This document shows, piece by piece, positions 1-64,000 of a DNA stretch of 64,000 nucleotides. Source of the DNA: Solwaraspora sp. WMMD406. GTDB lineage: Bacteria > Actinomycetota > Actinomycetes > Mycobacteriales > Micromonosporaceae. The position numbers were made by a program, and so were the translations under genes. The notes under the pieces were generated by a model that made no database searches, was not told the DNA's origin, and was given only the letters and a program-made list of their open reading frames with translations. Positions within the stretch are counted from its first letter, which is position 1. Each line of letters begins with the position of its first letter. The stretch lies in NCBI RefSeq assembly GCF_029626025.1, contig NZ_JARUBF010000001.1:5798001-5862000 (forward strand), written 5' to 3'.

Positions 1-2090
1 GGCGGCTGGGGCTGTCGGTCGACTGGCAGATGACCTACCAGACCATCAACGCCGACTCACGACGGGTGTCGCAGCGGGCGTTTCTGAGGAACGTCAAGCG
101 CGGTGAGGCGTACCTATCCGAGGCGCCGACGCTTTGGGACGTCACGTACCGGACCGCGGTCGCGCAGGCGGAGCTGGAGGATCGGGAGCGGCCCGGCGCG
201 CACCATCGGGTCGCATTCCACCGGCCGGACGGCAGCCCGGTCTACATCATGACCACCCGCCCGGAGTTGCTGCCGGCGTGCGTGGCGCTGGTGGCGCATC
301 CGGATGACGAGCGGTACCGCGACCTGGTCGGCACGACCGTCCGTTCGCCGCTGTTCGGGGTCGAGGTTCCAGTCACCGCGCACCGGCTCGCGGCTCCCGA
401 CAAAGGCACCGGCATCGCCATGATCTGCACATTCGGCGACCTGACCGACGTCCTGTGGTGGCGCGAGCTGCAGTTGGCCACTCGGCCGATCATCGGCCGG
501 GACGGTCGCATATTGGCGGACCCGCCGCCCGGCCTAGACGATCCGCAGGGACGCGCGGCCTACGCCCAACTGGTTGGGGCCACCATGCACACTGCTCGGG
601 AACGGGTGGTGGGGCTGCTGCGCGCATCCGGGGACCTGGCCGGTGAGCCGGAGAAGATCACGCATCCGGTGAAGTTCTACGAGCGCGGCGACAAGCCGCT
701 CGAGATTGTCACGACCCGGCAGTGGTACCTACGCAACGGGGGTCGCGACACTGACCTGCGCGAAAAGCTACTGGGGCGGGGCCGGGAGCTGGCTTGGCAG
801 CCGGAGTACATGCGAGCCCGCTACGAGAGCTGGGTCGGTGGTCTGACTGGAGACTGGCTGGTCAGCCGGCAGCGGTTCTTCGGCGTGCCGATTCCGCTGT
901 GGTACCCCCTCGACGAGCAGGGTGAGCCGGTCTATGACAAGCCGATCCTGCCCGATGAGGCGGCGCTGCCGGTGGACCCGAGCGTGGACACCCCGCCGGG
1001 CTACCAGGCTGAGCAGCGGGGAACGCCTGGAGGGTTCGTCGGGGACCCGGACGTCATGGACACCTGGGCGACGTCCTCGCTGACCCCGCAGATCGCCGGC
1101 AAGTGGGGCACCGACGATGACCTGTTCCAGCGGGTGTTCCCGATGGATTTGCGTCCTCAGGCGCACGAGATCATTCGGACCTGGCTGTTCTCCAGCGTCG
1201 TGCGGTCGCATCTGGAGCATGGCAGCCTGCCGTGGTCGCACGCCGCGATCTCCGGCTGGGTTCTGGACCCGGACCGTAAGAAGATGTCGAAGTCCAAGGG
1301 CAACGTCGTCACTCCGTTGGCGCTGCTGGAGGAGTACGGATCCGACGCCGCACGCTACTGGGCGGTCAATGGGCGGCCGGGGACGGACACTGCCTTCGAC
1401 ACCGGGCAAATGAAGGTCGGTCGCCGACTGGCGATGAAGATCCTCAACGCCAGTCGGTTCGTGCTCGGTCTGGGTGCTCCGGCCGAATCCGCCATGGTGA
1501 CAGAGGCGTTGGACCGGGCGATGCTGGCGGAGCTGGCCAACGTGGTGGATGAGGCTACTGTTGCACTGGACGGCTACGACTACGCCCGAGCCTTGGAACG
1601 CATTGAGCAGTTTTTTTGGCGGTTCTGCGACGACTACCTTGAGCTGGCCAAGAGCCGAGGGTACGGCGAACGTGGCTCCGAGCCAGCCGAGTCCGCCCGC
1701 GCCGCGCTGACCCTCGCCCTGGCCACGCTGCTACGGCTGTTCGCGCCGTTCCTGCCCTTCGTCGCCGAGGAGGTGTGGTCCTGGTGGCGCACCGGCACGG
1801 TCCACCGGGCTGCCTGGCCGAAGGCTGAGGAGCTGCGCGCGGCGGTCGATGGCGCCGACTCCACCGCGCTGACCGTTGCCAGCCAGGTCATCGCCGCGAT
1901 CCGAAAGGCCAAGTCGGAAGCGAAGCTGTCTATGCGGGCGGACGTGTCCAGGGTCCTGGTCCGCGCCGAGCCAGAGATGCTGGTCGCGCTCGGCAGCGTC
2001 TCAGACGATCTGTGTGCCGCAGGTCGGGTCGCCTGGCTGGACACCGAGGAAGCTGGCGAACCAGGGCTGAGCACCCTCGTGACGGTGTAG
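1..2090 (+). CDS. valS: Valyl-tRNA synthetase, 5'-truncated by window edge
   Basis: Class I aminoacyl-tRNA synthetase that charges tRNA-Val. The reading frame is open from base 3, so the N-terminus including the HIGH motif lies outside the window and the ATG at 30 is internal. Visible are the CP1 editing domain with TTRPE (about residue 75 counted from that ATG), the segment DWLVSRQRFFGVPIPLWY (about 273-290), the KMSKS loop in KKMSKSKGN (about 419) and a C-terminal anticodon-binding helical domain. The VSRQRFFG version of the core motif is, from memory, the one found in one actinobacterial ValS type. It contains CTA leucine codons, rare in high-GC genomes. It converges on the glycosyltransferase at 2125. 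Whether it is the housekeeping copy or a paralogue linked to the accessory genes cannot be told from this window. Confidence 0.93.
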   Translation, partial: RLGLSVDWQMTYQTINADSRRVSQRAFLRNVKRGEAYLSEAPTLWDVTYRTAVAQAELEDRERPGAHHRVAFHRPDGSPVYIMTTRPELLPACVALVAHPDDERYRDLVGTTVRSPLFGVEVPVTAHRLAAPDKGTGIAMICTFGDLTDVLWWRELQLATRPIIGRDGRILADPPPGLDDPQGRAAYAQLVGATMHTARERVVGLLRASGDLAGEPEKITHPVKFYERGDKPLEIVTTRQWYLRNGGRDTDLREKLLGRGRELAWQPEYMRARYESWVGGLTGDWLVSRQRFFGVPIPLWYPLDEQGEPVYDKPILPDEAALPVDPSVDTPPGYQAEQRGTPGGFVGDPDVMDTWATSSLTPQIAGKWGTDDDLFQRVFPMDLRPQAHEIIRTWLFSSVVRSHLEHGSLPWSHAAISGWVLDPDRKKMSKSKGNVVTPLALLEEYGSDAARYWAVNGRPGTDTAFDTGQMKVGRRLAMKILNASRFVLGLGAPAESAMVTEALDRAMLAELANVVDEATVALDGYDYARALERIEQFFWRFCDDYLELAKSRGYGERGSEPAESARAALTLALATLLRLFAPFLPFVAEEVWSWWRTGTVHRAAWPKAEELRAAVDGADSTALTVASQVIAAIRKAKSEAKLSMRADVSRVLVRAEPEMLVALGSVSDDLCAAGRVAWLDTEEAGEPGLSTLVTV

Positions 2091-2116
2091 CAGGAGGCGT
2101 TTCGACGATCAGGTGA

Positions 2117-2148
2117 GGGGTCGTTCAGCTGAAAAGCTGGACGATCCC
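2117..2148. terminator. Bidirectional hairpin between valS and the GT4 gene
   Basis: A 14-bp stem (2117-2130 with 2135-2148, two G.U pairs) closes on a GAAA tetraloop. It lies just after the valS stop and covers the stop codon of the converging GT4 gene at 2125, so it could end transcription from both sides. There is no long U tract, as is common in actinomycetes. Confidence 0.6.
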
Positions 2149-3132
2149 GCGCACCGTCGCTTCGATGGGATAGGTTGCCGCGTGCGCCAGGCTGCGCGAT
2201 CGCGCCTGGGTAAGCAGGGCGGGGTTTCCGGCGAGTTCGACTATGGCATCCGCGATGTCAGTTTCGGTGGGCGGCACCAGACGAGCGTGCGGGTGGACTT
2301 CCGGGTAGCACAGGGTGCTGGGGCAGACGCATGCTGCCCCGGCTGCGGCGTGCTCAAGCATGGCCACTCCGAAACTCTCCTCCGCGGAGCAGCTGTAGGA
2401 GATGTCCACCTGCGACAGCAGTTGCCAGTACGAGCGTGGTGAGTCGAGGTGTTCCACGAAGCGAACTCTGTCGCCGCCCTGCGCTTGCAAGGAGCGAGCT
2501 AGCGTCAGGACCTCTTCCCTGAACTCGGGTGGACTGTGCTGGTCATCGAGCCAGGTCCCCGCCCTGCCGACCGTGACGCGAAGGCCCGGATCTCGATTCA
2601 ACACTTCCGCCGCGATCCGCAGGGCTTTGTCCGGATTTTTCTGGCTGCGCCACATGTGCGCCCACAAGAGATGGACTCCGGCTTCTTCGCGGCGGTCGCC
2701 TCTGGCTGCTCGGATGCCGTTGATATCCACGCCAAGCGGCAGGATCGACACCTCGCTGTCGACGCCTGCCTCCCGCAGGCTCCCCGCCGTGTACTCGCTG
2801 TTTGCGGCGAGTATTCGACAGATCAGGAGGGTGTCTTGGAGTACTGGCGTGATCTTGTGCCGGTAGATCTGATGTTGCCAGTCCCAACCGAGGAGCTGGT
2901 CGGGAAACAGTACCCAACCGACAACGTCGGCGCCTCGATCAAATGCCGTCATCGGTGTGACGGCTGATTCCATGACGGAGGGAGAAAGAAGTATACGGCT
3001 ACCTGCAGGCGGCGTGGACATCTGGCGGGGAGGGCTGAGCCAGTTGCCGCTCACCCCGCCGAAGGAGTCCGCAAGCAACTCCAGCCCATGTTCCCCGAGA
3101 AGGCCATCCCACATGTTCGCAAGAAAAATCAT
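2125..3132 (-). CDS. GT4-like (GT-B fold) glycosyltransferase
   Basis: Protein of 335 aa that probably transfers a sugar from a nucleotide donor. The C-terminal half has the GT4 donor-site pattern: EESFGVAMLEHAAAGAA (about 255-271) with the E-x7-E arrangement, followed by a loop with conserved Pro and Glu (PSTLCYPEV). The N-terminal half has a short Rossmann-like acceptor domain and is smaller than in typical GT4 enzymes. The start ATG overlaps the stop of the upstream GT2 gene in an ATGA arrangement, so the two are probably translationally coupled. It is the last gene of a four-gene minus-strand cassette. Donor and acceptor are unknown. Confidence 0.8.
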   Translation of the reverse strand: MIFLANMWDGLLGEHGLELLADSFGGVSGNWLSPPRQMSTPPAGSRILLSPSVMESAVTPMTAFDRGADVVGWVLFPDQLLGWDWQHQIYRHKITPVLQDTLLICRILAANSEYTAGSLREAGVDSEVSILPLGVDINGIRAARGDRREEAGVHLLWAHMWRSQKNPDKALRIAAEVLNRDPGLRVTVGRAGTWLDDQHSPPEFREEVLTLARSLQAQGGDRVRFVEHLDSPRSYWQLLSQVDISYSCSAEESFGVAMLEHAAAGAACVCPSTLCYPEVHPHARLVPPTETDIADAIVELAGNPALLTQARSRSLAHAATYPIEATVRGIVQLFS

Positions 3133-4052
3133 CGGAACATCCTCCTGCCGACGCGCGTCCGCGCAATACCGAGGATCGTCCCACTATGGAATAGCGCAGC
3201 CGTGATCATGAACGCAAGACAGTACGCGATGTTCGCTGAAGTTACCTGGAGACGCTGGACGACCCCCGCGCCAGGGGTTATCTGCCGCGACAACGCGATC
3301 CACCGCCGAAGCAGGTGAGTCGCCTGACCAAGCTCGAGCTGATCCCACGCTGCGGCACCGAGTTGGCCGCGGAGCCGACCCATTCCGATTCCGTGGCGGA
3401 CCTTTCTACCAATGAAGGACCGGTAGGTGGAAGGGTAGAGTACCGCAACTGCCGTTTCAACCAACTGCGGGAATGCCCCGGACAGGCGGAGCCGGCAAGC
3501 GAGTTCGATATCGTCGACCCGGTTTCCCGCTGACAGGTCGAGACTAACGCTATCAAAGACAGTCCGAGTGATTCCAAGATTTGGGAACGACACAAACTTG
3601 ACCGTACCGTCGGCGGCACGCGCAGCAGTTCGGTAGTGATCAATGAGCTCGTCGCATCTCTCAAAGAACCCTTCGGTTCTGCTCTGAATCAAACCAGTCA
3701 CAATTCCGTGCTCCTCGACGCCGAGTGCCATCCGACCTGCCCAATCGGGCGGGACCACAACGTCGTCGTCGGTGAAGAGAAGAGTGTCGTAGGCAGCGTT
3801 GTCGACGCCGAGGCGTCGGGCGAAGGACGACCCGCGACGGCGTCCGGTCCAGATGACCGTGACCGGATGGACTTTCGCCGCCGACATCCACTCAGCGGGT
3901 ACTGTTCCAGACGGGCTGTCTCGGACGAGCACGATTTCAGCGGGTCCCGGAAGTTGTGATAGAGAAACGCCGAGCGCCTGGACGCTGTCGGTGACGGTTT
4001 CTGGATCCCGGATTGAGGCGACGACTACCGACACTCCCTCCGACGGGATCAT
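3129..4052 (-). CDS. Family 2 glycosyltransferase with C-terminal hydrophobic segment
   Basis: GT-A fold transferase of about 307 aa. The N-terminus SVVVASIRD is the usual GT2 first strand, and LLFTDDDVVVPP carries the DxD-type metal and nucleotide-sugar site. A hydrophobic stretch near the C-terminus (AYCLAFMITAALFHSGTI) suggests membrane association. I start at the ATG at 4052, because it forms an ATGA overlap with the upstream kinase stop and has GGAG eight bases before it; a GTG nine bases further upstream is also open. It is coupled to the GT4 gene downstream. Codon use is visibly less GC-rich than in the rest of the window. Confidence 0.82.
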   Translation of the reverse strand: MIPSEGVSVVVASIRDPETVTDSVQALGVSLSQLPGPAEIVLVRDSPSGTVPAEWMSAAKVHPVTVIWTGRRRGSSFARRLGVDNAAYDTLLFTDDDVVVPPDWAGRMALGVEEHGIVTGLIQSRTEGFFERCDELIDHYRTAARAADGTVKFVSFPNLGITRTVFDSVSLDLSAGNRVDDIELACRLRLSGAFPQLVETAVAVLYPSTYRSFIGRKVRHGIGMGRLRGQLGAAAWDQLELGQATHLLRRWIALSRQITPGAGVVQRLQVTSANIAYCLAFMITAALFHSGTILGIARTRVGRRMFR

Positions 4053-4984
4053 GGCGCCCACTCCAAAAGTGTCCGCATCGAATTGGCCAGATCGTCGCCA
4101 TCAGGTCGTACCTTTCGACCGTTCTGCACTGACGGGTTCGCCGGAAGGTAGCTGAGCGTTTCGAGGCAGCGCAGAATACCTGCGGTGACGGCCGCGAGTC
4201 TCAGGTCTGGGCTGAGCTGGTCCAGGTGAAGCCACAGCCCTTGGCGCAGATTTGGATCAATGATTCCTTCGGCGAGCAGACCACCGTAGTTCAGGACGGG
4301 GTGGCCGCCGATCGGCAGCTCCCAGTCGATGATTGACGCACCTCGGGGACCAATGATGATGTTGCCAGGCTTAAGGTCAGGGTGCACCAGATTCGGTCTG
4401 TCGGTGCTAACCAGGTGCATGTTCTGGACCGCAAGTTCGACGGCCGCTGCCAGCAATGAAGGATCGGCGAGCCGATCTCGACCGATTACGGCGGCGTACT
4501 CATCAACTTGGTGATGAGTCTGGCTACCAGCCCCGCCTAAATCCCCATCGGCGGTGTGCAGGTAACCGTGGGACAATACCGGTAGCGCCGAGATGTGGCG
4601 GATCATGGTATCCATAAGGGGCATAATGGCTGCAGCGATTGTCGATGCGTCCAGGTGCCGAGCCGCCGCACCCAGATCTTCGCCGGGTAACAGTTGGTAT
4701 ATGAGAAACGGGGTGCCGAAGACCGGGCAGGCGAAGCCCCAGGACTCCAGCCTTGGAGTAGGAGCACCTATCCGGGCAAGCCGAATCAGTGTCTCCAGCT
4801 CACATGAAAAGCGATCGAGGTCTCGCTGGAGATAGATCCGGAGCACCAGATCGGGGCTTCCCTTGGATGCGACACGGACAGACATGTTGGCGCTGCCGCC
4901 AGGCATTACCCTGATCAGCTTTCCCTGACCCAAGTGGGCGGCGGTAGCCGCCCTAATTTTGGCACTTATGCTCTCGGTGGTCAT
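4049..4984 (-). CDS. APH/choline-kinase-fold phosphotransferase
   Basis: A 311-aa protein with the aminoglycoside-phosphotransferase fold. Motifs are a nucleotide-loop region (GGSANMSVRV, about 29), the catalytic loop LVHPDLKPGNII with Asp and Asn (about 212-223) and the metal-binding IIDWE (about 230). Such kinases phosphorylate hydroxyls of sugars, aminoglycosides or small metabolites. Its position between a radical SAM gene (four bases upstream) and two glycosyltransferases fits a tailoring or self-protection role in a saccharide-type pathway, which is inference. It contains ATA, AGT and similar codons uncommon elsewhere here, suggesting transfer from a lower-GC source. Confidence 0.8.
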   Translation of the reverse strand: MTTESISAKIRAATAAHLGQGKLIRVMPGGSANMSVRVASKGSPDLVLRIYLQRDLDRFSCELETLIRLARIGAPTPRLESWGFACPVFGTPFLIYQLLPGEDLGAAARHLDASTIAAAIMPLMDTMIRHISALPVLSHGYLHTADGDLGGAGSQTHHQVDEYAAVIGRDRLADPSLLAAAVELAVQNMHLVSTDRPNLVHPDLKPGNIIIGPRGASIIDWELPIGGHPVLNYGGLLAEGIIDPNLRQGLWLHLDQLSPDLRLAAVTAGILRCLETLSYLPANPSVQNGRKVRPDGDDLANSMRTLLEWAP

Positions 4985-4988
4985 TCAG

Positions 4989-6482
4989 TTACCGATCCCC
5001 GGGAACGGAACCGCGGTGCTTGGCGAGGTGCCGGACGAGTCGATCTCCGAATCCGGACTCGGCACGCAGCCAGATGGAGTCGGCGTATTCGTCGGTCACA
5101 TGGTCGGGGTGGTACCAGGATCCCTCCTCGAATGAAGTGTACGGGTGTCGCAGGTTGGGCGGATCGCGATTGAAGTCGAATCCGGCAAGCAACTCCCTGC
5201 GCATCTGACCAAGCGGAGTCCGTGGGTGATAGGAGTACATGCTCATGCTGACGTACTCGACAAGTTCCTGTTCACGGAGACGTGTTGCATAGTCGAGCGT
5301 AGCTTCAACCGATTGCGGCGTCTCGTATGGCAATCCGAACAGCAACGACACACCCAGTCGGATGTCTGAATCGTTGCAGTTCCGCACGCCTGAGTCGATT
5401 TGCTCGGTCCGGAGTTTCTTGTGCATCAGATCCAGGCTCTGGTTCGAGTACTGCTCGATCGAGGCGTACAGGTACACCAGGCCAAAGTCGCGCATCCGCG
5501 CCAGCTCTTTCAGGTCCTGGACCTGATCGAATCGCGTCAAGGCGCCAACTTCCAAGCCGAGGCTATGAAAACCTTTCAACAGTTCGGCGAAGGCAGGGTC
5601 ATCTTGAACGGTGCTGTCGTCGAGAAATACGGCACGAACACCAGAACCTGCTAGTTCTTGCGCTTCGGCAAGGATGTGGGCGTGAGAGCGAGCCTGGTAG
5701 GGCAGTCCCTCGGAGCAGAAGTTGCACCGGGCGCGGCAACCCCGGTGCGTGATCATCGTGACGGTAGGTTTCCGACGCCCGCCGGCATCCCTGAAGCAGT
5801 CGAAGTCGTACAGATCCTCCACCGGTAGCAGATGTCGCGGCACGAAGGGAAGATCGTCCAAGGGAAGCGGGTTCCGAAAACGAACTGCTTGTCGATCTCC
5901 GTCGAATACGTAGAGAAGGTTGGCCGCACCCGGCAAACGTGAAGTCTCGTCCCGACGGGAATGCACTCGCGCAGTCGCCGCAGCGGCGTTCTCGGCTCCA
6001 ATGGTTGCCTCCACCAACCAGCGCAGGATGTATTCGCCGTCGCCACCTACTGCGAAGTCCACTGCGCTGCCCGCATCCCCGTCCAGCGGGTGCAGTTCAG
6101 GTGTGCGGCGAAGCACGAACGGTTCGAGCACCTCATCCAGGTGCGGACCCCCCTGAATGATGATCACATTGGGGAGGATCTCTCGTGCGACTCGACCGAG
6201 AAGCAGAGCGACGTGCCAGGAGTCATATGTTGAGCTGATGGCGAGGTGAGTCGGCCGCTCGCGGTCGAGCATCGCTCGCCACAGCAACGCCGCTTCCTCC
6301 GTGAATACCTTCGGGTGGTAGATGCGGTCGCAGTAGGAGATGTCGATCTGACCGTTGTCCACCGAGTGCACGAGGGGTGCAATTGCGTGGAGCAGGCTGC
6401 TCGGGTAACAGTTGAAGAAGCGGTCGTGGGTATCACGGGTAGGAGCGAATGCGAACAGCAATCTCGGTTGAGTGGAATGCAC
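4989..6482 (-). CDS. Radical SAM protein with N-terminal B12-binding-like domain
   Basis: Protein of 497 aa if it starts at the GTG at 6482, which has GGGGAG six bases upstream; an upstream ATG at 6551 is open but gives a poor N-terminus. Residues about 1-165 form a Rossmann-like cobalamin-binding-type domain (ISSTYDSW, IIQGGPH, AVGGDGEY), but I do not see the DxHxxG motif that ligates B12. The radical SAM core starts at about residue 255 with HRGCRARCNFCSEG, a CxxxCxxC [4Fe-4S] site, and continues with FLDDST, YASIEQ and SLLFGLPYET. The reaction is unknown. It is the first gene of the overlapping rSAM-kinase-GT2-GT4 cassette and has unusually AT-tolerant codons. Confidence 0.85.
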   Translation of the reverse strand: MHSTQPRLLFAFAPTRDTHDRFFNCYPSSLLHAIAPLVHSVDNGQIDISYCDRIYHPKVFTEEAALLWRAMLDRERPTHLAISSTYDSWHVALLLGRVAREILPNVIIIQGGPHLDEVLEPFVLRRTPELHPLDGDAGSAVDFAVGGDGEYILRWLVEATIGAENAAAATARVHSRRDETSRLPGAANLLYVFDGDRQAVRFRNPLPLDDLPFVPRHLLPVEDLYDFDCFRDAGGRRKPTVTMITHRGCRARCNFCSEGLPYQARSHAHILAEAQELAGSGVRAVFLDDSTVQDDPAFAELLKGFHSLGLEVGALTRFDQVQDLKELARMRDFGLVYLYASIEQYSNQSLDLMHKKLRTEQIDSGVRNCNDSDIRLGVSLLFGLPYETPQSVEATLDYATRLREQELVEYVSMSMYSYHPRTPLGQMRRELLAGFDFNRDPPNLRHPYTSFEEGSWYHPDHVTDEYADSIWLRAESGFGDRLVRHLAKHRGSVPGDR

Positions 6483-6585
6483 AGGTTCTCCCCAGAGGTA
6501 GCCTGGCCGGCGCCTACCGCAGTGCGACCAACACGGCTGTGGTCGCAGCATCCGCCCGCCGGTCTACTTACGTTCGCCGATGAAC

Positions 6586-6632
6586 GATGAACCAGGGACG
6601 GCAACCAGGTGTCAACTAGTTACTCTGAGTAA
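6586..6632 (-). promoter_or_regulatory. Candidate promoter/operator of the radical SAM cassette
   Basis: On the minus strand TTGACA (6610-6615) is followed after 18 bases by a weak -10-like TTCATC (6586-6591). Just upstream lies the inverted repeat TTACT-CTG-AGTAA (6620-6632). A consensus -35 plus a palindrome in a local AT-rich patch is compatible with a regulated promoter for the gene starting at 6482. The start point is not demonstrated. Confidence 0.35.
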
Positions 6633-6703
6633 ATTTTGCGGGGAAGCGATTGCCGTGACGACGACGCACGCCTGTCGCGACAGCGCCATACCTACCTACG
6701 GGT

Positions 6704-7639
6704 CTACTGCCCCTGCCACCTAGTAGAACGGTCGGCCCGGGACAGGGTGTTCAAGCGGTGAGCGAGCTCGCCTCTGAGCCTGGGGTTGCCCGGAGCGAGC
6801 CGGATCAACGCAGTAAGGGTGCTGAGCTCCCGGATGTTGTAGAGCGTGTCGTAGCCGGGCCAATGTCGCAGGTCATGACCGTAGGCGTGGGCGAAGGCGT
6901 CGACGGTGGCCGGGTCGACACCGAAGCGGGTTTCCGCATATGTGGGGATGAGATCGATTTCGAATGGGCCGATGCTGACGGAGTCCCAGTCGCCAAGGAC
7001 AGCCCGGTGCGGGCCGGCGTTCCAGAGCAGGTTCCCCGTGTACATGTCGGCGTGGATGAGGCCGTGCCCGAGGGGGAACTGCAGGCCGTCATACTCGTCG
7101 CGGAGTTCCTTGATACGGCGGGTGAGCCACGTGTGTTCGTCGTCGGTCAGCGCCTGACGGGCGGCGGGTGCCTGAACGGTCGACGTGAGCGTGCGAAGGG
7201 GCTGGTACTGCGGCAGCGACGGCGGGTGGTCAGGAACCTGGTGTAGTGCAGCCGCGAGCCGGCCGAGGATCCCTGTGTCAGGCCAGCCGGTGTGCTCGGG
7301 CTGCGCGTAGTAGTGCCAGAAGCTGACAACGGTCGGAGTGTCGGCTGGGCCGAGAACCAGTGGCTGATCCTCCCTGCTGGGCAGTTCCGTGGGGGCGGTC
7401 GCCGGGAAGCCCTGGTCGAGCAGCCAGCGGGTCACGTTGATGGCAGTGCGCGCCTTGTCAACTACTCCAGGTCCGTACCCGATTCGAGCAACGACTGGCA
7501 CGGCGTCGAGGAGATACACGGCGTTGGCGAAGTGGCGGATCAGTCGCGCGCCCGGCGGGTAACCGGCCCAGAGGCAGGCAGCGTCCAGGACCGCGTGGAG
7601 GTTTTCCGGTCGCCCGTGGCGGTCCGCACCAGGACTCAC
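6704..7639 (-). CDS. APH-family phosphotransferase coupled to a TPR regulator
   Basis: A 311-aa kinase-fold protein. Motifs are HADMYTGNLLW (catalytic Asp and Asn, about 196-206) and VLGDWDSVSIGPFEIDL (metal Asp). The GTG start at 7639 overlaps the stop of the upstream regulator as GTGA, so I prefer it to the upstream ATG at 7672. Pairs of such kinases with HTH/TPR regulators recur in actinomycetes by general recollection; the substrate is not known. It could be an antibiotic phosphotransferase or a kinase for an endogenous metabolite. It is the second gene of a two-gene operon. Confidence 0.8.
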   Translation of the reverse strand: MSPGADRHGRPENLHAVLDAACLWAGYPPGARLIRHFANAVYLLDAVPVVARIGYGPGVVDKARTAINVTRWLLDQGFPATAPTELPSREDQPLVLGPADTPTVVSFWHYYAQPEHTGWPDTGILGRLAAALHQVPDHPPSLPQYQPLRTLTSTVQAPAARQALTDDEHTWLTRRIKELRDEYDGLQFPLGHGLIHADMYTGNLLWNAGPHRAVLGDWDSVSIGPFEIDLIPTYAETRFGVDPATVDAFAHAYGHDLRHWPGYDTLYNIRELSTLTALIRLAPGNPRLRGELAHRLNTLSRADRSTRWQGQ

Positions 7640-8979
7640 GTGCTGATCTCGTTGGCTGAGTGCCGGCGGCACTGCTCGACCAGGTCGTCGATAGCGCCGC
7701 GCATCTGGTGCGCGAGTCGCGCGTGCTGGTAGCGCGCCGTTGCGAGTTCACGCTTGAGCACGGTCAAGGGCTGCACGAGGGCCGGGATACGCATCGTCGA
7801 GGGCTGGGCATGCACCACGGCGAGAGCTTCGGCGGCGCCGTCCAGGTCGCGCAGCGGGTCGGCGACACGGGCGGCGGCGACGTCGACCCAGGCGAGGGTT
7901 TCATCGCCATAGGACCGCTGGTCAGCCGGGCCGCTGGCGTATGCGGCAATAGCGGCCAGCGATGCGTCGTGAGCAGCAGCGGCGTCGCCGAGACGCAGGA
8001 AGACCGAGCCGGCGTAGAAGCTCTGCTTGGCCGAGGTGAACTGCAAAATCCCGCCTATGTCGTCGAACTCGTCTCGATGACCAGCGTACTGATCGGCGCT
8101 GAGGTCGCGGGCTGCGCGAGCCCGGTCGAGGGCTTCTCTGACCGCCGGCGCGTTGCCCAAGCTGGCGTACGCGCGCGCCTCAATGCTCGCCAGCCGTACC
8201 AGCACGGTACCGGGCACCAGCGCCCGGCGGGCGTGAACGGTGGCCTGCCCTGCCAATCGGACACCCTGCCTTGCCGCGCCATACCACTCCTGGGTCATCG
8301 CCTGGTTACCCAGGACCCACGCGGTCAGCGTCGGACTGTCCGCGCGTTCAGCGCAGGCGAGCGCGGCCTGCGTCTGGATCATGGCAGCTTGCGGCGCGCC
8401 GAGGTCCCCCGAGGCGTAGGCGAGGACCGCGCACGTGGTCCCAGCCAGCAGGTAGGTCTCCCGCAGCCGGACCGGGTCCGGATGGTTTCGGATCAGGGTG
8501 AAGAGATCATCGCGGAGGTCGACCAGGTCAGCGAAGACCGGTGTCAGTGGTGAGTAGACATACGCGTGCGTCAGCGCCGTCAGCCGGGCTCGTAACGAGG
8601 CCACCGACAGCTCCCCGAGTCGGGTCGAGTCGGCCCAGAGCGCGAACTTCGCCGAGCCTCGAGCGGCGTCGTCCACCGCCCCGGGAGCGATGTCGCGGCC
8701 CGCTTGAAGATGTGCCCTGTGCGGAAGGTCTTGTTCGACTGTCAAAAGCTGATCGACGGCGTATCCGAACTCTGCCTCGACGACCCGGCAGGTACTCGGC
8801 CGTGGGGCTGTCCCCACCTCGCCACCGAGCCACCGGTCAAGCTGCCGCAGGCTCAACGTGAAATCACGAACGCCCAAAACTCGCGCTCGCTTCTCCAGTG
8901 CCCTGAGTGTCTCCTCGCGCGTCAGGTGCCGGTCCGTCATGAGTCGTTGCATGAGCGTGATCCGCGGCCGGGCACCCAT
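7636..8979 (-). CDS. HTH regulator with TPR-like C-terminal domain
   Basis: About 447 aa. I start at the ATG at 8979 because it has GGGGG a few bases upstream and leaves a normal HTH N-terminus; the open frame extends to 9120 but that part is unlike protein. Residues 1-75 form a helical DNA-binding region ending in LRQLDRWLGGE. The rest is a helical array rich in Ala and Leu (for example ACAERADSPTLTAWVLGNQA), as in TPR-bearing actinobacterial regulators. Such repeats often bind peptides or small effectors. It is divergent from three small ORFs and coupled to the kinase downstream, so it probably controls one or both sides. Confidence 0.78.
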   Translation of the reverse strand: MGARPRITLMQRLMTDRHLTREETLRALEKRARVLGVRDFTLSLRQLDRWLGGEVGTAPRPSTCRVVEAEFGYAVDQLLTVEQDLPHRAHLQAGRDIAPGAVDDAARGSAKFALWADSTRLGELSVASLRARLTALTHAYVYSPLTPVFADLVDLRDDLFTLIRNHPDPVRLRETYLLAGTTCAVLAYASGDLGAPQAAMIQTQAALACAERADSPTLTAWVLGNQAMTQEWYGAARQGVRLAGQATVHARRALVPGTVLVRLASIEARAYASLGNAPAVREALDRARAARDLSADQYAGHRDEFDDIGGILQFTSAKQSFYAGSVFLRLGDAAAAHDASLAAIAAYASGPADQRSYGDETLAWVDVAAARVADPLRDLDGAAEALAVVHAQPSTMRIPALVQPLTVLKRELATARYQHARLAHQMRGAIDDLVEQCRRHSANEIST

Positions 8980-9292
8980 CACACCCCCAAAGGTGAACGT
9001 AGTTGTCAGTAGACACACCGTAGCGACGGGCAGAAAGCCGTTCAACGTCCGCTGCCGGGCCAACGGAAGTCCCGACGCCGCCAGACGAGAAGCCGGCGTG
9101 GGGGTCCGGCGCGGCTCCAAATGTCAATGCGGCGGCAGTTCGAGGGCGGAGCGCCGTCGTCCCCACGTCCCGCGAACCCGGCCAAGAATGGCCTCCGAAC
9201 CGGCACGCCTCGACTCGCCGGGTTTGCTTCGTTCCACAAGGTCCGCGCCTGCTCGGGCGTGGACAATTCGCAGCTTAAAGAAGGTTCTGATC
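8980..9292. other. Divergent intergenic region, about 313 bases
   Basis: Lies between the divergent TPR regulator and the small ORFs. No supportable gene was found; the longer open frames crossing it have atypical Arg- and Ser-rich translations. It should hold both promoters. The last 30 bases are AT-richer and contain GAAGG, which serves as the ribosome binding site for the ORF at 9293. Confidence 0.5.
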
Positions 9293-9430
9293 ATGGCTAC
9301 TGCAACGGGAACCCAGGCCGACGTCGCGCCCGCCCCCGTGCGCTGGCGCCCAGCCGGTTCGGCCTGTGTCGAACGGACAGCAGCGGACAGCGTTGAAGAC
9401 ACGATGGTGACAGGACATCACGCATGCTGA
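9293..9430 (+). CDS. Small ORF, 45 aa, unknown function
   Basis: A short frame starting at ATG 9293 with GAAGG eight bases upstream. It ends seven bases into the next gene (start 9424), consistent with translational coupling. The peptide has two Cys (residues 25 and 45, the latter C-terminal) and a Pro/Ala-rich first half, with no clear signal peptide. It is the first ORF opposite the TPR regulator. It may be a leader or signalling peptide or simply a small conserved protein; I do not recognise a family. Confidence 0.45.
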   Translation: MATATGTQADVAPAPVRWRPAGSACVERTAADSVEDTMVTGHHAC

Positions 9431-9663
9431 ACTCCGCGACCTACCTCAGCACCGAGGCTCTGGACCGCTTGAACAGCGCGCAGCAGGTCGTGAACAAGCA
9501 TCTCCTCGAGTGCAGCACCTGCGGTACCAACCGGCTTTGCTATGACCGCATCGAAGCCGAGCGCGTCTTCCTCCGCTACGGGCGCCTCCCGCGACGTACC
9601 CCTGGCCTCACCGGCACCGCCGCCACCAAGCGCACCGGTCTGACCTGGCACTACCGTCTATGA
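9424..9663 (+). CDS. Small Cys-containing protein, 79 aa, unknown
   Basis: Begins at ATG 9424 with AGGA about nine bases upstream. The core LNSAQQVVNKHLLECSTCGTNRLCYDR has a CxxC plus a third Cys and may bind metal or form a disulfide. The sequence type (helix, CxTCG, then ERVFLRYGRLP) resembles small hypothetical proteins I associate with accessory regions of actinomycetes. Its stop overlaps the next start in ATGA. Function unknown. Confidence 0.6.
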   Translation: MLNSATYLSTEALDRLNSAQQVVNKHLLECSTCGTNRLCYDRIEAERVFLRYGRLPRRTPGLTGTAATKRTGLTWHYRL

Positions 9664-10043
9664 AGTTCCCCTGGGACCTGGCCGATCCGCCGGCGAAACC
9701 ACCTCCCGGCTGCCGCGACGGCCAGCGCTGGCGCACCGCCCGCACCCTCTACGGCGAACACGTCCTCGAAGACACTGGCGCGCACTGCCGCTGCGGCGAG
9801 TTGTGGCCGTGCCCTACTCACCGCCGCGCGATTCGCGCCCTGGCGACCGCGTACCTACAAGCCGGCCCTGTCATGGTCGGCGCGTCAACGGCGCACGACG
9901 TATGTCGCTGGTGCGCCCGCACGATCGTTTCGCACCCGGACCACGGTTGGATCCATCCCTACGACGGGTACGTCACCTGCGACCCGCCCCACCCCGACGT
10001 GTCGCCGGCCGCCACCGCCGAACCGGCCCCCACCACCCGGTAG
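9660..10043 (+). CDS. Cys-rich small protein, 127 aa, unknown
   Basis: Overlaps the 79-aa gene by four bases (ATGA). It carries two Cys clusters, CRCGELWPC (about 43-51) and CRWCARTI (about 81), plus several His, suggesting a zinc-ribbon-like fold. The Pro/Ala/Thr-rich C-terminus is probably disordered. No enzyme motif was recognised. It is the last gene before the 3' end of tRNA-Lys and could belong to an element inserted there. Confidence 0.6.
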   Translation: MKFPWDLADPPAKPPPGCRDGQRWRTARTLYGEHVLEDTGAHCRCGELWPCPTHRRAIRALATAYLQAGPVMVGASTAHDVCRWCARTIVSHPDHGWIHPYDGYVTCDPPHPDVSPAATAEPAPTTR

Positions 10044-10143
10044 ACCGTACCTGGCGGTGCCCTCGGCCCAGCGTCGGCCAGATCCGGTCCAGCGGCTCCC
10101 GAGCGCCCGGCGGGCACCCAGCCACCCGTACGGCGTACGCCAA

Positions 10144-10181
10144 AAAGCCCCGACCGGCGGTTTCCGCCCGGTCGGGGCTTT
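10144..10181. terminator. Strong hairpin terminator before tRNA-Lys
   Basis: A 14-bp perfect stem (10144-10157 with 10168-10181) of A3-G-C4 type flanked by A and T runs, so it works in both directions. It separates the plus-strand small-ORF operon from the minus-strand tRNA-Lys. Confidence 0.85.
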
Positions 10182-10187
10182 GGTGTC

Positions 10188-10263
10188 TGGTACGCCGCGT
10201 AGGACTCGAACCTACAACCCGCGGATTAAGAGTCCGCTGCTCTGCCAGTTGAGCTAGCGGCGC
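10188..10263 (-). tRNA. tRNA-Lys (anticodon CUU)
   Basis: A 76-nt cloverleaf with encoded CCA. The acceptor stem GCGCCGC pairs with GCGGCGT, the D arm is GCTC/GAGC, the anticodon loop is CTCTTAA (anticodon CTT) and the T arm contains GGTTCGAGTCC. Its 3' end points left to the accessory genes, the usual orientation for integration of mobile elements in a tRNA 3' end. The region 10044-10449 otherwise holds only the terminator and the 5' flank of the transpeptidase gene. Confidence 0.97.
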
Positions 10264-10449
10264 TCGCTGACAACGCGGGCAACCCTAGCACGGGCCGCCG
10301 TGAGGCTTCCAACCGGTTGCCGGTGTCGAGCCGACTGTCCGGCCGACCTGTCCGGGTGCATGGATCTGGCACCCTTCCGGATCAGGCACGAACGGCGTAG
10401 CGGGTGATGCACGATGTCGTCAGGGACGCGACGAGAAACGGGGACAGGG

Positions 10450-11754
10450 ATGGACAGGGTCAGGAGGGGTTGGTCGGTCGCGGTGGCACTGGCAGTCGTC
10501 ACGCCGACCGCGCTGGCGGGATGTGGAGCGGAGAAGACACCGCGTTTCGTCGACGGGCAGGTGGCCTCGGCGAGTCCGACGCCGCCGCCGGAGCCGTTCG
10601 AATTCGCGATCGCGCCGGAACCCGACGCGGAGGACCTGCCGATCAGTACGGAGATTGGCACGACGGTCAGTGGTGGCGAGATCACGTCGGTGACGCTCGC
10701 CGAGGAGGGCGGGGGCGAGGTCAACGGGAGTCTGCGGGAGGACGGCACCTCCTGGGTGCCGGACAAACCGCTCAAGAACAACAAGAAGTACACGGCGACG
10801 GTGGTGGCGACCAGCAGCACCGGTGACGAGGAGACCAAGACCACCTCGTTCACCACGATGGGCAAGTCCGGTTCGCAGACCGGCACCGGCCTCTATCTCT
10901 TCGACGGCCGGACGTACGGGGTGGCGATGCCGGTGGTGGTGGAGTTCTTCCCGGGCATCCCGCAGGACCAGCGGGCGAGCGTACAGAAACGGATGTTCGT
11001 GACGACGGACCCGCCCCAGCCCGGCACCTGGTACTGGGTGTCCAACGGCACGCAGGCCTACTACCGGGCTCCGGACTTCTGGCGGGCCGGGACCACGTTG
11101 AGCACCCGGATCGCGCTGTCCGGTCATCCGACCGGCGACGGCCGGTACGGCGACATGGACCGCAGCGCCACCGCCAAGATCGGTGACAAGGTGACAATGG
11201 AGGTCGACAACGCCACCAAGCAGCTGTCGATGTTCAAGAACGACAAGCTGGTCAAGCAGATGCCGGTCAGCCTGGGTAAACCCAGCACTCCGTCGTCGAG
11301 CGGCACGATGATCGTGATGGACAAGCAGGAGCAGACCGTTTTCGACACGTTCGCCGAGCTGGGGCCGGTGGAGGGCTACCGGACGGACATCTCGTTCGCC
11401 CAGCGGATCACCTGGGGCGGCGAGTTCATCCATGCGGCCCCGTGGTCGGTGGGTGACCAGGGCGTACGGAACGTGTCGCACGGCTGCGTCAACCTGTCGA
11501 TGGCGAACGCCGAGTGGCTGTTCAGCCAGACGAAGGTCGGCGACCCGATCACGGTCAAGGGCACCGAGCGCAAACTCGCCGACGGCAACGGCTGGACGGC
11601 GTGGAACCTCACCTGGGACGAGTTCGTCAAAGGTAGTGCTCTGCCGGTGCCGGCCGACCTGCGGCCGAGCGGGTCATCGCCACCGGCGTCGCCGACTCCC
11701 GGTGCCCCGGCTCCGGGCTCGGCTGCACCGAGCCCTTCGGCCACGGCCGGTTAG
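10450..11754 (+). CDS. L,D-transpeptidase lipoprotein (first of two)
   Basis: Cell-wall enzyme making 3-3 peptidoglycan cross-links. Start ATG 10450 follows GGGACAGGG. The signal peptide ends in a lipobox LAGC (Cys25), so the protein should be anchored on the outer face of the membrane. Two Ig-like domains (about 50-245) precede the YkuD catalytic domain (about 250-385), whose active-site Cys346 lies in SHGCVN. The tail is Pro/Ser/Ala-rich. The architecture matches mycobacterial LdtMt2-type proteins. It is followed 217 bases on by a close paralogue, indicating tandem duplication. Confidence 0.93.
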   Translation: MDRVRRGWSVAVALAVVTPTALAGCGAEKTPRFVDGQVASASPTPPPEPFEFAIAPEPDAEDLPISTEIGTTVSGGEITSVTLAEEGGGEVNGSLREDGTSWVPDKPLKNNKKYTATVVATSSTGDEETKTTSFTTMGKSGSQTGTGLYLFDGRTYGVAMPVVVEFFPGIPQDQRASVQKRMFVTTDPPQPGTWYWVSNGTQAYYRAPDFWRAGTTLSTRIALSGHPTGDGRYGDMDRSATAKIGDKVTMEVDNATKQLSMFKNDKLVKQMPVSLGKPSTPSSSGTMIVMDKQEQTVFDTFAELGPVEGYRTDISFAQRITWGGEFIHAAPWSVGDQGVRNVSHGCVNLSMANAEWLFSQTKVGDPITVKGTERKLADGNGWTAWNLTWDEFVKGSALPVPADLRPSGSSPPASPTPGAPAPGSAAPSPSATAG

Positions 11755-11971
11755 CACTCGCGACGCACCGTACAGGATAGGACAGCAGGTACAACATCTG
11801 AATAAACGCCTGAATAACACGATCCCGCAGCGGCTAGCCAATTTTTCGGGTCATCCGGGAATATCGGTCAGCCGCTGCGGCGTTTGTTCCGTGCAGGCAC
11901 GAACCCGGGAGTTGCCCCGTCGCGTCATTCGTGGACGATGGGCTCTGGGGACCGAACTTCGTGAGGGGATC

Positions 11972-13264
11972 ATGCGAGCCAGCCGCAATCAGGTAACGCC
12001 GCGCGCCGGACGAGTGCGGGCACTCGCGCCACGGGCACTCGCGGGCGTCGTGCTCGCCGTCGCGCTGACACTCACCAGCGCCTGTACGGGCAGCGGCAAC
12101 GCCCCGTCCTGGCAGGGCGGCACCGAGGTGGAGGCCGAGCCGAGCCCGAAGGCCCAGGCGACGATCACCACGCCGGCCGCCGACGCGACCGACGTACCCG
12201 CCTCGACCGGCATCACCTTCACCGCGACCGAGGCGGTCGAGACCGTGGTCGAACTCACCGACGCCGAGGGCACCCCGGTGGAGGGCGCGGTCAACGCCGA
12301 AGGCACCGAGTTCCTGCCCACCGGGCAACTCGCCTACGGCGCCGCGTACACCGCCACGGTCACGGTGACCGGCGACGACGGTAAGACCACCACGACCAGC
12401 CACAGCTTCCGCACCATGGAACAACCCGCCAACCAGGTACGGGTGTCCAGCTTCCTCGGCGACGGCAACGTGGTCGGCGTGGCGATGCCGCTCATCCTGC
12501 GGTTCAGCCGCGACATCCCGCAGGACCAGCGCGACGACGTGCAGGGCCGGCTCAGCGTACGGACCACACCGGCCCAAGAGGGCATTTGGTACTGGGTCAG
12601 CCCCACCGAGGTCCAGTTCCGGCCGCGCGAGTACTGGCAGGCCGGCACCAAACTGTTCTACAAGGCGCAGACCGGCGGGCTGCCGATGGGCGACGGCTGG
12701 TACGGCCGCAACGATCTCACCATCGACGCCGAGGTCGGCTCCGCGCTGATCATGACCGTGGACAACGCCACCAAGAAGATGGTGGTCACCAAGGACGGGC
12801 AGACGATCAAGGAGATCCCGATCAGCCTGGGCAAGCCGAAGACCCCGTCCTCCAGCGGCACCATGATCGTGATGGAGAAGCTCAAGGAGACCGTCTTCGA
12901 CACATTCGAAGAGTTGGGTCCGGAGGAGGGCTACCGGACCGACATCGAGTACGCCCAGCGGCTGACCTGGGGTGGCGAGTTCATCCACGCCGCCCCGTGG
13001 TCGGTGGCGGACCAAGGTGTCCGCAACGTGTCGCACGGCTGCATCAACATGTCGATGGCGAACGCCGAATGGCTGTTCAACCAGACCAAGGTCGGCGACC
13101 CGGTGACCGTCAAGGGCACCGAACGCCAGCTGGCCAACGGCAACGGCTGGACGGTCTGGAACCTGAGCTGGGAGGAACTGGTGGCGGGCAGCGCTCTGCC
13201 GTACGAGCCGCCGGCCAGCGAATCGGCCCCGGCGACCAGCCCCAGCGCCGACCCGCAGGCCTGA
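11972..13264 (+). CDS. L,D-transpeptidase lipoprotein (second of two)
   Basis: Paralogue of the upstream gene with the same layout: lipoprotein signal with SAC lipobox (Cys38), Ig-like domains starting with TITTPAADATDVP, and a YkuD domain with SHGCIN (Cys357). The ATG at 11972 has GAGGGG just upstream; the open frame reaches further 5' inside the first gene but only as an overlap artefact. The C-terminus is Pro/Ser-rich. It is followed by a strong hairpin and tRNA-His. Two retained copies may differ in substrate or growth phase. Confidence 0.93.
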   Translation: MRASRNQVTPRAGRVRALAPRALAGVVLAVALTLTSACTGSGNAPSWQGGTEVEAEPSPKAQATITTPAADATDVPASTGITFTATEAVETVVELTDAEGTPVEGAVNAEGTEFLPTGQLAYGAAYTATVTVTGDDGKTTTTSHSFRTMEQPANQVRVSSFLGDGNVVGVAMPLILRFSRDIPQDQRDDVQGRLSVRTTPAQEGIWYWVSPTEVQFRPREYWQAGTKLFYKAQTGGLPMGDGWYGRNDLTIDAEVGSALIMTVDNATKKMVVTKDGQTIKEIPISLGKPKTPSSSGTMIVMEKLKETVFDTFEELGPEEGYRTDIEYAQRLTWGGEFIHAAPWSVADQGVRNVSHGCINMSMANAEWLFNQTKVGDPVTVKGTERQLANGNGWTVWNLSWEELVAGSALPYEPPASESAPATSPSADPQA

Positions 13265-13308
13265 GTCCGCCGACCGGGCACCGGGACAGCGGCGACCAAG
13301 CCAAAAGG

Positions 13309-13351
13309 CCAAGGGCCGGTCAGGATCTGGGAGATCCTGACCGGCCCTTGG
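13309..13351. terminator. 19-bp perfect hairpin after the second transpeptidase
   Basis: 13309-13327 pairs perfectly with 13333-13351 around a TGGGA loop. It lies 45 bases after the transpeptidase stop and next to the tRNA-His 3' end, so it can terminate both. Confidence 0.88.
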
Positions 13352-13356
13352 TCGTG

Positions 13357-13433
13357 TGGGGTGACTGAAGGGACTTGAACCCTCGACACCCGGGACCACA
13401 ACCCGGTGCTCTACCTGCTGAGCTACAGCCACC
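13357..13433 (-). tRNA. tRNA-His (anticodon GUG)
   Basis: A 77-nt tRNA including the extra 5' G(-1) typical of tRNA-His (pairs with C73) and an encoded CCA. The acceptor GTGGCTG pairs with CAGTCAC, and the anticodon GTG lies in TTGTGGT. The rest of 13265-13597 holds the hairpin and about 165 bases with no gene I can support. Confidence 0.96.
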
Positions 13434-13597
13434 ACGAACCTCACCCGACGAACCGCCGCGTGTGGTGCCGACCAATGATAGCCGCAACCATGCCTACCGC
13501 GTCGACAGGGTTGCCATGGCGCGCGCCGCAGGCCGGGCCGCGCCATCGCCGGCGGGGACGTACGGGCAGGACGGACAGACAGCGGCCCGCCGACGGG

Positions 13598-14188
13598 TCA
13601 GAGGCCGGCGGCGATCGCCTTGGCCGCGTCCACGTCCGGTCCGGGCAGCGGTACGAAGATGGCCCGGCGGTAGTACTCCAGTTCCCGGATGCTCTCTTGG
13701 ATGTCGGCCAGTGCCCGGTGCGACAGGCCCTTGGCCGGCTGCCCGAAGTACACCCGGGGGTACCAACGTCGGCACAGCTCCTTGATCGACGACACGTCGA
13801 TCATCCGGTAGTGCAGGAAGGCGTCGAGGCGGGGCATGTCACGGGCCAGAAACCCCCGGTCGGTGGCGATCGAATTGCCACACAGCGGGGCCGTCTTGGG
13901 ATCCCGGACGAACCCGCTGACGTACTCCAGGATCTCGTCCTCCGCCTCGGCGAGGGTGACCGTCGAGCGGCGCACTTCCTGCGTCAGACCGGACTTCTCG
14001 TGCATCTCGCGGACCACGTCCGGCATCCCGGCGAGGGCCGCCTCGTCGGCGTGGATCACCAGGTCGACGCCGTCACCGAGGACGTTGAGGTCGGAGTCGG
14101 TGACCAGCGCCGCCACCTCGATCAGAGCATCCCTGCCGAGATCGAGCCCGGTCATCTCACAATCGATCCAGACAAGAAGATCAGCCAC
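13598..14188 (-). CDS. orn: Oligoribonuclease
   Basis: A 196-aa 3'-to-5' exoribonuclease of the DEDDh family that finishes RNA decay and degrades pGpG. Exo motifs visible are [11 protein letters not shown] near the N-terminus, the [12 protein letters not shown] segment and [11 protein letters not shown] near the C-terminus. Length matches the family. The start is a GTG at 14188 placed six bases after a TAGGCT hexamer, so the mRNA is probably leaderless. It is divergent from the GT87 gene. Confidence 0.96.
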
Positions 14189-14194
14189 GCCGAC

Positions 14195-14200
14195 AGCCTA
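14195..14200 (-). promoter_or_regulatory. Leaderless -10 box of orn
   Basis: TAGGCT on the minus strand, six bases before the orn GTG. This fits the actinobacterial TANNNT -10 and a transcript starting at or next to the start codon. Confidence 0.5.
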
Positions 14201-14271
14201 CGCGGCATGATCCAGCCGGCAGCCGGTCATGACCTACCGGCCGGTGTCGGCACCCGGCGGAGGACACCCAT

Positions 14272-14277
14272 TAGGCT
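14272..14277 (+). promoter_or_regulatory. Leaderless -10 box of the GT87 gene
   Basis: TAGGCT six bases before the GTG at 14284, the same arrangement as at orn on the other strand. Confidence 0.5.
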
Positions 14278-14283
14278 CGCGGC

Positions 14284-15729
14284 GTGCCCGCCGACGCCCT
14301 GCCGGACCCTCCGCCGTCCCCCGCCGCCGCACCGGACAGCGGACCGGCGAGCGGACCGGCGAGCGGACCGGCGAGCGGACCGGCCAGCGAACCGGACGGC
14401 CGGCGTGGCCGGACGCTGCGGCGGGTCGCCCTGGTCGTCGGCCTCACCGCCGTCGTCGTCACCGCCCTGACCTGGTACGGAAATCGGCACGACTTCTACG
14501 ATCTGAAGATCTACCTCAGCGCGATGCGGTGGTGGGCGGCCGGCAATCCGCTCTACGACTACGTCCAGCCCGATCCGGTGCAGGGCGAGCTGTATTTCAC
14601 CTATCCCCCGTTCACCGCACTGCTGCTGCGGCCGTTCGCCGCTCTTCCGGTCGGGGCCACCACCGCCATCTTCACCGTCGGCACCCTGTTGGCGGTGGTC
14701 GCCACCACCGTCTGGCTGGTCACCCCGGTGGCCCGCCGCCGAGGACTGCCCCGGTGGTATCCGGCGGCGCTGGCCGTACCGCTGATCGTGGTGATCGAAC
14801 CGACCAGGGAGACCCTCTTCTTCGGCCAGATCAACATGCTGCTCGTGGTGTTGATCCTCGCCGACCTGCTGTACGCGGTACCGCGCCGGTCCCGCTGGGC
14901 CGGCGTCGGGATCGGCCTGGCCACCGCGATCAAACTGTTCCCGGGGATCTTCATCGGCTACCTGTTGGTGACCCGGAGGTGGCGCGCGGCGCTGGTGTCC
15001 TGCGCCGCCGCCGCCGGCGCCACCCTGCTGGCCGCGGCGCTCGCGCCGGCCGAGTCCTGGCGGTTCTGGACCCACGAACTGTGGACCACCGAGCGGGTCG
15101 GCCGCACCGACTACACCGGCAACCAGTCACTGCTCGGCCTGCTCGGGCGGCTCGTCGCGCCGGACGAACCCCACCGGCTGATCTGGCTGGTCCTGGTGGC
15201 GGTCACCGCCGGGTACGGGCTCTGGCGGGCGGCCCGGGCCGCGCGGGCCGGCGACGAGCTGACCGGGCTTGCCCTGACCGGGCTGGTCGGTGCCCTGATC
15301 AGCCCGATCACCTGGCCGCATCACGTGTACTGGTTCGTGCCGGCGCTGATCGTGCTCGTCGACGCGGCGATCCGGCCGGTGGTCTCGCCGCTGCCCGCGC
15401 CGCCGGACGGACCAGCGGACGGCCCGGCGGACGGACCAGCGGACGGCCCGGCGGACGGGCTGCCGGCCGCGGCGGCGGACGGCCCGACCAGCCGGGCGGC
15501 AACCGGCCCGACCAGCCGGGCCCGGTCCGTCGCGCTGCTGGTCCTGGCGGCGGGTACGTTCGCCGCGCTGACCTTCGGAGTGGTGTCGTTGGTCGACTGG
15601 GGGCATGATCCGGTGCCCACCGACGATCCGGGCACCTTCCTGCTCCGTAATCTCTACGTCGTCGCGGCCGCGCTGCTGCTGGTCACGTTGCCGATCCGGC
15701 ACCACGCCCGGACTCCGGACCACCCGTAG
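14284..15729 (+). CDS. GT87 polyprenyl-phosphate-mannose-dependent mannosyltransferase
   Basis: A 481-aa integral membrane protein of the GT-C superfamily (DUF2029/GT87), which in mycobacteria adds alpha-1,2-mannose to lipoglycans. It has about ten hydrophobic segments, with the early conserved DFYDLKIYLSAMRWWAAGNPLYDY (catalytic Asp in the first periplasmic loop) and YFTYPPFTAL. Two low-complexity parts, GPAS repeats near residues 19-38 and DGPA repeats near 375-395, come from 12-bp DNA repeats. Its 3' end overlaps the converging ycnI gene by 47 bases. Confidence 0.87.
   Translation: MPADALPDPPPSPAAAPDSGPASGPASGPASGPASEPDGRRGRTLRRVALVVGLTAVVVTALTWYGNRHDFYDLKIYLSAMRWWAAGNPLYDYVQPDPVQGELYFTYPPFTALLLRPFAALPVGATTAIFTVGTLLAVVATTVWLVTPVARRRGLPRWYPAALAVPLIVVIEPTRETLFFGQINMLLVVLILADLLYAVPRRSRWAGVGIGLATAIKLFPGIFIGYLLVTRRWRAALVSCAAAAGATLLAAALAPAESWRFWTHELWTTERVGRTDYTGNQSLLGLLGRLVAPDEPHRLIWLVLVAVTAGYGLWRAARAARAGDELTGLALTGLVGALISPITWPHHVYWFVPALIVLVDAAIRPVVSPLPAPPDGPADGPADGPADGPADGLPAAAADGPTSRAATGPTSRARSVALLVLAAGTFAALTFGVVSLVDWGHDPVPTDDPGTFLLRNLYVVAAALLLVTLPIRHHARTPDHP
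14338..14397 (+). repeat. 12-bp tandem repeat, about 5 copies, in the GT87 gene
   Basis: Unit AGCGGACCGGCG. It is in frame and encodes the GPAS repeats in the N-terminal tail; the last two copies have diverged. Confidence 0.85.
15406..15465 (+). repeat. 12-bp tandem repeat, about 5 copies, in the GT87 gene
   Basis: Alternating units GACGGACCAGCG and GACGGCCCGGCG encode a DGPA repeat in a loop between membrane segments. A second short repeat, with core GGCCCGACCAGCCGGG, follows at 15481. Confidence 0.85.
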
Positions 15730-16501
15730 CGGCGGTAGCCGGCGCGGCGCGGCGGAACCGGGCGAACGCCAGCCCACCCAGCACCAGTCCGGCCAGACCG
15801 GCGAGCAGCCCGGCGACGCCCAGCCCGACCGCCAGGCCCGTTCCGGACGCGTCGTCGGCACCGGACGCGGTGTCGCCGGTCGACGTCTCGCCGTCCGGCG
15901 TACCGGCCGGATCCGGATCCGTCGGATCGGCGGCTGGTTCGTCGCCTGCGTCCGACGTCAACCGCAGCACGGTCGCCGGCGTCGCCGGCTCGTCCTGCCC
16001 GGGGACCGGCACCTCGATCCATCGAACGATCGTGCCGTCGGAGTAGGTCTGCAACGACTTGAAGACCATTTGATCGACCTCCGGCAGCGGCCCCATCATG
16101 ACGACGAACTCCTGGAACTCACCTGGCTGGACCGCCGCCTCCGGAGTCTCGGCGGTCCACACGATCCGGGCCACCGCCTCGGTCACCTGTGCCCCGTGCA
16201 TCTCCAGCGGCGGATCCACCGGTGCCTTCTCCACCGTCGCCGTCCAGCCGGCCGCCGGCAACAGATGGACCGAGGCCACCGGGGCGTCTTCCGGCAACAC
16301 CACCTCCACCTCGGTGGTGCCAGCGGTGGAACTCTCGGTCGGCACCCGGAACGCCAACCGGGCGTAGTCGCCCGCGCTGGCCTGTGACGGGCTGACGGTG
16401 ATGTGTGCGGCGGCCGGGGCGGCCAGCCCGAACACGCCGGCCAGGGCGACCGCCCCGGTCAGCGTCGCGGTACGGGCCAGGAAGCCTCGGTGACGAAGCA
16501 T
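15683..16501 (-). CDS. ycnI: YcnI-type copper-binding protein (DUF1775)
   Basis: A 272-aa secreted, membrane-anchored protein. The signal peptide ends APAAA, leaving His33 (HITVSPSQ) at the mature N-terminus, the Cu ligand position known for YcnI. The DUF1775 beta-sandwich runs to about 185, then an acidic Asp/Thr/Gly linker and one C-terminal membrane helix. It lies 75 bases downstream of the copC-copD fusion on the same strand, as in ycnJ-ycnI operons, which supports a role in copper acquisition or handling. It overlaps GT87 at the 3' end. Confidence 0.9.
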   Translation of the reverse strand: MLRHRGFLARTATLTGAVALAGVFGLAAPAAAHITVSPSQASAGDYARLAFRVPTESSTAGTTEVEVVLPEDAPVASVHLLPAAGWTATVEKAPVDPPLEMHGAQVTEAVARIVWTAETPEAAVQPGEFQEFVVMMGPLPEVDQMVFKSLQTYSDGTIVRWIEVPVPGQDEPATPATVLRLTSDAGDEPAADPTDPDPAGTPDGETSTGDTASGADDASGTGLAVGLGVAGLLAGLAGLVLGGLAFARFRRAAPATAATGGPESGRGAGSAT

Positions 16502-16576
16502 GTGGTAGCACCCTTCCTCGTGGTTCCTACGCGGTTCGTGTTGGTTCTTCCGGGTTTCGTGACGGTACGTGGCCGG

Positions 16577-18232
16577 TTAGCCGATCTCCACCGGGGTGGA
16601 GACGCTGGCCTGGTCGATGTCGGAGATCCGTACGGTGATCCGCAGCTCCCATTCGCCCTCGGTCGGCAGGCTGATCTCCCCGGTGGCGTGGTTGTCGGTG
16701 AGCGGCAGCAACGGAATCTCGATCGGTTCGACCCCGCTGGCCGGCAGGGCGGCGGTCGCCTGCCACTCGAGCACCGCCTGGGGGCGGTTGTCCAGGGTGT
16801 AGGCGTACAGGTGAACCGAGTTGTTGCCCCGGCGCGCCGGGTCCACCTCGACCTGCAGCGAATAGATCTCGGTGGTGAGGGTGGTGGAGAAGTAGCCGGA
16901 AGTGCCGCGGAGGTTCTCCACGACGGCGGTGCGCGCCGGAGTGGTCTGCACGAGCACCGCACTGACCGCCAGCACCACGGCGGTGACGCCCAACTCGGTC
17001 CAGATGGCCTGTCGCATGCGGCCGGGTCGGCCGGCCGCGCTGCGGTCCCGGACCAGCTGCCGCGAGTACGCCGCCACCGCGAGGACCACCACGAACAGCC
17101 CTATCTTGGTCAGCAGGAGCCGGCCGTACGTGGTGGAGAACAGCGCGCCGAGGGTGCCGACCTCGATCAGCGCCTGCACCGTACCGGCGAGCAGCAGCGC
17201 GCAAACCGCCAGCGCCGCCCAGCGCGACCAGATCGGCAGAATCGCACCGAGTTCCCGCTCGTCGGCCTGGCGCAGCAGGAACACCCCGAGCATCGCCAGT
17301 CCGCCGAGCCACACCGCCATGCCGGCCAGGTGCACCGCGTCCACCACCACCGACACGGCGGGCACCGGCGATGCCGCCGGATGTCCGGCGAGTGGCCAGG
17401 TGAACAGTCCGATCACGGCCAGCCCGCCGAGCAGGATCCGGTCGCTGCGGCCGTCGACGCCGGTCAGGAAGGGCCGCAGCAGGACCGCCGCAGCGGTCAG
17501 GACGCCGAGCCGGACCAGCAGCGCGGCCCCGAGCCCACTGCCGATGACGTCGCGGAACGCGGCGCCGTCGACGTCGACCAACCCACCCCCGGTGACGTAC
17601 GGCGCCTGCAGCCACAGCGCGGCGAGGGTGGCCGCCGCGACCAGACCGAGCCCGGTCCAGACCAGCCGGCTCGGCCCCGCCCGGGACAGCCGACGCGGCC
17701 AGAGCAGGCTGAGCACCAGCACCGGTCCGACGAGTAGCAGCAGCCCGACGTACCCGGCGAACTTGCTGGCCTGGATCAGCCTGCTGACCACCGGATCGGT
17801 GTCGCTGCCACTCGCGTCGTCGGTCGGCACCGCCGACGGCGCCCCGACCGAGAAGGTGAACCCGCCGGAAACCGGGTGACCGTCGGCGGAAATGACCCGG
17901 TAGCTGACCAGGTAGGTGCCGCGTGGCGTCCGCTCGCCCAACGGGATCGTGACCACCGCACCGTTGAACACCGGCTCGCCCTGGTCCGCCCGCTGTCCGT
18001 CCGGGGCGATCACCCGTACCCGGTCCGGCACCTGGCGCACCGACTCGGAGAAGGTCAGCACCACTTCGGCCGGGGCGTTGGGCACCACCGAGTCGAGCAA
18101 CGGGCTGGTGCTGACCAGTACGGCGTGCGCACTGGCCGGTGCGGCGGGGAGCAGGACGACGGGCAACGCCGCCATGAGCAGTCCGGCGACGGCGGCCAGA
18201 CGCGACGCCCATCGATTCGTTGCGGCAGTCAT
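16577..18232 (-). CDS. CopC-CopD (YcnJ-like) copper protein with C-terminal YtkA-like domain
   Basis: About 551 aa. The ATG at 18232 gives a clean signal peptide ending ASAHAVLVS, so a His is the first mature residue as in CopC. CopC domain about 38-140, CopD with about eight membrane helices (about 160-440), then a periplasmic beta domain (about 450-550) of YtkA/FixH type. The open frame runs upstream to 18454, but that part does not look like protein; another ATG at 18289 is possible. It heads an operon with ycnI and is divergent from the DoxX gene. Confidence 0.88.
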   Translation of the reverse strand: MTAATNRWASRLAAVAGLLMAALPVVLLPAAPASAHAVLVSTSPLLDSVVPNAPAEVVLTFSESVRQVPDRVRVIAPDGQRADQGEPVFNGAVVTIPLGERTPRGTYLVSYRVISADGHPVSGGFTFSVGAPSAVPTDDASGSDTDPVVSRLIQASKFAGYVGLLLLVGPVLVLSLLWPRRLSRAGPSRLVWTGLGLVAAATLAALWLQAPYVTGGGLVDVDGAAFRDVIGSGLGAALLVRLGVLTAAAVLLRPFLTGVDGRSDRILLGGLAVIGLFTWPLAGHPAASPVPAVSVVVDAVHLAGMAVWLGGLAMLGVFLLRQADERELGAILPIWSRWAALAVCALLLAGTVQALIEVGTLGALFSTTYGRLLLTKIGLFVVVLAVAAYSRQLVRDRSAAGRPGRMRQAIWTELGVTAVVLAVSAVLVQTTPARTAVVENLRGTSGYFSTTLTTEIYSLQVEVDPARRGNNSVHLYAYTLDNRPQAVLEWQATAALPASGVEPIEIPLLPLTDNHATGEISLPTEGEWELRITVRISDIDQASVSTPVEIG

Positions 18233-18447
18233 GCCGCATATGCTCGCCGAGTCGGTAGCCCTCGCGCGACCCGGCTCTCCCTCATTCATGATTGGTCGGC
18301 CGTTCGGCCCGAAAAGTTCCCGCCCGATCATGGACGATTCGGACACCAGTCGACGCCATCGGTGGTGTGACGCACAGCATCCCCACCCCAGGTGTGATGT
18401 CCCATGACGCGGGAACTCGCCACCGGGTGTGGGGCGACTAAACAGAC

Positions 18448-18945
18448 ATGACACGCAGCATCGAGGCGCGCCGGTCGCGCTGGCCTGCGATCCAGCCGTG
18501 GCTCGGCACCGCCGTCCGCCTCGGCCTGGCCACCGTCTGGCTGGTCGCCGGCGGCTCGAAGATCGACGACCTGGCGGGTTCCGGCCGGGCGGTCAACGCC
18601 TACCAGGTCTTCCCGTACGACCTGGCGATGGTGATCGGCGCCGCCCTGCCGTTCGTGGAACTCACCCTCGGCGTGCTGCTGCTGCTCGGCCTGGCCACCC
18701 GGCTGACCGCCGGGGTGTCCGCCGGGCTGCTGGTGATCTTCGTCGCCGGGATCACCTCGGCGTGGGCGCGCGGGCTGCGCATCGACTGCGGCTGCTTCGG
18801 GGTGGGCGGCGAACTGAGCGCCGGGCAGAACCCGAGCTACGGCCCGGAGATCGTCCGCGACCTGGGCTTCCTCGTACTCGCCGGGTTCCTGCTGTGGTTC
18901 CCGCGCAGTGCGGTTTCCATCGACAGCTACCTAGATCGGCGGTGA
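18448..18945 (+). CDS. DoxX/MauE-family membrane protein
   Basis: A 165-aa protein with four membrane helices and the motif IDCGCFGVGG typical of the MauE subset, whose Cys pair is thought to exchange electrons with thioredoxin-like partners. It is followed after five bases by a DsbA-like gene, so the pair probably forms an extracytoplasmic thiol redox unit. It is divergent from the CopC-CopD gene. No clear Shine-Dalgarno is visible before the ATG. Confidence 0.87.
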   Translation: MTRSIEARRSRWPAIQPWLGTAVRLGLATVWLVAGGSKIDDLAGSGRAVNAYQVFPYDLAMVIGAALPFVELTLGVLLLLGLATRLTAGVSAGLLVIFVAGITSAWARGLRIDCGCFGVGGELSAGQNPSYGPEIVRDLGFLVLAGFLLWFPRSAVSIDSYLDRR

Positions 18946-18950
18946 CGGCC

Positions 18951-19661
18951 ATGAGTCGTCGAGTGGAGCAGAAGCGGGCGGCCAAGGTCGTCCGCGAGCA
19001 GATCGCCCGGGAACGGCGGCGGCGGCGCACACTGTGGACGTCGGTCGTCGTCGTGGTCGCGCTGCTCCTCGCCGGCCTCGTCGGCTACGGGCTCTACCAG
19101 GCCCAGCGCACCGGTGAGTACACCGCGCCGCCCGGCGCGGTCGCCAACGACTCCGGCATCCCGGTCGGGGACGGGCCGGTCACCGTCGACCTCTACGTCG
19201 ACTTCCTCTGCCCGGCCTGCCGACAGTTCGAACAGCAGGTCGGCCCGACCCTTGACCAGCTCGTCGCCGATGGCAGGATCACTGTCGTGTACCACCCCGT
19301 CGCGATCCTCGACCGGCTGACCAGCACCGCGTACTCGACGCGGGCCTCGGCGGCGTCCGGCTGCGCGGCCGCCGACGGGAAGTTCACCGAGTACGCCGCC
19401 GCGCTGTTCGAGCAGCAGCCGGCCGAAGGTGGCGCCGGGCTCACCGACGACCAGCTCGTCGAGATCGGCACCGGCGTCGGCCTGGCCGCCGACAGCTTCG
19501 GCAGCTGCGTACGTGACGGCACCTACCGCAGCTGGAGCGGGCACGTCACAGACGAAGCCGGCCGGGCCGGCGTGGCCGGCACACCGACCGTGATGGTCGA
19601 CGGCGAGACCGTCGGCAGCAGCGCGGACGCGATCACCGCCGCAGTGGACGCGGCCGGCTGA
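18951..19661 (+). CDS. Membrane-anchored DsbA-like thiol oxidoreductase
   Basis: A 236-aa protein: basic N-terminus, one membrane anchor (about 29-48) and a thioredoxin_4/DsbA domain with the active site FLCPACRQFE (CPAC, about 87-90). The cis-Pro region is VAGTPTVMVDG. The start ATG at 18951 was chosen over the longer overlapping frame because it follows the DoxX stop directly. It likely oxidises or reduces secreted proteins together with DoxX/MauE. Confidence 0.88.
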   Translation: MSRRVEQKRAAKVVREQIARERRRRRTLWTSVVVVVALLLAGLVGYGLYQAQRTGEYTAPPGAVANDSGIPVGDGPVTVDLYVDFLCPACRQFEQQVGPTLDQLVADGRITVVYHPVAILDRLTSTAYSTRASAASGCAAADGKFTEYAAALFEQQPAEGGAGLTDDQLVEIGTGVGLAADSFGSCVRDGTYRSWSGHVTDEAGRAGVAGTPTVMVDGETVGSSADAITAAVDAAG

Positions 19662-19664
19662 CCG

Positions 19665-20861
19665 ATGATCCGTGGTGAACTGGGCACGGCCCCGGCATCG
19701 CCGGCCAGAGTGACGTCGGCGGCGCGGATCGGAGCGTCCCTGGCGCTGCTGGCCAGGGTGACGCTGGTGCTGCTGGCCGCAGCGGCGCTGCCGTTGTTGC
19801 CGCCGCCCGGGCCAGCGGCGGCGCATGGTGCCGACGCCCCGACGGCCACCGACTATCTGGTCCAGGTCACCGGGGTCACCCCGGCCGTCGACGGACTGCG
19901 CGTCCGGGCCGTCGAGGGCGGGGCGCGACTGGAGTTGGCCAACCACAGCGGGCGCACCATCGAGGTGCTCGGCTACTCCGGCGAGCCCTACCTGGAGATC
20001 CGGCCCGACGGGGTGTACGAGAACGTCCGCTCCCCCAGCGTCTACCAGAACCGGACTCTCGCCGCGGACACCGCCGTACCCGACGACGCCGATCCCACCG
20101 CAGCGCCCCAGTGGCGGCGGGTCAGCGACGAACCGGTGATCCGCTGGCACGACCAGCGCACCTACTGGGCCGAGGGTCAACCGCCGCCGCAGGTGCGCGC
20201 CGATCCCGACCACAGACACCGGATCCGGGACTGGACGGTGCCGCTGCGCGACGGCGTCACCCCGCTGGAGGTGCGCGGCACCCTGGACTGGATTCCGCCA
20301 CCGGATCCGGTGAACTGGTGGACGGCGACGCTGCTCGGCACCGTACTGCTGGCCGGTGTCCTCACCGCCGCGGCGTGGCGCGGCCCGCGAACCCCACGCC
20401 GGATCTCGGCCGCGTTACTCGCCGTCGGCGGACTGATCGGCATCGGGTACGCCGTCGCCCGTACCGTGGGCGTCTCCCCGCCGGATCCGGTCGCGCTGTC
20501 CATGGCGGTGTTCACCGGGCCGATCTGGACCTTCGCCACCGGGCTGGCCGCGCTGGTCGCCGCCGGCTACGCGTCGACCCGCCGCCCCGCCGCCGAGCCC
20601 AACGCCGAATTCGGGCTCGCGCTCACCGGCATCTGCCTGGCAATCTTCGCCGGGGTGGCGAACACGGAGGTCTTCGGCCGCGCGATCGCCCTGGTGCCGG
20701 GGCCGACGTCGTGGCCCCGGTTCGCCCTCGCCGCGCTGATCGCTCTCGGCGGTGGTGTCGCGGTCGCCGCGCTGCTGCGGCTGCGCGCGGCCGCGTCGGA
20801 CTCAGCGGCGGCGGGCGGCGAGCTGGCGGGCGGCAAACGACGGGTCGAACCCGAACGGTAG
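19665..20861 (+). CDS. Conserved membrane protein with extracytoplasmic N-terminal domain
   Basis: A 398-aa protein. A signal-like helix (about 24-50) is followed by a soluble beta-rich domain (about 55-215, with RLELANHSGRTIEVLGYSGEPYLEI) and four membrane helices. I do not recognise an enzyme motif. It follows the DsbA gene by three bases and probably forms an operon with DoxX and DsbA, so it could be a client or assembly partner in the same extracytoplasmic pathway. The 3' end overlaps the converging transporter ATPase by 60 bases. Confidence 0.75.
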   Translation: MIRGELGTAPASPARVTSAARIGASLALLARVTLVLLAAAALPLLPPPGPAAAHGADAPTATDYLVQVTGVTPAVDGLRVRAVEGGARLELANHSGRTIEVLGYSGEPYLEIRPDGVYENVRSPSVYQNRTLAADTAVPDDADPTAAPQWRRVSDEPVIRWHDQRTYWAEGQPPPQVRADPDHRHRIRDWTVPLRDGVTPLEVRGTLDWIPPPDPVNWWTATLLGTVLLAGVLTAAAWRGPRTPRRISAALLAVGGLIGIGYAVARTVGVSPPDPVALSMAVFTGPIWTFATGLAALVAAGYASTRRPAAEPNAEFGLALTGICLAIFAGVANTEVFGRAIALVPGPTSWPRFALAALIALGGGVAVAALLRLRAAASDSAAAGGELAGGKRRVEPER

Positions 20862-21617
20862 CTCCAACCGGTGCCGGGCCAGCAGTTCGGAGTCGGTGAG
20901 CAACCGCGCCGTCGGGCCGTCCGCGACCACCCGCCCCGCGTCCAGGACCACCGCCCGGTCGCACAGCTCCATCGCGTACGGCAGATCGTGGGTGACCATC
21001 AGGATGGTCACCGGCAGCCCTCGCAGGATCTCCGCCAGCTCCCGGCGAGCCGCCGGATCGAGGTTCGACGACGGCTCGTCCAGCACCAGGATCTCCGGGC
21101 GCATCGCCAGTACCGTCGCCACCGCGACCCGACGCCGCTGCCCGAACGACAGGTGCAGCGGGGTGCGGTCCCGATGCGCCGTCATCCCCACCGCGGACAG
21201 CGCCTCGTCCACCCGCGCCGCCAACTCGGCGCCGCGCAGCCCGAGGTTCGCCGGCCCGAACGCCACGTCCTCGGCCACGGTCGGCAGAAACAACTGATCG
21301 TCAGGATCCTGGAAGACGATACCGACGCGCCGGCGCACCTCGGCCAACGTCGCCCGCCGCTCGTCCACGGTCAGGCCGGCCACGCTCACCTGCCCGGCGC
21401 CGCCCCCCAGAACGCCGTTGAGATGCAGCACCAGGGTCGTCTTGCCCGCGCCGTTCGGGCCCAGCAGCGCCACCCGACCACCACGCGGCACCGTCAGGTC
21501 CACCCCGCACAACGCCTGGTGGCCGTCCGGGTAGGCGAAGTGCAGCCCGCGTACCTCCAGCGACGGCGGATCCGTCGCGTCACCCACCGAATCGCTCATG
21601 GCGTTTCCCGTCGTCAT
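20802..21617 (-). CDS. cbiO: ECF-type metal transporter, ATPase subunit
   Basis: A 271-aa ABC ATPase. Walker A is GPNGAGKTT, the Q-loop is VFQDPDDQLF, the signature is LSFGQRRRVAVA, Walker B is ILVLDEPSSNLD and the switch is MVTHD. It powers Co/Ni uptake with the Q and M subunits. The ATG at 21617 overlaps the cbiQ stop (ATGA); an alternative ATG lies at 21599. It is the last gene of a four-gene operon. The upstream Nur-like box favours nickel, so NikO would be the better name if confirmed. Confidence 0.9.
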   Translation of the reverse strand: MTTGNAMSDSVGDATDPPSLEVRGLHFAYPDGHQALCGVDLTVPRGGRVALLGPNGAGKTTLVLHLNGVLGGGAGQVSVAGLTVDERRATLAEVRRRVGIVFQDPDDQLFLPTVAEDVAFGPANLGLRGAELAARVDEALSAVGMTAHRDRTPLHLSFGQRRRVAVATVLAMRPEILVLDEPSSNLDPAARRELAEILRGLPVTILMVTHDLPYAMELCDRAVVLDAGRVVADGPTARLLTDSELLARHRLELPFGFDPSFAARQLAARRR

Positions 21618-22381
21618 CCCAGCAGTGCCACGGCGGCGATCGCCACGGCCGCCACCGGTACGGACGCGGCGGCCGCCCACTGCCCGGCCGACGCCTGGCC
21701 GCCGACCCGCCAGGCGGCCGGCATCCGGCCGTCGTACCCCCGGGAGATCATCGCCAGATAGACCCGCTCGCCGCGTTCGAACGCCCGCAGGAACAGTGCC
21801 CCGATCCCGGCGGCGAAGCCCCGGACCTGCCACAGGAAACGAGGATCGTCGCCCCGGGAGATCCTGGCGATCCGCATCCGCCGGGCCTCCCCGATCAGGA
21901 CCTCCAGATAGCGCAGCATGAACGCGGCGATCTGGGTGACGATCGACGGGCACCGCAGCCGGTCCAGACCGACCAGCACGTCCCGGCTGTTGGTGGTGGC
22001 GGCCAACAGCAACGAGGCGAGTACCCCGAGGGTGCCCTTGGCCAGGATGTTCCAGCCGCCGTACAGCCCCTCCACCGACAACGACAGCCCCCACCAGCTG
22101 ACCCGCTCACCGCCAGCCAGGAACGGCAACGCGAACGCGAAGACCACGAACGGCACCTCGATCAACGACCGGCGGGCCAGCCAGCCCGCCGGCACCCGGG
22201 CGACGGCGGCGACGGCGACGATCAACACCCCGTACCCGCCGAAGGCCCAGAGTTCCTCCCGTGGGGTGGCCACCACCACCAGGGTGAAGGCCACCATCGC
22301 CGCGATCTTCACCTCCGGCGCGAGACGGTGCACCGGGCTCGGTCGATCCAGGTGCAGCAGATGCCCGTGTCCCGCGCCCAC
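21614..22381 (-). CDS. cbiQ: ECF-type metal transporter, transmembrane subunit (CbiQ family)
   Basis: A 255-aa energy-coupling membrane protein with several helices and the two cytoplasmic coupling motifs seen as ARRMRIARISRGDD and ISRGYDGRM, each with the Ala-Arg-Gly-type signature contacting the ATPase. It is coupled to cbiO by a four-base overlap and lies 12 bases after the PDGLE gene. Confidence 0.92.
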   Translation of the reverse strand: MGAGHGHLLHLDRPSPVHRLAPEVKIAAMVAFTLVVVATPREELWAFGGYGVLIVAVAAVARVPAGWLARRSLIEVPFVVFAFALPFLAGGERVSWWGLSLSVEGLYGGWNILAKGTLGVLASLLLAATTNSRDVLVGLDRLRCPSIVTQIAAFMLRYLEVLIGEARRMRIARISRGDDPRFLWQVRGFAAGIGALFLRAFERGERVYLAMISRGYDGRMPAAWRVGGQASAGQWAAAASVPVAAVAIAAVALLG

Positions 22382-22393
22382 CTCGACTCGCCG

Positions 22394-22753
22394 TTACCTC
22401 GGCTCGGCGGAATCGACGGCCGGCCGCCGGCTGCGGGTCAGCCAGAACAGTCCGCCCGCGACCGCGAAGGTCAGCAGCACGCCGACGGTGCCGGCGACCG
22501 CCGTACCGAGAAACGAGTTGTCGACGAAGGACAGGCCGTAGTCCGCGAACGGGCTGTCGCTCAACTCGTGCTCCTCGAAACCGCTCGCCATGCAGGTGCC
22601 GTCGACGATCTCCTCGTCGGCACCGACCGTGCAACCCTTGAGCGAGGCGGAGTCCAGACCGTCCGGGGAACCAGACGCGAAGTTGCTGACCACCCCGGCG
22701 AGCAGCAACGACAGCAGCAGGCCGGCAAGGATGAACCCGGTGTTGCGCTTCAT
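22394..22753 (-). CDS. PDGLE-domain small subunit (CbiN/NikN-like)
   Basis: A 119-aa protein with an N-terminal membrane helix, then NFASGSPDGLDSAS (the PDGLE motif), an extracytoplasmic loop with two Cys, and a second helix. It corresponds to the N component that assists the M subunit in Ni/Co ECF transporters and in other genomes is fused to it. It overlaps cbiM by four bases. Confidence 0.85.
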   Translation of the reverse strand: MKRNTGFILAGLLLSLLLAGVVSNFASGSPDGLDSASLKGCTVGADEEIVDGTCMASGFEEHELSDSPFADYGLSFVDNSFLGTAVAGTVGVLLTFAVAGGLFWLTRSRRPAVDSAEPR

Positions 22754-23496
22754 GCCGTACCTCCGGTGGGGATCGTCGCCGGCGAACCGGACGCGCCGGT
22801 CGATCCGGTCGGGTTGCCCGTCTTCCGGAGGCCGCGCAGGGCGTACACCAGGTCAGGGCGGGTCTTGGCGACGGTCAGCACGGTCACCGCCGCGATCAGA
22901 CCCTCCCCGACGCCGATCAGCACGTGCGTGCCGGTCATCAGGGCCAGGACCTGGCCGAGCCCGTAGTCCTGCAGCTGGGTGGTGCCGCCGATGGCGTACT
23001 GCAGCACGAAGCTCAACGCGGCGGCGACCACGCTGACCACCGACGCGACGAAGGCCGTCACCGCCAGCCCGGTCGGGTTGCGCGGCAGCACCCGCAACAG
23101 GACGAAGATCAGCCCGTACGCGGCGGCGGTGCCGACCAGGGCCATGTTGGTGACGTTCGGGCCGATGGCGGTGATTCCGCCGTCGGCGAACAGCAGCGCC
23201 TGCACGATCAGCACGATCGACACGCAGAGCGCACCGACCCAGGGGCCGACCAGCAGCGCGGCGAGCGCCCCGCCGAGCAGGTGGCCGCTGACGCCGGGCA
23301 GGACCGGGAAGTTGAGCATCTGGACGGCGAAGATGAACGCGGCGACCAGGCCGGCCATCGGCGCCAGCCGGTCGTCGAGGTCGCGTCGGCCACGGGCGAC
23401 GCAGTACGCGAAGGCCGCCGCGGCGATGATCGCGTAGCCGACCGCCACGGGGCCGTTGAGCACCCCGTTCTGGATGTGGAGTGCGAGGGGGTTCAC
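22750..23496 (-). CDS. cbiM: ECF-type metal transporter, substrate-binding membrane subunit (CbiM/NikM)
   Basis: A 248-aa protein with about seven helices and typical CbiM motifs NFPVLPGVSGHLLGG and GPNVTNMALVG. GTG start at 23496 has GGGAG upstream. The family normally begins Met-His, and that N-terminus coordinates the metal; here it reads MNPLALHIQNG, with the matching His at residue 7 and no start codon directly before it. So either the N-terminus is processed or the ligand set differs. It is the first gene of the M-N-Q-O operon. The Nur-like box 60 bases upstream argues for nickel. Confidence 0.9.
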   Translation of the reverse strand: MNPLALHIQNGVLNGPVAVGYAIIAAAAFAYCVARGRRDLDDRLAPMAGLVAAFIFAVQMLNFPVLPGVSGHLLGGALAALLVGPWVGALCVSIVLIVQALLFADGGITAIGPNVTNMALVGTAAAYGLIFVLLRVLPRNPTGLAVTAFVASVVSVVAAALSFVLQYAIGGTTQLQDYGLGQVLALMTGTHVLIGVGEGLIAAVTVLTVAKTRPDLVYALRGLRKTGNPTGSTGASGSPATIPTGGTA

Positions 23497-23556
23497 GTGC
23501 GTCTCCCGAGGAAGGGTCCGGTGATCACCTGGTCAGACTATTTCCGGGCACCGTTC

Positions 23557-23573
23557 TTGCATAGAGCTTGCAA
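23557..23573. promoter_or_regulatory. Nur-like box upstream of the metal transporter
   Basis: TTGCAT-N5-TTGCAA. The box described for the nickel-responsive Fur-family regulator Nur of Streptomyces is TTGCAA-N5-TTGCAA as I recall it, so there is one mismatch. It is 60 bases before the cbiM start and 55 bases before the bcp start on the other strand, so it could control either. Confidence 0.6.
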
Positions 23574-23615
23574 CTGGGTCTTCATGGCGAGACGGTCCGA
23601 GGTCGGAGTGCCGGG

Positions 23616-23621
23616 TAGGCT
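23616..23621 (+). promoter_or_regulatory. Leaderless -10 box of bcp
   Basis: TAGGCT seven bases before the bcp ATG. Same hexamer as at orn, rph and mec. Confidence 0.45.
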
Positions 23622-23628
23622 CCGGGCC

Positions 23629-24120
23629 ATGACTTCCGCCGCCGCCGAAGGCCCCGTCCGCCTCGCACCGGGCGATAACGCCCCGGAGTTCACCCTGCCG
23701 ACCGACAGTGGTGACCAGCTGTCCCTCAAGGAGCTACGCGGACGCAACGTCGTGCTGTACGCGTACCCGGCGGCGATGACGCCGGGCTGCACCAAGCAAG
23801 CATGTGATTTCCGCGACTCGCTCGCCTCGCTGCGGGCCGCCGGCTACGAGGTCGTCGGCATCTCGCCGGACAAGCCAGCCAAGCTCGCCACGTTCCGGGA
23901 ACGCGACAGCATCACCTTCCCGCTGGTCTCGGACCCGGACAAGAGCGTGCTCACCGCCTACGGGGCGTACGGCGAGAAGCAGCTGTACGGCAAGACGGTC
24001 ACCGGGGTGATCCGGTCGACGTTCGTGATCGACGGCGACGGGCGCATCGCCAAAGCGCTCTACAACGTCAAGGCGACCGGGCACGTCGCCAAGCTCCGCC
24101 GCGACCTCGGTCTCGACTGA
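23629..24120 (+). CDS. bcp: Peroxiredoxin, Bcp/PrxQ type
   Basis: A 163-aa thiol peroxidase of the AhpC/TSA family. The peroxidatic Cys lies in TPGCTKQACDFRD, and the second Cys five residues later is the resolving Cys typical of Bcp. The family then shows VVGISPDKPAKLATF. The ATG at 23629 was chosen because it follows a TAGGCT -10 by seven bases; the longer open frame upstream is an overlap with cbiM on the other strand. It shares the intergenic region, and maybe the Nur-like box, with the metal transporter. Confidence 0.94.
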   Translation: MTSAAAEGPVRLAPGDNAPEFTLPTDSGDQLSLKELRGRNVVLYAYPAAMTPGCTKQACDFRDSLASLRAAGYEVVGISPDKPAKLATFRERDSITFPLVSDPDKSVLTAYGAYGEKQLYGKTVTGVIRSTFVIDGDGRIAKALYNVKATGHVAKLRRDLGLD

Positions 24121-24189
24121 CCGGCTCCGCCGACCGGTCAGATCCGGCCGCTCGACTCCTCGATGGACGACAATGTCGTACCCGCTCGC

Positions 24190-24195
24190 TACGTT
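24190..24195 (+). promoter_or_regulatory. Leaderless -10 box of the HNH gene
   Basis: TACGTT six bases before the ATG at 24202, matching TANNNT and supporting this start over the upstream ATG at 24163. Confidence 0.4.
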
Positions 24196-24201
24196 GCGGG
24201 T

Positions 24202-24765
24202 ATGGGGAGACAGAAATACACGCGGGAACAGCTGGCTGCCGCCGCCGAACAGTGCCGCAGCGTCACCGATGTGCTGCGCCATCTGGGCATCCGGGTCAGC
24301 GGTGGCTCACATGCACACATCAGTCGCCGCCTGAAGTTCTACGCCATTAACACCTCCCACTTCACTGGGAGCGCCCACAATCGGGGCAAGCGCGGATATT
24401 ATCGGTTGACTCCGTCGATGCTACTGATCAAACTACCCAAAGGGTCGCGGCGGACGCCGGGATTCCGGCTGAAGCGAGCGCTGATATCGCTGGGCGTACC
24501 GGAGCGATGCGCTATCTGCGGAACTGGCACCATCTGGCAGAACGCACCACTGACCTTGCACGTCGATCACATCGACGGCAACTTCCTGGACAACAGGGCG
24601 ACCAACCTGCGGCTACTCTGCCCCAACTGCCACAGCCAAACGGAGACCTATGCAGGCTCTCGCCGCGCCACGACAATAAGTGAGCCGCCGACTCGGTTCG
24701 CAGCGGCCGAGCCGGTCGCCGATCCGCCCCGGCTTCAGCTACCCTATGTCCGGCGAGTAAGATAG
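24202..24765 (+). CDS. HNH endonuclease with N-terminal helical domain
   Basis: A 187-aa protein. Residues 1-50 are a helical, HTH-like part (REQLAAAAEQCRSVTDVLRHLGI) as in small actinobacterial and phage HNH proteins. The nuclease domain holds CAICGTG and CPNC zinc pairs around LHVDHIDGNFLDNRATNLRLL, giving the HNH residues. GC content is lower than around it, and at least four Leu codons are CTA, far above local use. The stop is 11 bases before a tRNA whose anticodon UAG reads CUA, so nuclease and tRNA look like one transferred unit. Confidence 0.85.
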   Translation: MGRQKYTREQLAAAAEQCRSVTDVLRHLGIRVSGGSHAHISRRLKFYAINTSHFTGSAHNRGKRGYYRLTPSMLLIKLPKGSRRTPGFRLKRALISLGVPERCAICGTGTIWQNAPLTLHVDHIDGNFLDNRATNLRLLCPNCHSQTETYAGSRRATTISEPPTRFAAAEPVADPPRLQLPYVRRVR

Positions 24766-24776
24766 AAGAAGCACTT

Positions 24777-24850
24777 GGGGCCGTAGCCCAATTGGCAGAG
24801 GCGTACGGTTTAGGTCCGTATTAGTGCGGGTTCGAGTCCCGCCGGCCCTA
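24777..24850 (+). tRNA. tRNA with anticodon UAG (Leu, CUA codon) but short variable arm
   Basis: A 74-nt cloverleaf. The acceptor GGGGCCG pairs with CGGCCCT (G1.U72), discriminator A73, D loop with GG, anticodon stem TACGG/CCGTA with loop TTTAGGT (anticodon TAG), five-base variable loop TTAGT, and T stem GCGGG/CCCGC. CCA is not encoded, unlike the Lys and His tRNAs here. Bacterial tRNA-Leu should have a long variable arm (class II); this one is class I. The anticodon assigns Leu, but charging identity is uncertain. It is not a stop suppressor, which would need CUA. Confidence 0.85.
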
Positions 24851-24894
24851 CGCGACACCGACCAACAGTCGGGGATGGAGTCCAGCGCCCTGCG

Positions 24895-25497
24895 ATGAGT
24901 TCCCCACTTTCCGTACAACCGGGCTTCGTGCTGGATCCGCCGCTCGACGACGACCTGCGCGAGCGGATCGTCCGGGTCTGGGCGGACGCCACGAACGCCG
25001 GTGGCGCGGTCGGGTTCGTCGCTCCGGTGACCGCCACGGACGTACGACCGACCGCCGAGGCCGCGTTCGCCGGCGTCGCCGCCGGCGTCGATCGGCTACT
25101 CGTCGGCTACGACTCCGCTGGGCTGGCCTCGTTCGTCTTCATCACCAGTAACCGATTCGACCTCAAGGAACACTGGCGGGTCCTCAAACGGGTGGTCGTC
25201 GCGCCGGACCGGCAGGGGCGCGGCTACGGCCTGGCGCTGATGGCCGAGGCCGAACGAGTCGGCCGGTCACTCGGCCTGGCAGCCCTGCAGGTCACCATCC
25301 GGGACGGGCACGGCCTGCCCGCGTTCTATCAGCGGTGCGGCTACCGCGAAGTGGGCCGGCTCCCGGGTGCGCTGCGCGTCGCCGACGGCGACGACCGCGA
25401 CGAGATCATCATGTGGCGTGACCTGACCGACCTAACCCCACCACCGGCGGTCAGCCGCAGGCCGGCGGCGGATCGGCCGGGGCGGCAGCGGGCGTGA
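24895..25497 (+). CDS. GNAT-family N-acetyltransferase
   Basis: A 200-aa protein with the acetyl-CoA site VVVAPDRQGRGYGLALMAEAE (motif A, about 100-120) and the C-terminal FYQRCGYREVGR motif B. It probably acetylates a small molecule or antibiotic; the substrate cannot be read. The first 45 residues form an N-terminal extension. The last 15 codons overlap the end of the converging expansin-like gene by 47 bases and give a basic, Pro-rich tail that may be accidental. Confidence 0.85.
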   Translation: MSSPLSVQPGFVLDPPLDDDLRERIVRVWADATNAGGAVGFVAPVTATDVRPTAEAAFAGVAAGVDRLLVGYDSAGLASFVFITSNRFDLKEHWRVLKRVVVAPDRQGRGYGLALMAEAERVGRSLGLAALQVTIRDGHGLPAFYQRCGYREVGRLPGALRVADGDDRDEIIMWRDLTDLTPPPAVSRRPAADRPGRQRA

Positions 25498-26473
25498 CCG
25501 CCGAGCTGGCCGCCGCCCCGAAACCCGCTGCTCCGGCGGTTGGCGACGGACTCGCCGAGGCCGACCCGGCGGGCGTTGGACGGGCCGACGGCGACTCGGC
25601 GGCCGACGCGGTGTCCGGCGTCGGCGAACGCTCAGCGGACCGACCGGACGTCGATCCGGAACCGGTCGCCGAGGACGAGCCGGCGCCGGCGGCCGGGCCC
25701 GATCCGCCGCTGCCGTACAGCCGTACGTCGGTCGTCTGGGTCTGCTCCGGTGCCAGCGTGAGGCCCGACACGCTGGCCTGGTTGCCGGCCACGTCGGTGA
25801 CCCGCAGCGTGTACGGGCCGGGGCCGAGTCCGTCGTCGGCGAGCCAGTAGTTGTAGTCGTGCCGGACGAGTTCGCGCCATCCCGATCCGGTTCGAGCCTC
25901 GACCGACGCGAGCGGGTTGCCGTGATTGGTGACCCGTACGGCGAACCACCATTGGGAAGCGCCTTCTTTGATCCGGAACGCGAGTGGTCCGGTCGGTGGG
26001 TCGACCACCGCCCGGTAGCTGACCGGCACGATTCCCTGTACCGGGTCGGCGATGCGGGCGAATGCTTCCCGGGACAGGTCGATGTGGCCGGTGGCGCATT
26101 CCGGGCACTGGTCCATGACGACGACCCGTACGGTGCCCCGGGGGCCGGTGACGTCGAGGTACCCGCCGCAGGCGGCGGCGTCGGAGTACTCGGTCGGGCC
26201 GAGCGCGACGTGCATCCGGTCGGCCGGGGCGCTGTCGAACGAGCAGTTGCCGCCCTGGCCCTGCGCGTCGTAGAAAGTCGCCTTGCCCTGGTAGGTGCTG
26301 CCGCCGGCCGGCGGCGCGGCGCAGGCGGGGCTGGCACCGACCTGGGCGGCGAGCAGCAGGCCGAGCAGGGCGGCACCGGTCGCCGCGCCGCCGCCGGCGA
26401 GCCAGCGGTTCCGGGGGGTCCAGCCGGACCAGCCGGTCCTGCGGGCATGGGAACCAGGTCCGTCGTCGGTCAC
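25451..26473 (-). CDS. Secreted expansin-like / double-psi beta-barrel protein
   Basis: A 340-aa protein with a membrane or signal segment (about 25-52). Its domain 1 is a double-psi barrel: GKATFYDAQGQGGNCSF near the start and VVMDQCPECATGHIDLS with the conserved Asp. A second beta domain (about 150-240) resembles the expansin CBM-like D2. The tail from about 255 is a long Ser/Thr/Pro/Ala-rich stretch. Bacterial expansins loosen plant or bacterial cell-wall polysaccharide without hydrolysis. No partner genes are adjacent. Confidence 0.83.
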   Translation of the reverse strand: MTDDGPGSHARRTGWSGWTPRNRWLAGGGAATGAALLGLLLAAQVGASPACAAPPAGGSTYQGKATFYDAQGQGGNCSFDSAPADRMHVALGPTEYSDAAACGGYLDVTGPRGTVRVVVMDQCPECATGHIDLSREAFARIADPVQGIVPVSYRAVVDPPTGPLAFRIKEGASQWWFAVRVTNHGNPLASVEARTGSGWRELVRHDYNYWLADDGLGPGPYTLRVTDVAGNQASVSGLTLAPEQTQTTDVRLYGSGGSGPAAGAGSSSATGSGSTSGRSAERSPTPDTASAAESPSARPTPAGSASASPSPTAGAAGFGAAASSAVTPAAAPADPPPACG

Positions 26474-26527
26474 GACCAGTGATGCTGCCGCAGTGCGACG
26501 TACCGGGGCAACAGTCCTAAGTGAGAC

Positions 26528-27382
26528 CTAAGAGTCCGCCCCGGACGGCGGCCGCACCGGGTCACCGACGGCGATCCGGCCGGTGCCGTCCGGGATGAGG
26601 TTCACCCCGAACAGGACGCCCTTCGGCCCGCGCCGATGCTGAGCGAGGATCCGCAGTGGTTGCCGGCCGCGTTCCCCGGTGTCCTGGTCGGTGGTGGTGA
26701 CCACGCAGCGGGCGCATGGCTTGGCGACCCGGAACGTGACGTCGCCAAGGTGGATCCGGTGTCCGATCCAGGCGTCCTCGGCCCAGGCCGGTGCTCCGGC
26801 GACGACCACGTTGGGGCGGAACCGGTGCATCGGCAGTGGCGCGGCCGGGTCGCCGGACTCGACGAGCCAGTCGTTGACGGCGTCCAGCGACGCGGTGGTG
26901 GTCAGTAGCAGCGGGTAGCCGTCGGCGAAGGTGACGACGTCACCGGGGCGGCTGAAGTCCGGGTTGACCGCCCGTACGGTGGGGTCGGCCAGCCACACCA
27001 GCCGGGCCGGCCGGTCGAGCAGGTCGCCGAGCCAGTCGTGGAGGACCGGTGCGGCGAGCCGGGCCGGCACCGGGGCCTGGTTGCGGAACACCCGGACCAT
27101 GACCGACTGCCCCTCGACCGGCGCGGTGACGTCCAGGGTCGCTCGGTCGGCGCTGTGCAGGGTGAGGCCGGCCGTGGTGATCCGGGGGTGGATGGTGACC
27201 AGGGCGGGGACCTCCCGCTGGGTCAGCGCGACGCCGTCGGGGTCGACGATCGCCCACCGGCGGTCGCCGGCCAGGCCCCAGGGTTCGACCTGCGCGTCGT
27301 CGTGGTCGAGCCGGCGGCACCCCTTGACCGGGTACGTGTGGAGCGCGGCGACCCGCACACCGCCCACTTGAGACCCACTCAC
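26528..27382 (-). CDS. MOSC-domain protein (YcbX/MARC-like)
   Basis: About 284 aa. N-terminal beta-barrel (LHTYPVKGCRRLDHDDA) followed by a MOSC domain with the conserved Cys in KPCARCVVTTTDQDTGE; the family binds a molybdenum cofactor or transfers sulfur and reduces N-hydroxylated compounds. The start is uncertain: GTG codons at 27382, 27367 and 27358 are all possible. The open frame up to 27697 runs antisense through the RpiR gene and is not credible. Confidence 0.87.
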   Translation of the reverse strand: MSGSQVGGVRVAALHTYPVKGCRRLDHDDAQVEPWGLAGDRRWAIVDPDGVALTQREVPALVTIHPRITTAGLTLHSADRATLDVTAPVEGQSVMVRVFRNQAPVPARLAAPVLHDWLGDLLDRPARLVWLADPTVRAVNPDFSRPGDVVTFADGYPLLLTTTASLDAVNDWLVESGDPAAPLPMHRFRPNVVVAGAPAWAEDAWIGHRIHLGDVTFRVAKPCARCVVTTTDQDTGERGRQPLRILAQHRRGPKGVLFGVNLIPDGTGRIAVGDPVRPPSGADS

Positions 27383-27476
27383 CACGTCGGGCCGAGCCGG
27401 GTACGGGCCGGGGAGCGTCGGAGCCTGGTGCGATCCACGGCAGGTTTCTACCACAGCTGACAGATTGCCGAGTGAA

Positions 27477-27494
27477 TGAATTAATGCATACAGT
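27477..27494 (+). promoter_or_regulatory. Promoter/operator of the hut regulator
   Basis: TGAATTAATGCA (27477-27488) is an imperfect 12-base palindrome in a locally AT-rich patch. It is followed by TACAGT (27489-27494), a TANNNT -10 six bases before the GTG at 27501, with a TTGCCG -35-like element at 27465. The overlap suggests repression by an autoregulator such as the adjacent RpiR protein. Confidence 0.45.
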
Positions 27495-27500
27495 GGCGTG

Positions 27501-28418
27501 GTGAATGACAGTGAGGTCATGCCGGCCGCGTCGGCCGAACGGGTACTCGACCTGTTCACCGGGGTACGGCTCACCCCGACCCAGCGACGGATCGCGCACA
27601 GCCTGGTGCAGCACGCCGGTTCCGCGGCCTTCCTGTCCGCCGCCGAGGTCGCCGAACTGGCCCGGGTGAGCCAGCCATCGGTGACCCGGTTCGCCATGGC
27701 ACTCGGCTACGACGGCTACCCGGCGCTACGGCGGCGGCTACGCGAATTCGCCACCAGCCCGGCCGACGCCGCCACCGTACCGTCGGGTGCCACCCGGCGC
27801 GGCGGGCGGCCCGCCACTCGACCAGGCGACCGATTCGTCACGGACAACGAGATGCAGCGGGCGATCCGCGCCGAGGCCCGACATCTCAGCCAACTGGCCG
27901 ACCAACTCGGCGAACGTGACCGGCTCACCGCGGCCGGCACGGTCCTGGCCGGCAGCACCCCGCTGCCAGTGTTGGGCCTGCGCGCCGCTGCCGCCCTCGC
28001 CACCTACTTCGGCTTCTTCGCCGCCAAGGTCCGCCCTGACGTACGGGTGTTGGACAGCGGCGGGAGCCTGCTGCCGGAACGCCTCGAGCAGGCGCGCGCG
28101 GCGGGAGCCACCGCGCTGCTGGCGATCGTGCTCCCCCGCTACCCCCGGGAGGCCGTCGACGCTCTCGCCGAGGCCCGGGCCATGGGCATGGCGGTGGTGT
28201 TGATCACCGACTCGGCGTTGAGTCCGGCCGCCGAACACGCCGACCTGGTGTTGCCCGCCCCCGTCGGTGACCAGTTGGTGTTCGACCTGCACGCCGCTCC
28301 GATGGCCCTGGCGATGGTGCTGCTGCAGGCGATCTGCGACGCCGCCCCCGGGGAGGCGCAACGCCGGCTGGAGCAGTTCGAACGCTCGGCCGCCCACCGC
28401 AACGTATTCGTCGGCTGA
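27501..28418 (+). CDS. MurR/RpiR-family transcriptional regulator
   Basis: A 305-aa regulator: N-terminal RpiR helix-turn-helix (about 15-80, with [35 protein letters not shown]) and a C-terminal SIS-type ligand domain (about 125-285). The GTG at 27501 fits a leaderless transcript; GTG 27498 is equally open. It lies 71 bases before hutU on the same strand and is almost certainly the control gene of the hut operon. RpiR proteins in Hut systems usually sense urocanate or a pathway intermediate. Confidence 0.9.
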
Positions 28419-28489
28419 CGGCCGACCGACCACTTTCGTCGGCTGACCGCCGACCGACCCACGCAGGCCGGAAGACAGGGGAAGGACGC

Positions 28490-30235
28490 ATGGCAGAACC
28501 GATCCGGGCGGCCCGAGGTGCCACCCGTACCGCTCGGGGATGGCCGCAGGAGGCGGCCGTCCGGATGCTGATGAACAACCTGGACCCGGACGTCGCCGAA
28601 CGCCCCGACGACCTGGTCGTCTACGGCGGCACCGGCCGGGCCGCCCGGGACTGGCCGTCCTACCATGCCCTGGTCCGCACCCTGACCGACCTGCGCGACG
28701 ACGAGACGATGCTGGTCCAGTCGGGGCGGCCGATCGGCGTGCTGCGCACCCACGAATGGGCGCCCCGGGTGCTGCTGGCCAATTCGAACCTGGTGGGCGA
28801 CTGGGCCACCTGGCCGGAGTTCCGCCGGCTGGAACAGCTCGGGCTGACCATGTACGGGCAGATGACCGCCGGCTCCTGGATCTACATCGGCACCCAGGGC
28901 ATCCTGCAGGGCACTTACGAGACGTTCGCCGCGGTCGCCGCCAAGCTGGCCGCCGGACCAGCAGGCGAAGCCAAACTGGCCGCCGGACCAGCCAGCGAAG
29001 CCGAACCAGGGCCGGTGGACGTGCCGGCCTGGGCAGCCGGCGCCGGTACGGCCGACCTGGCCGGCACGTTGACCCTGACCGCCGGCTGCGGCGGGATGGG
29101 CGGCGCGCAGCCCCTCGCGGTCACCATGAACGGTGGGGCCTGTCTGATCGTCGACGTCGACCCGCAGCGGCTCGCCCGCCGGGTCGCCACCGGCTACCTG
29201 GACGTCGTCGCCGGATCGCTGGCCGAGGCGGTGACGCTGGCCAGTGCCGCCCGCCGGGAGCGCCGGGCGCTGTCGGTCGGTGTGGTGGGCAACGCGGCGA
29301 CGGTGTTTCCCGAGTTGCTGGCCGACGGCGTCGAGATCGACGTCGTCACCGATCAGACCAGTGCCCACGATCCGCTGAGCTACGTACCGGAAGGGGTCGA
29401 CCTGGCCGAGGCGGCAGCGTACGCCCGCCGCGCTCCGCAGGACTACACCGACCGGGCCCGCGAGTCGATGGTCCGGCACGTCGCCGCGATGGTCGGGTTC
29501 GCCGACGCCGGCGCGGAGGTGTTCGACTACGGCAACTCGATCCGCGCCGAGGCCCGGCTCGGCGGCTACGACCGGGCGTTCGACTTCCCCGGCTTCGTCC
29601 CGGCGTACATCCGGCCGTTGTTCTGCGCCGGCAAGGGCCCGTTCCGCTGGGCGGCGCTCTCCGGCGATCCGGCCGACATCGCCGCCACCGACCGGGCGAT
29701 CCTCGACCTGTTCGGCGACAACGAGGCCCTGGCCCGGTGGATCCGGTTGGCCGGTGACCGGGTCGCCTTCCAAGGGCTGCCGGCGCGGATCTGCTGGCTC
29801 GGGTACGGCGAACGGGACCTCGCCGGGGTGCGGTTCAACGAAATGGTGGCCCGGGGTGACCTGTCCGCGCCGGTGGTGATCGGCCGGGACCACCTCGACT
29901 GCGGCTCGGTGGCCTCGCCGTACCGGGAGACCGAGGCGATGGCGGACGGCTCGGACGCCATCGCCGACTGGCCGCTGCTGAACGCGCTTGTCAACACGGC
30001 CAGCGGCGCGTCCTGGGTGAGCATCCACCACGGTGGCGGGGTCGGTATCGGCCGGTCGTTGCACGCCGGGCAGGTCTGTGTCGCCGACGGGTCGGCGCTC
30101 GCCGGGGACAAGATCGAACGGGTGTTGCGCAATGATCCCGCGATGGGCGTGCTGCGGCACGTCGACGCCGGATATGCCGAGGCCCGCGAGGTCGCCCGGC
30201 GGTACGACGTACCGGTGCCGATGGACCGCTCGTGA
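28490..30235 (+). CDS. hutU: Urocanate hydratase (urocanase)
   Basis: Converts urocanate to imidazolone propionate, step two of histidine degradation, using tightly bound NAD+. A 581-aa protein of normal family length, with [38 protein letters not shown] (NAD region) and [18 protein letters not shown] plus [11 protein letters not shown] near the C-terminus. The start has GGGGAAGGA upstream. Residues about 152-185 contain a species-specific insertion made by a duplicated 30-bp unit. The stop overlaps the next start (ATGA-type coupling). First enzyme gene of the operon. Confidence 0.96.
28943..29002 (+). repeat. 30-bp tandem duplication inside hutU
   Basis: Two 30-base units, differing at a few bases, encode [10 protein letters not shown] and [10 protein letters not shown], an in-frame insertion between conserved urocanase blocks. 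Confidence 0.85.
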
Positions 30236-31518
30236 TCGACCAGGATCGGCTGCTCGACCGCTTCCGTCCGCTGTGGGCGGAGCTGGCGGAGATCGGCCGG
30301 GACCCGGACACCGGCGGCTATCTGCGGTACGCCTGGTCGGCGGCGGAGCTGGCCTGCCGGCGGTGGTTCGTCGACCAGGCGGCCCGCCGTGACCTGACGG
30401 TGTCGGTCGACGGCAACGGGAACCTGTGGGCGCGGTGGTTGCCGGACGGGGTGGATCCGGCCACGGCGGCGGTGGTCACCGGCAGTCATTTCGACTCGGT
30501 GCCGCACGGCGGCGGGTACGACGGTCCGCTCGGCGTCGTGTCGGCGTTTCTGGCCGTGGACGAGCTCCGCGACCAGGGTTTCGTCCCCGGCCGGCCGATC
30601 ACCGTCGCCGCGTTCGTCGAGGAGGAGGGGTCCCGGTTCGGGGTCGCCTGTCTGGGTTCCCGGTTGCTCACCGGCGGTATCGCACCGCGACGCGCGCTGG
30701 CGTTGCGGGACCGGTCCGGGGTGAGCCTGGCCGAGGCGATGGCGGCCGCCGGAGCCGATCCGGCGGCGGCGGGGCCGGACCCCCAGCGGCTGGCCGGGAT
30801 CAAGGCCTTCGTCGAGCTGCACATCGAGCAGGGTCGGGCGCTGGTGGACCTGGACGCCCCGGTCGGGGTGGCGAGCATGATCTGGCCGCACGGCCGGTGG
30901 CGGCTGGAGGTCTCCGGCGAGGGCAACCACGCCGGTACGACGCGGATGGCGGACCGCCGTGATCCGATGCTGACCTGCGCGTACGCGGTCTTGGCGGCGG
31001 ATGCCGAGGCCCGCCGGCTGGGCGCGCACGCCACGGTCGGCCGGATCGAGGTACGGCCGAACGCGACCAACGCCATCCCGGTCCAGGTCCGGTCCTGGTT
31101 GGACGCTCGTGCGGCCGACGCCGCGACCTTGGCCGAGCTGGTCGAGGCGGTCGTGTCCCGGGCGCACGCCCGGTCGGTCGCCGACGGGACCACGGTAACG
31201 GTCGTCGCCGAGTCGGCCAGCCCGCCGGTGGAGTTCGATCCGGGCCTGGCCCGCCGGCTGGTCGACGCCGCGTCGACGGCGACATCGGACGTGCCGGCCA
31301 CGACATCCGCCGTGCCTGGGTCCACGCCGGTGCCGGTGTTGCCGACCGCCGCCGGACACGACGCGGGGATCCTCGCCGGCCACGTACCGACCGCGATGAT
31401 TTTCGTCCGCAATCCGTCCGGCGTGTCGCACGCCCCCGCCGAGGCCGCCACCGACGCCGACTGTGTCGCCGGGATCCGGTCGCTCGCCGCCGTCCTGGCC
31501 GAACTGGCCGCGCGGTGA
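30232..31518 (+). CDS. M20-family amidohydrolase (allantoate amidohydrolase/carbamoylase type) in the hut operon
   Basis: A 428-aa zinc amidase of the Zn-dependent amidase/carbamoylase type. Metal ligands are seen in [18 protein letters not shown], the EEEGSRFG pair, HIEQGRAL and [15 protein letters not shown] is the substrate-binding loop. It is coupled by four-base overlaps to hutU and hutF. With HutF present, the pathway must hydrolyse N-formyl-L-glutamate to glutamate and formate. No HutG is in the window, so this enzyme is the natural candidate for that step, which is inference. Confidence 0.88.
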
Positions 31519-32858
31519 CCGGAACCAGCCCACCCATGAGGTGGTACGCCGAGTATGCCTGGCTGGGCGGGCCGCAGCCGGTCGCCGACGTCCTGATCGA
31601 GGCTGAAGCGGGCCGGTTCACCGCCGTCACCGCCGGGCTGGCGGGACCACCGGCCGGGGTGCACCGGCTGGCCGGCGTCACCCTGCCCGGACTGGCCGAC
31701 GTGCACTCCCACGCCTTCCACCGAGCGCTACGCGGACGCACCCACGACGACCGGGGCAGCTTCTGGACCTGGCGGGAACGGATGTACGCGGTCGCCGGCC
31801 GGCTCGACCCCGATACGTACCTGGCGCTGGCCCGGGCGGTCTACGCCGAACTGGCCCTGGCCGGGGTGAGCTGCGTCGGCGAGTTCCACTACCTGCACCA
31901 CGACCAGCGAGGACGCCCGTACGCCGACCCGAACGTGATGGCCGACGCGCTCGCCCGGGCCGCCGCCGACGCCGGCATCCGGATCACCCTGCTGGACACC
32001 TGCTACCTGGTGGCCGGATTGGACGGCGCGTCGCTGACCGGGGCGCAGCGCCGGTTCGGCGACACCGACGTCGCGGCCTGGGCGACGCGCGCCGAGGCGT
32101 GGCGGCCGGGCGGCGGGCACGTCCGGCAGGGCGCGGCGATCCATTCGGTACGGGCGGTGCCGGCGGCGGCGTTACCCGAGGTGGCCGACTGGGCGCGGCG
32201 GCACGCGGCACCGTTACACGTGCACCTGTCCGAGCAGCGGGCCGAAAACGAGGCATGCCGGGCCCGGCACGGGCTGACCCCGACCGGGTTGCTGGCCGGG
32301 GCGGGCGTGCTCACCCCGGCGAGTACGGCGGTCCACGCCACCCATCTGAGTACGGCCGACGTGGCGTTGCTCGGTGCGGCGGGCACCGGGGTCGCGTTCT
32401 GCCCGACGACCGAACGGGACCTGGCCGACGGGATCGGGCCGGCGCGGGCGCTGGCCGACGCGGGCTGTCCGCTCAGCCTGGGCAGCGACAGCCACGCGGT
32501 GATCGACCTGTTCGAGGAGGCGCGGGCGGTGGAGCTGCACGAACGGTTGCGCACCGAGCGGCGGGGCCATTTCGGTACCGGTGACCTGCTGACCATGGCG
32601 ACCGGGGCCGGGCACGCCGCGCTGGGCTGGCCGGACGCTGGCCGGATCGCTGTCGGTGCCCGCGCCGATCTGGTCACCGTACGGCTGGACAGTGCCCGTA
32701 CCGCCGGGGTCGACCCGGCCGGCCTGGTCTTCGCGGCGACCGCCGCCGACGTCACCGACGTGGTGGTCGACGGGCGGCGGGTGGTGACCGGCGGGCGGCA
32801 CGAGTGGCTCGACGTACCGGCCGAGTTGGCGGCGGCGGTCCGGGCGGTGACCCGGTGA
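31515..32858 (+). CDS. hutF: Formimidoylglutamate deiminase
   Basis: Deaminates N-formimino-L-glutamate to N-formyl-L-glutamate and ammonia. A 447-aa amidohydrolase-superfamily member with zinc ligands in [20 protein letters not shown] and [19 protein letters not shown]; the FHRAL and SEQ variants are typical of HutF. It overlaps both neighbours in GTGA/ATGA style. Its presence fixes the pathway as the formylglutamate branch and not the direct HutG formiminoglutamase route. Confidence 0.94.
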
Positions 32859-34036
32859 CGTCGCCCAGCCTGCTGGTGGACCGGATCGGCGAACTGGTCA
32901 CCAACGATCCGACGCACGGCGGCGGTCCGCTCGGGCTGCTCGCCGACGCGGCGGTGGTCGTCGCCGCCGGCCGGATCGCCTGGGTCGGTCGGTCGGCGGA
33001 CGCCCCGGCCGCCGACCGGCGCCTCGACGCCGAGGGCCGGGCCGGGCTGCCGGGCTTCGTGGACAGTCACGCCCACCTGGTGTTCGCCGGTGACCGGGCG
33101 GCCGAGTTCGCGGCCCGGATGGCGGGTGCCCGTTACGACGGCGGCGGCATCCAGGTCACCGTCGCGGCGACCCGGGCCGCCGACGACGACGTGCTGCGCG
33201 CCACCGTCGGACGGTTGCGGGCCGAGGCGCTGCGGCAGGGCACCACCACGATCGAGATCAAGAGCGGGTACGGCCTGACCGTCGCCGACGAGGTCCGGTC
33301 GTTGCGGGTGGCGGGTGAGTTCACGGCGGAGACGACGTTCCTCGGCGCGCACGTCGTGCCGGCGGAGTACGCCGGTCGCGCGGACGACTACGTCGAGCTG
33401 GTCACCGGCGCGATGCTGACCGCCGCCGCGCCGTACGCCCGTTGGGTGGACGTGTTCTGCGAACGCGGCGCGTTCGACGGCGACCAGGCCCGGGCGGTGT
33501 TGGCCGCCGGTGCCGCCGCCGGGCTGGGGTCGCGGGTGCACGCCAACCAGCTCGGTCCCGGGGCCGGGGTGGCGCTGGCGGTGGAGCTGGGCGCGGCCAG
33601 CGCAGACCACTGCACGCATCTGTCCGACGCGGACGTGGCCGCGCTGTCGGGGTCGGCCACGGTGGCGACGCTGCTGCCGGGGGCCGAGTTCGCCACCCGG
33701 TCGCCGTACCCGGATGCCCGCCGGCTGCTGGACGCCGGGGCGTCGGTGGCGTTGGCCAGTGACTGCAACCCGGGTTCGTCGTACACGACGTCGATGCCGT
33801 TCTGTGTCGCGCTGGCGGTCCGGGAGATGGGCATGACGCCGGCGGAGGCGGTCTGGGCGGCGACCGCCGGTGGCGCGCGGGCGTTGCGGCGCGCCGACGT
33901 CGGTGTGCTGCGTCCCGGTGCCCGGGCCGATCTGATCCTGCTCGACGCGCCGTCCCACCTGCACCTGGCCTACCGGCCGGGGGTGCCACTGGTCCGTCAG
34001 GTCCTGCACAACGGAGTACCGACATGCCCACCGTGA
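32855..34036 (+). CDS. hutI: Imidazolonepropionase
   Basis: Hydrolyses 4-imidazolone-5-propionate to formiminoglutamate. A 393-aa amidohydrolase with the HxH metal site in [12 protein letters not shown], the [16 protein letters not shown] motif ([11 protein letters not shown]), [18 protein letters not shown] and the late Asp in [11 protein letters not shown]. The GTG at 32855 overlaps the hutF stop and is preferred over the upstream ATG at 32804 inside hutF. It overlaps hutH by 13 bases. Confidence 0.95.
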
Positions 34037-35565
34037 CCATTCAACCGACCGGGATGACCGCCGAGGAGGTGCGGGCGGTGGCCCGCCACGACGCGCGGGT
34101 GGAGTTGAGCCGGTCCGCTGTCGCGGCGATGGACCGCAGCCGGCGGATCGTCGACGCGATCGAACGCGACGGCCGCCCGGTGTACGGCGTCTCGACCGGG
34201 TTCGGCGCGCTGGCCAGCAGTTTCGTCGCGCCGGATCGGCGGTCGGAGCTGCAGCACGCGCTGATCCGTTCGCACGCGGCGGGGATCGGCGCGCCGATGC
34301 CGACCGAGGTGGTCCGGGCGATGCTGGTGTTGCGGGCCCGGTCGCTGGCGCTGGGCCGCTCCGGGGTACGGCCACAGTTGGCGCAGGCCCTGCTGGATCT
34401 GCTCAACCATCAGGTGACGCCGTGGGTGCCGGAACACGGCTCGTTGGGTGCCTCCGGAGACCTGGCGCCGTTGGCGCACTGCGCGTTGGTGGTGCTGGGC
34501 GAGGGTTGGGTGCGCGATCCGGCGACCGGCGGGCGGGTCGACGCGGCGGCGGCGCTGGACCGGGCCGGGCTGGCCCCGATCGAGCTGGCCGCCAAGGAAG
34601 GCCTGGCGTTGATCAACGGCACCGACGGGATGCTCGGCATGCTGTTGCTGGCGATCGCCGACGCCCGGCATCTGTTCACGATGGCCGACGTCACGGCGGC
34701 GTTGGCGATCGAGGCGATGCTCGGCTCGGACCGGCCGTTCCTTCCCGAGTTGCACGCGATCCGCCCGCATCCCGGCCAGGCGGTCTCGGCCGCGAACATC
34801 CACCGGCTGTTGCAGCGTTCGGCGGTGATGGATTCGCATCGGGACGATCTGCTGCACGCCGTGCAGGACGCCTACTCGATGCGGTGTGCCCCGCAGGTCG
34901 CGGGCGCGGCCCGGGACACCTTGGCGTTCGTCACGACGGTGGCCGGCCGGGAGTTGGGGTCCGTGGTGGACAATCCGGTGGTGCTGTCGGACGGCCGGGT
35001 GGAGTCGACCGGCAACTTCCACGGCGCGCCGTTGGGGTTCGCGGCCGATTTCCTCGCCATCGCCGCCGCCGAGGTCGGGTCGATCAGCGAGCGCCGGGTG
35101 GACCGACTGTTGGACGTCAACCGGTCGCGGGACCTGCCGGCGTTCCTCTCCCCCGATCCGGGGGTCAACTCGGGTCTGATGATCGCCCAGTACACGGCGG
35201 CCGGGATCGTCGCGGAGAACCGCCGGCTGGCCTCACCGGCCTCGGTGGATTCGGTGCCGACCTCCGGGATGCAGGAGGACCATGTGTCGATGGGCTGGGC
35301 CGCCACCCGCAAGTTGCGGACGGTGCTGGACAACCTGACCAGCCTGTTGGCGGTGGAGCTGCTGGCCGCCGTACGCGGGCTGCAGTTGCGGGCTCCGCTG
35401 CGTCCGTCGCCGGCCGGGCAGGCGGCGGTGAAGCTGGTCGGCGGTCTGGCCGGCGAGCCCGGTCCGGACGTGTTTCTCGCCCCGGTGTTGGAAGCCGCCC
35501 GCACCGTGATCGCCGGCCGCGAGTTGCGGACGGCGATCGAGGCCGACCTGGGCCCGTTGCACTGA
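34024..35565 (+). CDS. hutH: Histidine ammonia-lyase
   Basis: Removes ammonia from L-histidine to give urocanate, the entry step. 513 aa, normal length. The Ala-Ser-Gly triad that cyclises to the MIO cofactor is in [14 protein letters not shown] (about 139-152). Further active-site parts are [32 protein letters not shown] and [15 protein letters not shown]. The start overlaps hutI, so it is translated as the last gene of the operon. A 17-bp tandem repeat follows. Confidence 0.97.
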
Positions 35566-35640
35566 TCGCCGGCCGTTCCCGACCGGACGCCGGCCGCGCC
35601 CGGCCGGCCCACGGGGCGCGGCCGTTGGCGTTCCAGCGTC

Positions 35641-35704
35641 AGTTGCCCCGGCCGGTCAGTTGCCCCGGCCTGTCAGATGCCCCGGCCGGTCAGATGCCCC
35701 GGCC
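35641..35704. repeat. 17-bp tandem repeat, about 3.8 copies, at a convergent gene end
   Basis: Unit AGTTGCCCCGGCCGGTC with small changes. It starts 75 bases after hutH and runs over the stop codon of the converging GT2 gene (35690). Because the unit is not a multiple of three, it sits mostly outside coding sequence. Confidence 0.85.
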
Positions 35705-36715
35705 ACGGCGGTGCAGGGTACGGAGCACCGTGTCCGGGCGCACCGCCCGGCTGGCCACGGCAAGGGCGAGATAGGCGCGGGGTTCCCGCGGGTTACGGGC
35801 CAGGGTGTGTCGGGCCCAGCGCAGGGCGCCTCGACGGTGCCCGGCCGCCGCCTGAGCGAAGGCGATCTGGCCGGCTACCCGGGCTTCCCCCGCCGGCTGG
35901 GTGGCGAACTCGGGATAGCGTTCCAGCAGCCACTGCAGGGCGGTGGCGATGGTGTCCCAGCGTTGCGCGAAGTAGGAGCGTTTGTGCCAGCGCACCAGCA
36001 CGTACGGGGTCCTCAGGTTGACCAGTGGCGCGCTTCGGGCGGCCCGGAGCAGGAACTCGTAGTCTTCGGCGTAGCTGCCCGGGATCTCCTCGTCGACCAG
36101 CCCGAAGCCGCCGATCAGGGCGCTGCGTCGGATGAGGAACGTCGACGGATGCAGCTCGGTCATCCGGTCGCGTAGCAGCGCGGCCAGTGGCACCCGGTCG
36201 GCGTCGAGGATCCGGTCGGTGGTGGTGCCGTCGTAGCTGACCCGGATGCCGCAGCTGACGAACTCGCCGGTCGGGTCGGCGGCGAGCGCGGCGACCTGGG
36301 CGCGGAGTTTGCCGGGCAGCCAGCGGTCGTCGTCGTCGCAGAAGGCGACCAGTGTGCCGGTGGCGGCGAGGATGCCGCTGTTGCGTGCTCCGGCGAGACC
36401 GGCGGTACGGGTGTTGCCGATCACCCGTACCGGCCGGTCGGGGTCGTCGCTGGCCAGGGTGAGGTCCGGGGTGGACTGGTCGTGTACGACGACGACCTCG
36501 ACCACGCCGGGATAGTCCTGGTCCCGGATCGCGGCGACGGTGTCGCGTAGCAGTTCCGGACGGTCCCGGGTGGGGACCACGACGCTGACGGTGGCGGCGT
36601 CGGCAGGTACGCCGTGCGCCGCGTCGACCGCCTCGGCCGGTACGCCGTGCGCAGCCTCGGCCGGTACGCCGTGCGCCTCCCCGACTGCCTCGGCCGGCTG
36701 CTCTGCGGCGCTCAA
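35690..36715 (-). CDS. Family 2 glycosyltransferase, exopolysaccharide cluster
   Basis: 341 aa if it starts at TTG 36715, which overlaps the upstream stop as TTGA; longer frames run inside the upstream gene. After a repetitive Ala/Glu/Val N-terminus (three GVPA-type units from DNA repeats at 36605, 36638 and 36662) comes a GT2 domain: VSVVVPTRDRPELLRDT, VVVVHDQS, the DxD-type FCDDDDRWLPGKL and YAEDYEFLLRAA (acidic base motif). A helical TPR-like tail follows. It adds a sugar to the polysaccharide repeat unit; donor unknown. Confidence 0.85.
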   Translation of the reverse strand: MSAAEQPAEAVGEAHGVPAEAAHGVPAEAVDAAHGVPADAATVSVVVPTRDRPELLRDTVAAIRDQDYPGVVEVVVVHDQSTPDLTLASDDPDRPVRVIGNTRTAGLAGARNSGILAATGTLVAFCDDDDRWLPGKLRAQVAALAADPTGEFVSCGIRVSYDGTTTDRILDADRVPLAALLRDRMTELHPSTFLIRRSALIGGFGLVDEEIPGSYAEDYEFLLRAARSAPLVNLRTPYVLVRWHKRSYFAQRWDTIATALQWLLERYPEFATQPAGEARVAGQIAFAQAAAGHRRGALRWARHTLARNPREPRAYLALAVASRAVRPDTVLRTLHRRGRGI

Positions 36716-37338
36716 CGGGAACGCCAAGCGAGGATTCGACGGGAAGCACGCGCGGAGATCAGCTCTTCGACGATCCCACCGACCCGGGCCACCGCTTCCT
36801 GCCGCGCGGCCCGCCCGCCCGTGTCGGACGCGACGGCGAAGCGGGTCGGCTCCCGGAGGCCGGCGTCGAGCGCGGCGGCCAGTTCGGCCTGGGTTTGGCA
36901 GAGCCGGATCAGTCCCGCGTCGGACAGTCGACGGGCGAACAGCAGTTGGTGGTCGTCGACGTGCTCGCCGTGGGCCGGGTCGCGGGGGACGACGATCGGC
37001 AGATGCCGGTGCCGGCGGGCCTCCAGGATGGTGGCCGGTCCGCCGTGGCACACCACCAGGCTGGCTCCGGCCATGGCCCGTTGCAGGGCGTCGTGGTCGA
37101 GGAACGCGGTGGCTTCCTCGAACCTCGGCGCTCGGCTGTGCCCGTACTGCACATGCACGGCGGCCCGGCCGGCCGCTGCGGCCTGCCACTGCTCCAACCA
37201 GTCGATCAGCCGATCGAAACGATGCCGATCGGTGCCGACGGCGACGAGCACGGTGGGCCGGTCGGCCGGGGTACGTTGCCGGGGTATCCGCACCGGGACG
37301 TTTTGCAACCTGGCGCCGGACAGCGCGGATTCCGTCAC
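36712..37338 (-). CDS. Alg13-like glycosyltransferase subunit (catalytic half)
   Basis: A 208-aa protein matching the C-terminal half of a GT28/GT1-type enzyme: TVLVAVGTDRHRFDRLIDW near residue 30, FLDHDALQRAMAGASLVVCHGGPATILEA and PIVVPRDPAHGEHVDDHQ, the nucleotide-sugar binding site. Together with the Alg14-like product of the next gene upstream it forms a split glycosyltransferase, as in bacterial CpsF/CpsG and PssD/PssE. GTG start with GGAGG upstream. It follows the Alg14-like gene after 73 bases. Confidence 0.85.
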   Translation of the reverse strand: MTESALSGARLQNVPVRIPRQRTPADRPTVLVAVGTDRHRFDRLIDWLEQWQAAAAGRAAVHVQYGHSRAPRFEEATAFLDHDALQRAMAGASLVVCHGGPATILEARRHRHLPIVVPRDPAHGEHVDDHQLLFARRLSDAGLIRLCQTQAELAAALDAGLREPTRFAVASDTGGRAARQEAVARVGGIVEELISARASRRILAWRSR

Positions 37339-37411
37339 GGAATACTCCTCCGTCTGGTGAATCAGTCGCCTATGACAGCTGTGTTACATTGCCGTGCGCA
37401 AATGAATTTTC

Positions 37412-37906
37412 CTACAACAGATGTCCCACGACTGTCGCCTCCGGGTACTGCCGGCGCTGCTCCTCCCACTGCACGAGCATGGCCGAGAGAAACGGCCGGC
37501 ACAGCCGGGCAGTGAGCGTAGGGGTATCAATCCGGTCATACACCTCGATGTAGACCGTCGGTATGCCGCGCAACCAGGAGACCACCACGAACGGCAACGC
37601 GACCCCGGCCCCGGTGGTGACCACCGCCGACACCTTGCGCCGTGCGAGAATCCGTACGGCGAGGATCGCGTTGCGGAGGAGATTCCGGACGTTTCTCGTG
37701 GTGGGGTGATACGCCCACACCACGTCCTCGTCACGCAGCGACGAGACGGCGTCAGGCGTGTCGAAGGTGACCCAGCACCGCCGCCGGGTCGCGTACCACC
37801 CCTCGAGGGCGAGCAACTGCGCGAGGTGACCACCGCTGGATCCGACCAGCAGAACCGTCGCGGCGTCGTCGACGCCGTCCACAACGTCATCCACGTTGTT
37901 GGCCAC
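37412..37906 (-). CDS. Alg14-like glycosyltransferase subunit (membrane-anchoring half)
   Basis: A 164-aa protein with TVLLVGSSGGHLAQLLAL at the start (the Alg14 GGH motif), ARRKVSAVVTTGAGVALPFVVVSWLRG and YIEVYDRIDTPTLTARL. In two-part transferases this half binds the acceptor and brings the Alg13-like half to the membrane. GTG start with GGGGG about eight bases before it. First gene of the left transcription unit of the polysaccharide cluster. Confidence 0.87.
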   Translation of the reverse strand: MANNVDDVVDGVDDAATVLLVGSSGGHLAQLLALEGWYATRRRCWVTFDTPDAVSSLRDEDVVWAYHPTTRNVRNLLRNAILAVRILARRKVSAVVTTGAGVALPFVVVSWLRGIPTVYIEVYDRIDTPTLTARLCRPFLSAMLVQWEEQRRQYPEATVVGHLL

Positions 37907-38267
37907 AGACGCCCCCAGAGTTCACTAGCCGGCCAACTTTCGTTAGGACAACCAAGATATAAGACGGCGAGCCAAAAATAAATTGGCGGCCGCCGCTTGG
38001 CAGAAACCCGTCAGTTGATCGACACCGCCACCACCGACCCACCTGCGGCGACCAGCGCGATCACCAGTCAGGGCGGGCCGGAGGCGGCAATGCGGCGGCT
38101 TTGACGCTACGCATCCACGAACATGAAGGATTCTCTATCGAATCAATAGGATTCATAGGATCCATTACCCCGGAACCACCAGTCGCCATCAGGCAGGATC
38201 CGCTACCGGCGACGCCAGATCGGACCAGCAGCAACCCGCTCTCAACTCGTAGGACGGGGCATGTCGA
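37907..38267. other. AT-richer gap inside the polysaccharide cluster, no gene
   Basis: A 361-base stretch with no supportable ORF. It includes TATATC on the minus strand near 37956 as a possible -10 for the Alg14-like gene, a CCAA/TTGG mini inverted repeat near 37975, and a 9-base direct repeat ATAGGATYC at 38146-38163. It probably separates two transcription units. Confidence 0.5.
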
Positions 38268-39611
38268 TCAGCGATCGACGCTGCGTTGCGAAATGGCATC
38301 GAGCAGCGCCGGATGCAGGACGTGGTTCCAGCCGGCCCCACCCATGGCCAGCCGCCAGGTCCGTAGCCACATCTCAATCAGATAACTCTGCGCGACCAGC
38401 TCACGGCAGGGCGCGTCGAGGCCGAGCCGCGACCCGTACCTCAGCAGCTGGTCGTCCACGGCCGCGACCGCCGTCGGTACCGGCGCGCCGCGCAGGATCA
38501 GCGCCCGCTGGAAGGCGTCGTGGGCGAGGTCGAACCCGACCGGCACGTCCGGACCACTGTGCTCCCAGTCCCAGGCGACCAACCGATCGGCGTGCCGGCC
38601 CAGATTCCACGGCACCCAGTCACCGTGCCAGACACCGTACTCGGCCAGGACCGGACCGTACCGTCGCGCCAGATGGTCGACGGCCGCCACCAGCCGCCGA
38701 CCCGCCGCCGGGTCACCAGCCGGTCCCGACTCCGCCGCCGCCGACTCTGCCAGCGACCGCAGCCGGTCGAGAAACGGCGAACCGGTCAACGCCCGCCGCT
38801 CGCCCGGGGCACCGGACCGACGGGCGACCGCCAACAGCGCGGCGCAGTCCGGCGCCGCGGTGGGGCTCAGGCCCCGGATCTTCGGTGGCAACGGCTCCAC
38901 CACGGTGACCGCCTGCCCCGCCCAGTCCCCCGCCACCAGCACCCGGGGAACCAACGGGTGATCGCCACCCGGTGCCGGCACGGTCGACAGCACCGCCGCC
39001 TCGGCGCGCACCAGCCGCCGGGTCGCGTCGTTCCAGCCGATCTTGGCGTAGCCACGCGGCCGGCCGGCGGCGTCGAACAACTGGACCGTCGGTTTGTGAT
39101 TCGGGTCCGGCGGCCGGACCCCGATCGCCGCGTACCACCGCTGCCCGCCGAGCCGGTCGGCGAGATGGTCCACCAGCATCAGCTCGGCCACGTCCACCCC
39201 ACGCGCCGGCGCCGACACGGTCAGCACCGACGGTCGGGTCAGCCGCAACGCCCCGGTACGCGCCATCGCGCCCAGCACCGCACGGGGCAGCCGGACCCGG
39301 GCCGGCCGCAGCGCGTTGTAGGCCCAGACCGAGGCCGCGGTCATCCGACGTGGACCCACCGGCAGCAGGAACCGGGCGCGCCGTACCGACGGAACCACCA
39401 CGTAGCGGGCCAGCGTCCGAGACGTCGTCGACCCGTCGGCGACCGACGGTTCGGCCGCCACCGACCGCGCGCCGTCGGCCAGCCGTACGCCATCGGCCAG
39501 CCGTACGCCATCGGCCGGGGCGACCGTCAGGCGCAGCCGCTCATCCGGAAATACCGCCCGGGTCACCCAGCCCAGGCCGTCGTCGCCCGACCGGGGATCG
39601 AATCCGCTCAC
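38268..39611 (-). CDS. APH-fold kinase-like protein in polysaccharide cluster
   Basis: 447 aa. The C-terminal half has kinase-like motifs YGVWHGDWVPWNLGRHADRLVAWDWEHSG, that is the catalytic HGD..N and the metal-binding WD. The N-terminal 150 residues are of unknown fold and hold DGVRLA repeats (18-bp DNA repeat at 39475-39516). It is coupled by four bases to the sulfotransferase gene upstream. It may phosphorylate a sugar or glycan, or be a pseudokinase; I cannot decide. Confidence 0.7.
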   Translation of the reverse strand: MSGFDPRSGDDGLGWVTRAVFPDERLRLTVAPADGVRLADGVRLADGARSVAAEPSVADGSTTSRTLARYVVVPSVRRARFLLPVGPRRMTAASVWAYNALRPARVRLPRAVLGAMARTGALRLTRPSVLTVSAPARGVDVAELMLVDHLADRLGGQRWYAAIGVRPPDPNHKPTVQLFDAAGRPRGYAKIGWNDATRRLVRAEAAVLSTVPAPGGDHPLVPRVLVAGDWAGQAVTVVEPLPPKIRGLSPTAAPDCAALLAVARRSGAPGERRALTGSPFLDRLRSLAESAAAESGPAGDPAAGRRLVAAVDHLARRYGPVLAEYGVWHGDWVPWNLGRHADRLVAWDWEHSGPDVPVGFDLAHDAFQRALILRGAPVPTAVAAVDDQLLRYGSRLGLDAPCRELVAQSYLIEMWLRTWRLAMGGAGWNHVLHPALLDAISQRSVDR

Positions 39612-40510
39612 GACGTCAACCCGGCCCAGTCCAGCCGCAGTCCGAGCTGGTCGCGCAACGCCTCGCTGTGCGGCCGGAAGTAGTCGGTCAGCTCGGCCCG
39701 CAGGTCGCCGTCCATCGGCGCCGAACGGCGGTCGTTGTAGACCGAGAACGACGGCAGGTCGTACTCGGGCAGGTCGAGGAAGCCGAGCGTACGACGGTAG
39801 GCCGACCGGGTGTCCCGGTAGAACTCCTCACTGGTCAGGAAGAGGAATTGGGACCGGTCGAAGCGCTCCAACCAGGGCCGCAGATGGTCCACGTAGCGTC
39901 CCCGGGCCCGGTAGGTGTACCAGTCGTACGGCTCGCTGAAGAAGTCCGGGTCGGCGATCAGCCGGTCCCGCTCCCCCGCTGTCCGTTCCTCCTCCCGGGC
40001 CAGCGCCTCCGGGAAGCTCAACGGCTCCTTGCCCTCGGTACGCCGCTCCTTCCAGTGCGAGTACGCCCGTTCGACCGGGTCGCGCAACAGCACGATCAGC
40101 CGTACCGACGGCATCAGGTCGTGCACCCGCCCCGGAGCCAGCGGGTGGAACATGTAGAGCGGTGCCGCCTCACCGGCGCGGACCGGGCCACCATGACGGA
40201 CGGCGAGCGCGTCCCGCTGCCGCTGGGTCGGAAAGTGCGACCTATACCACGCCTCACCCCGAGACCAGTGCTCCTCGAAGTAGTGCGTCGCCTTGGTGTT
40301 CCAGGCGGGAAACAGCCGGGGCACCAGCGGATGCTGAACGAGGTAGTTCCACAGTGACGTGGTACCGCCGCGCTTGGTGCCGATGATCAGGAAGTCCGGC
40401 AACGGTCGCTGGTCGCTGGTGCGTACCCCGTAGTGCACCAGCGACTGCCGTACCCGGTCGGTGACCCGCACTGGAACGACCTGCTTGAGCCGGTCTCGGA
40501 TGGACGGCAT
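39608..40510 (-). CDS. PAPS-dependent sulfotransferase
   Basis: A 300-aa protein that should move sulfate from PAPS to a hydroxyl, here probably of a sugar. The 5'-phosphosulfate loop is GTKRGGTTSLW (about 44-54) and the 3'-phosphate site is RLIVLLRDPVERAYSHW (about 145-160). ATG 40510 is preferred: it has GGGTGAGGA upstream and avoids overlap with the flippase gene. Located between wzx and the kinase-like gene in a tight operon, so the polymer is probably sulfated. Confidence 0.87.
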   Translation of the reverse strand: MPSIRDRLKQVVPVRVTDRVRQSLVHYGVRTSDQRPLPDFLIIGTKRGGTTSLWNYLVQHPLVPRLFPAWNTKATHYFEEHWSRGEAWYRSHFPTQRQRDALAVRHGGPVRAGEAAPLYMFHPLAPGRVHDLMPSVRLIVLLRDPVERAYSHWKERRTEGKEPLSFPEALAREEERTAGERDRLIADPDFFSEPYDWYTYRARGRYVDHLRPWLERFDRSQFLFLTSEEFYRDTRSAYRRTLGFLDLPEYDLPSFSVYNDRRSAPMDGDLRAELTDYFRPHSEALRDQLGLRLDWAGLTS

Positions 40511-40517
40511 ACGGTCC

Positions 40518-42035
40518 TCACCCGCCTTTCTGTCTGATGCCACGGATCGCGCTGGCACCGCGCCACAACCGGCGCCGCGTCCCCGGCAGCGCCACTGTCC
40601 CGGCCGCGACGACAGCCAGCGTCGCCAACGCGTACCCCAACCCGGTCACGTCTCGTCCGGCGACGGCCACCGCCAGAGCGGCCGCCGCACCGACCACGGT
40701 CGACACCGCCGTCGCGGCGATCAGCATCGACCGGTCGACCAGGGGACGGCCGATCACGATCCGGGCGGCGGTCCACGCGATCAGGTTCTCCACCACGATC
40801 CCGGTCCCCCAGGCGACCGCCGCCCCGGACACCCCGTACTGCGGAATCCACCACAGGCCCAGCGACACGGTGACCACCAGGTTCGCCGCCGCTGCCAGCA
40901 GGTGCAGGCCGCTGCGGCCGCTCATCAGCAGCAACGTCTGCACGTTACCGACCGCGACGTTGACCAACATGGCCAGTGACAGCCACGTCATCGCCGCCGC
41001 CCCGGCGGTGAACTCCGGTCCGAACACGCTCAGGAAGCCCGGTGCGAACACCGCCAGCAGCAGATACACCGGCCAGGACAGCACCAGAGCCCAGGTGGTC
41101 AGCTGCCGGTGCACCGCCGCCGCCGCCGTCCGCCGGTCCTCGCCGAGCAGCCGGGACAGCTGGGGAGCGACCGCCACTCGCAGCCCCTGCAGCGCCAGCT
41201 GCCCGGCCAGGACGTAGCGGCCCACCGCGCCGAACAGGCCGGCGGCGGCCGGACCGGCCAGGATCGCGGCGAGCAGCACCCCGACCCACATGCCGCCGGC
41301 GTCGATCGCCGCCGACCCGGCACGCGGCAACGCGAACCGCCAGAAGGTCCGCCAGTCGCCGCGACCGGGACGCACGGCGGCCCCGGCGCCGACGCCCAAC
41401 GGCCTGACGACCAGCGCGGCACAGACCAGCACGGCGATCACCGCCGGCAGCAGCCAGCCGGACATCCCGAGCAGCACCGCGCCACTGGTGAACGCGGCGA
41501 GACCGACCAACAGCGGCCGACCGATCGGCAACAGGAAGAACTGCACCGAGACGTACGCACCGATCGGGCGTACCGCCCGCACCGTCGCCAGCAGCAGGCC
41601 GACGGCGACCAGCACCGGCAGGCCGACCGCGCAGAGCTGCACCAGTCGCCGGCCACCGGCGGTCGCCGGATCGAACAGCACCGCCGCCAGCTGCGGCGCG
41701 GCGAGCAGACCGGCCACCGCAGCGACGCCGGCGAGCACCAGTGGCGGGATCAGCGCCACCGGCACCATCCGGGCGGCGTCACCGTCCGGGCCGGTCCGCC
41801 GTCGCGGCAACGACCAGAGCAGGCCGGTCTCGGCGCCCAGGGTGCAGACGGCGCAGGCGACGGTGAGCAGTCCGACTGCGGTGAAGAACGCGCCGGCTCC
41901 GGCCGGACCGTAGCCCCGGGTGACGACCACCGCGAGAACGAAGCCGAACAGACCGCTGGCCGCCGCGCCGACCAGTCCGATCGCCGCGCTGCGGGCGCTA
42001 CGGCGGGTCTCGCCCCGGTCGACGGTGGCGGTCAC
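40518..42035 (-). CDS. Wzx-type polysaccharide flippase
   Basis: A 505-aa protein with 12-14 hydrophobic helices, of the MATE-like/MOP polysaccharide-transport family. The N-terminus SARSAAIGLVGAAASGLFGFVLAVVVTRGYGPAGAGAFFTAV is characteristic. It should flip lipid-linked repeat units across the membrane. It overlaps the wzy stop by four bases and lies seven bases before the sulfotransferase gene. Confidence 0.88.
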   Translation of the reverse strand: MTATVDRGETRRSARSAAIGLVGAAASGLFGFVLAVVVTRGYGPAGAGAFFTAVGLLTVACAVCTLGAETGLLWSLPRRRTGPDGDAARMVPVALIPPLVLAGVAAVAGLLAAPQLAAVLFDPATAGGRRLVQLCAVGLPVLVAVGLLLATVRAVRPIGAYVSVQFFLLPIGRPLLVGLAAFTSGAVLLGMSGWLLPAVIAVLVCAALVVRPLGVGAGAAVRPGRGDWRTFWRFALPRAGSAAIDAGGMWVGVLLAAILAGPAAAGLFGAVGRYVLAGQLALQGLRVAVAPQLSRLLGEDRRTAAAAVHRQLTTWALVLSWPVYLLLAVFAPGFLSVFGPEFTAGAAAMTWLSLAMLVNVAVGNVQTLLLMSGRSGLHLLAAAANLVVTVSLGLWWIPQYGVSGAAVAWGTGIVVENLIAWTAARIVIGRPLVDRSMLIAATAVSTVVGAAAALAVAVAGRDVTGLGYALATLAVVAAGTVALPGTRRRLWRGASAIRGIRQKGG

Positions 42036-43381
42036 CGCAACCCCCCGCGAGATGCCACGCCGTGCCCGACCGGCACGGCCCCGGCCGGGTCAGGTCGGCC
42101 CGGGTCAGGTCGGCCCGGGTCAGGTCGGACCGGTCGCGACGGCTGTCGCCGAGTGGTCAACGCCAGCGCGACTCCGACGACGTAGAACGCGGCGGTCAGG
42201 TTCTGGTTGACCAGGCCGTAGAACGGCAGCTGGACCAGGGCGATCAGCGGTACGACGGACAGCCACTGGCCAGCCGCCGAGGTGGCTCGCCAACAGGTCG
42301 CCAGCACCACCAGGAACCAGCCGATGAAACAGACGAGCGCGGGTATCCCGTGGCTGAACAGAACCGTCCACAGCTGACCCTGGGTGCCGATCGGCGCGTC
42401 CGCCGAGACCGTGTCGACCTGAAGCGGAGTGCCGAAGCCGACCAGCGGCGAGCTGCGCACCCAGCGCAGCACCTCCAGGTAGAGCGACATCCGGTCGGTG
42501 TTGGTGTTGCTCGCGCTGACCCGACGCTCGATCAGCGCGCCGATCGGGATCACCAGGGCGGCGAGCCCGCCGACGGCGAGCACTCCGAGCATGGAGGCGA
42601 GCACCTTGATGTTGCCCCGGACCACGGCGCGCATCCCGAGCACGGCCAGCCCGACACCAAGGCTCAGGAACATCCCCCGGTTGAGGGTCAGGAACGCGGG
42701 TGGCAGCGACAACGGCAGGGCGACCAGCAGGACCGTACGGAGCACGCCACTGGCGCCGAGCAGCAGGCAGGCGACCACCGCCGGCACGAGGATCGCGTAC
42801 GTGCTGCCGAAGGTGTTGGTGTAGGCGTACGGTGCAGCGGGCCGGAAGATCGGGTTGAGCGATCGGGCGCTGTACTCGGTGGCTTCGGCGTGCACCATGT
42901 CCCGGATGAACGGGTTGCCGGTCAGCCCACCCGGCAGAATCAGCTCCATCGGTGTGGTCATCGAGAAGCGCGGCATCAGCACGCCGAGCCAGCCGAGTAC
43001 GACCAGCGCGACGAAGAACGCCGCCAGCGGCGCCAGCACCAGGCTCGGCGACTCCCGCTCCCGGGCCACGGTGAAGACGTAGCAACAGACGACGAACGCG
43101 GTGAGGTAGAAGACCAGCCGAAGACCGAAGGTCAGCAGCGACGAAAACCCGGCCAGCTGAGTCGCGCTCACCACGACGAGTGCCAGGAAGGCCAGCCAGA
43201 CGCCACTGCCGGCGGGCATGACGATCTGCCCTCTGGTGAGCATGAACATCAGCAGCAGGGCACCGAGCAGCGGCCATCCGAAGTAGAACACCCCGGCGAT
43301 CCACCAGACCGGAACGAGGCCGAACATCAACCACAGCGGCCAGATCGGCAGTCTCGGCGGATGCCGGACGGGTTCAGCCAC
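42032..43381 (-). CDS. Wzy-type O-antigen/exopolysaccharide polymerase
   Basis: About 449 aa with 11-12 hydrophobic helices. A large extracytoplasmic loop (about 170-215, FSMTTPMELILPGGLTGNPF onward) and the late segment TDRMSLYLEVLRWVRSSPLVGFG are typical of Wzy_C/O-antigen ligase proteins. The start is probably GTG 43381, overlapping the upstream stop by eight bases; an ATG at 43420 lies inside the upstream gene. The C-terminal tail has RPDPG repeats from a 15-bp DNA repeat (42087-42131). Confidence 0.85.
   Translation of the reverse strand: MAEPVRHPPRLPIWPLWLMFGLVPVWWIAGVFYFGWPLLGALLLMFMLTRGQIVMPAGSGVWLAFLALVVVSATQLAGFSSLLTFGLRLVFYLTAFVVCCYVFTVARERESPSLVLAPLAAFFVALVVLGWLGVLMPRFSMTTPMELILPGGLTGNPFIRDMVHAEATEYSARSLNPIFRPAAPYAYTNTFGSTYAILVPAVVACLLLGASGVLRTVLLVALPLSLPPAFLTLNRGMFLSLGVGLAVLGMRAVVRGNIKVLASMLGVLAVGGLAALVIPIGALIERRVSASNTNTDRMSLYLEVLRWVRSSPLVGFGTPLQVDTVSADAPIGTQGQLWTVLFSHGIPALVCFIGWFLVVLATCWRATSAAGQWLSVVPLIALVQLPFYGLVNQNLTAAFYVVGVALALTTRRQPSRPVRPDPGRPDPGRPDPAGAVPVGHGVASRGGLR
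42087..42131. repeat. 15-bp tandem repeat, 3 copies, at the wzy 3' end
   Basis: Unit GGGTCAGGTCGGCCC, in frame with wzy, encoding the RPDPG repeats. Confidence 0.85.
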
Positions 43382-45365
43382 GGCCGCTGCCGGTGAGCAC
43401 GAATCCGAGCGGCTCGACACCGGCTGCGTTCAGTCGGGCAGCCAGTCGGCGCAGGTCGGCCAGCCGGGTACGGTCACGTTCGACCAGCACGATCGCGGTG
43501 CCGGCCCGTGCCTGCCGGACACCACGTTCGTCCGACTCGGCCGGGGGTGCGTTGACCAGCACGATGCCGTCCGAGGCAGTCTGTGGGTAGGGTCCGATCC
43601 GGACCGTACCCGCGCCGACGGTGAGCGCGTCGGCGGGCAGGGTCGGCACGGCGACCGTGCCGACGGCAGGCCGGTCACCGGAGGTCGTACGGTCTCCGGA
43701 GGTCGTACGGTCTCCGGAGTCCGGAGACGGTCCGCCGGCGGTGTCCGGGACCGGCTCGCCACCGGCATCCGGATCCGAGGCCAGCCGACCGATGGTGGAC
43801 ATCACGCCAGCGGTGGTCGACGCCGCACCGCCGGCCGCCGGCACGTTCGGCGGGGAACCGACGGTCGCCGTACGCGGGGTCGGGACCGGTCGGGGCGACG
43901 GCCGGCGCACGGGTGTCTGGTCGGCCGGCGTCGGATCGACCACCAGCGGATCAGCTGCCGACGGTTCGCCGGCCGGCGTGCTGGTGGCCGACGGACCGGC
44001 GACAGCCGGATCGGTAGCCGACGATTCGGTGGCCGACGGATCGCCCGACTCGGTGATCCGGGGCAGGATGACCGTCTGATCTGGATCACGCCGGACCCGA
44101 TCCGGCGGCGTGAGCACGTACGTGCTCTCCGGATCGCCGTCCGGATCACTGCCGGGCAGCGCCGCCCAGCTGGTGCCGGAGCCCGTACTGGTGCCGTTCG
44201 TGGTGCCACCGGCACCGAGCGTCGGCGCGGACCCCGCCGGCACGAATGGCCCCGAGGGCACGCGCCGCCGGTCGGCGAGCAACGCGGTACGCAGTGCGGC
44301 GAGTCGGTAGCTGTCGTCTCCGATGTAGACGTCGTGCCCGTCGGCGGCGAGTGCCACCGCCAGGCTGGCGGTCATCGGCGTGGTGTCCTCCCGATTGCGG
44401 GCGGCGACGACCACGACCGGGCTGCGGACGGCGCGTCGGAGCTGCTCCGCGATCGCCATCGCCACGTACCGGATGTCGGCGTCCACGGTGCGGGCGTCGA
44501 CCCGCAGCCCACGGCGGCGGACCGTGCCGAGCAGCGGCAGCCCGGTGACGTCCCGGGCGTCGGCGACGGATCGGACCCGCCGATCGGTCGATTCCCGCAG
44601 GTAGCTCAGCAGGATGCCGAGCACGACGCCGAGCAGCAGTCCCGCCGCGAGATAGAGCGCTCCCGGCTGGCCGTCGGTCGACAGCTGCTGCTGGGCGGTC
44701 TGGGTCACCCACCCGGGGGTGACGTCGATCGCGGCGATCTCGGTCCGTGCCGCGCTGAGCTGGGTCAACTGGTTGCTCAGCGAGGTGAACTCGGCCAGGG
44801 CGGCGTCAGCGGCCGACCCGTCGGCCTGCGCGACCCGGCGTTGGGCGGCGGTCTGCTGCTCGGCCACCGCGTCGATGCTGGCGTCGTAGGACGCCAGCAT
44901 GTCGGTCCGCTGCCGCTCGTACATCTGCTCGCGGACGTCCAGATAGGTCTCGGCGGCGAGGTTGACCATCGCCACGGCGTCGTCCACCGTGTCGTCGGAG
45001 TAGGTGAAGCGCAGGATCTGTCCTCCTGCCGGGACCTCGATCTCCAGCGCCCGGCGGACGGTGACCAGATCGGTGTCCCGGTCGGCGGCGATGCGCGACA
45101 GCACCTCGGTGCTGGTGGCGATGCCGCTTTCGACGTTCATGTTGATGGACCGGTCCGCCCCGGCACCCGGATAGGTGAAGGCGTCGGTGACCACCGGACG
45201 GACGGCGACGACCGCGGTCGCCGAGGCGCTGGGCGGGGCGACGGTCAGATATCCGATCGCCAGCAGCAGACCGGTCACCGCGCCGGCGACGACCGCCAGC
45301 CAGCGACGGAGCGGCACGCGGAGCAGGTCGGTGATGGTCAGGGTCCTCGGTGGCTGGTCACTCAT
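43374..45365 (-). CDS. Wzz/Wzc-like polysaccharide co-polymerase with degenerate kinase fold and long disordered insert
   Basis: 663 aa. Two membrane helices (about 20-42 and 232-252) flank an extracytoplasmic Wzz domain with coiled-coil character (about 135-210). The cytoplasmic part starts like a BY-kinase (VVVVAARNREDTTPMTASLAVALAADGHDVYIGDD), but the Walker A Gly-Lys-Ser/Thr is missing. A Ser/Thr/Pro/Asp-rich insert of about 220 residues follows, then the fold resumes (GIVLVNAPPAESDERG) to the end without a Tyr cluster. It likely controls chain length without kinase activity. Confidence 0.83.
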   Translation of the reverse strand: MSDQPPRTLTITDLLRVPLRRWLAVVAGAVTGLLLAIGYLTVAPPSASATAVVAVRPVVTDAFTYPGAGADRSINMNVESGIATSTEVLSRIAADRDTDLVTVRRALEIEVPAGGQILRFTYSDDTVDDAVAMVNLAAETYLDVREQMYERQRTDMLASYDASIDAVAEQQTAAQRRVAQADGSAADAALAEFTSLSNQLTQLSAARTEIAAIDVTPGWVTQTAQQQLSTDGQPGALYLAAGLLLGVVLGILLSYLRESTDRRVRSVADARDVTGLPLLGTVRRRGLRVDARTVDADIRYVAMAIAEQLRRAVRSPVVVVAARNREDTTPMTASLAVALAADGHDVYIGDDSYRLAALRTALLADRRRVPSGPFVPAGSAPTLGAGGTTNGTSTGSGTSWAALPGSDPDGDPESTYVLTPPDRVRRDPDQTVILPRITESGDPSATESSATDPAVAGPSATSTPAGEPSAADPLVVDPTPADQTPVRRPSPRPVPTPRTATVGSPPNVPAAGGAASTTAGVMSTIGRLASDPDAGGEPVPDTAGGPSPDSGDRTTSGDRTTSGDRPAVGTVAVPTLPADALTVGAGTVRIGPYPQTASDGIVLVNAPPAESDERGVRQARAGTAIVLVERDRTRLADLRRLAARLNAAGVEPLGFVLTGSGRG
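43678..43727. repeat. 18-bp tandem repeat in the copolymerase insert
   Basis: Unit GGTCTCCGGAGGTCGTAC, two full copies plus partial ones, encoding RTTSGD repeats in the low-complexity region. Confidence 0.8.
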
Positions 45366-45906
45366 CGAACTTTTTCACAATCTGCTGCGGGTTGCCGATC
45401 ACCACGACGCGGTCCGGCACGTCGGAGCGGACCACGGTGCCGGCACCGACCACACTGTCCCGGCCGATCCGGACACCTTTCATGACGAGTGCGTGCGCCC
45501 CGATCCAGACGTTGTCGCCGACGACGATCGGCGCTCTGGCCGTCGCGGTCGCCGGTGCGTGCCGCAGATCCGGAGGCAGGTTGTGGAAGTCGTTGTCCAT
45601 CAGCTCGCAGTCGGACAACAGGCAGCGGTCACCGACCTCGACCGTGGTCCAGCTGCCGATCCAGGTGGCGTTGAGCAGACAGTCGGCACCGACCCGGACC
45701 TCTCCCGTCCCGGCGAAGCGAACCAGCTTGTTGAGCCGGGTGCGATCGCCGATCGTCACCCGGACGCCGCGCCGGAGTCGAATCCGGCCCCGGATCTCGA
45801 CGTCACGCCCGAGGCGCAGCCGCGGATATCGCATCCGGTAGTAGCGACGCTTGACGGCGAAGGCCATCCGCAACAACCGGCCGTGGCGGGGTGCGCCCAG
45901 CTCCAC
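45358..45906 (-). CDS. Hexapeptide-repeat (LbH) acyltransferase
   Basis: 182 aa from GTG 45906, chosen because GGAGG lies seven bases upstream; the longer frame to 45972 begins inside a hairpin loop without a ribosome binding site. Left-handed beta-helix repeats (LGRDVEIRGRIRL, VTIGDRTRLN, IVVGDNVWIGAHALVMKGVRIGRDSVVGAGTVV) with the catalytic-type DNDFHN loop as in maltose/galactoside acetyltransferases. It probably O-acetylates a sugar of the polymer. Overlaps the copolymerase start by eight bases. Confidence 0.87.
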   Translation of the reverse strand: MELGAPRHGRLLRMAFAVKRRYYRMRYPRLRLGRDVEIRGRIRLRRGVRVTIGDRTRLNKLVRFAGTGEVRVGADCLLNATWIGSWTTVEVGDRCLLSDCELMDNDFHNLPPDLRHAPATATARAPIVVGDNVWIGAHALVMKGVRIGRDSVVGAGTVVRSDVPDRVVVIGNPQQIVKKFDE

Positions 45907-45947
45907 AGCAACGCCTCCATCCCGACGGACCTGTGCCCGTACGAATT

Positions 45948-45990
45948 GTTGGCGGGCCGACGGCACGATCACCGCCGTCGGCCCGCCAAC
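45948..45990. terminator. 17-bp perfect hairpin between the beta-propeller and acyltransferase genes
   Basis: 45948-45964 pairs perfectly with 45974-45990 around a nine-base loop. It lies between the stop of the upstream secreted-protein gene and the acyltransferase start, so it can end or attenuate transcription before the wzc-wzy-wzx operon. No U tract. Confidence 0.7.
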
Positions 45991-46017
45991 AGCTACCGCG
46001 AGAATATTGCCGATCTG

Positions 46018-48015
46018 TTACTCAGCCGCGAAGAACATGGATCGATTGGTCCAGTCAAGCGCTGGATCCGGTTCGGCCAGGATACTCACGGTCGCCCCGT
46101 CCACCGCAACGTCCGCGGTGGGATCGAAGGGAACGGAACGCAGTCTCCCGTCGGTCGAGCCGTACACGATATTGCCGTTCACCCACGCCATCCCTCGGAT
46201 GGACGGCCAGTACACCCCGATTGTCGGCACCGCGAACTCGGTCGCGCCGAGGTAGTTGCCGTCCAGTTCGAAGTACCGGTAGAAGAGCGAGGTGTTGCGA
46301 CCACTGGCCCGGGTGTAATAAAGACGGCCATCAAGGTAAAAAGCGGCATTCATCTCCAACGCGTTGAACCAGGCGTTGAACCCGGATGCCTCCCAGGGTG
46401 CCCCCACGGTGTTGCCGTTGAACATCGAGATGTTCACCCGGCCGCCGGTGAGGAGGCCGGGAACCGGTCGGGCCCAGTAGATCCGGTCGTGCACCCGCCA
46501 CACCGCACCGGCGTCGACCAGGTTGGCCTGGCTGCTGACCGTCGGGGTGCCGAGGGTCGCCCCGTCGAACGGCACCTTGGTCAGATCACCGGCGGCCGAC
46601 GCCAGATAGAGGTAGCCGGTGGCGGCGGTCGGCGGGTTGCGCGGCACGATGGTCCGCCCACCGGCGGTGGGGAACATGCCCAGCCGGCCATGGTATTCGT
46701 TGCCCATGCCGTCGGAGTCATGGCCGAAGTAAAGCCCGTCCGAGCCGAACCAGAGCACCGGCAGGTCCGGGCCCCAGCTGACCGCCCCGGACGGCAGGGC
46801 CGAGCCGCCGCTGCGCCGAGGGTTCCAGTTGACCGGCATCCCGGTGGCCACGGTGACCGCCCCGATCCCCAGCCGGTCGATCGCCCCGTTGCCGGCCGCG
46901 TCGCTGCGGTTGGGGTTGTTCAGCCAGCGGAAGTGCCCGCCGAGGTAGGCGATGCCGTTGCGGACCGCGACCGCGGTGATCGTGTCGTTGCCGGTGAAGT
47001 TCACCCAGGTCCCGTCCAGGTTGGCACCCCGACCGGCGGTCTCGTACCGCACCAGCGCATCGCAGTACGCGGCGGGCCAGCCGGATCCACCATTGGTGCC
47101 GACGACGAAGTAGCTGCTGTCGTCGCCGAAGTTGAGGTCCTGCACGTAGTGGGTGAAGGTCCGCCAGGAGCAGCCCGGCTCGAACCGGTGGTTGCTGTTC
47201 CAGTCGACGAGGGTCGGCGTACCGGTCAGGTCGATCATGGCGATCTGCTCCCGGTTCTCCCCCGCGACCTGCCGGAAGTTGCCACCGACGACCAGCGTGG
47301 CACCGTCGGGCGCCACATCCAGCGTCCACACGTACGGCGAGACGTCGTGCCGGCCCACCCCGATGTCGATGGTGAACGTGGGATCGATCTCGCCGGTGGC
47401 CGCGTGCAGCCGGGCCAGGCCCGCGTGGGCCGTGCCGTTGACCCAGTTGAAGGCGCCGCCGATGTAGAGGAAGCCGCCGCTGACGTCCATGTCGCGAACG
47501 ACGCCACCGTCGGATCGGCCGGCCCAGGAGGTGACTGTCGCTCCGGTCGCCGGGTTCAGCGCGACCAGGTTGCGTCGGGCCTCGCCGTTGACGGTACCGA
47601 AGACTCCGCCGACGATCAGGTCGCCGTTCGGGCTGACGGCCAGCGCGTTGACCGCGCCGTCCAGTTGTGGCGCGAATCCGGCGACGATCGCCCCGGTGGT
47701 CCGCTCGTAGGCGAACAGGTAGGGGCGGGCCTGCCAGGTCGTCGCCCCGGCCGGACGTACGTCGGTGAAGGTGCCACCTACGTAGATGACATTGCCGATC
47801 TCGGCGAACGCACGGGTCTCGCCGTTACGGGCGTTCGGAGTGTGATCGGCCGGGTTGGCCGACACGACGGTGGCCGGACCAGGCACGGGGACGACAGCGG
47901 CCCAGGCCGGAGTCGCGACGATGGTCAGCGCGAGCAGAGAAGCACCGGCGACCAGGAATGGCGCCCGCGAATGCCGGCGGCCGGGCAGCAGCCAGCGAGG
48001 CTGGGATTGATTCAC
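46018..48015 (-). CDS. Secreted beta-propeller repeat protein
   Basis: 665 aa from GTG 48015, which has GGAGGGA upstream; the frame to 48153 is open but lacks such a site. The signal peptide ends about TPAWA. Blades of about 50 residues follow, with the recurring pattern VGGxF..V.G....ia.l...TG, such as YVGGTFTDV, VGGVFGTVNG, IGGAFNWVNG and VGGNFRQVAG, then more diverged repeats and two paired Cys. No catalytic motif is seen. It may bind or organise the exported polysaccharide. Confidence 0.78.
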   Translation of the reverse strand: MNQSQPRWLLPGRRHSRAPFLVAGASLLALTIVATPAWAAVVPVPGPATVVSANPADHTPNARNGETRAFAEIGNVIYVGGTFTDVRPAGATTWQARPYLFAYERTTGAIVAGFAPQLDGAVNALAVSPNGDLIVGGVFGTVNGEARRNLVALNPATGATVTSWAGRSDGGVVRDMDVSGGFLYIGGAFNWVNGTAHAGLARLHAATGEIDPTFTIDIGVGRHDVSPYVWTLDVAPDGATLVVGGNFRQVAGENREQIAMIDLTGTPTLVDWNSNHRFEPGCSWRTFTHYVQDLNFGDDSSYFVVGTNGGSGWPAAYCDALVRYETAGRGANLDGTWVNFTGNDTITAVAVRNGIAYLGGHFRWLNNPNRSDAAGNGAIDRLGIGAVTVATGMPVNWNPRRSGGSALPSGAVSWGPDLPVLWFGSDGLYFGHDSDGMGNEYHGRLGMFPTAGGRTIVPRNPPTAATGYLYLASAAGDLTKVPFDGATLGTPTVSSQANLVDAGAVWRVHDRIYWARPVPGLLTGGRVNISMFNGNTVGAPWEASGFNAWFNALEMNAAFYLDGRLYYTRASGRNTSLFYRYFELDGNYLGATEFAVPTIGVYWPSIRGMAWVNGNIVYGSTDGRLRSVPFDPTADVAVDGATVSILAEPDPALDWTNRSMFFAAE

Positions 48016-48251
48016 GCTTCCCTCCAGATGGGAAATTTTCTCAGCTAGCGTGCGCCAATCCCAGCCTGCTTTGACATCCACCGATCGGACGCCTGGTCGT
48101 CCCGTGGTTGTCAGGCGGCTGTCGCCTGGTCGTCGACGAACTGGTGTACCCACCTCGCTCGGCCACGACCTACCCGCACCAATGTGGCCGATTCAAGGTC
48201 AGATCACCTCACCGTCGAGTCGTCTCCCGGTCAGATCGTCTTGCTGTCGGC

Positions 48252-50012
48252 TCACCGATTGACAGGTAAAGGCTGTTTGAAGTATGGATCCTTGCCCGCA
48301 GCCGTGAACCCGGCGAGAGCAGACGGCGTGTGGTTCATCGTCATGTCACACGACGCCGACGTGGTCGTCGACCCGGCCGAGTTGAAGTAGACCACCGCTT
48401 TGATCTTCGGGTGGGCCTTGACCGCCGCCGGGAACTGCTCGAACCATCGGCGCTTCGCCCCCGGGTCGTCGGGGTCGAAGTTGGTGCCGAACTCCGCGAG
48501 CATCCGCGGCTTGCCCGCGCCGATCCCGTGCTGGTCGAGCCAGCGGTAGAAGCCACCCACCGTGGTGTGCGGATCCTTCCAGGTCTTGCCGCCGTTGCAG
48601 GCGTAGAAGTTGTACGGGTCGTAGCCGACCCAGTCGACATAGGAATCACCCGGGTAGAGGCCGGCGTACCGGTCGTAGTGGCCCGACCAGCCCATCATCA
48701 CCCACACCCAGACGGCGTTGTCCGCGCCCGCCTTGTCGAACCGCTGGTGCACGTGCCGCCAGGCCCGGACGAAGTCGGCGTCGCTGCCCTTGGCGGGCTC
48801 GTCCTCCGGCTCGTGGTCGAAGCCCATGAACACCGGAACCCCGGTCGCCTTGATCCGACCGGCCACGTCGTCGATCACCGAGTCATACCGTCCGCTGTAG
48901 ACGTCGTGCCAGGTCAACGTGGTGCCGGAGGAGAAGATCCGGGACTCCCAGGCGAAGAACATCAACCGGCCCCCCCGCATCTGCTCCTGCTCGAACTGGT
49001 CCGGGAAGGCGCCGTTGCTACCGGAGTTGGAGAAGTCGTGGTAGCGGTGCACGAGGTCGAACCGCCGGCCGACCTGTGCCTCCACCTCGGCCACCGCCCC
49101 GCCGTGGTCCCAGCCCTTGGCGGCGCTGGTCGGCGAGTACATCCCCCACCATGCCCCGCAGGAGGGGACCAGCAGCGCCGAGACCTCGCCGCAGCCGATC
49201 CCGGGTGCGGGTGGACCGACCGACGGGCTCGCCGCCGGAGGCGGACTTGCCCTGCTCGGCGTGGGCGCGACGGTCGGACTCGGCGGCGGGGCGGTCGACG
49301 CCGGCGCGGACGGACTGCCCGGCGGCGCCGGTACGGTGGTCACCGGTACGCCAGCGGACGGATCCGCGGGCCGGCCGGTGGGCGGATCGAACTCGATCAA
49401 GAGTCGTGGCCGGATCGACGGATCCCGGTATTCCATCGACGGCCAGTAGATCCGATCCGACCGGTCTTCCTGACGGAGCGCGAAGGTGACACGTCCGTTG
49501 CCGGTGACCTGAGCCGACACGTCCCACTCGTTGTATCCCTTGCGGACCTGGGACACGGCCGCCAGCTCGGTCGACGAATCGTCCGCCGAGGTCGGTACGG
49601 TGCTCAACGACGGACGCGGATCACCGGCGTCGACCACGCTCGGATGGACGGCGACCCGGGCGTCGAACCGCTGCCAGGAGTACAGCCGGAGCCGGACCCG
49701 CAGGTTGCGGGCGCCGGGTGGCACAGCGGCGACGTCGAACGCGACGATCGCGTCCCGCGCCCCGCGCGGATTGCGTTCGCACAACCGGGGACAGGTGGCT
49801 AGGGTGGTCTTCACCCCGTTGTCACCGTCCTGGACGACGTCGGTCGCGGTAGTGTCGGCCACCGCCGCGATGGCGATCTCGTCGTCGGCCAGCAGCGGCA
49901 AAGCGGTGATCACCATACCGGCCAGCAAGGCCGCGCTGACTCCCCCGACGATCAGCCGACGACGCCCGGATCCGACCCGCCCGACGGTGGTGCTCAATCT
50001 GTGTCTACTCAA
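48252..50012 (-). CDS. Secreted GH26-like glycosidase with N-terminal DNRLRE-type domain
   Basis: 586 aa. TTG start at 50012 with GGGGGG nine bases upstream. Signal anchor (about 18-45), a jelly-roll DNRLRE-like carbohydrate/structural domain (about 50-210), a Pro/Ser/Thr linker (about 212-270) and a C-terminal TIM-barrel. The barrel resembles GH26: FMGFDHEPEDEP gives the acid/base Glu and MLAEFGTNF the nucleophile Glu. It probably cleaves a mannan-like or self-made polysaccharide outside the cell. It opens the polysaccharide cluster. Confidence 0.82.
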   Translation of the reverse strand: MSRHRLSTTVGRVGSGRRRLIVGGVSAALLAGMVITALPLLADDEIAIAAVADTTATDVVQDGDNGVKTTLATCPRLCERNPRGARDAIVAFDVAAVPPGARNLRVRLRLYSWQRFDARVAVHPSVVDAGDPRPSLSTVPTSADDSSTELAAVSQVRKGYNEWDVSAQVTGNGRVTFALRQEDRSDRIYWPSMEYRDPSIRPRLLIEFDPPTGRPADPSAGVPVTTVPAPPGSPSAPASTAPPPSPTVAPTPSRASPPPAASPSVGPPAPGIGCGEVSALLVPSCGAWWGMYSPTSAAKGWDHGGAVAEVEAQVGRRFDLVHRYHDFSNSGSNGAFPDQFEQEQMRGGRLMFFAWESRIFSSGTTLTWHDVYSGRYDSVIDDVAGRIKATGVPVFMGFDHEPEDEPAKGSDADFVRAWRHVHQRFDKAGADNAVWVWVMMGWSGHYDRYAGLYPGDSYVDWVGYDPYNFYACNGGKTWKDPHTTVGGFYRWLDQHGIGAGKPRMLAEFGTNFDPDDPGAKRRWFEQFPAAVKAHPKIKAVVYFNSAGSTTTSASCDMTMNHTPSALAGFTAAGKDPYFKQPLPVNR

Positions 50013-50117
50013 TGAAACGACCCCCCTGTGGCACGAGCTTGCGGCGCGAGCGTATCGGGGGTAAGCACGGACGCACGTCGGGTAATCGGATATCTAAGCA
50101 ACTGTTAAATTTACCGA

Positions 50118-50129
50118 CGTCATATGACG
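50118..50129. promoter_or_regulatory. Palindrome CGTCATATGACG upstream of the GH26-like gene
   Basis: A perfect 12-base palindrome covering the rdgB stop codon, about 105 bases before the GH26-like start and next to an AT-rich stretch (50088-50113) that could hold its promoter. Its regulator, if any, is unknown. Confidence 0.3.
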
Positions 50130-50749
50130 ATCTTGGAAATCACCTTCGCCATCAGGCGAAACGCCTTCCCCCGGTGGCTGATCGCGTCCTTCTCGGCCGG
50201 ACTGAGCTCGGCATTGGTCGACTGCTGACCGTCACCGACGAAGATCGGATCGTATCCGAACCCGCCGCTGCCCCGGCCGGCCCGCAACAGCCGGCCGGAC
50301 TGGCGACCCTCGACCAGATGCTCCTTGCCCCCGGGCAGCACCAGCGCGGCGGCACAAACGAACGAGGCGGACCGGTGCTCGTCCGGCACGTCGCCGAGCT
50401 GAGCCAGCAGCAGATCCAGATTGGCCTGGTCGTCGCCGTGCCGACCGGACCACCGGGCGCTGAACACCCCAGGCATCCCGCCGAGCGCGTCCACCGCCAG
50501 ACCGGAATCGTCGGCGACTGTCGGCAGACCCGTGTAGCGACATCCCTCCCGCGCCTTCAGCAGGGCGTTCTCCCCGAATGTGAGGCCGGTTTCGGGCACC
50601 TCGTGGTAGGGCTCCAGATCCGCCAGCCCGACCAGCTCGATCCGCGCCACACCCAACGACGAGTCCAGGATGCGCTGCAGCTCGGCGAGCTTCTTGGCGT
50701 TGCGGGTGGCCAGCAGGAGCCGGGGACGCTCGCCCACGGACCCGCTCAC
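50120..50749 (-). CDS. rdgB: XTP/dITP pyrophosphatase (RdgB/HAM1)
   Basis: A 209-aa housecleaning nucleotidase that hydrolyses ITP, dITP and XTP to monophosphates. Motifs: [14 protein letters not shown] at the N-terminus, [36 protein letters not shown] and GFGYDPIF, and the C-terminal SHRGKAF. It overlaps the rph stop by four bases, the widespread rph-rdgB pair. Confidence 0.96.
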
Positions 50750-51474
50750 TGGTCCAACGCCGTCCGCTGGGCCCGGGCCAGCTCGGCGCAGCCGGCGACC
50801 GCCAGGTCGAGCAGCGCGTCGAGCTGGTCCCGGGCGAAGACCGCCGCCTCACCGGTGCCCTGCACCTCGACGAAGTCGCCGTCGCCGGTACAGACCACGT
50901 TCATGTCCACGTCCGCCGCCACGTCCTCCAGATAGCACAGGTCCAGGCGCGGTTCGCCACCGATCACCCCGACGCTGACCGCGGCCACCGAACGGTGCAT
51001 CACCTCGTCGGGCTTGCCGGTGAGCGACTTGCGCCGCGCCAACCACCGGACCGCGTCGTAAAGAGCGACGTAGGCGCCGGTGATCGCGGCGGTCCGGGTG
51101 CCGCCGTCGGCCTGCAGCACGTCGCAGTCGAGCACGATCGAATTCTCGCCGAGGGCCTTGAGGTCGACGGAGGCCCGCAGGCTGCGTCCGATGAGGCGGG
51201 AGATCTCATGGGTACGGCCACCGAGGCGGCCCTTCACGCTCTCCCGGTCCGACCTGGTGGTGGTGGCCCGGGGCAGCATCGCGTATTCGGCGGTGACCCA
51301 GCCGAGCCCGGAGCCCTTGCGCCAGCGCGGCACCCCTTCGGTGACACTGGCGGTGCAGATGACCTTGGTCTCCCCGAACTCGACCAGCACCGACCCCTCC
51401 GGGTGGATGCTCCAGTCGCGGGTCAGCGTCACCGGGCGTAGCTGGCTGCTCGTACGTCCATCAGGTCGTGCCAT
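50746..51474 (-). CDS. rph: Ribonuclease PH
   Basis: A 242-aa phosphorolytic 3'-to-5' exoribonuclease trimming tRNA 3' ends. Family motifs: [80 protein letters not shown] and [17 protein letters not shown]. The start follows a TAGGCT hexamer by six bases, so it probably opens a leaderless transcript that continues into rdgB. Confidence 0.97.
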
Positions 51475-51480
51475 GCGCAG

Positions 51481-51486
51481 AGCCTA
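51481..51486 (-). promoter_or_regulatory. Leaderless -10 box of rph
   Basis: TAGGCT six bases before the rph ATG on the minus strand. Confidence 0.5.
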
Positions 51487-51572
51487 TGTGCCCGGCCGAC
51501 GGCGACCGATGTCGGGTTGCGCCCCGGTCCTCGTCCCGGCGTCGCGTCCCCCGCCGGTCGGACCGTCGCTCG

Positions 51573-52718
51573 TCAGGCCGCCACCGGGATGCGGGCGGCG
51601 ACGCCGGGAGCGTCCAGCACCGCCTGGTAGTGCTCGATCAACTCGTCGCCGATCGCCGCCCAGGTCCGCCCGGCCACCGCGGCCCGTGCCGCCCGACCGT
51701 ACCTGTCGCGGCGCTGCGGGTCGGCCACCAGGTCCGCGACCGCCGCGGCCAGCACGGCACCGTCGCCCGGCGGAACCAGCAGCCCGGTGCGGCCCGGTGC
51801 CACCAGGTCGACCGGTCCGCCGACCGCCGGCGCCACCACCGGTACGCCGCTGGCCTGTGCCTCCTGCACCGTCTGGCCGAATGTCTCGTGCGGCCCGGTG
51901 TGTACGAAGATGTCCAGACTGGCGTAGAACTCGGCCAGGTGGTCGCCGTGTCTGGCGCCGAGGAACCGTACCGCCGGTAGTAGGCGCTCCAGGTCCTTGC
52001 GGGCCGGACCGTCACCGACCACCACCACCCGAACCCCGGGCAACCGGCTGGTCTCGGCCAGCAGATCGACCCGTTTCTCGGCGGCGAGCCGGCCGACGTA
52101 CCCGACGAGCACCTCGCCGTCGGGTGCCAGCGACCGGCGCAGCCGGGCGCACCGGCGGGCCGGGTCGAACCGGACCGGGTCGATCCCCCGCCCCCAGATG
52201 CGCACCCGGTCGATCCCGTTGGCGGTCAGGTCCGCCGCCGCCGCCGTGGAGGGGGCCAGGGTCCGGTCCGCCGCGTTGTGGATCTCGCGCAGCCATCGCC
52301 AGACGGTCGCCGCGCTCCACCCGAGGTGGTAGGCGCGGGCGTAGGCGGCCACGTCGGTCTGATACACCGCGAGGGTGGGCAGCCGGAGCCGGCGGGCCAC
52401 CGTCAACCCGCGCGCGCCGAGCACAAACGGGCTGGCCAGGTGCACGACGTCCGGGGCGTGTGCGGTCAACACCTCGGTCAACCGGCGGCTGGGCAGGCCG
52501 AGCCGGAAGCTGCGGTACAGCGGGACCGGCAGGCTCGGCACCCGGACCACCGGGTACGGCAGGACGCCCTGCTCCGTACGGCTGGCCGCAGCCGGCGCCG
52601 GGGCGATCACCATCGGATCGTGTCCCCGCGCGACAAGGTGCTCGGCGACCCGGACGACGGAGTGGGCGACGCCGTTGAGATCCGGCGGGAAGGACTCGGT
52701 GACGATCGCGACGCGCAT
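51573..52718 (-). CDS. GT4 mannosyltransferase, MgtA-like
   Basis: A 381-aa GT-B enzyme resembling mycobacterial GDP-mannose-dependent MgtA. N-terminus VAIVTESFPPDLNGVAHSVVRV with the GV acceptor loop; FVHTGPHETFGQTVQEAQASGVPVVAPAVGGPVDLV carries the donor-binding E-x7-E and GG motifs. It likely mannosylates a glycolipid in the inner membrane. It sits between the phosphodiesterase and rph genes, which I recall as adjacent in mycobacteria. Confidence 0.87.
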   Translation of the reverse strand: MRVAIVTESFPPDLNGVAHSVVRVAEHLVARGHDPMVIAPAPAAASRTEQGVLPYPVVRVPSLPVPLYRSFRLGLPSRRLTEVLTAHAPDVVHLASPFVLGARGLTVARRLRLPTLAVYQTDVAAYARAYHLGWSAATVWRWLREIHNAADRTLAPSTAAAADLTANGIDRVRIWGRGIDPVRFDPARRCARLRRSLAPDGEVLVGYVGRLAAEKRVDLLAETSRLPGVRVVVVGDGPARKDLERLLPAVRFLGARHGDHLAEFYASLDIFVHTGPHETFGQTVQEAQASGVPVVAPAVGGPVDLVAPGRTGLLVPPGDGAVLAAAVADLVADPQRRDRYGRAARAAVAGRTWAAIGDELIEHYQAVLDAPGVAARIPVAA

Positions 52719-52816
52719 GGACTCACGGTGTCGTCCATGTGGGTTTCGGAGGCGACACGTCGCTGACCACCGGGCGAACAGTCCGTGACTCCTCCGGCCC
52801 GGTGCCGATCTGCCCT

Positions 52817-53563
52817 TCAGATGTCGTAGCGGGATCCGGCGCGGACGATCTCCACCGGCCCGTCGAAGGTCGACGCCGCGGCCTCGAAGGTCGACGCCTC
52901 ACTGCCCCAGGCGGTCACCAGGTGGGTCAGCAGCAGTCGGCCGACCCCGGCCTTGGTGGCGGCCTCCCCCGCTTCCCGTCCGGTCAGGTGCAGGTCCGGT
53001 GGGTTGTCGACGCCGTCGAGATAACTCGCCTCGCAGAGGAAGACGTCCGCCCCCTGGGCCAACCGCAGCAACGACTCGCAGGGTGCCGTGTCCGACGAAT
53101 AGGTCAACACCCGCTCGGCGTGCTCGACCCGGACGCCGTAGGTCTCGACCGGATGGTTGACCCGGTCGACGGTGATCTGCAACGGACCGATCGGGAAACT
53201 GCCGGGCTGCAGGCCGTAGAAGGTGTAGACGTCGTCCACCGGCGTGCCGTCGGTGCTGTAGGCCGTGGCGATCCGGTCAGGTGCGCCGGCCGGGGCGTAG
53301 ACCGGCAACGGCGGATGGGGGCCGTCCGGGGCGTAGCGTCGGACGACCACGTACGTGCAGGCGTCGAGCATGTGATCGCAGTGCAGGTGGGTCAGCAGGA
53401 TGGCGTCGACCGCGTGCAGACCGGCGTAGCGTTGCAGCGCCGAGAGCGAACCGGACCCGAAGTCGAGCAGCAGCCGAAACCCATCAGCCTCGACCAGGTA
53501 CGCCGAGCACGCGGACTCGGGCCCCGGAAAACTGCCGGCGCAGCCGAGAACAGTCAAACGCAT
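52817..53563 (-). CDS. Metallo-beta-lactamase-fold hydrolase, Rv1339-like cyclic nucleotide phosphodiesterase
   Basis: A 248-aa protein from ATG 53563, with GGAA nearby. The MBL signature is THLHCDHM (about 60-67), with later ligands at NHPVETYGVR, TYSSDTAPC and LLLTHLVTAW. The homologue in the same gene neighbourhood of M. tuberculosis, Rv1339, is described as an atypical class II cAMP phosphodiesterase, so a role in cAMP turnover is likely. A tRNase Z-like function is the alternative from fold alone. Confidence 0.87.
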   Translation of the reverse strand: MRLTVLGCAGSFPGPESACSAYLVEADGFRLLLDFGSGSLSALQRYAGLHAVDAILLTHLHCDHMLDACTYVVVRRYAPDGPHPPLPVYAPAGAPDRIATAYSTDGTPVDDVYTFYGLQPGSFPIGPLQITVDRVNHPVETYGVRVEHAERVLTYSSDTAPCESLLRLAQGADVFLCEASYLDGVDNPPDLHLTGREAGEAATKAGVGRLLLTHLVTAWGSEASTFEAAASTFDGPVEIVRAGSRYDI

Positions 53564-53834
53564 CAAGTGTTCCAATGGTCACGGTAAGAAACCGACAGCG
53601 CGCCGATCCTGCCATCGAAGATCTCCATCAGCGGCTCTGCCACGCTGGGCAGCCTACGCTGCGGCCAGCGAGGTTATGAAAGATCCGCTGCAACTTGTCG
53701 CGAACGTGACACAGAAGCGCGAACAAGTGGAGCGACTTCGACAACCCGGCCACCGTTACACATAGCAAGACCAATCCTTTGCACGCACACCAGCTCGTCG
53801 AACACTGGTCACGGCGATGGCAGGATGGTGACGA

Positions 53835-54158
53835 ATGGGCACGAAGGCCGGTTCTTCCTCGCTGTCGGACCACAGCCACCCTCGGGAGTCGTCGACTCGG
53901 CAGCTCGGCAGATCAGCCTGGGCCACCCTGCTCGGGGCATCGTGGCTCGCGGTGGCGCTCGTCGGGCTCTCGGCGATCAGATCCGGCCAGGCTCCCGGCT
54001 GGTACGAGCCGATGCTGGTCGGCAGCGGCCTCGTCGGCATCGCCAGTGCCGCCGTCGGGTTCCTGATCACCCGACGGCGGCGAGTGACGGTGGCGTTGTT
54101 GCTGACCGCGACCGCTCTGCTGGCGGCGGCGGCCGGGGTCACCGCGGCGACGCCGTGA
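53835..54158 (+). CDS. Small membrane protein, 107 aa, unknown
   Basis: Two to three hydrophobic segments (about 30-47, 61-78, 85-103) after a polar N-terminus. No family recognised. It is on the opposite strand to its neighbours, between the phosphodiesterase gene and cysM, with only a weak AGGATGG before the ATG. The GC-rich third positions favour a real gene. Downstream is a 21-bp duplication. Confidence 0.55.
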   Translation: MGTKAGSSSLSDHSHPRESSTRQLGRSAWATLLGASWLAVALVGLSAIRSGQAPGWYEPMLVGSGLVGIASAAVGFLITRRRRVTVALLLTATALLAAAAGVTAATP

Positions 54159-54197
54159 GGAACGCCCTCGACGCCGTGAGGAACGCCCTCGACGCCA
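54149..54197. repeat. 21-bp tandem duplication
   Basis: Unit CGACGCCGTGAGGAACGCCCT, two copies plus a partial third, starting in the last codons of the small membrane protein gene and ending near the cysM stop. Confidence 0.8.
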
Positions 54198-54221
54198 CGG
54201 TGACCCGGGACCGCCGGTCGG

Positions 54222-55196
<975 letters not shown>

Positions 55197-55544
55197 TCAG
55201 CCGGCGGGGATCGGCGCCGGCGACGCCGGCTGGCCGCCCAGGAGCGCCGCCGCCGCAGCGAAGCCGAGCGCCCCACCGGCCACTGCCGGCAGGACGGTCA
55301 CGGTGTCGCCGTCGGAGAGTTTGGCGTCGAGCGCGCCGAGGAACCGGACGTCCTCGTCGTTGACGTAGATGTTGACGAACCGGTGCAGGGTGCCTTCGGC
55401 GGTGACCAACCGGCCCCGCAGTCCGGAGTGCCGGGCGTCGAGGTCATCGAGCAGGGCGGCGAGGGTGTCCCCGCTGCCCTCGATGACCTTAGCTCCGCCG
55501 GTGTAGCTGCGCAGAATGGTGGGTACGCGAACTTCGATAGCCAT
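55197..55544 (-). CDS. cysO: Sulfur carrier protein CysO (ThiS/MoaD-like) with C-terminal extension
   Basis: A 115-aa protein of ubiquitin-like fold. Its beta-grasp sequence runs to DTVTVLPAVAGG, where CysO normally ends in the free Gly-Gly that becomes a thiocarboxylate. Here the frame continues for about 22 more residues (ALGFAAAAALLGGQPASP...), including a second GG. Start ATG has AGGAG upstream. If the reading frame is right, the tail must be removed before activation; the adjacent JAMM protease Mec is a candidate. Confidence 0.9.
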   Translation of the reverse strand: MAIEVRVPTILRSYTGGAKVIEGSGDTLAALLDDLDARHSGLRGRLVTAEGTLHRFVNIYVNDEDVRFLGALDAKLSDGDTVTVLPAVAGGALGFAAAAALLGGQPASPAPIPAG

Positions 55545-55607
55545 TGACGTGCTCCTATAACGACGGTGGATCGGATCGAGACTGCGGTGCCGGACGCGGC
55601 GCTTGGG

Positions 55608-56099
55608 TCAGCGGCCGGACGAACACTCGTAGTCGACCGTCGTCGGGGTCTGCCCGAACAGGTACGACTGCACCGCGTGCGGATCGACACCGGCGTCAAC
55701 GACGTTCACCGGTTCCTCGGACACGACGCCGTCCACGATGCGGAACGACCGGATCTCGGTGACCTCCGGGTCACGGGTGGAGACCAGCAGGTAATGGGCC
55801 TCAGGCCAGCCGGCGATGGCGGCGTCGGTCCGAGAGGGGTACGCCTCGGTCGCGGTGTGCGAGTGGTAGATCACCACCGGCTCCTCGTCCCGGTCGTCCA
55901 TCTCCCGCCAGAGCCGCAGCTGCTCCATCGAGTCGAACTCGTAGAACGTCATCGAACGGGCCGCGTTTTGCATGGGGACGTGCCGGACCGGCTTGTCCGA
56001 GCCAGCCGGCCCCGCCACGACGCCGCACGCCTCGTCGGGGTGGTCCCGGCGGGCGTGCGCGACGATCGCGTCGATGATCGACCGGTCGATACTCAGCAC
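55608..56099 (-). CDS. mec: Mec+ JAMM/MPN metalloprotease (CysO-cysteine peptidase)
   Basis: A 163-aa Mov34/MPN protein. The JAMM zinc motif is complete: an upstream Glu (DEACG) and HSHTATEAYPSRTD (HxH-x7-S-x2-D, about 81-94). In mycobacteria Mec releases cysteine from the CysO-cysteine adduct made by CysM. GTG start, preceded by GGGGGGC and a TAGGCT hexamer. First gene of the mec-cysO-cysM operon. Confidence 0.94.
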   Translation of the reverse strand: MLSIDRSIIDAIVAHARRDHPDEACGVVAGPAGSDKPVRHVPMQNAARSMTFYEFDSMEQLRLWREMDDRDEEPVVIYHSHTATEAYPSRTDAAIAGWPEAHYLLVSTRDPEVTEIRSFRIVDGVVSEEPVNVVDAGVDPHAVQSYLFGQTPTTVDYECSSGR

Positions 56100-56106
56100 G
56101 CCCCCC

Positions 56107-56112
56107 AGCCTA
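56107..56112 (-). promoter_or_regulatory. -10 box before the mec-cysO-cysM operon
   Basis: TAGGCT on the minus strand seven bases before the mec GTG. Transcription could be leaderless, although a G-rich stretch in between may also act as ribosome binding site. Confidence 0.4.
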
Positions 56113-56182
56113 CCGCCTCCGACGGGCAGGGCCGCCCGTGGTGGTGGTCACGCTGCCGACGGTGACCGCCGGGCCCGACGGC

Positions 56183-56689
56183 TCACTGCCGACCGATCAT
56201 CGCCATCAGCAGGGACTCCTGCAGGTAGCCAAGGTAGGCGTAGACCGACAGCTGGAAGTGCCGACTGGACGAGCGGTCGTCGGTCTCCACGGCCGCCAGC
56301 TCCGCGCCGAGGTCGGTGTCGGGTTTGATGTCCAGTCGGACGCCGATCGCCAGGCGGGCGTCGTTGATCGCCCGTAGCCAGGCCTCCGCCGCCTCGTCGT
56401 CCAGCCGGACGTCGCCACCGGCCGGGCCGGGCAGCCCGGCGAGCACCGCTCCGGCCTGGTCGATCTTGGCGGTCTTGAGATCGCCTTCGGTGTATCGGCG
56501 GAAATCCGCCGAGCTGGCCGGATCCTCCGGATAGACAGCTGGAAAGAGCCGGTCGACCACTGGATCGTCGGGGTCGAACCCGTCGGTGAGCAGGCCGACC
56601 ACCTCGGTGGCGACCTTCCGCAACACCCGTACCTCGTCGGGTGTGAAGGTGGCGACCACACCCGTACCTCGACGCCGGAACATGCTCAT
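56183..56689 (-). CDS. DUF2017 protein
   Basis: A 168-aa protein of actinobacterial family DUF2017, almost always next to clpS, as here (four-base overlap). Helical, with [20 protein letters not shown] at the start and [18 protein letters not shown] near the end. Function unknown; linkage suggests a link with ClpS-dependent proteolysis. Confidence 0.9.
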
Positions 56690-56976
56690 GCTCGATCGAC
56701 AGTCGCCCAGAGCCCGTACGCGTGCAGCCGGGACGCGTCCAGCTCCATCCGCTCCCGGGCACCGCTGGACACCACCGCCCGGCCCTTGTGGTGTACGTCG
56801 AGCATCAACTGTTCAGCCCTCTCGTGGCTGTAGCCGAACAACTTCTGAAAGACCCAGGTCACGTAGGTCATCAGGTTGACCGGATCGTCCCACACGACCG
56901 TCACCCACAACCGTTCGTCACCTGGCACCTCGTCGGTGTCCGGCCGCTTTGCCGGCGCAACCTGTGGAGCCGCCAT
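56686..56976 (-). CDS. clpS: ATP-dependent Clp protease adaptor ClpS
   Basis: A 96-aa adaptor that delivers N-degron substrates to ClpC/ClpA. Core [46 protein letters not shown] has the DD(P)xN(L)MxYV substrate pocket and the His pair. The ATG at 56976 with GGGGGA upstream was chosen over the longer frame. Confidence 0.95.
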
Positions 56977-57036
56977 TCCCCCATCGTGCCACCGCCGCTG
57001 CCGGGAGAAGCAACCGGAAGGCCATGGAACCATCGT

Positions 57037-58848
57037 TCAGCGTCGTGGTGCGCCGCCGTCGATCGTCTCCGCGAGCAGGTCGGCAAGCAGGTCGGCAAGC
57101 AGGTCGGCGAGGTGGCGACGGATCAGCGTGAAGCGCGATTCGATCGCCTCCTCCAGCGAGAGCTCGAGACCCCGCACCGCCCGCTGCACCCAGGAGTGGG
57201 CCTGGTGGGGCGCCATCCCGGCCAGCCCACCGACCGGATGCCAACAGTCGGCGGTCAGCGCGATGCCGATCGGCGCCACCGGATACCGCGACGGTGGGGA
57301 CGGGTAGGCGAAGTACACGTCAACCGGTCCGGCCGACGACGTGTCCGACCCCGCGACGACATCGACCTCCGCCGCGCGGCCGACCAGCAGCGCGACCGGC
57401 ACCGAACCGGCTCCGGGATCAGTGCCGATCCGTCGCCGCAACTGTTCACGCAGCACGAAACGCAACGCCTGCGGGCAATCGGCGCCGAAGACGGCGAGCA
57501 CCATCTCGTCGATGATCCAGTCGACCGCCTCCGCATCGGCGATCGCCGCCCGCAGCGAAAGTGCGAGCAGTTCGCGGTCGAGGAATCCGGCGCCGCTCGC
57601 CGGCCCGCCACCGTGCATGAGCTCGGGTACGACCCTGACGTGAACGCCCGCCAGGGCGATCCCGAGATCCCAGCGAACCCGCCGGCCGGCCCGGTGGACG
57701 ACCCGGTCCAGGCGGCGCTCCCAGCCCGGCCGCCCCGGCCCCGACTCACCCGGGCCGGACTCACCACCGTCGGCGTCCTGCGGACCGGACTCACCACCGT
57801 CGGCGCTCTGCGGGCCGGACTCACCACCGTCGGCCAGGCCCGGCGCAGGTCCGTCGCCGGCGGCGAGCTCAGGCCGACCGACCGCCGTCAGGGCGGCGGA
57901 CATGTCGAGCTCGGCCAACCCGGCCCCGGCGCGGTGCAGCGCCTCACGATCGGCCCAGTCGATCAAGGCGCGCCGCAGATACACCACGCCGGCGGCGTCC
58001 GCGTCGACCACGAACCAGGGTGCGTCGGCCAGGCCCGGTACCTCGGTGACCACGGCCGCCCGGTACGGGGCGTCGCCCTCGCTCTGCGCGCCGCCCAGGG
58101 TCACCACGCAGAAGATCTCGGCGCCGACGGCGCGTGCCCGGCGCAGCAGGTCGTAGTCGGCCTGGTGGGGTGGCGGGCCGGCGCCGATCACGAACAGGAG
58201 AGCACCCGCGCGGCGTACCGCGTCGACCAGCACGGCGACGCCGGCCGGCGTCTTCGGATCGGTGTCCGGGGTGTCGACGAAGCGGAGGTGACGCAGCACG
58301 GGATCGGGCCGGGTCACCTCGACGCGGCGTGGTGGTCGCGGCGGTGCCGGCTCGTCGCCGATCACCGACGGGCGGTCGAGACCCGGCCGGCGGTGCGGCC
58401 AGCCGGGCACGCGTACGGCGATCCGCGCGGTGGTGCCGTAGCCGACCACCAGGTAGCTCTCCGCCGGTCGGACGACGCCGACGGCGGTCCCGCCGAGCAG
58501 GGCGGCGAGTACGGCTGCGCGCGCCTCGGTGCCGCCCCCGGCCAGCACCACGGCCACCGGTTCGTCGTCGGGCGGATCGATCCGCCCGAGAGCCGGCCGG
58601 ACCGTCAGGGTGGCCGCTGCCGGCGCCCGCGTCCCTTGCGACGGAGGTGCCGGTGGCCCCGGCTGACCGGGCCCGGACGGCAGCGGCGACGGACCGCCGG
58701 CCGGACCCGGCGGTGGCGTCCACGGACCGTCGGGCGAGTCCCGGGACCGCCCGGTCAGCTCGGTGAACGGCCCGCGTTGCCGAGGGACCGCAGCGCCGCC
58801 GACGACCGGTGGTGATGGTGGTGGTGGTGGTGGAGTCACAGGTTCCAT
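57037..58848 (-). CDS. Large Pro-rich protein with degenerate dynamin-like GTPase fold
   Basis: 603 aa from ATG 58848 (AGGAG seven bases upstream). Residues 1-95 are Pro-rich. From about 105 the sequence looks like a dynamin-family P-loop that has lost its lysine (AVVLAGGGTEARAAVLAALLGG), with a G3-like RFVDTPDTDP. Next is an acidic repeat DGGESGPQ (30-bp DNA repeat at 57757), a helical part with WIIDEMVLAVFGADCPQ, and a C-terminal LADLLADLLADLLA repeat (12-bp DNA repeat at 57074). Function unknown; nucleotide binding is doubtful. Confidence 0.7.
   Translation of the reverse strand: MEPVTPPPPPPSPPVVGGAAVPRQRGPFTELTGRSRDSPDGPWTPPPGPAGGPSPLPSGPGQPGPPAPPSQGTRAPAAATLTVRPALGRIDPPDDEPVAVVLAGGGTEARAAVLAALLGGTAVGVVRPAESYLVVGYGTTARIAVRVPGWPHRRPGLDRPSVIGDEPAPPRPPRRVEVTRPDPVLRHLRFVDTPDTDPKTPAGVAVLVDAVRRAGALLFVIGAGPPPHQADYDLLRRARAVGAEIFCVVTLGGAQSEGDAPYRAAVVTEVPGLADAPWFVVDADAAGVVYLRRALIDWADREALHRAGAGLAELDMSAALTAVGRPELAAGDGPAPGLADGGESGPQSADGGESGPQDADGGESGPGESGPGRPGWERRLDRVVHRAGRRVRWDLGIALAGVHVRVVPELMHGGGPASGAGFLDRELLALSLRAAIADAEAVDWIIDEMVLAVFGADCPQALRFVLREQLRRRIGTDPGAGSVPVALLVGRAAEVDVVAGSDTSSAGPVDVYFAYPSPPSRYPVAPIGIALTADCWHPVGGLAGMAPHQAHSWVQRAVRGLELSLEEAIESRFTLIRRHLADLLADLLADLLAETIDGGAPRR
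57074..57109. repeat. 12-bp tandem repeat, 3 copies, encoding LADL
   Basis: Unit AGCAGGTCGGCA, in frame near the C-terminus of the pseudo-GTPase gene, extending an amphipathic helix by one turn per copy. Confidence 0.85.
57757..57846. repeat. 30-bp tandem repeat, 3 copies, in the pseudo-GTPase gene
   Basis: Units beginning GGACTCACCACCGTCGGC, in frame, giving the DGGESGPQ repeats in an acidic linker; the third copy is diverged in its second half. Confidence 0.85.
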
Positions 58849-59026
58849 CGCCGAACTCCTATCGTCCCCGTCGGTCACTGTAGGCACCCGAACGATCTGA
58901 CACGCTATGCACTCGATCACTCACGCAACGAGAAACCGTGCTACTCACTGATCGACCACTCGATACTCAGATGCGTTGCGTGACCGGATCCGCCCGCTGG
59001 GCAATCGTTCTATATGCTGCCCTGCC

Positions 59027-61681
59027 ATGGGCCTGTGGAGATTTGTCGGACGGGCCGAGGAACTCGACCGCCTGTCCGCCGCGGCCACCAGCGGAGGTCG
59101 CGGGTTGATCCTCAGTGGCTCCGCCGGGATCGGCAAGAGCCGCCTGCTGCGCGAGGTCGTCGACAAGATCCCGACCGATACGTACGCCGCCTGGTCCGCC
59201 GCTGGTAGCCTCAGCGCCGCCGGACTGCCGTTCGCCGGGCTCAGCCAGGTTCTGCCGGCGGAGCAACCGCCCGGAATGTCGGCGTCCGCCCTGTTGCGGT
59301 GGGCGGTCGAGTCACTTCGGCAACGGGCCGGCGGACGGCGGATCGTCCTCGCCATCGACGACGCCCACCTGCTCGATCCCTCCTCCGCCGCGCTGACCAA
59401 CCTGATCGCCCGATCTGGACAGGCCACGGTGCTGGGCACGCTGCGCAGCGGCGAGCCGGTGCCGCTGCCGATCCGCGCGTTGTGGACCGACGACCTGGTC
59501 GAGCACGAGGAACTGTCCGCGCTCGGAGTCGACGACACCACCGGGCTGCTGGCCGAGATGCTCGGCGGGCCGCTCGATCCCGCCTCGGCCGAGCGGCTCT
59601 GGCGGCTCTCGGCGGGAAACCCGCTGCTGCTGCGGGAACTGGTGATCGCCGCTCAGTCCGGACACGAACTCACCCAGGCGTACGGAGTGTGGCGCTGGAC
59701 CGGCCGGTTGGCGCTGGCACCCAGCCTGACCGACCTGATCGACAACCGGATCGGGCAACTCGGCCCCGGAGTCCGGTCCGTGATCGAACTCGTCGCCCTG
59801 GGCGAACCGATCGGACTGCGCCTGCTGCTGGCGGCCACCAGCCAGGCAGCCGTCGAAGAAGCCGAGGAACGCGGCCTGATCCGGGTGGTCAACGACGACC
59901 GGAGACGCGACGTCCACCTGACCCACCCGCTCTACGGCGAGGTGGTCCGGCGGGCCTGCCCGGTGACCCGGTCGCACCGGCTGCAGGCACAACTGGCGAC
60001 CCTGGTCGAGCAGACCGGCGCCCGCCGCCGCGACGACCTTTTGCGGGTGGCGGTCTGGCGGCTGGAGTCGGACACCGCCGACGATCCGGGCCTGCTGCTG
60101 CGCGCCGCCGCCGCCGCGTTCACCGGCTACGACATCCCACTCGCCGACCGACTGGCGACCCGGGCGGTCAGCACCGGCGGCGGCTTCGCCGCCGCCGAAC
60201 TGATGGCCACCATCCTGATGTTCCGCGACGAACCGGAACGGGCGCTGGCCACCATCGAATCGGTCCGCCACCAGATCGACGACGACGACCGGCGTGGCAG
60301 GTGGCTGATGGTGCTGGGGCTGGTCGCCTACTGGGGGCTGGCCCACGAATCCACCGTGGAGGACCTGGCCGACGGGGTCACCCTGATCCGCGACCCGGCC
60401 GGGCAGGCCAGGGTGCACTCGTTCGAGGCCATCATGCGGCTGCACCGCTTGGAGTGCGACGCAGCGCTGCGGCTGGCCCGCAGCGTGCTCGACCGGCCGG
60501 CGGCCACCCCCGCCGCGCGCGGACTCGCCCAGTGCACCATCGCCCATCTGCGGGCCGCACAGGGCGACCTGACCGAAAGCAGCCAGGCGATCAACGAGGT
60601 GGAGGCCGACGCGACGCGCTGGCGGACCGAACTGCCGTACCTGCAGCTTGCCCTGGAGCTGGCTCGCGGCACCCGGCTGGTACTCGCCGGCGACCTGGCG
60701 GGGATCGACGCGATCGTGGCCGAGGAGTTCGCCGATTTGGCCGACGCCGGCGACTTCCGGCTGGGCTCCGGCTATCTGTCGGTCGTCCGCGCCCAGGCAG
60801 CCCGGCTGCGAGGACGACTCGACGACGCGGCACGGCACAGCCGGCAGGCCTGCGCGATGCTGGCCACCGGGCGGATCTTCGCCGGCCTGGCCCACGCCGA
60901 GCGGGCCCACGCCGCCGCGCTGCGCGGCGACGCGGCCGCCGCGAAGACGGCGATGAGCGACTCCGACCGGGCCCAGGCACCGGGCATGGCCATCCTCTAT
61001 CCCTGGCGGGAACAGGCCCGGTGCTGGGTGACGGTGAGCGAAGGGGACCTCGACGGCGGCGTACGGATGCTGCGGGAACTGGCCGACCGGCTGCGTACCG
61101 ACGGGTTCGCCGGACACGAAGTGGTGGTGCTGCACGACCTGGTCCGGCTGGGTCGGGCCGATCTGGTCGTCGACCGGCTGGTCGAGCTCGCCACCACTGT
61201 CGAGGGTCCGCTGCCCGTACTGGTCCTGCGGCAGGCGCGCGGGGCTACCGCAGGACCCTCCGGTGAGCTGCTGCGAGCCGCCGTGGGCTTCGCGAAGCTC
61301 GAGCTGCACCTGTTCGCCGCCGAGGCGGCGGCGATGGCGGTACGCCAGCAGCGGCAGGCCCGCTCACCGCTGGCCGGACAGACCACCGTGCTGCTCAGCG
61401 AGCTGCTGGCACGCTGCGCCGACGTCCGCACCCCGGCGCTGCTGGCCGGCCAGCCCCAGCTCACCGACCGGGAGTTCCAGGTGGCTCGGCTGGCGGCGGC
61501 CGGGGTGGCCAGCCGGAACATCGCCCAGCGGTTGTTCCTGTCGACCCGGACTGTGGAGAACCACCTGCAGCGGGCGTACAGCAAACTCGGGGTGACCGGC
61601 CGCGGCGAACTCGCCGCCGCCTTGCGGGCGGTGGAGAGCAGTGGCGACACGGCGAGCGACCGAACGCGACCGGGAACCTGA
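59027..61681 (+). CDS. LAL-type LuxR-family transcriptional activator
   Basis: An 884-aa regulator. N-terminal AAA-like ATPase: Walker A SGSAGIGKSRLL (about 31-42) and Walker B RIVLAIDDAHLLD (about 104-116). A long TPR-like helical middle follows, then a C-terminal LuxR helix-turn-helix (about 815-870, LTDREFQVARLAAAGVASRNIAQRLFLSTRTVENHLQRAYSKLGV). ATG 59027 follows TATGCT by eight bases. It is divergent from the pseudo-GTPase gene. LAL proteins often activate secondary-metabolite or catabolic genes; the target here is not evident. Confidence 0.92.
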   Translation: MGLWRFVGRAEELDRLSAAATSGGRGLILSGSAGIGKSRLLREVVDKIPTDTYAAWSAAGSLSAAGLPFAGLSQVLPAEQPPGMSASALLRWAVESLRQRAGGRRIVLAIDDAHLLDPSSAALTNLIARSGQATVLGTLRSGEPVPLPIRALWTDDLVEHEELSALGVDDTTGLLAEMLGGPLDPASAERLWRLSAGNPLLLRELVIAAQSGHELTQAYGVWRWTGRLALAPSLTDLIDNRIGQLGPGVRSVIELVALGEPIGLRLLLAATSQAAVEEAEERGLIRVVNDDRRRDVHLTHPLYGEVVRRACPVTRSHRLQAQLATLVEQTGARRRDDLLRVAVWRLESDTADDPGLLLRAAAAAFTGYDIPLADRLATRAVSTGGGFAAAELMATILMFRDEPERALATIESVRHQIDDDDRRGRWLMVLGLVAYWGLAHESTVEDLADGVTLIRDPAGQARVHSFEAIMRLHRLECDAALRLARSVLDRPAATPAARGLAQCTIAHLRAAQGDLTESSQAINEVEADATRWRTELPYLQLALELARGTRLVLAGDLAGIDAIVAEEFADLADAGDFRLGSGYLSVVRAQAARLRGRLDDAARHSRQACAMLATGRIFAGLAHAERAHAAALRGDAAAAKTAMSDSDRAQAPGMAILYPWREQARCWVTVSEGDLDGGVRMLRELADRLRTDGFAGHEVVVLHDLVRLGRADLVVDRLVELATTVEGPLPVLVLRQARGATAGPSGELLRAAVGFAKLELHLFAAEAAAMAVRQQRQARSPLAGQTTVLLSELLARCADVRTPALLAGQPQLTDREFQVARLAAAGVASRNIAQRLFLSTRTVENHLQRAYSKLGVTGRGELAAALRAVESSGDTASDRTRPGT

Positions 61682-61749
61682 AGGAGTGCACGACGCGGGC
61701 GGGCGTCCGTCCGGTGACCTCCGCGCCGGCCGGAATCGCCGGGCGGTCG

Positions 61750-61755
61750 TAGAGT
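61750..61755 (+). promoter_or_regulatory. Leaderless -10 box of pncB
   Basis: TAGAGT six bases before the pncB GTG at 61762, matching TANNNT. Confidence 0.45.
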
Positions 61756-61761
61756 AGCCGG

Positions 61762-63048
61762 GTGACCAGCTCCAGTCCCGCGCTGCTGACCGACCACTAC
61801 GAGCTGACCATGCTCGCCGCCGCGCTGGCCGACGGCAGCGCCCACCGCCGCTGCGTCTTCGAGGTGTTCGCCCGGCGGCTGCCCACCGGCCGCCGGTACG
61901 GAGTCGTGGCCGGCACCGGCCGGCTGATCGACCTGATCCGGGACTTCCGGTTCGACGAGGCGACGATCGCGCATCTGCGGGACCGGTCGGTGGTGGACGC
62001 CACCACGGCGAACTGGCTCGCCGACTACCGGTTCACCGGGGACGTCGACGGCTACGCCGAAGGCGAGCTGTACTTTCCCAACTCGCCGATCCTGACGATC
62101 TCCGGCACGTTCGCCGAGTGCGTCCTGCTGGAGACCCTGGTGTTGTCGGTGCTCAACCACGACTGCGCGATCGCCGCCGCCGCCGCGCGGGCGGTGACGG
62201 CGGCCCGGGGTCGGCCGGTGATCGAGATGGGTTCCCGGCGCACGCACGAGGAGGCGGCCGTCGCCGCGGCGCGCGCGGCGTACCTGGCCGGTTTCGCGGC
62301 CACCTCCAACCTGGCCGCCGGGGCACGGTACGGGATTCCCACGGCGGGGACCTCGGCGCACGCGTTCACCCTGCTGCACGACGACGAACGGGCCGCTTTC
62401 GCGTCCCAGGTCGCGACGCTCGGCAAGGACACCACGTTGCTGGTCGACACCTACAGCATCAGCCAGGGCATCCGCAACGCCATCGAGGTGGCCGGTCCGG
62501 AGCTGCGGGCGATCCGGATCGACTCCGGAGACCTGTCGGTGCTGGCCCTGCAGTCCCGCGAGCTGCTCGACTCCCTTGGTGCCACCGAGACGCAGATCAT
62601 CGTCTCCGGTGACCTGGACGAGTACGCGATCGCCGCGCTGGCCGCCGAACCGGTGGACATGTACGGTGCCGGCACCGCCGTGGTGACCGGATCCGGCGCA
62701 CCCACCGCCCACCTTGTCTACAAGTTGGTCGAGGTCGACGGCCGGCCGGTGGTCAAGCGATCGGAGAACAAGGCGACCGTCGGCGGTCGCAAGGTCGCGG
62801 TACGCCGACACAAACCGACCGGCACCGCGACCGAGGAGATCGTCGTCTCGCAGGGGGTACCGGACCGGGTCAACGGCGACCGGGTCCTGCAGCACTCGTT
62901 CGTCGCGGCCGGCGAACCGCTGGAGTCGCCGACCCTGGCACAGTCCCGCGAGCACCTGCGACGCTGCCTGATCTCGATCCCGTGGGAGGGTCTGAAGCTC
63001 TCCGCCGGGGATCCGGCCATCGCGGTGACCGTCGTGCCGTCCGATTAG
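61762..63048 (+). CDS. pncB: Nicotinate phosphoribosyltransferase
   Basis: A 428-aa enzyme of NAD salvage making nicotinate mononucleotide from nicotinate and PRPP. Motifs: LLTDHYELTMLAAAL at the N-terminus, GSRRTHEEAAVAAARAAYLAGFAATSN (catalytic region), GTSAHAFTLLHDDE and RIDSGDLS. GTG start. In mycobacteria pncB is next to clpS; here two genes lie between. It pairs with pncA 33 bases downstream. Confidence 0.96.
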   Translation: MTSSSPALLTDHYELTMLAAALADGSAHRRCVFEVFARRLPTGRRYGVVAGTGRLIDLIRDFRFDEATIAHLRDRSVVDATTANWLADYRFTGDVDGYAEGELYFPNSPILTISGTFAECVLLETLVLSVLNHDCAIAAAAARAVTAARGRPVIEMGSRRTHEEAAVAAARAAYLAGFAATSNLAAGARYGIPTAGTSAHAFTLLHDDERAAFASQVATLGKDTTLLVDTYSISQGIRNAIEVAGPELRAIRIDSGDLSVLALQSRELLDSLGATETQIIVSGDLDEYAIAALAAEPVDMYGAGTAVVTGSGAPTAHLVYKLVEVDGRPVVKRSENKATVGGRKVAVRRHKPTGTATEEIVVSQGVPDRVNGDRVLQHSFVAAGEPLESPTLAQSREHLRRCLISIPWEGLKLSAGDPAIAVTVVPSD

Positions 63049-63081
63049 CTGGTTTTCGCTCGCCGAAGGGATGTCTGGCCC

Positions 63082-63666
63082 ATGCACCGCGCGCTGATCA
63101 TCGTCGACGTACAGAACGACTTCTGCGAGGGCGGCTCCCTTGCCGTCGGAGGCGGCGCCGAGGTGGCCGCCGCGATCTCCCGTACGGTCGCGCAGGCCCC
63201 GCCGGGTCGGTGGCGGCACGTCGTGGCGACCAAGGACTATCACGTCGATCCGGGAGCGCACTTCGGCGATCCGCCGGACTTCGTCGACTCCTGGCCGGTG
63301 CACTGCGTGGTCGGCACCGGAGGTGCCGATTTCCATCCCGACCTGGACACCGGTCCGATCGAAGCGGTGTTCCACAAGGGCCGGCACGCCGCCGCCTACT
63401 CCGGGTTCGAGGGACACACCGAAACCGGCACGGCGCTGGCCGACTGGTTGCGGCAGCGGGGCGTCACCGAGGTCGACGTGGTCGGCATCGCCACCGATCA
63501 CTGTGTACGGGCCACCGCCCTGGACGCCGCGCGCGCCGGGTTCGACACCACCGTACTGCTGGAGCTGACCGCCGGGGTCGCGCCGGCCACCACCGAGGTG
63601 GCGGTCGACAAGCTGCGTACGGCCGGGGTGACCCTCACCGGACGACCGGTCCTGCGCCCGGCCTGA
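63082..63666 (+). CDS. pncA: Nicotinamidase (isochorismatase-like)
   Basis: A 194-aa amidase making nicotinate from nicotinamide, feeding PncB. Catalytic triad visible as Asp in IIVDVQNDF (about 10), Lys in FHKGRH (about 97) and Cys in ATDHCVRATALDA (about 139). Metal ligands are supplied by DYHVDPGAHF. Such enzymes also activate pyrazinamide. A tandem repeat follows the stop. Confidence 0.95.
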   Translation: MHRALIIVDVQNDFCEGGSLAVGGGAEVAAAISRTVAQAPPGRWRHVVATKDYHVDPGAHFGDPPDFVDSWPVHCVVGTGGADFHPDLDTGPIEAVFHKGRHAAAYSGFEGHTETGTALADWLRQRGVTEVDVVGIATDHCVRATALDAARAGFDTTVLLELTAGVAPATTEVAVDKLRTAGVTLTGRPVLRPA

Positions 63667-63680
63667 GGCACCCGCCCGGG

Positions 63681-63780
63681 CCGGTCCACCGAGGGCCGGT
63701 CCGCCACCACGTCGAGGGCCGGTCCCCGGTCCACCACGTCGAGGGCCGGTCCCCGGTCCACCTCGTCGGCGGGTCCACGT
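63681..63780. repeat. 27-bp tandem repeat between pncA and the MFS gene
   Basis: Two almost exact 27-base copies (63704-63730, 63731-63757) flanked by partial copies on both sides. It is outside recognised genes and may form a repeat-based terminator or be neutral. Confidence 0.8.
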
Positions 63781-63874
63781 CGTCGGTGAGTACGGTCACG
63801 TTCGGCGCGGCCGGGCCGAAATCGGCTGGCGGATGTCGTACCCGGCGGGAAAGATCCCGCCGGAGGTACGGATC

Positions 63875-64000
63875 GTGTTGACACTGACGCCTTACCGGGA
63901 TGCGCTCGCGCTGCCCGGCGTCGCCCGGCTGCTCGCCATCTCGATCGTGGCCCGGATGCCGAACACCGCCGCCGGGGTGTCGCTCACCCTCTACGTGGTG
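63875..64000 (+). CDS. MFS transporter, N-terminal fragment (cut by window end)
   Basis: Open frame from GTG 63875 with GGAGG about nine bases upstream. 42 residues are visible: polar start, then LPGVARLLAISIVARMP and GVSLTLYVV, the first helix of a major facilitator typical of actinobacterial drug-efflux-like proteins. Substrate unknown. Confidence 0.7.
   Translation, partial: MLTLTPYRDALALPGVARLLAISIVARMPNTAAGVSLTLYVV

Follow-up and report, generated by a model that had tools for sequence, protein, structure and literature searches.

Homing endonucleases parasitise conserved genes via introns, inteins and intergenic neighbours. In the synthetic gene drives known as Cleave-and-Rescue, which are engineered and Cas9-based, a nuclease directed against an essential gene is combined with a recoded rescue copy of that gene. 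Among natural systems involving tRNA genes, SegB of the T-even phages is a free-standing GIY-YIG homing endonuclease encoded in the tRNA region, which cuts tRNA-containing DNA (extracts of PMC13096335 and PMC2988022). A second precedent is provided by collaborative or intron-less homing and by the endonucleases of group I introns in tRNA anticodons, where the extracts of a 2014 review describe the nuclease as tied to the intron insertion site (PMC3984707). The same extracts record that the phage introns observed at that time were all in protein genes (PMC3984707). Lastly, of all genes in mycobacterial tRNA arrays, HNH genes are described as the most widespread (extract of PMC5966550), and one mycobacterial tRNA cluster contains a short-variable-loop tRNALeu(TAG) that supplements the normal gene (extract of PMC6582537). 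A chromosomal HNH unit that replaces tRNA-Leu(UAG) was not described in the open-access literature searched, a scope outside which most subscription journals and bioRxiv fall.

We analysed a stretch of 64,000 nt from Solwaraspora sp. WMMD406 (hereafter the window), in which an initial annotation had drawn attention to a lower-GC HNH nuclease gene ending 11 bases before a class I tRNA with a UAG anticodon, a five-base variable loop and no encoded CCA. The features of the locus are as follows; genomes and loci elsewhere are cited by our own G and L labels.

23641..24120, + strand: bcp-like thiol peroxidase gene (query stretch), the 5′ neighbour of the HNH gene; the name bcp is our assignment, made by resemblance
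24202..24765, + strand: HNH endonuclease gene, short form, 187 aa (Pfam HNH_3/HNH, PHROG 10822)
24208..24381, + strand: putative DNA-binding N-terminal region of the HNH protein (aa 3-60), from invariant residues and model helices
24508..24639, + strand: HNH catalytic core C103..C106..D122-H123..N135..C140..C143-H144, from alignment and Pfam HNH
24758..24763, + strand: putative -10 element TAAGAT of the tRNA promoter, overlapping the HNH stop codon
24777..24850, + strand: class I tRNA-Leu, anticodon UAG, CCA not encoded, from ARAGORN, Rfam, fold and Leu identity positions
24895..25497, + strand: GNAT acetyltransferase gene, the 3′ neighbour (Pfam Acetyltransf_1, E 1.5e-9)

The initial description of the pair held up in each of these respects. 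The HNH ORF has a GC content of 0.622 against 0.701 for the window and ends with a TAG at 24763-24765, after which 11 bases precede the tRNA; the longest ATG ORF covering the gene begins at 24163. The tRNA is 74 nt long, was scored by ARAGORN, as had been proposed, as an uninterrupted tRNA-Leu(tag), and matches Rfam RF00005 with 57.4 bits (E 9e-10). Its cloverleaf closes, with a folding energy that is unremarkable in comparison with shuffles (z -1.63). The variable loop is of 5 nt (TTAGT), the long variable arm of canonical class II tRNA-Leu being absent, and the bases 3′ of the tRNA are CGC, CCA being unencoded as in many tRNA genes of the same genome. No match to the group I intron model RF00028 was found in the window at gathering score, around the HNH ORF or elsewhere, and no class II tRNA remnant was seen in the window by eye. 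The tRNA stands singly rather than in an array, the next Rfam-supported tRNA of the window being more than 11 kb away. ARAGORN also reported a tRNA-Thr and an unknown tRNA on the minus strand (38641-38722 and 39412-39508), which lack Rfam support and are probably false positives.

Cleave-and-Rescue is engineered, whereas the cassette in the window would be a natural, bacterial and putative counterpart. With SegB it shares a free-standing nuclease gene adjoining tRNAs, which in the phage system promotes inheritance or amplification of the tRNA region. However, SegB is a GIY-YIG enzyme of a phage tRNA cluster, whilst the cassette combines an HNH enzyme with a single chromosomal tRNA, and the available extracts on SegB describe neither replacement of a host's only codon reader nor a class switch (PMC13096335, PMC2988022). 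As with group I intron endonucleases, homologues of the window HNH protein are found inside or beside intron-like inserts of tRNA-Leu(UAA); the chromosomal cassette differs in having no intron and in bringing with it an entire tRNA of another structure. HNH genes also adjoin tRNAs in mycobacterial and phage arrays (extracts of PMC5966550 and PMC6582537), but the mycobacterial tRNALeu(TAG) is there an extra copy, whereas that of the window stands alone and no other UAG tRNA was found. The related genomes suggest that the pair is a selfish unit replacing the resident tRNA gene by its own version. Judged from these sequence comparisons, the nuclease is probably an intron-less homing endonuclease directed at tRNA-Leu genes, with a complete replacement tRNA as its cargo.

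The tie between this HNH family and tRNA genes extends far beyond the window. An HNH match was obtained in 35 of 200 genomes of the order, and a tRNA was present in all 30 loci fetched (21 tRNA-Leu(UAG), 3 tRNA-Leu(UAA) and 6 tRNA-Thr(UGU), the HNH proteins of the last group being more distant). In one other genus of the order, all six tRNA-Thr(UGU) loci (L130-L135) have a shorter, more distant HNH gene a few hundred nt after the tRNA. One genome per species from 84,980 species was then scanned with a six-sequence HNH alignment, yielding at least 396 chromosomal relatives, the best 80 of which were fetched. The search for the same pair in other genomes, suggested in the initial annotation, gave tRNA-Leu(UAG) within 700 nt of the ORF in 80/80 of these best relatives. 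Measured from the BLAST match, a tRNA lay within 700 nt in 79, within 400 nt in 66, within 150 nt in 60 and within 60 nt in 37. When intervals were displaced by 1.9 kb, a tRNA fell within 150 nt in only 1 of 154, as against 60 of the 80 chromosomal matches. These intervals served as the control because scanning with a phage HNH protein of another kind gave 1 relative only. The genera represented among the 80 include Micromonospora, Actinoplanes, Streptosporangium, Nonomuraea, Kitasatospora, Streptomyces, Rhodococcus and Nocardioides, with others. By length, 41 of the 80 best relatives (of at least 396) have a class I and 39 a class II tRNA-Leu(UAG). An exclusive link of the HNH gene to class I tRNAs is ruled out by these 39.

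Viral relatives show a similar neighbourhood. Among the best 80 of at least 564, a tRNA was found within 700 nt in 71; it was a tRNA-Leu in 45, the remainder comprising Val, Met, Trp, Tyr, Pro, Gln, Thr and others. Within 150 nt, a tRNA accompanied 55 of these 80 matches as against 47 of 142 displaced intervals, a high control value owing to the clustering of phage tRNAs. In annotated phages the HNH gene abuts or overlaps a tRNA in three of the five relatives examined (Rhodococcus phage Dorin, Vibrio phage D69 and Citrobacter phage Maleficent), and the other two have no adjacent tRNA. The viral loci also lend something to a different explanation, namely that the HNH gene is a passenger and that the tRNA-Leu(UAG) locus is swapped by homologous recombination or by phages carrying class I tRNAs. 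Thirteen of the 45 tRNA-Leu beside viral HNH genes (again in the best 80 of at least 564) are 75-78 nt long, and so of class I; moreover, the extracts of one paper report both the extra class I tRNALeu(TAG) of the mycobacterial cluster and HNH genes in such clusters (PMC6582537). We nevertheless consider a passenger role unlikely, as the same kind of neighbour is kept in all 80 of the best chromosomal relatives, and the pair in the window is directly flanked by bcp and the GNAT gene.

From the tRNA side the link looks looser. Full-length relatives of the window tRNA were found in 26 of 61 genomes, its own included, all with the anticodon TAG, and a clear HNH match was present at 5 of these 26 class I tRNA-Leu(UAG) loci. 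Hits of the tRNA pattern in G025, G026, G029 and G033 proved not to be tRNAs.

The tRNA occupies a fixed locus. The bcp protein is encoded in 61/61 Micromonospora genomes and in 196/200 genomes of the order, and tRNA-Leu(UAG) lies behind bcp on the same strand in 71/72 Micromonospora (in the exception, G232, the contig ends 13 nt on) and in 7/7 genomes of the window's own genus. In other genera it was found behind bcp in 21 loci and was absent from the fetched stretch in 16. Four states exist at this site. Amongst the 71 Micromonospora loci, the tRNA is of class II without HNH in 33, of class II with an HNH-sized spacer (at least 350 nt, broken HNH genes counted) in 21, of class I with such a spacer in 10 and of class I without it in 7. 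All seven loci of the window's own genus are class I, four with and three without HNH. Alleles with and without the HNH gene are therefore found at one fixed site, HNH-sized spacers being present in 31/71 Micromonospora and HNH in 4/7 of the own genus. On a bcp DNA tree, that is, a tree of the linked gene, built from 79 loci (71 Micromonospora, 7 own genus and 1 outgroup), tRNA class requires at least 17 changes, 14 of them being forced by well-supported branches. Shuffled class labels need a mean of 20.8 changes, with a number as low as the observed one in 14 or 17 of 500 shuffles, meaning that class is only slightly clustered on the tree. The tRNA-Leu(UAG) gene itself exists in 46 distinct sequences among the 71 Micromonospora genomes (45 with ARAGORN ends); tRNA-Leu(GAG) is 100% identical to the copy in the window's genome in 55 of 61 Micromonospora and 98-99% identical in the other 6.

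Many of the Micromonospora class II tRNA-Leu(UAG), e.g. L163 and L165, have U13 and C22 (GGCGTAA...GCCGCG), where G13 and A22 are usual. Inspection by eye indicates that U13A14A15 of such tRNAs is an in-frame TAA which terminates the long HNH ORF, as if the class II tRNA and the long HNH reading frame were mutually adapted.

Closely related loci that differ in class reveal the extent of what is exchanged. Of the ten Micromonospora class I loci with an HNH-sized spacer, nine encode a short HNH protein with a common tail, the tenth (G239) being a hybrid. Among the 21 class II loci with such a spacer, the ORF could be read in 19, none of which has the tail, and the spacer exceeds 780 nt in 18 of the 21. 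Between G255 (class I) and G259 (class II), bcp is 98.9% identical, after which identity in successive 80-nt segments runs 95, 94, 86, 65, 69 and 79%; past the tRNA it is 61% in 60 nt and then 94% over 400 nt downstream. A clean start to the tract, with identity falling within HNH and rising again beyond the tRNA, was seen in 5 of 10 class-different pairs (G255/G259, G256/G254, G117/G249, G225/G271 and G225/G278), whilst G082/G246 was nearly clean, G117/G131, G273/G009 and G240/G236 were not, and the tenth, G280/G124, has no HNH for comparison. In several sister pairs the differences are mainly in the HNH core, the tRNA and a short flank. That the HNH core lies inside the exchange tracts together with the tRNA is a further argument against its being a passenger.

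Remnants of the HNH gene persist where the gene itself has gone. Of the 24 class I loci in Micromonospora and the own genus, 14 have an HNH-sized spacer, and the other 10 all retain HNH 3′ sequence, with a match reached by 0/60 shuffles each; thus an HNH gene or a remnant is present in 24/24. None of the 34 class II HNH-less loci matched the Micromonospora class I tails beyond shuffles. Class II HNH tails were matched by 28 of these 34, the outgroup included, and so a shared promoter alone can suffice for such a match. The initial annotation had expected its reading to fail if relatives carried the tRNA without the HNH gene, used a normal class II tRNA-Leu(UAG) as sole reader and did not express the class I tRNA. 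The tRNA does occur without the HNH gene in 3/7 own-genus genomes, but no class II tRNA-Leu(UAG) was found in them with a sequence pattern that misses some D-loop variants, and HNH remnants are retained in their spacers. Elsewhere, too, the HNH gene is interrupted or deleted, e.g. in G172, G195, G242, G261 and G275. At the same place in the seven own-genus spacers there is a -10-like TAAGAT, TAACCT or TAAACT, and the one at 24758-24763 would be a promoter element. The HNH 3′ end likely carries the tRNA promoter, which would explain its survival.

Outside these two genera, none of 18 HNH-less class I loci held an HNH remnant that beat all 40 shuffles when searched with 54 class I tails. Either old loss or another origin may account for this. 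These loci speak against any general pairing of class I with HNH and, along with the frequent loss of the gene, count in favour of a passenger.

Broken tRNA genes point to the site at which the nuclease may act. In M. globispora S2901 (G239/L280, NZ_QGGF01000508.1) a broken long HNH gene is followed by a class II tRNA-Leu reduced to its initial 28-32 nt, a fragment that ends in the anticodon arm, is closest to UAG genes and is 96% identical over 28 nt to one of them; then come a short-HNH remnant and a complete class I tRNA-Leu(UAG). This case is one draft contig, and its 5′ half was found by a masked BLAST scan that also gave many short matches resembling chance matches to promoters or T-arms. 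A comparable arrangement exists in viral locus L435, where the two halves of a class II tRNA-Leu interrupted in the anticodon loop are both preserved (acceptor 7/7 and anticodon stem 5/5 pairs) and enclose an HNH gene of opposite strand together with a complete class I tRNA-Leu(UAA). At viral locus L422 the 5′ half of a class II tRNA-Leu is followed by an HNH gene, whose end is overlapped by a complete class I tRNA-Leu(UAA). The anticodons of the broken tRNA-Leu genes are not fully readable. By strict acceptor pairing, tRNAs split around HNH numbered 4 in 80 viral loci (best 80 of at least 564; L365 included) and 0 in 80 chromosome loci (best 80 of at least 396).

In viral loci L376, L408, L410 and L434 tRNA-Leu(UAA) is interrupted at this anticodon-loop site by an insert that contains the HNH gene. 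Viral locus L402 has an Rfam-verified group I intron in tRNA-Leu(UAA) at 2163-2446, without HNH inside it, the HNH gene following the tRNA. The 3′ ends of the L376, L410 and L434 inserts resemble the L402 intron. Rfam found no group I intron in L408, L410 or L434 even at E 0.05, perhaps because an ORF sits inside. We describe the inserts of these three loci as intron-like on the strength of their 3′-end likeness to L402 and of a sequence motif. The HNH proteins of L422 and L410 are 37-38% identical to that of the window over the first 150-160 residues (L410: 38%, 161 positions). The family thus appears to occupy the tRNA-Leu anticodon-loop site in three arrangements: within an intron-like insert, next to an intron, or accompanied by a replacement tRNA.

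The HNH protein of the window matches Pfam HNH_3 and HNH just above the cut-offs (HNH at aa 103-146) and PHROG 10822, an HNH endonuclease family, with E 3.6e-45. The gene is open in G002, G003 and G006, at 81-83% identity to that of the window. Residues C103, C106, D122, H123, N135, C140, C143 and H144 are invariant in an alignment (A2) of 27 chosen sequences from which rows with stops were excluded. In the N-terminal region, L11, R26, G34, G35, H53 and F54 are invariant in the 27 chosen sequences and the model has helices at 8-16, 21-27 and 34-46; we infer that aa 3-60 bind DNA. In the one long HNH protein tested (L116), the extra part gave sub-threshold helix-turn-helix matches. With the predicted structure (mean pLDDT 81.6, pTM 0.48), every fold match stayed above E 0.001; HNH DNases came out best, at E above 0.02 and thus without significance, I-HmuI was at rank 47, and a PDB sequence search gave weak matches only. 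Six own-genus pairs compared along the entire gene gave dN/dS ratios of 0.14-0.27, and the 8 of 9 Micromonospora pairs yielding a value gave 0.01-0.28 for the first 450 nt. By these ratios the HNH genes are under purifying selection, which would not be expected of a passenger.

Another explanation would be a role in defence or as a toxin-antitoxin pair, with the nuclease hitting phage DNA or acting upon tRNA loss and the tRNA serving as a decoy or sensor. Gene and tRNA are closely interlocked, bases 8-10 of the tRNA forming the HNH stop codon in 16/41 class I chromosome loci (from the best 80 of at least 396); with PADLOC, ZorE HNH domains are matched at E-values as low as 5.4e-9, and the predicted model has weak fold matches to the EcoKMcrA and CBASS Cap5 nucleases. 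However, PADLOC ranks a model for homing endonucleases first (E 1.3e-12), some genomes keep the tRNA although their HNH gene is broken, and the homologues sit in the tRNA anticodon loop, as homing elements do. We therefore think a defence or toxin-antitoxin role very unlikely and retain the homing reading.

The 7.16 Mb genome has 47 tRNA places found with the Rfam tRNA model, all of which were read, and the window tRNA alone has a UAG anticodon. Its class II tRNA-Leu have the anticodons CAG (two), UAA and GAG, and no class II tRNA-Leu(UAG) was found among the 47. As the only tRNA with this anticodon among them, the window tRNA must serve all CUA codons, and most likely it decodes CUA for the whole cell. 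Its D-loop, AAUUGGCAGA, resembles those of class II leucine tRNAs, and it carries A73, A14, A15-U48, G18G19 and A20a. In 48 distinct class I tRNAs, A73 is present in 46, A14A15 in 44, GGYA in 48 and U48 in 38. The available extracts of one review list A73, A15-U48, G18G19 and A20a as the leucine identity essentials in E. coli, report that E. coli tRNA-Leu variants minus the anticodon arm and the long variable arm are still active, and add that the long arm is also missing from human mitochondrial tRNA-Leu(UUR) (PMC9976931). Charging of the window tRNA with leucine is the plain expectation from these positions, and another identity, which the initial annotation had entertained, finds no support in them.

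The sole tRNA-Leu(CAA) found in the same genome (L076, G000:C1:3419439-3419512) is also of class I. Matches to it were obtained in 29/41 genomes, and no HNH match was found beside it in the 30 loci examined. In addition, a tRNA array at G048:C1:8928975 (L462) includes class I tRNA-Leu with CAA, GAG and CAG anticodons among other tRNAs.

The initial annotation had proposed a mobile unit carrying its own decoder, on the grounds of at least four CTA codons in the HNH gene. The codons are there: CTA makes up 4 of the 19 Leu codons of the HNH ORF as against 10/1196 in 26 proxy genes, which were chosen by ORF length and codon-position GC and not by annotation. It could be argued from this excess that the tRNA mainly decodes the nuclease gene's CUA codons, or that CUA supply regulates the HNH gene. 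Yet in 33 HNH genes of Micromonospora and the own genus CTA is just 23/740 Leu codons (3.1%), compared with 11/1224 (0.9%) in 80 bcp genes, a mild excess that could be explained by lower GC. Moreover, HNH-less genomes retain the tRNA. We regard this explanation as scarcely credible, a private decoder being rejected on the tRNA's status as sole reader together with the codon counts; the nuclease gene's own CUA codons matter little. What survives of the original proposal is the mobile unit that carries a tRNA.

The homing reading may be put as a sequence of steps. The nuclease would meet a resident class II tRNA-Leu gene and nick or cut it in the anticodon arm. Repair would then copy the cassette over the cut gene, with bcp and the downstream gene as homology, so that inheritance of the cassette would be biased. 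Being structurally different, the class I tRNA of the cassette could both replace the lost tRNA and escape targeting, and the cell would subsequently rely upon it for CUA codons, charged by the ordinary LeuRS. Later, the nuclease gene would decay, its remaining 3′ end doubling as the tRNA promoter. The 21 class II Micromonospora loci with an HNH-sized spacer imply that a swap of class is not the sole way of sparing the unit's own tRNA. A bolder form of the proposal, towards which we are drawn but lean slightly the other way, is that the unit may be a natural bacterial cleave-and-rescue element, in which the nuclease destroys the resident and probably indispensable tRNA-Leu(UAG), supplies an uncuttable tRNA with the same anticodon and leaves the host dependent. 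Such a process would explain why tRNA-Leu(UAG) needs at least 17 class changes on the bcp tree of Micromonospora and the own genus, tRNA-Leu(GAG) hardly varying.

If this is true, the unit carries a substitute for the gene it destroys, and that gene is one for whose sense codon no other reader was found. The tRNA class or the HNH neighbours at such loci should not be dismissed as annotation errors. The locus offers a natural case of a leucine tRNA alternating between class I and class II and, with four allele states in one genus, a test bed for the capture of core translation genes by selfish DNA.
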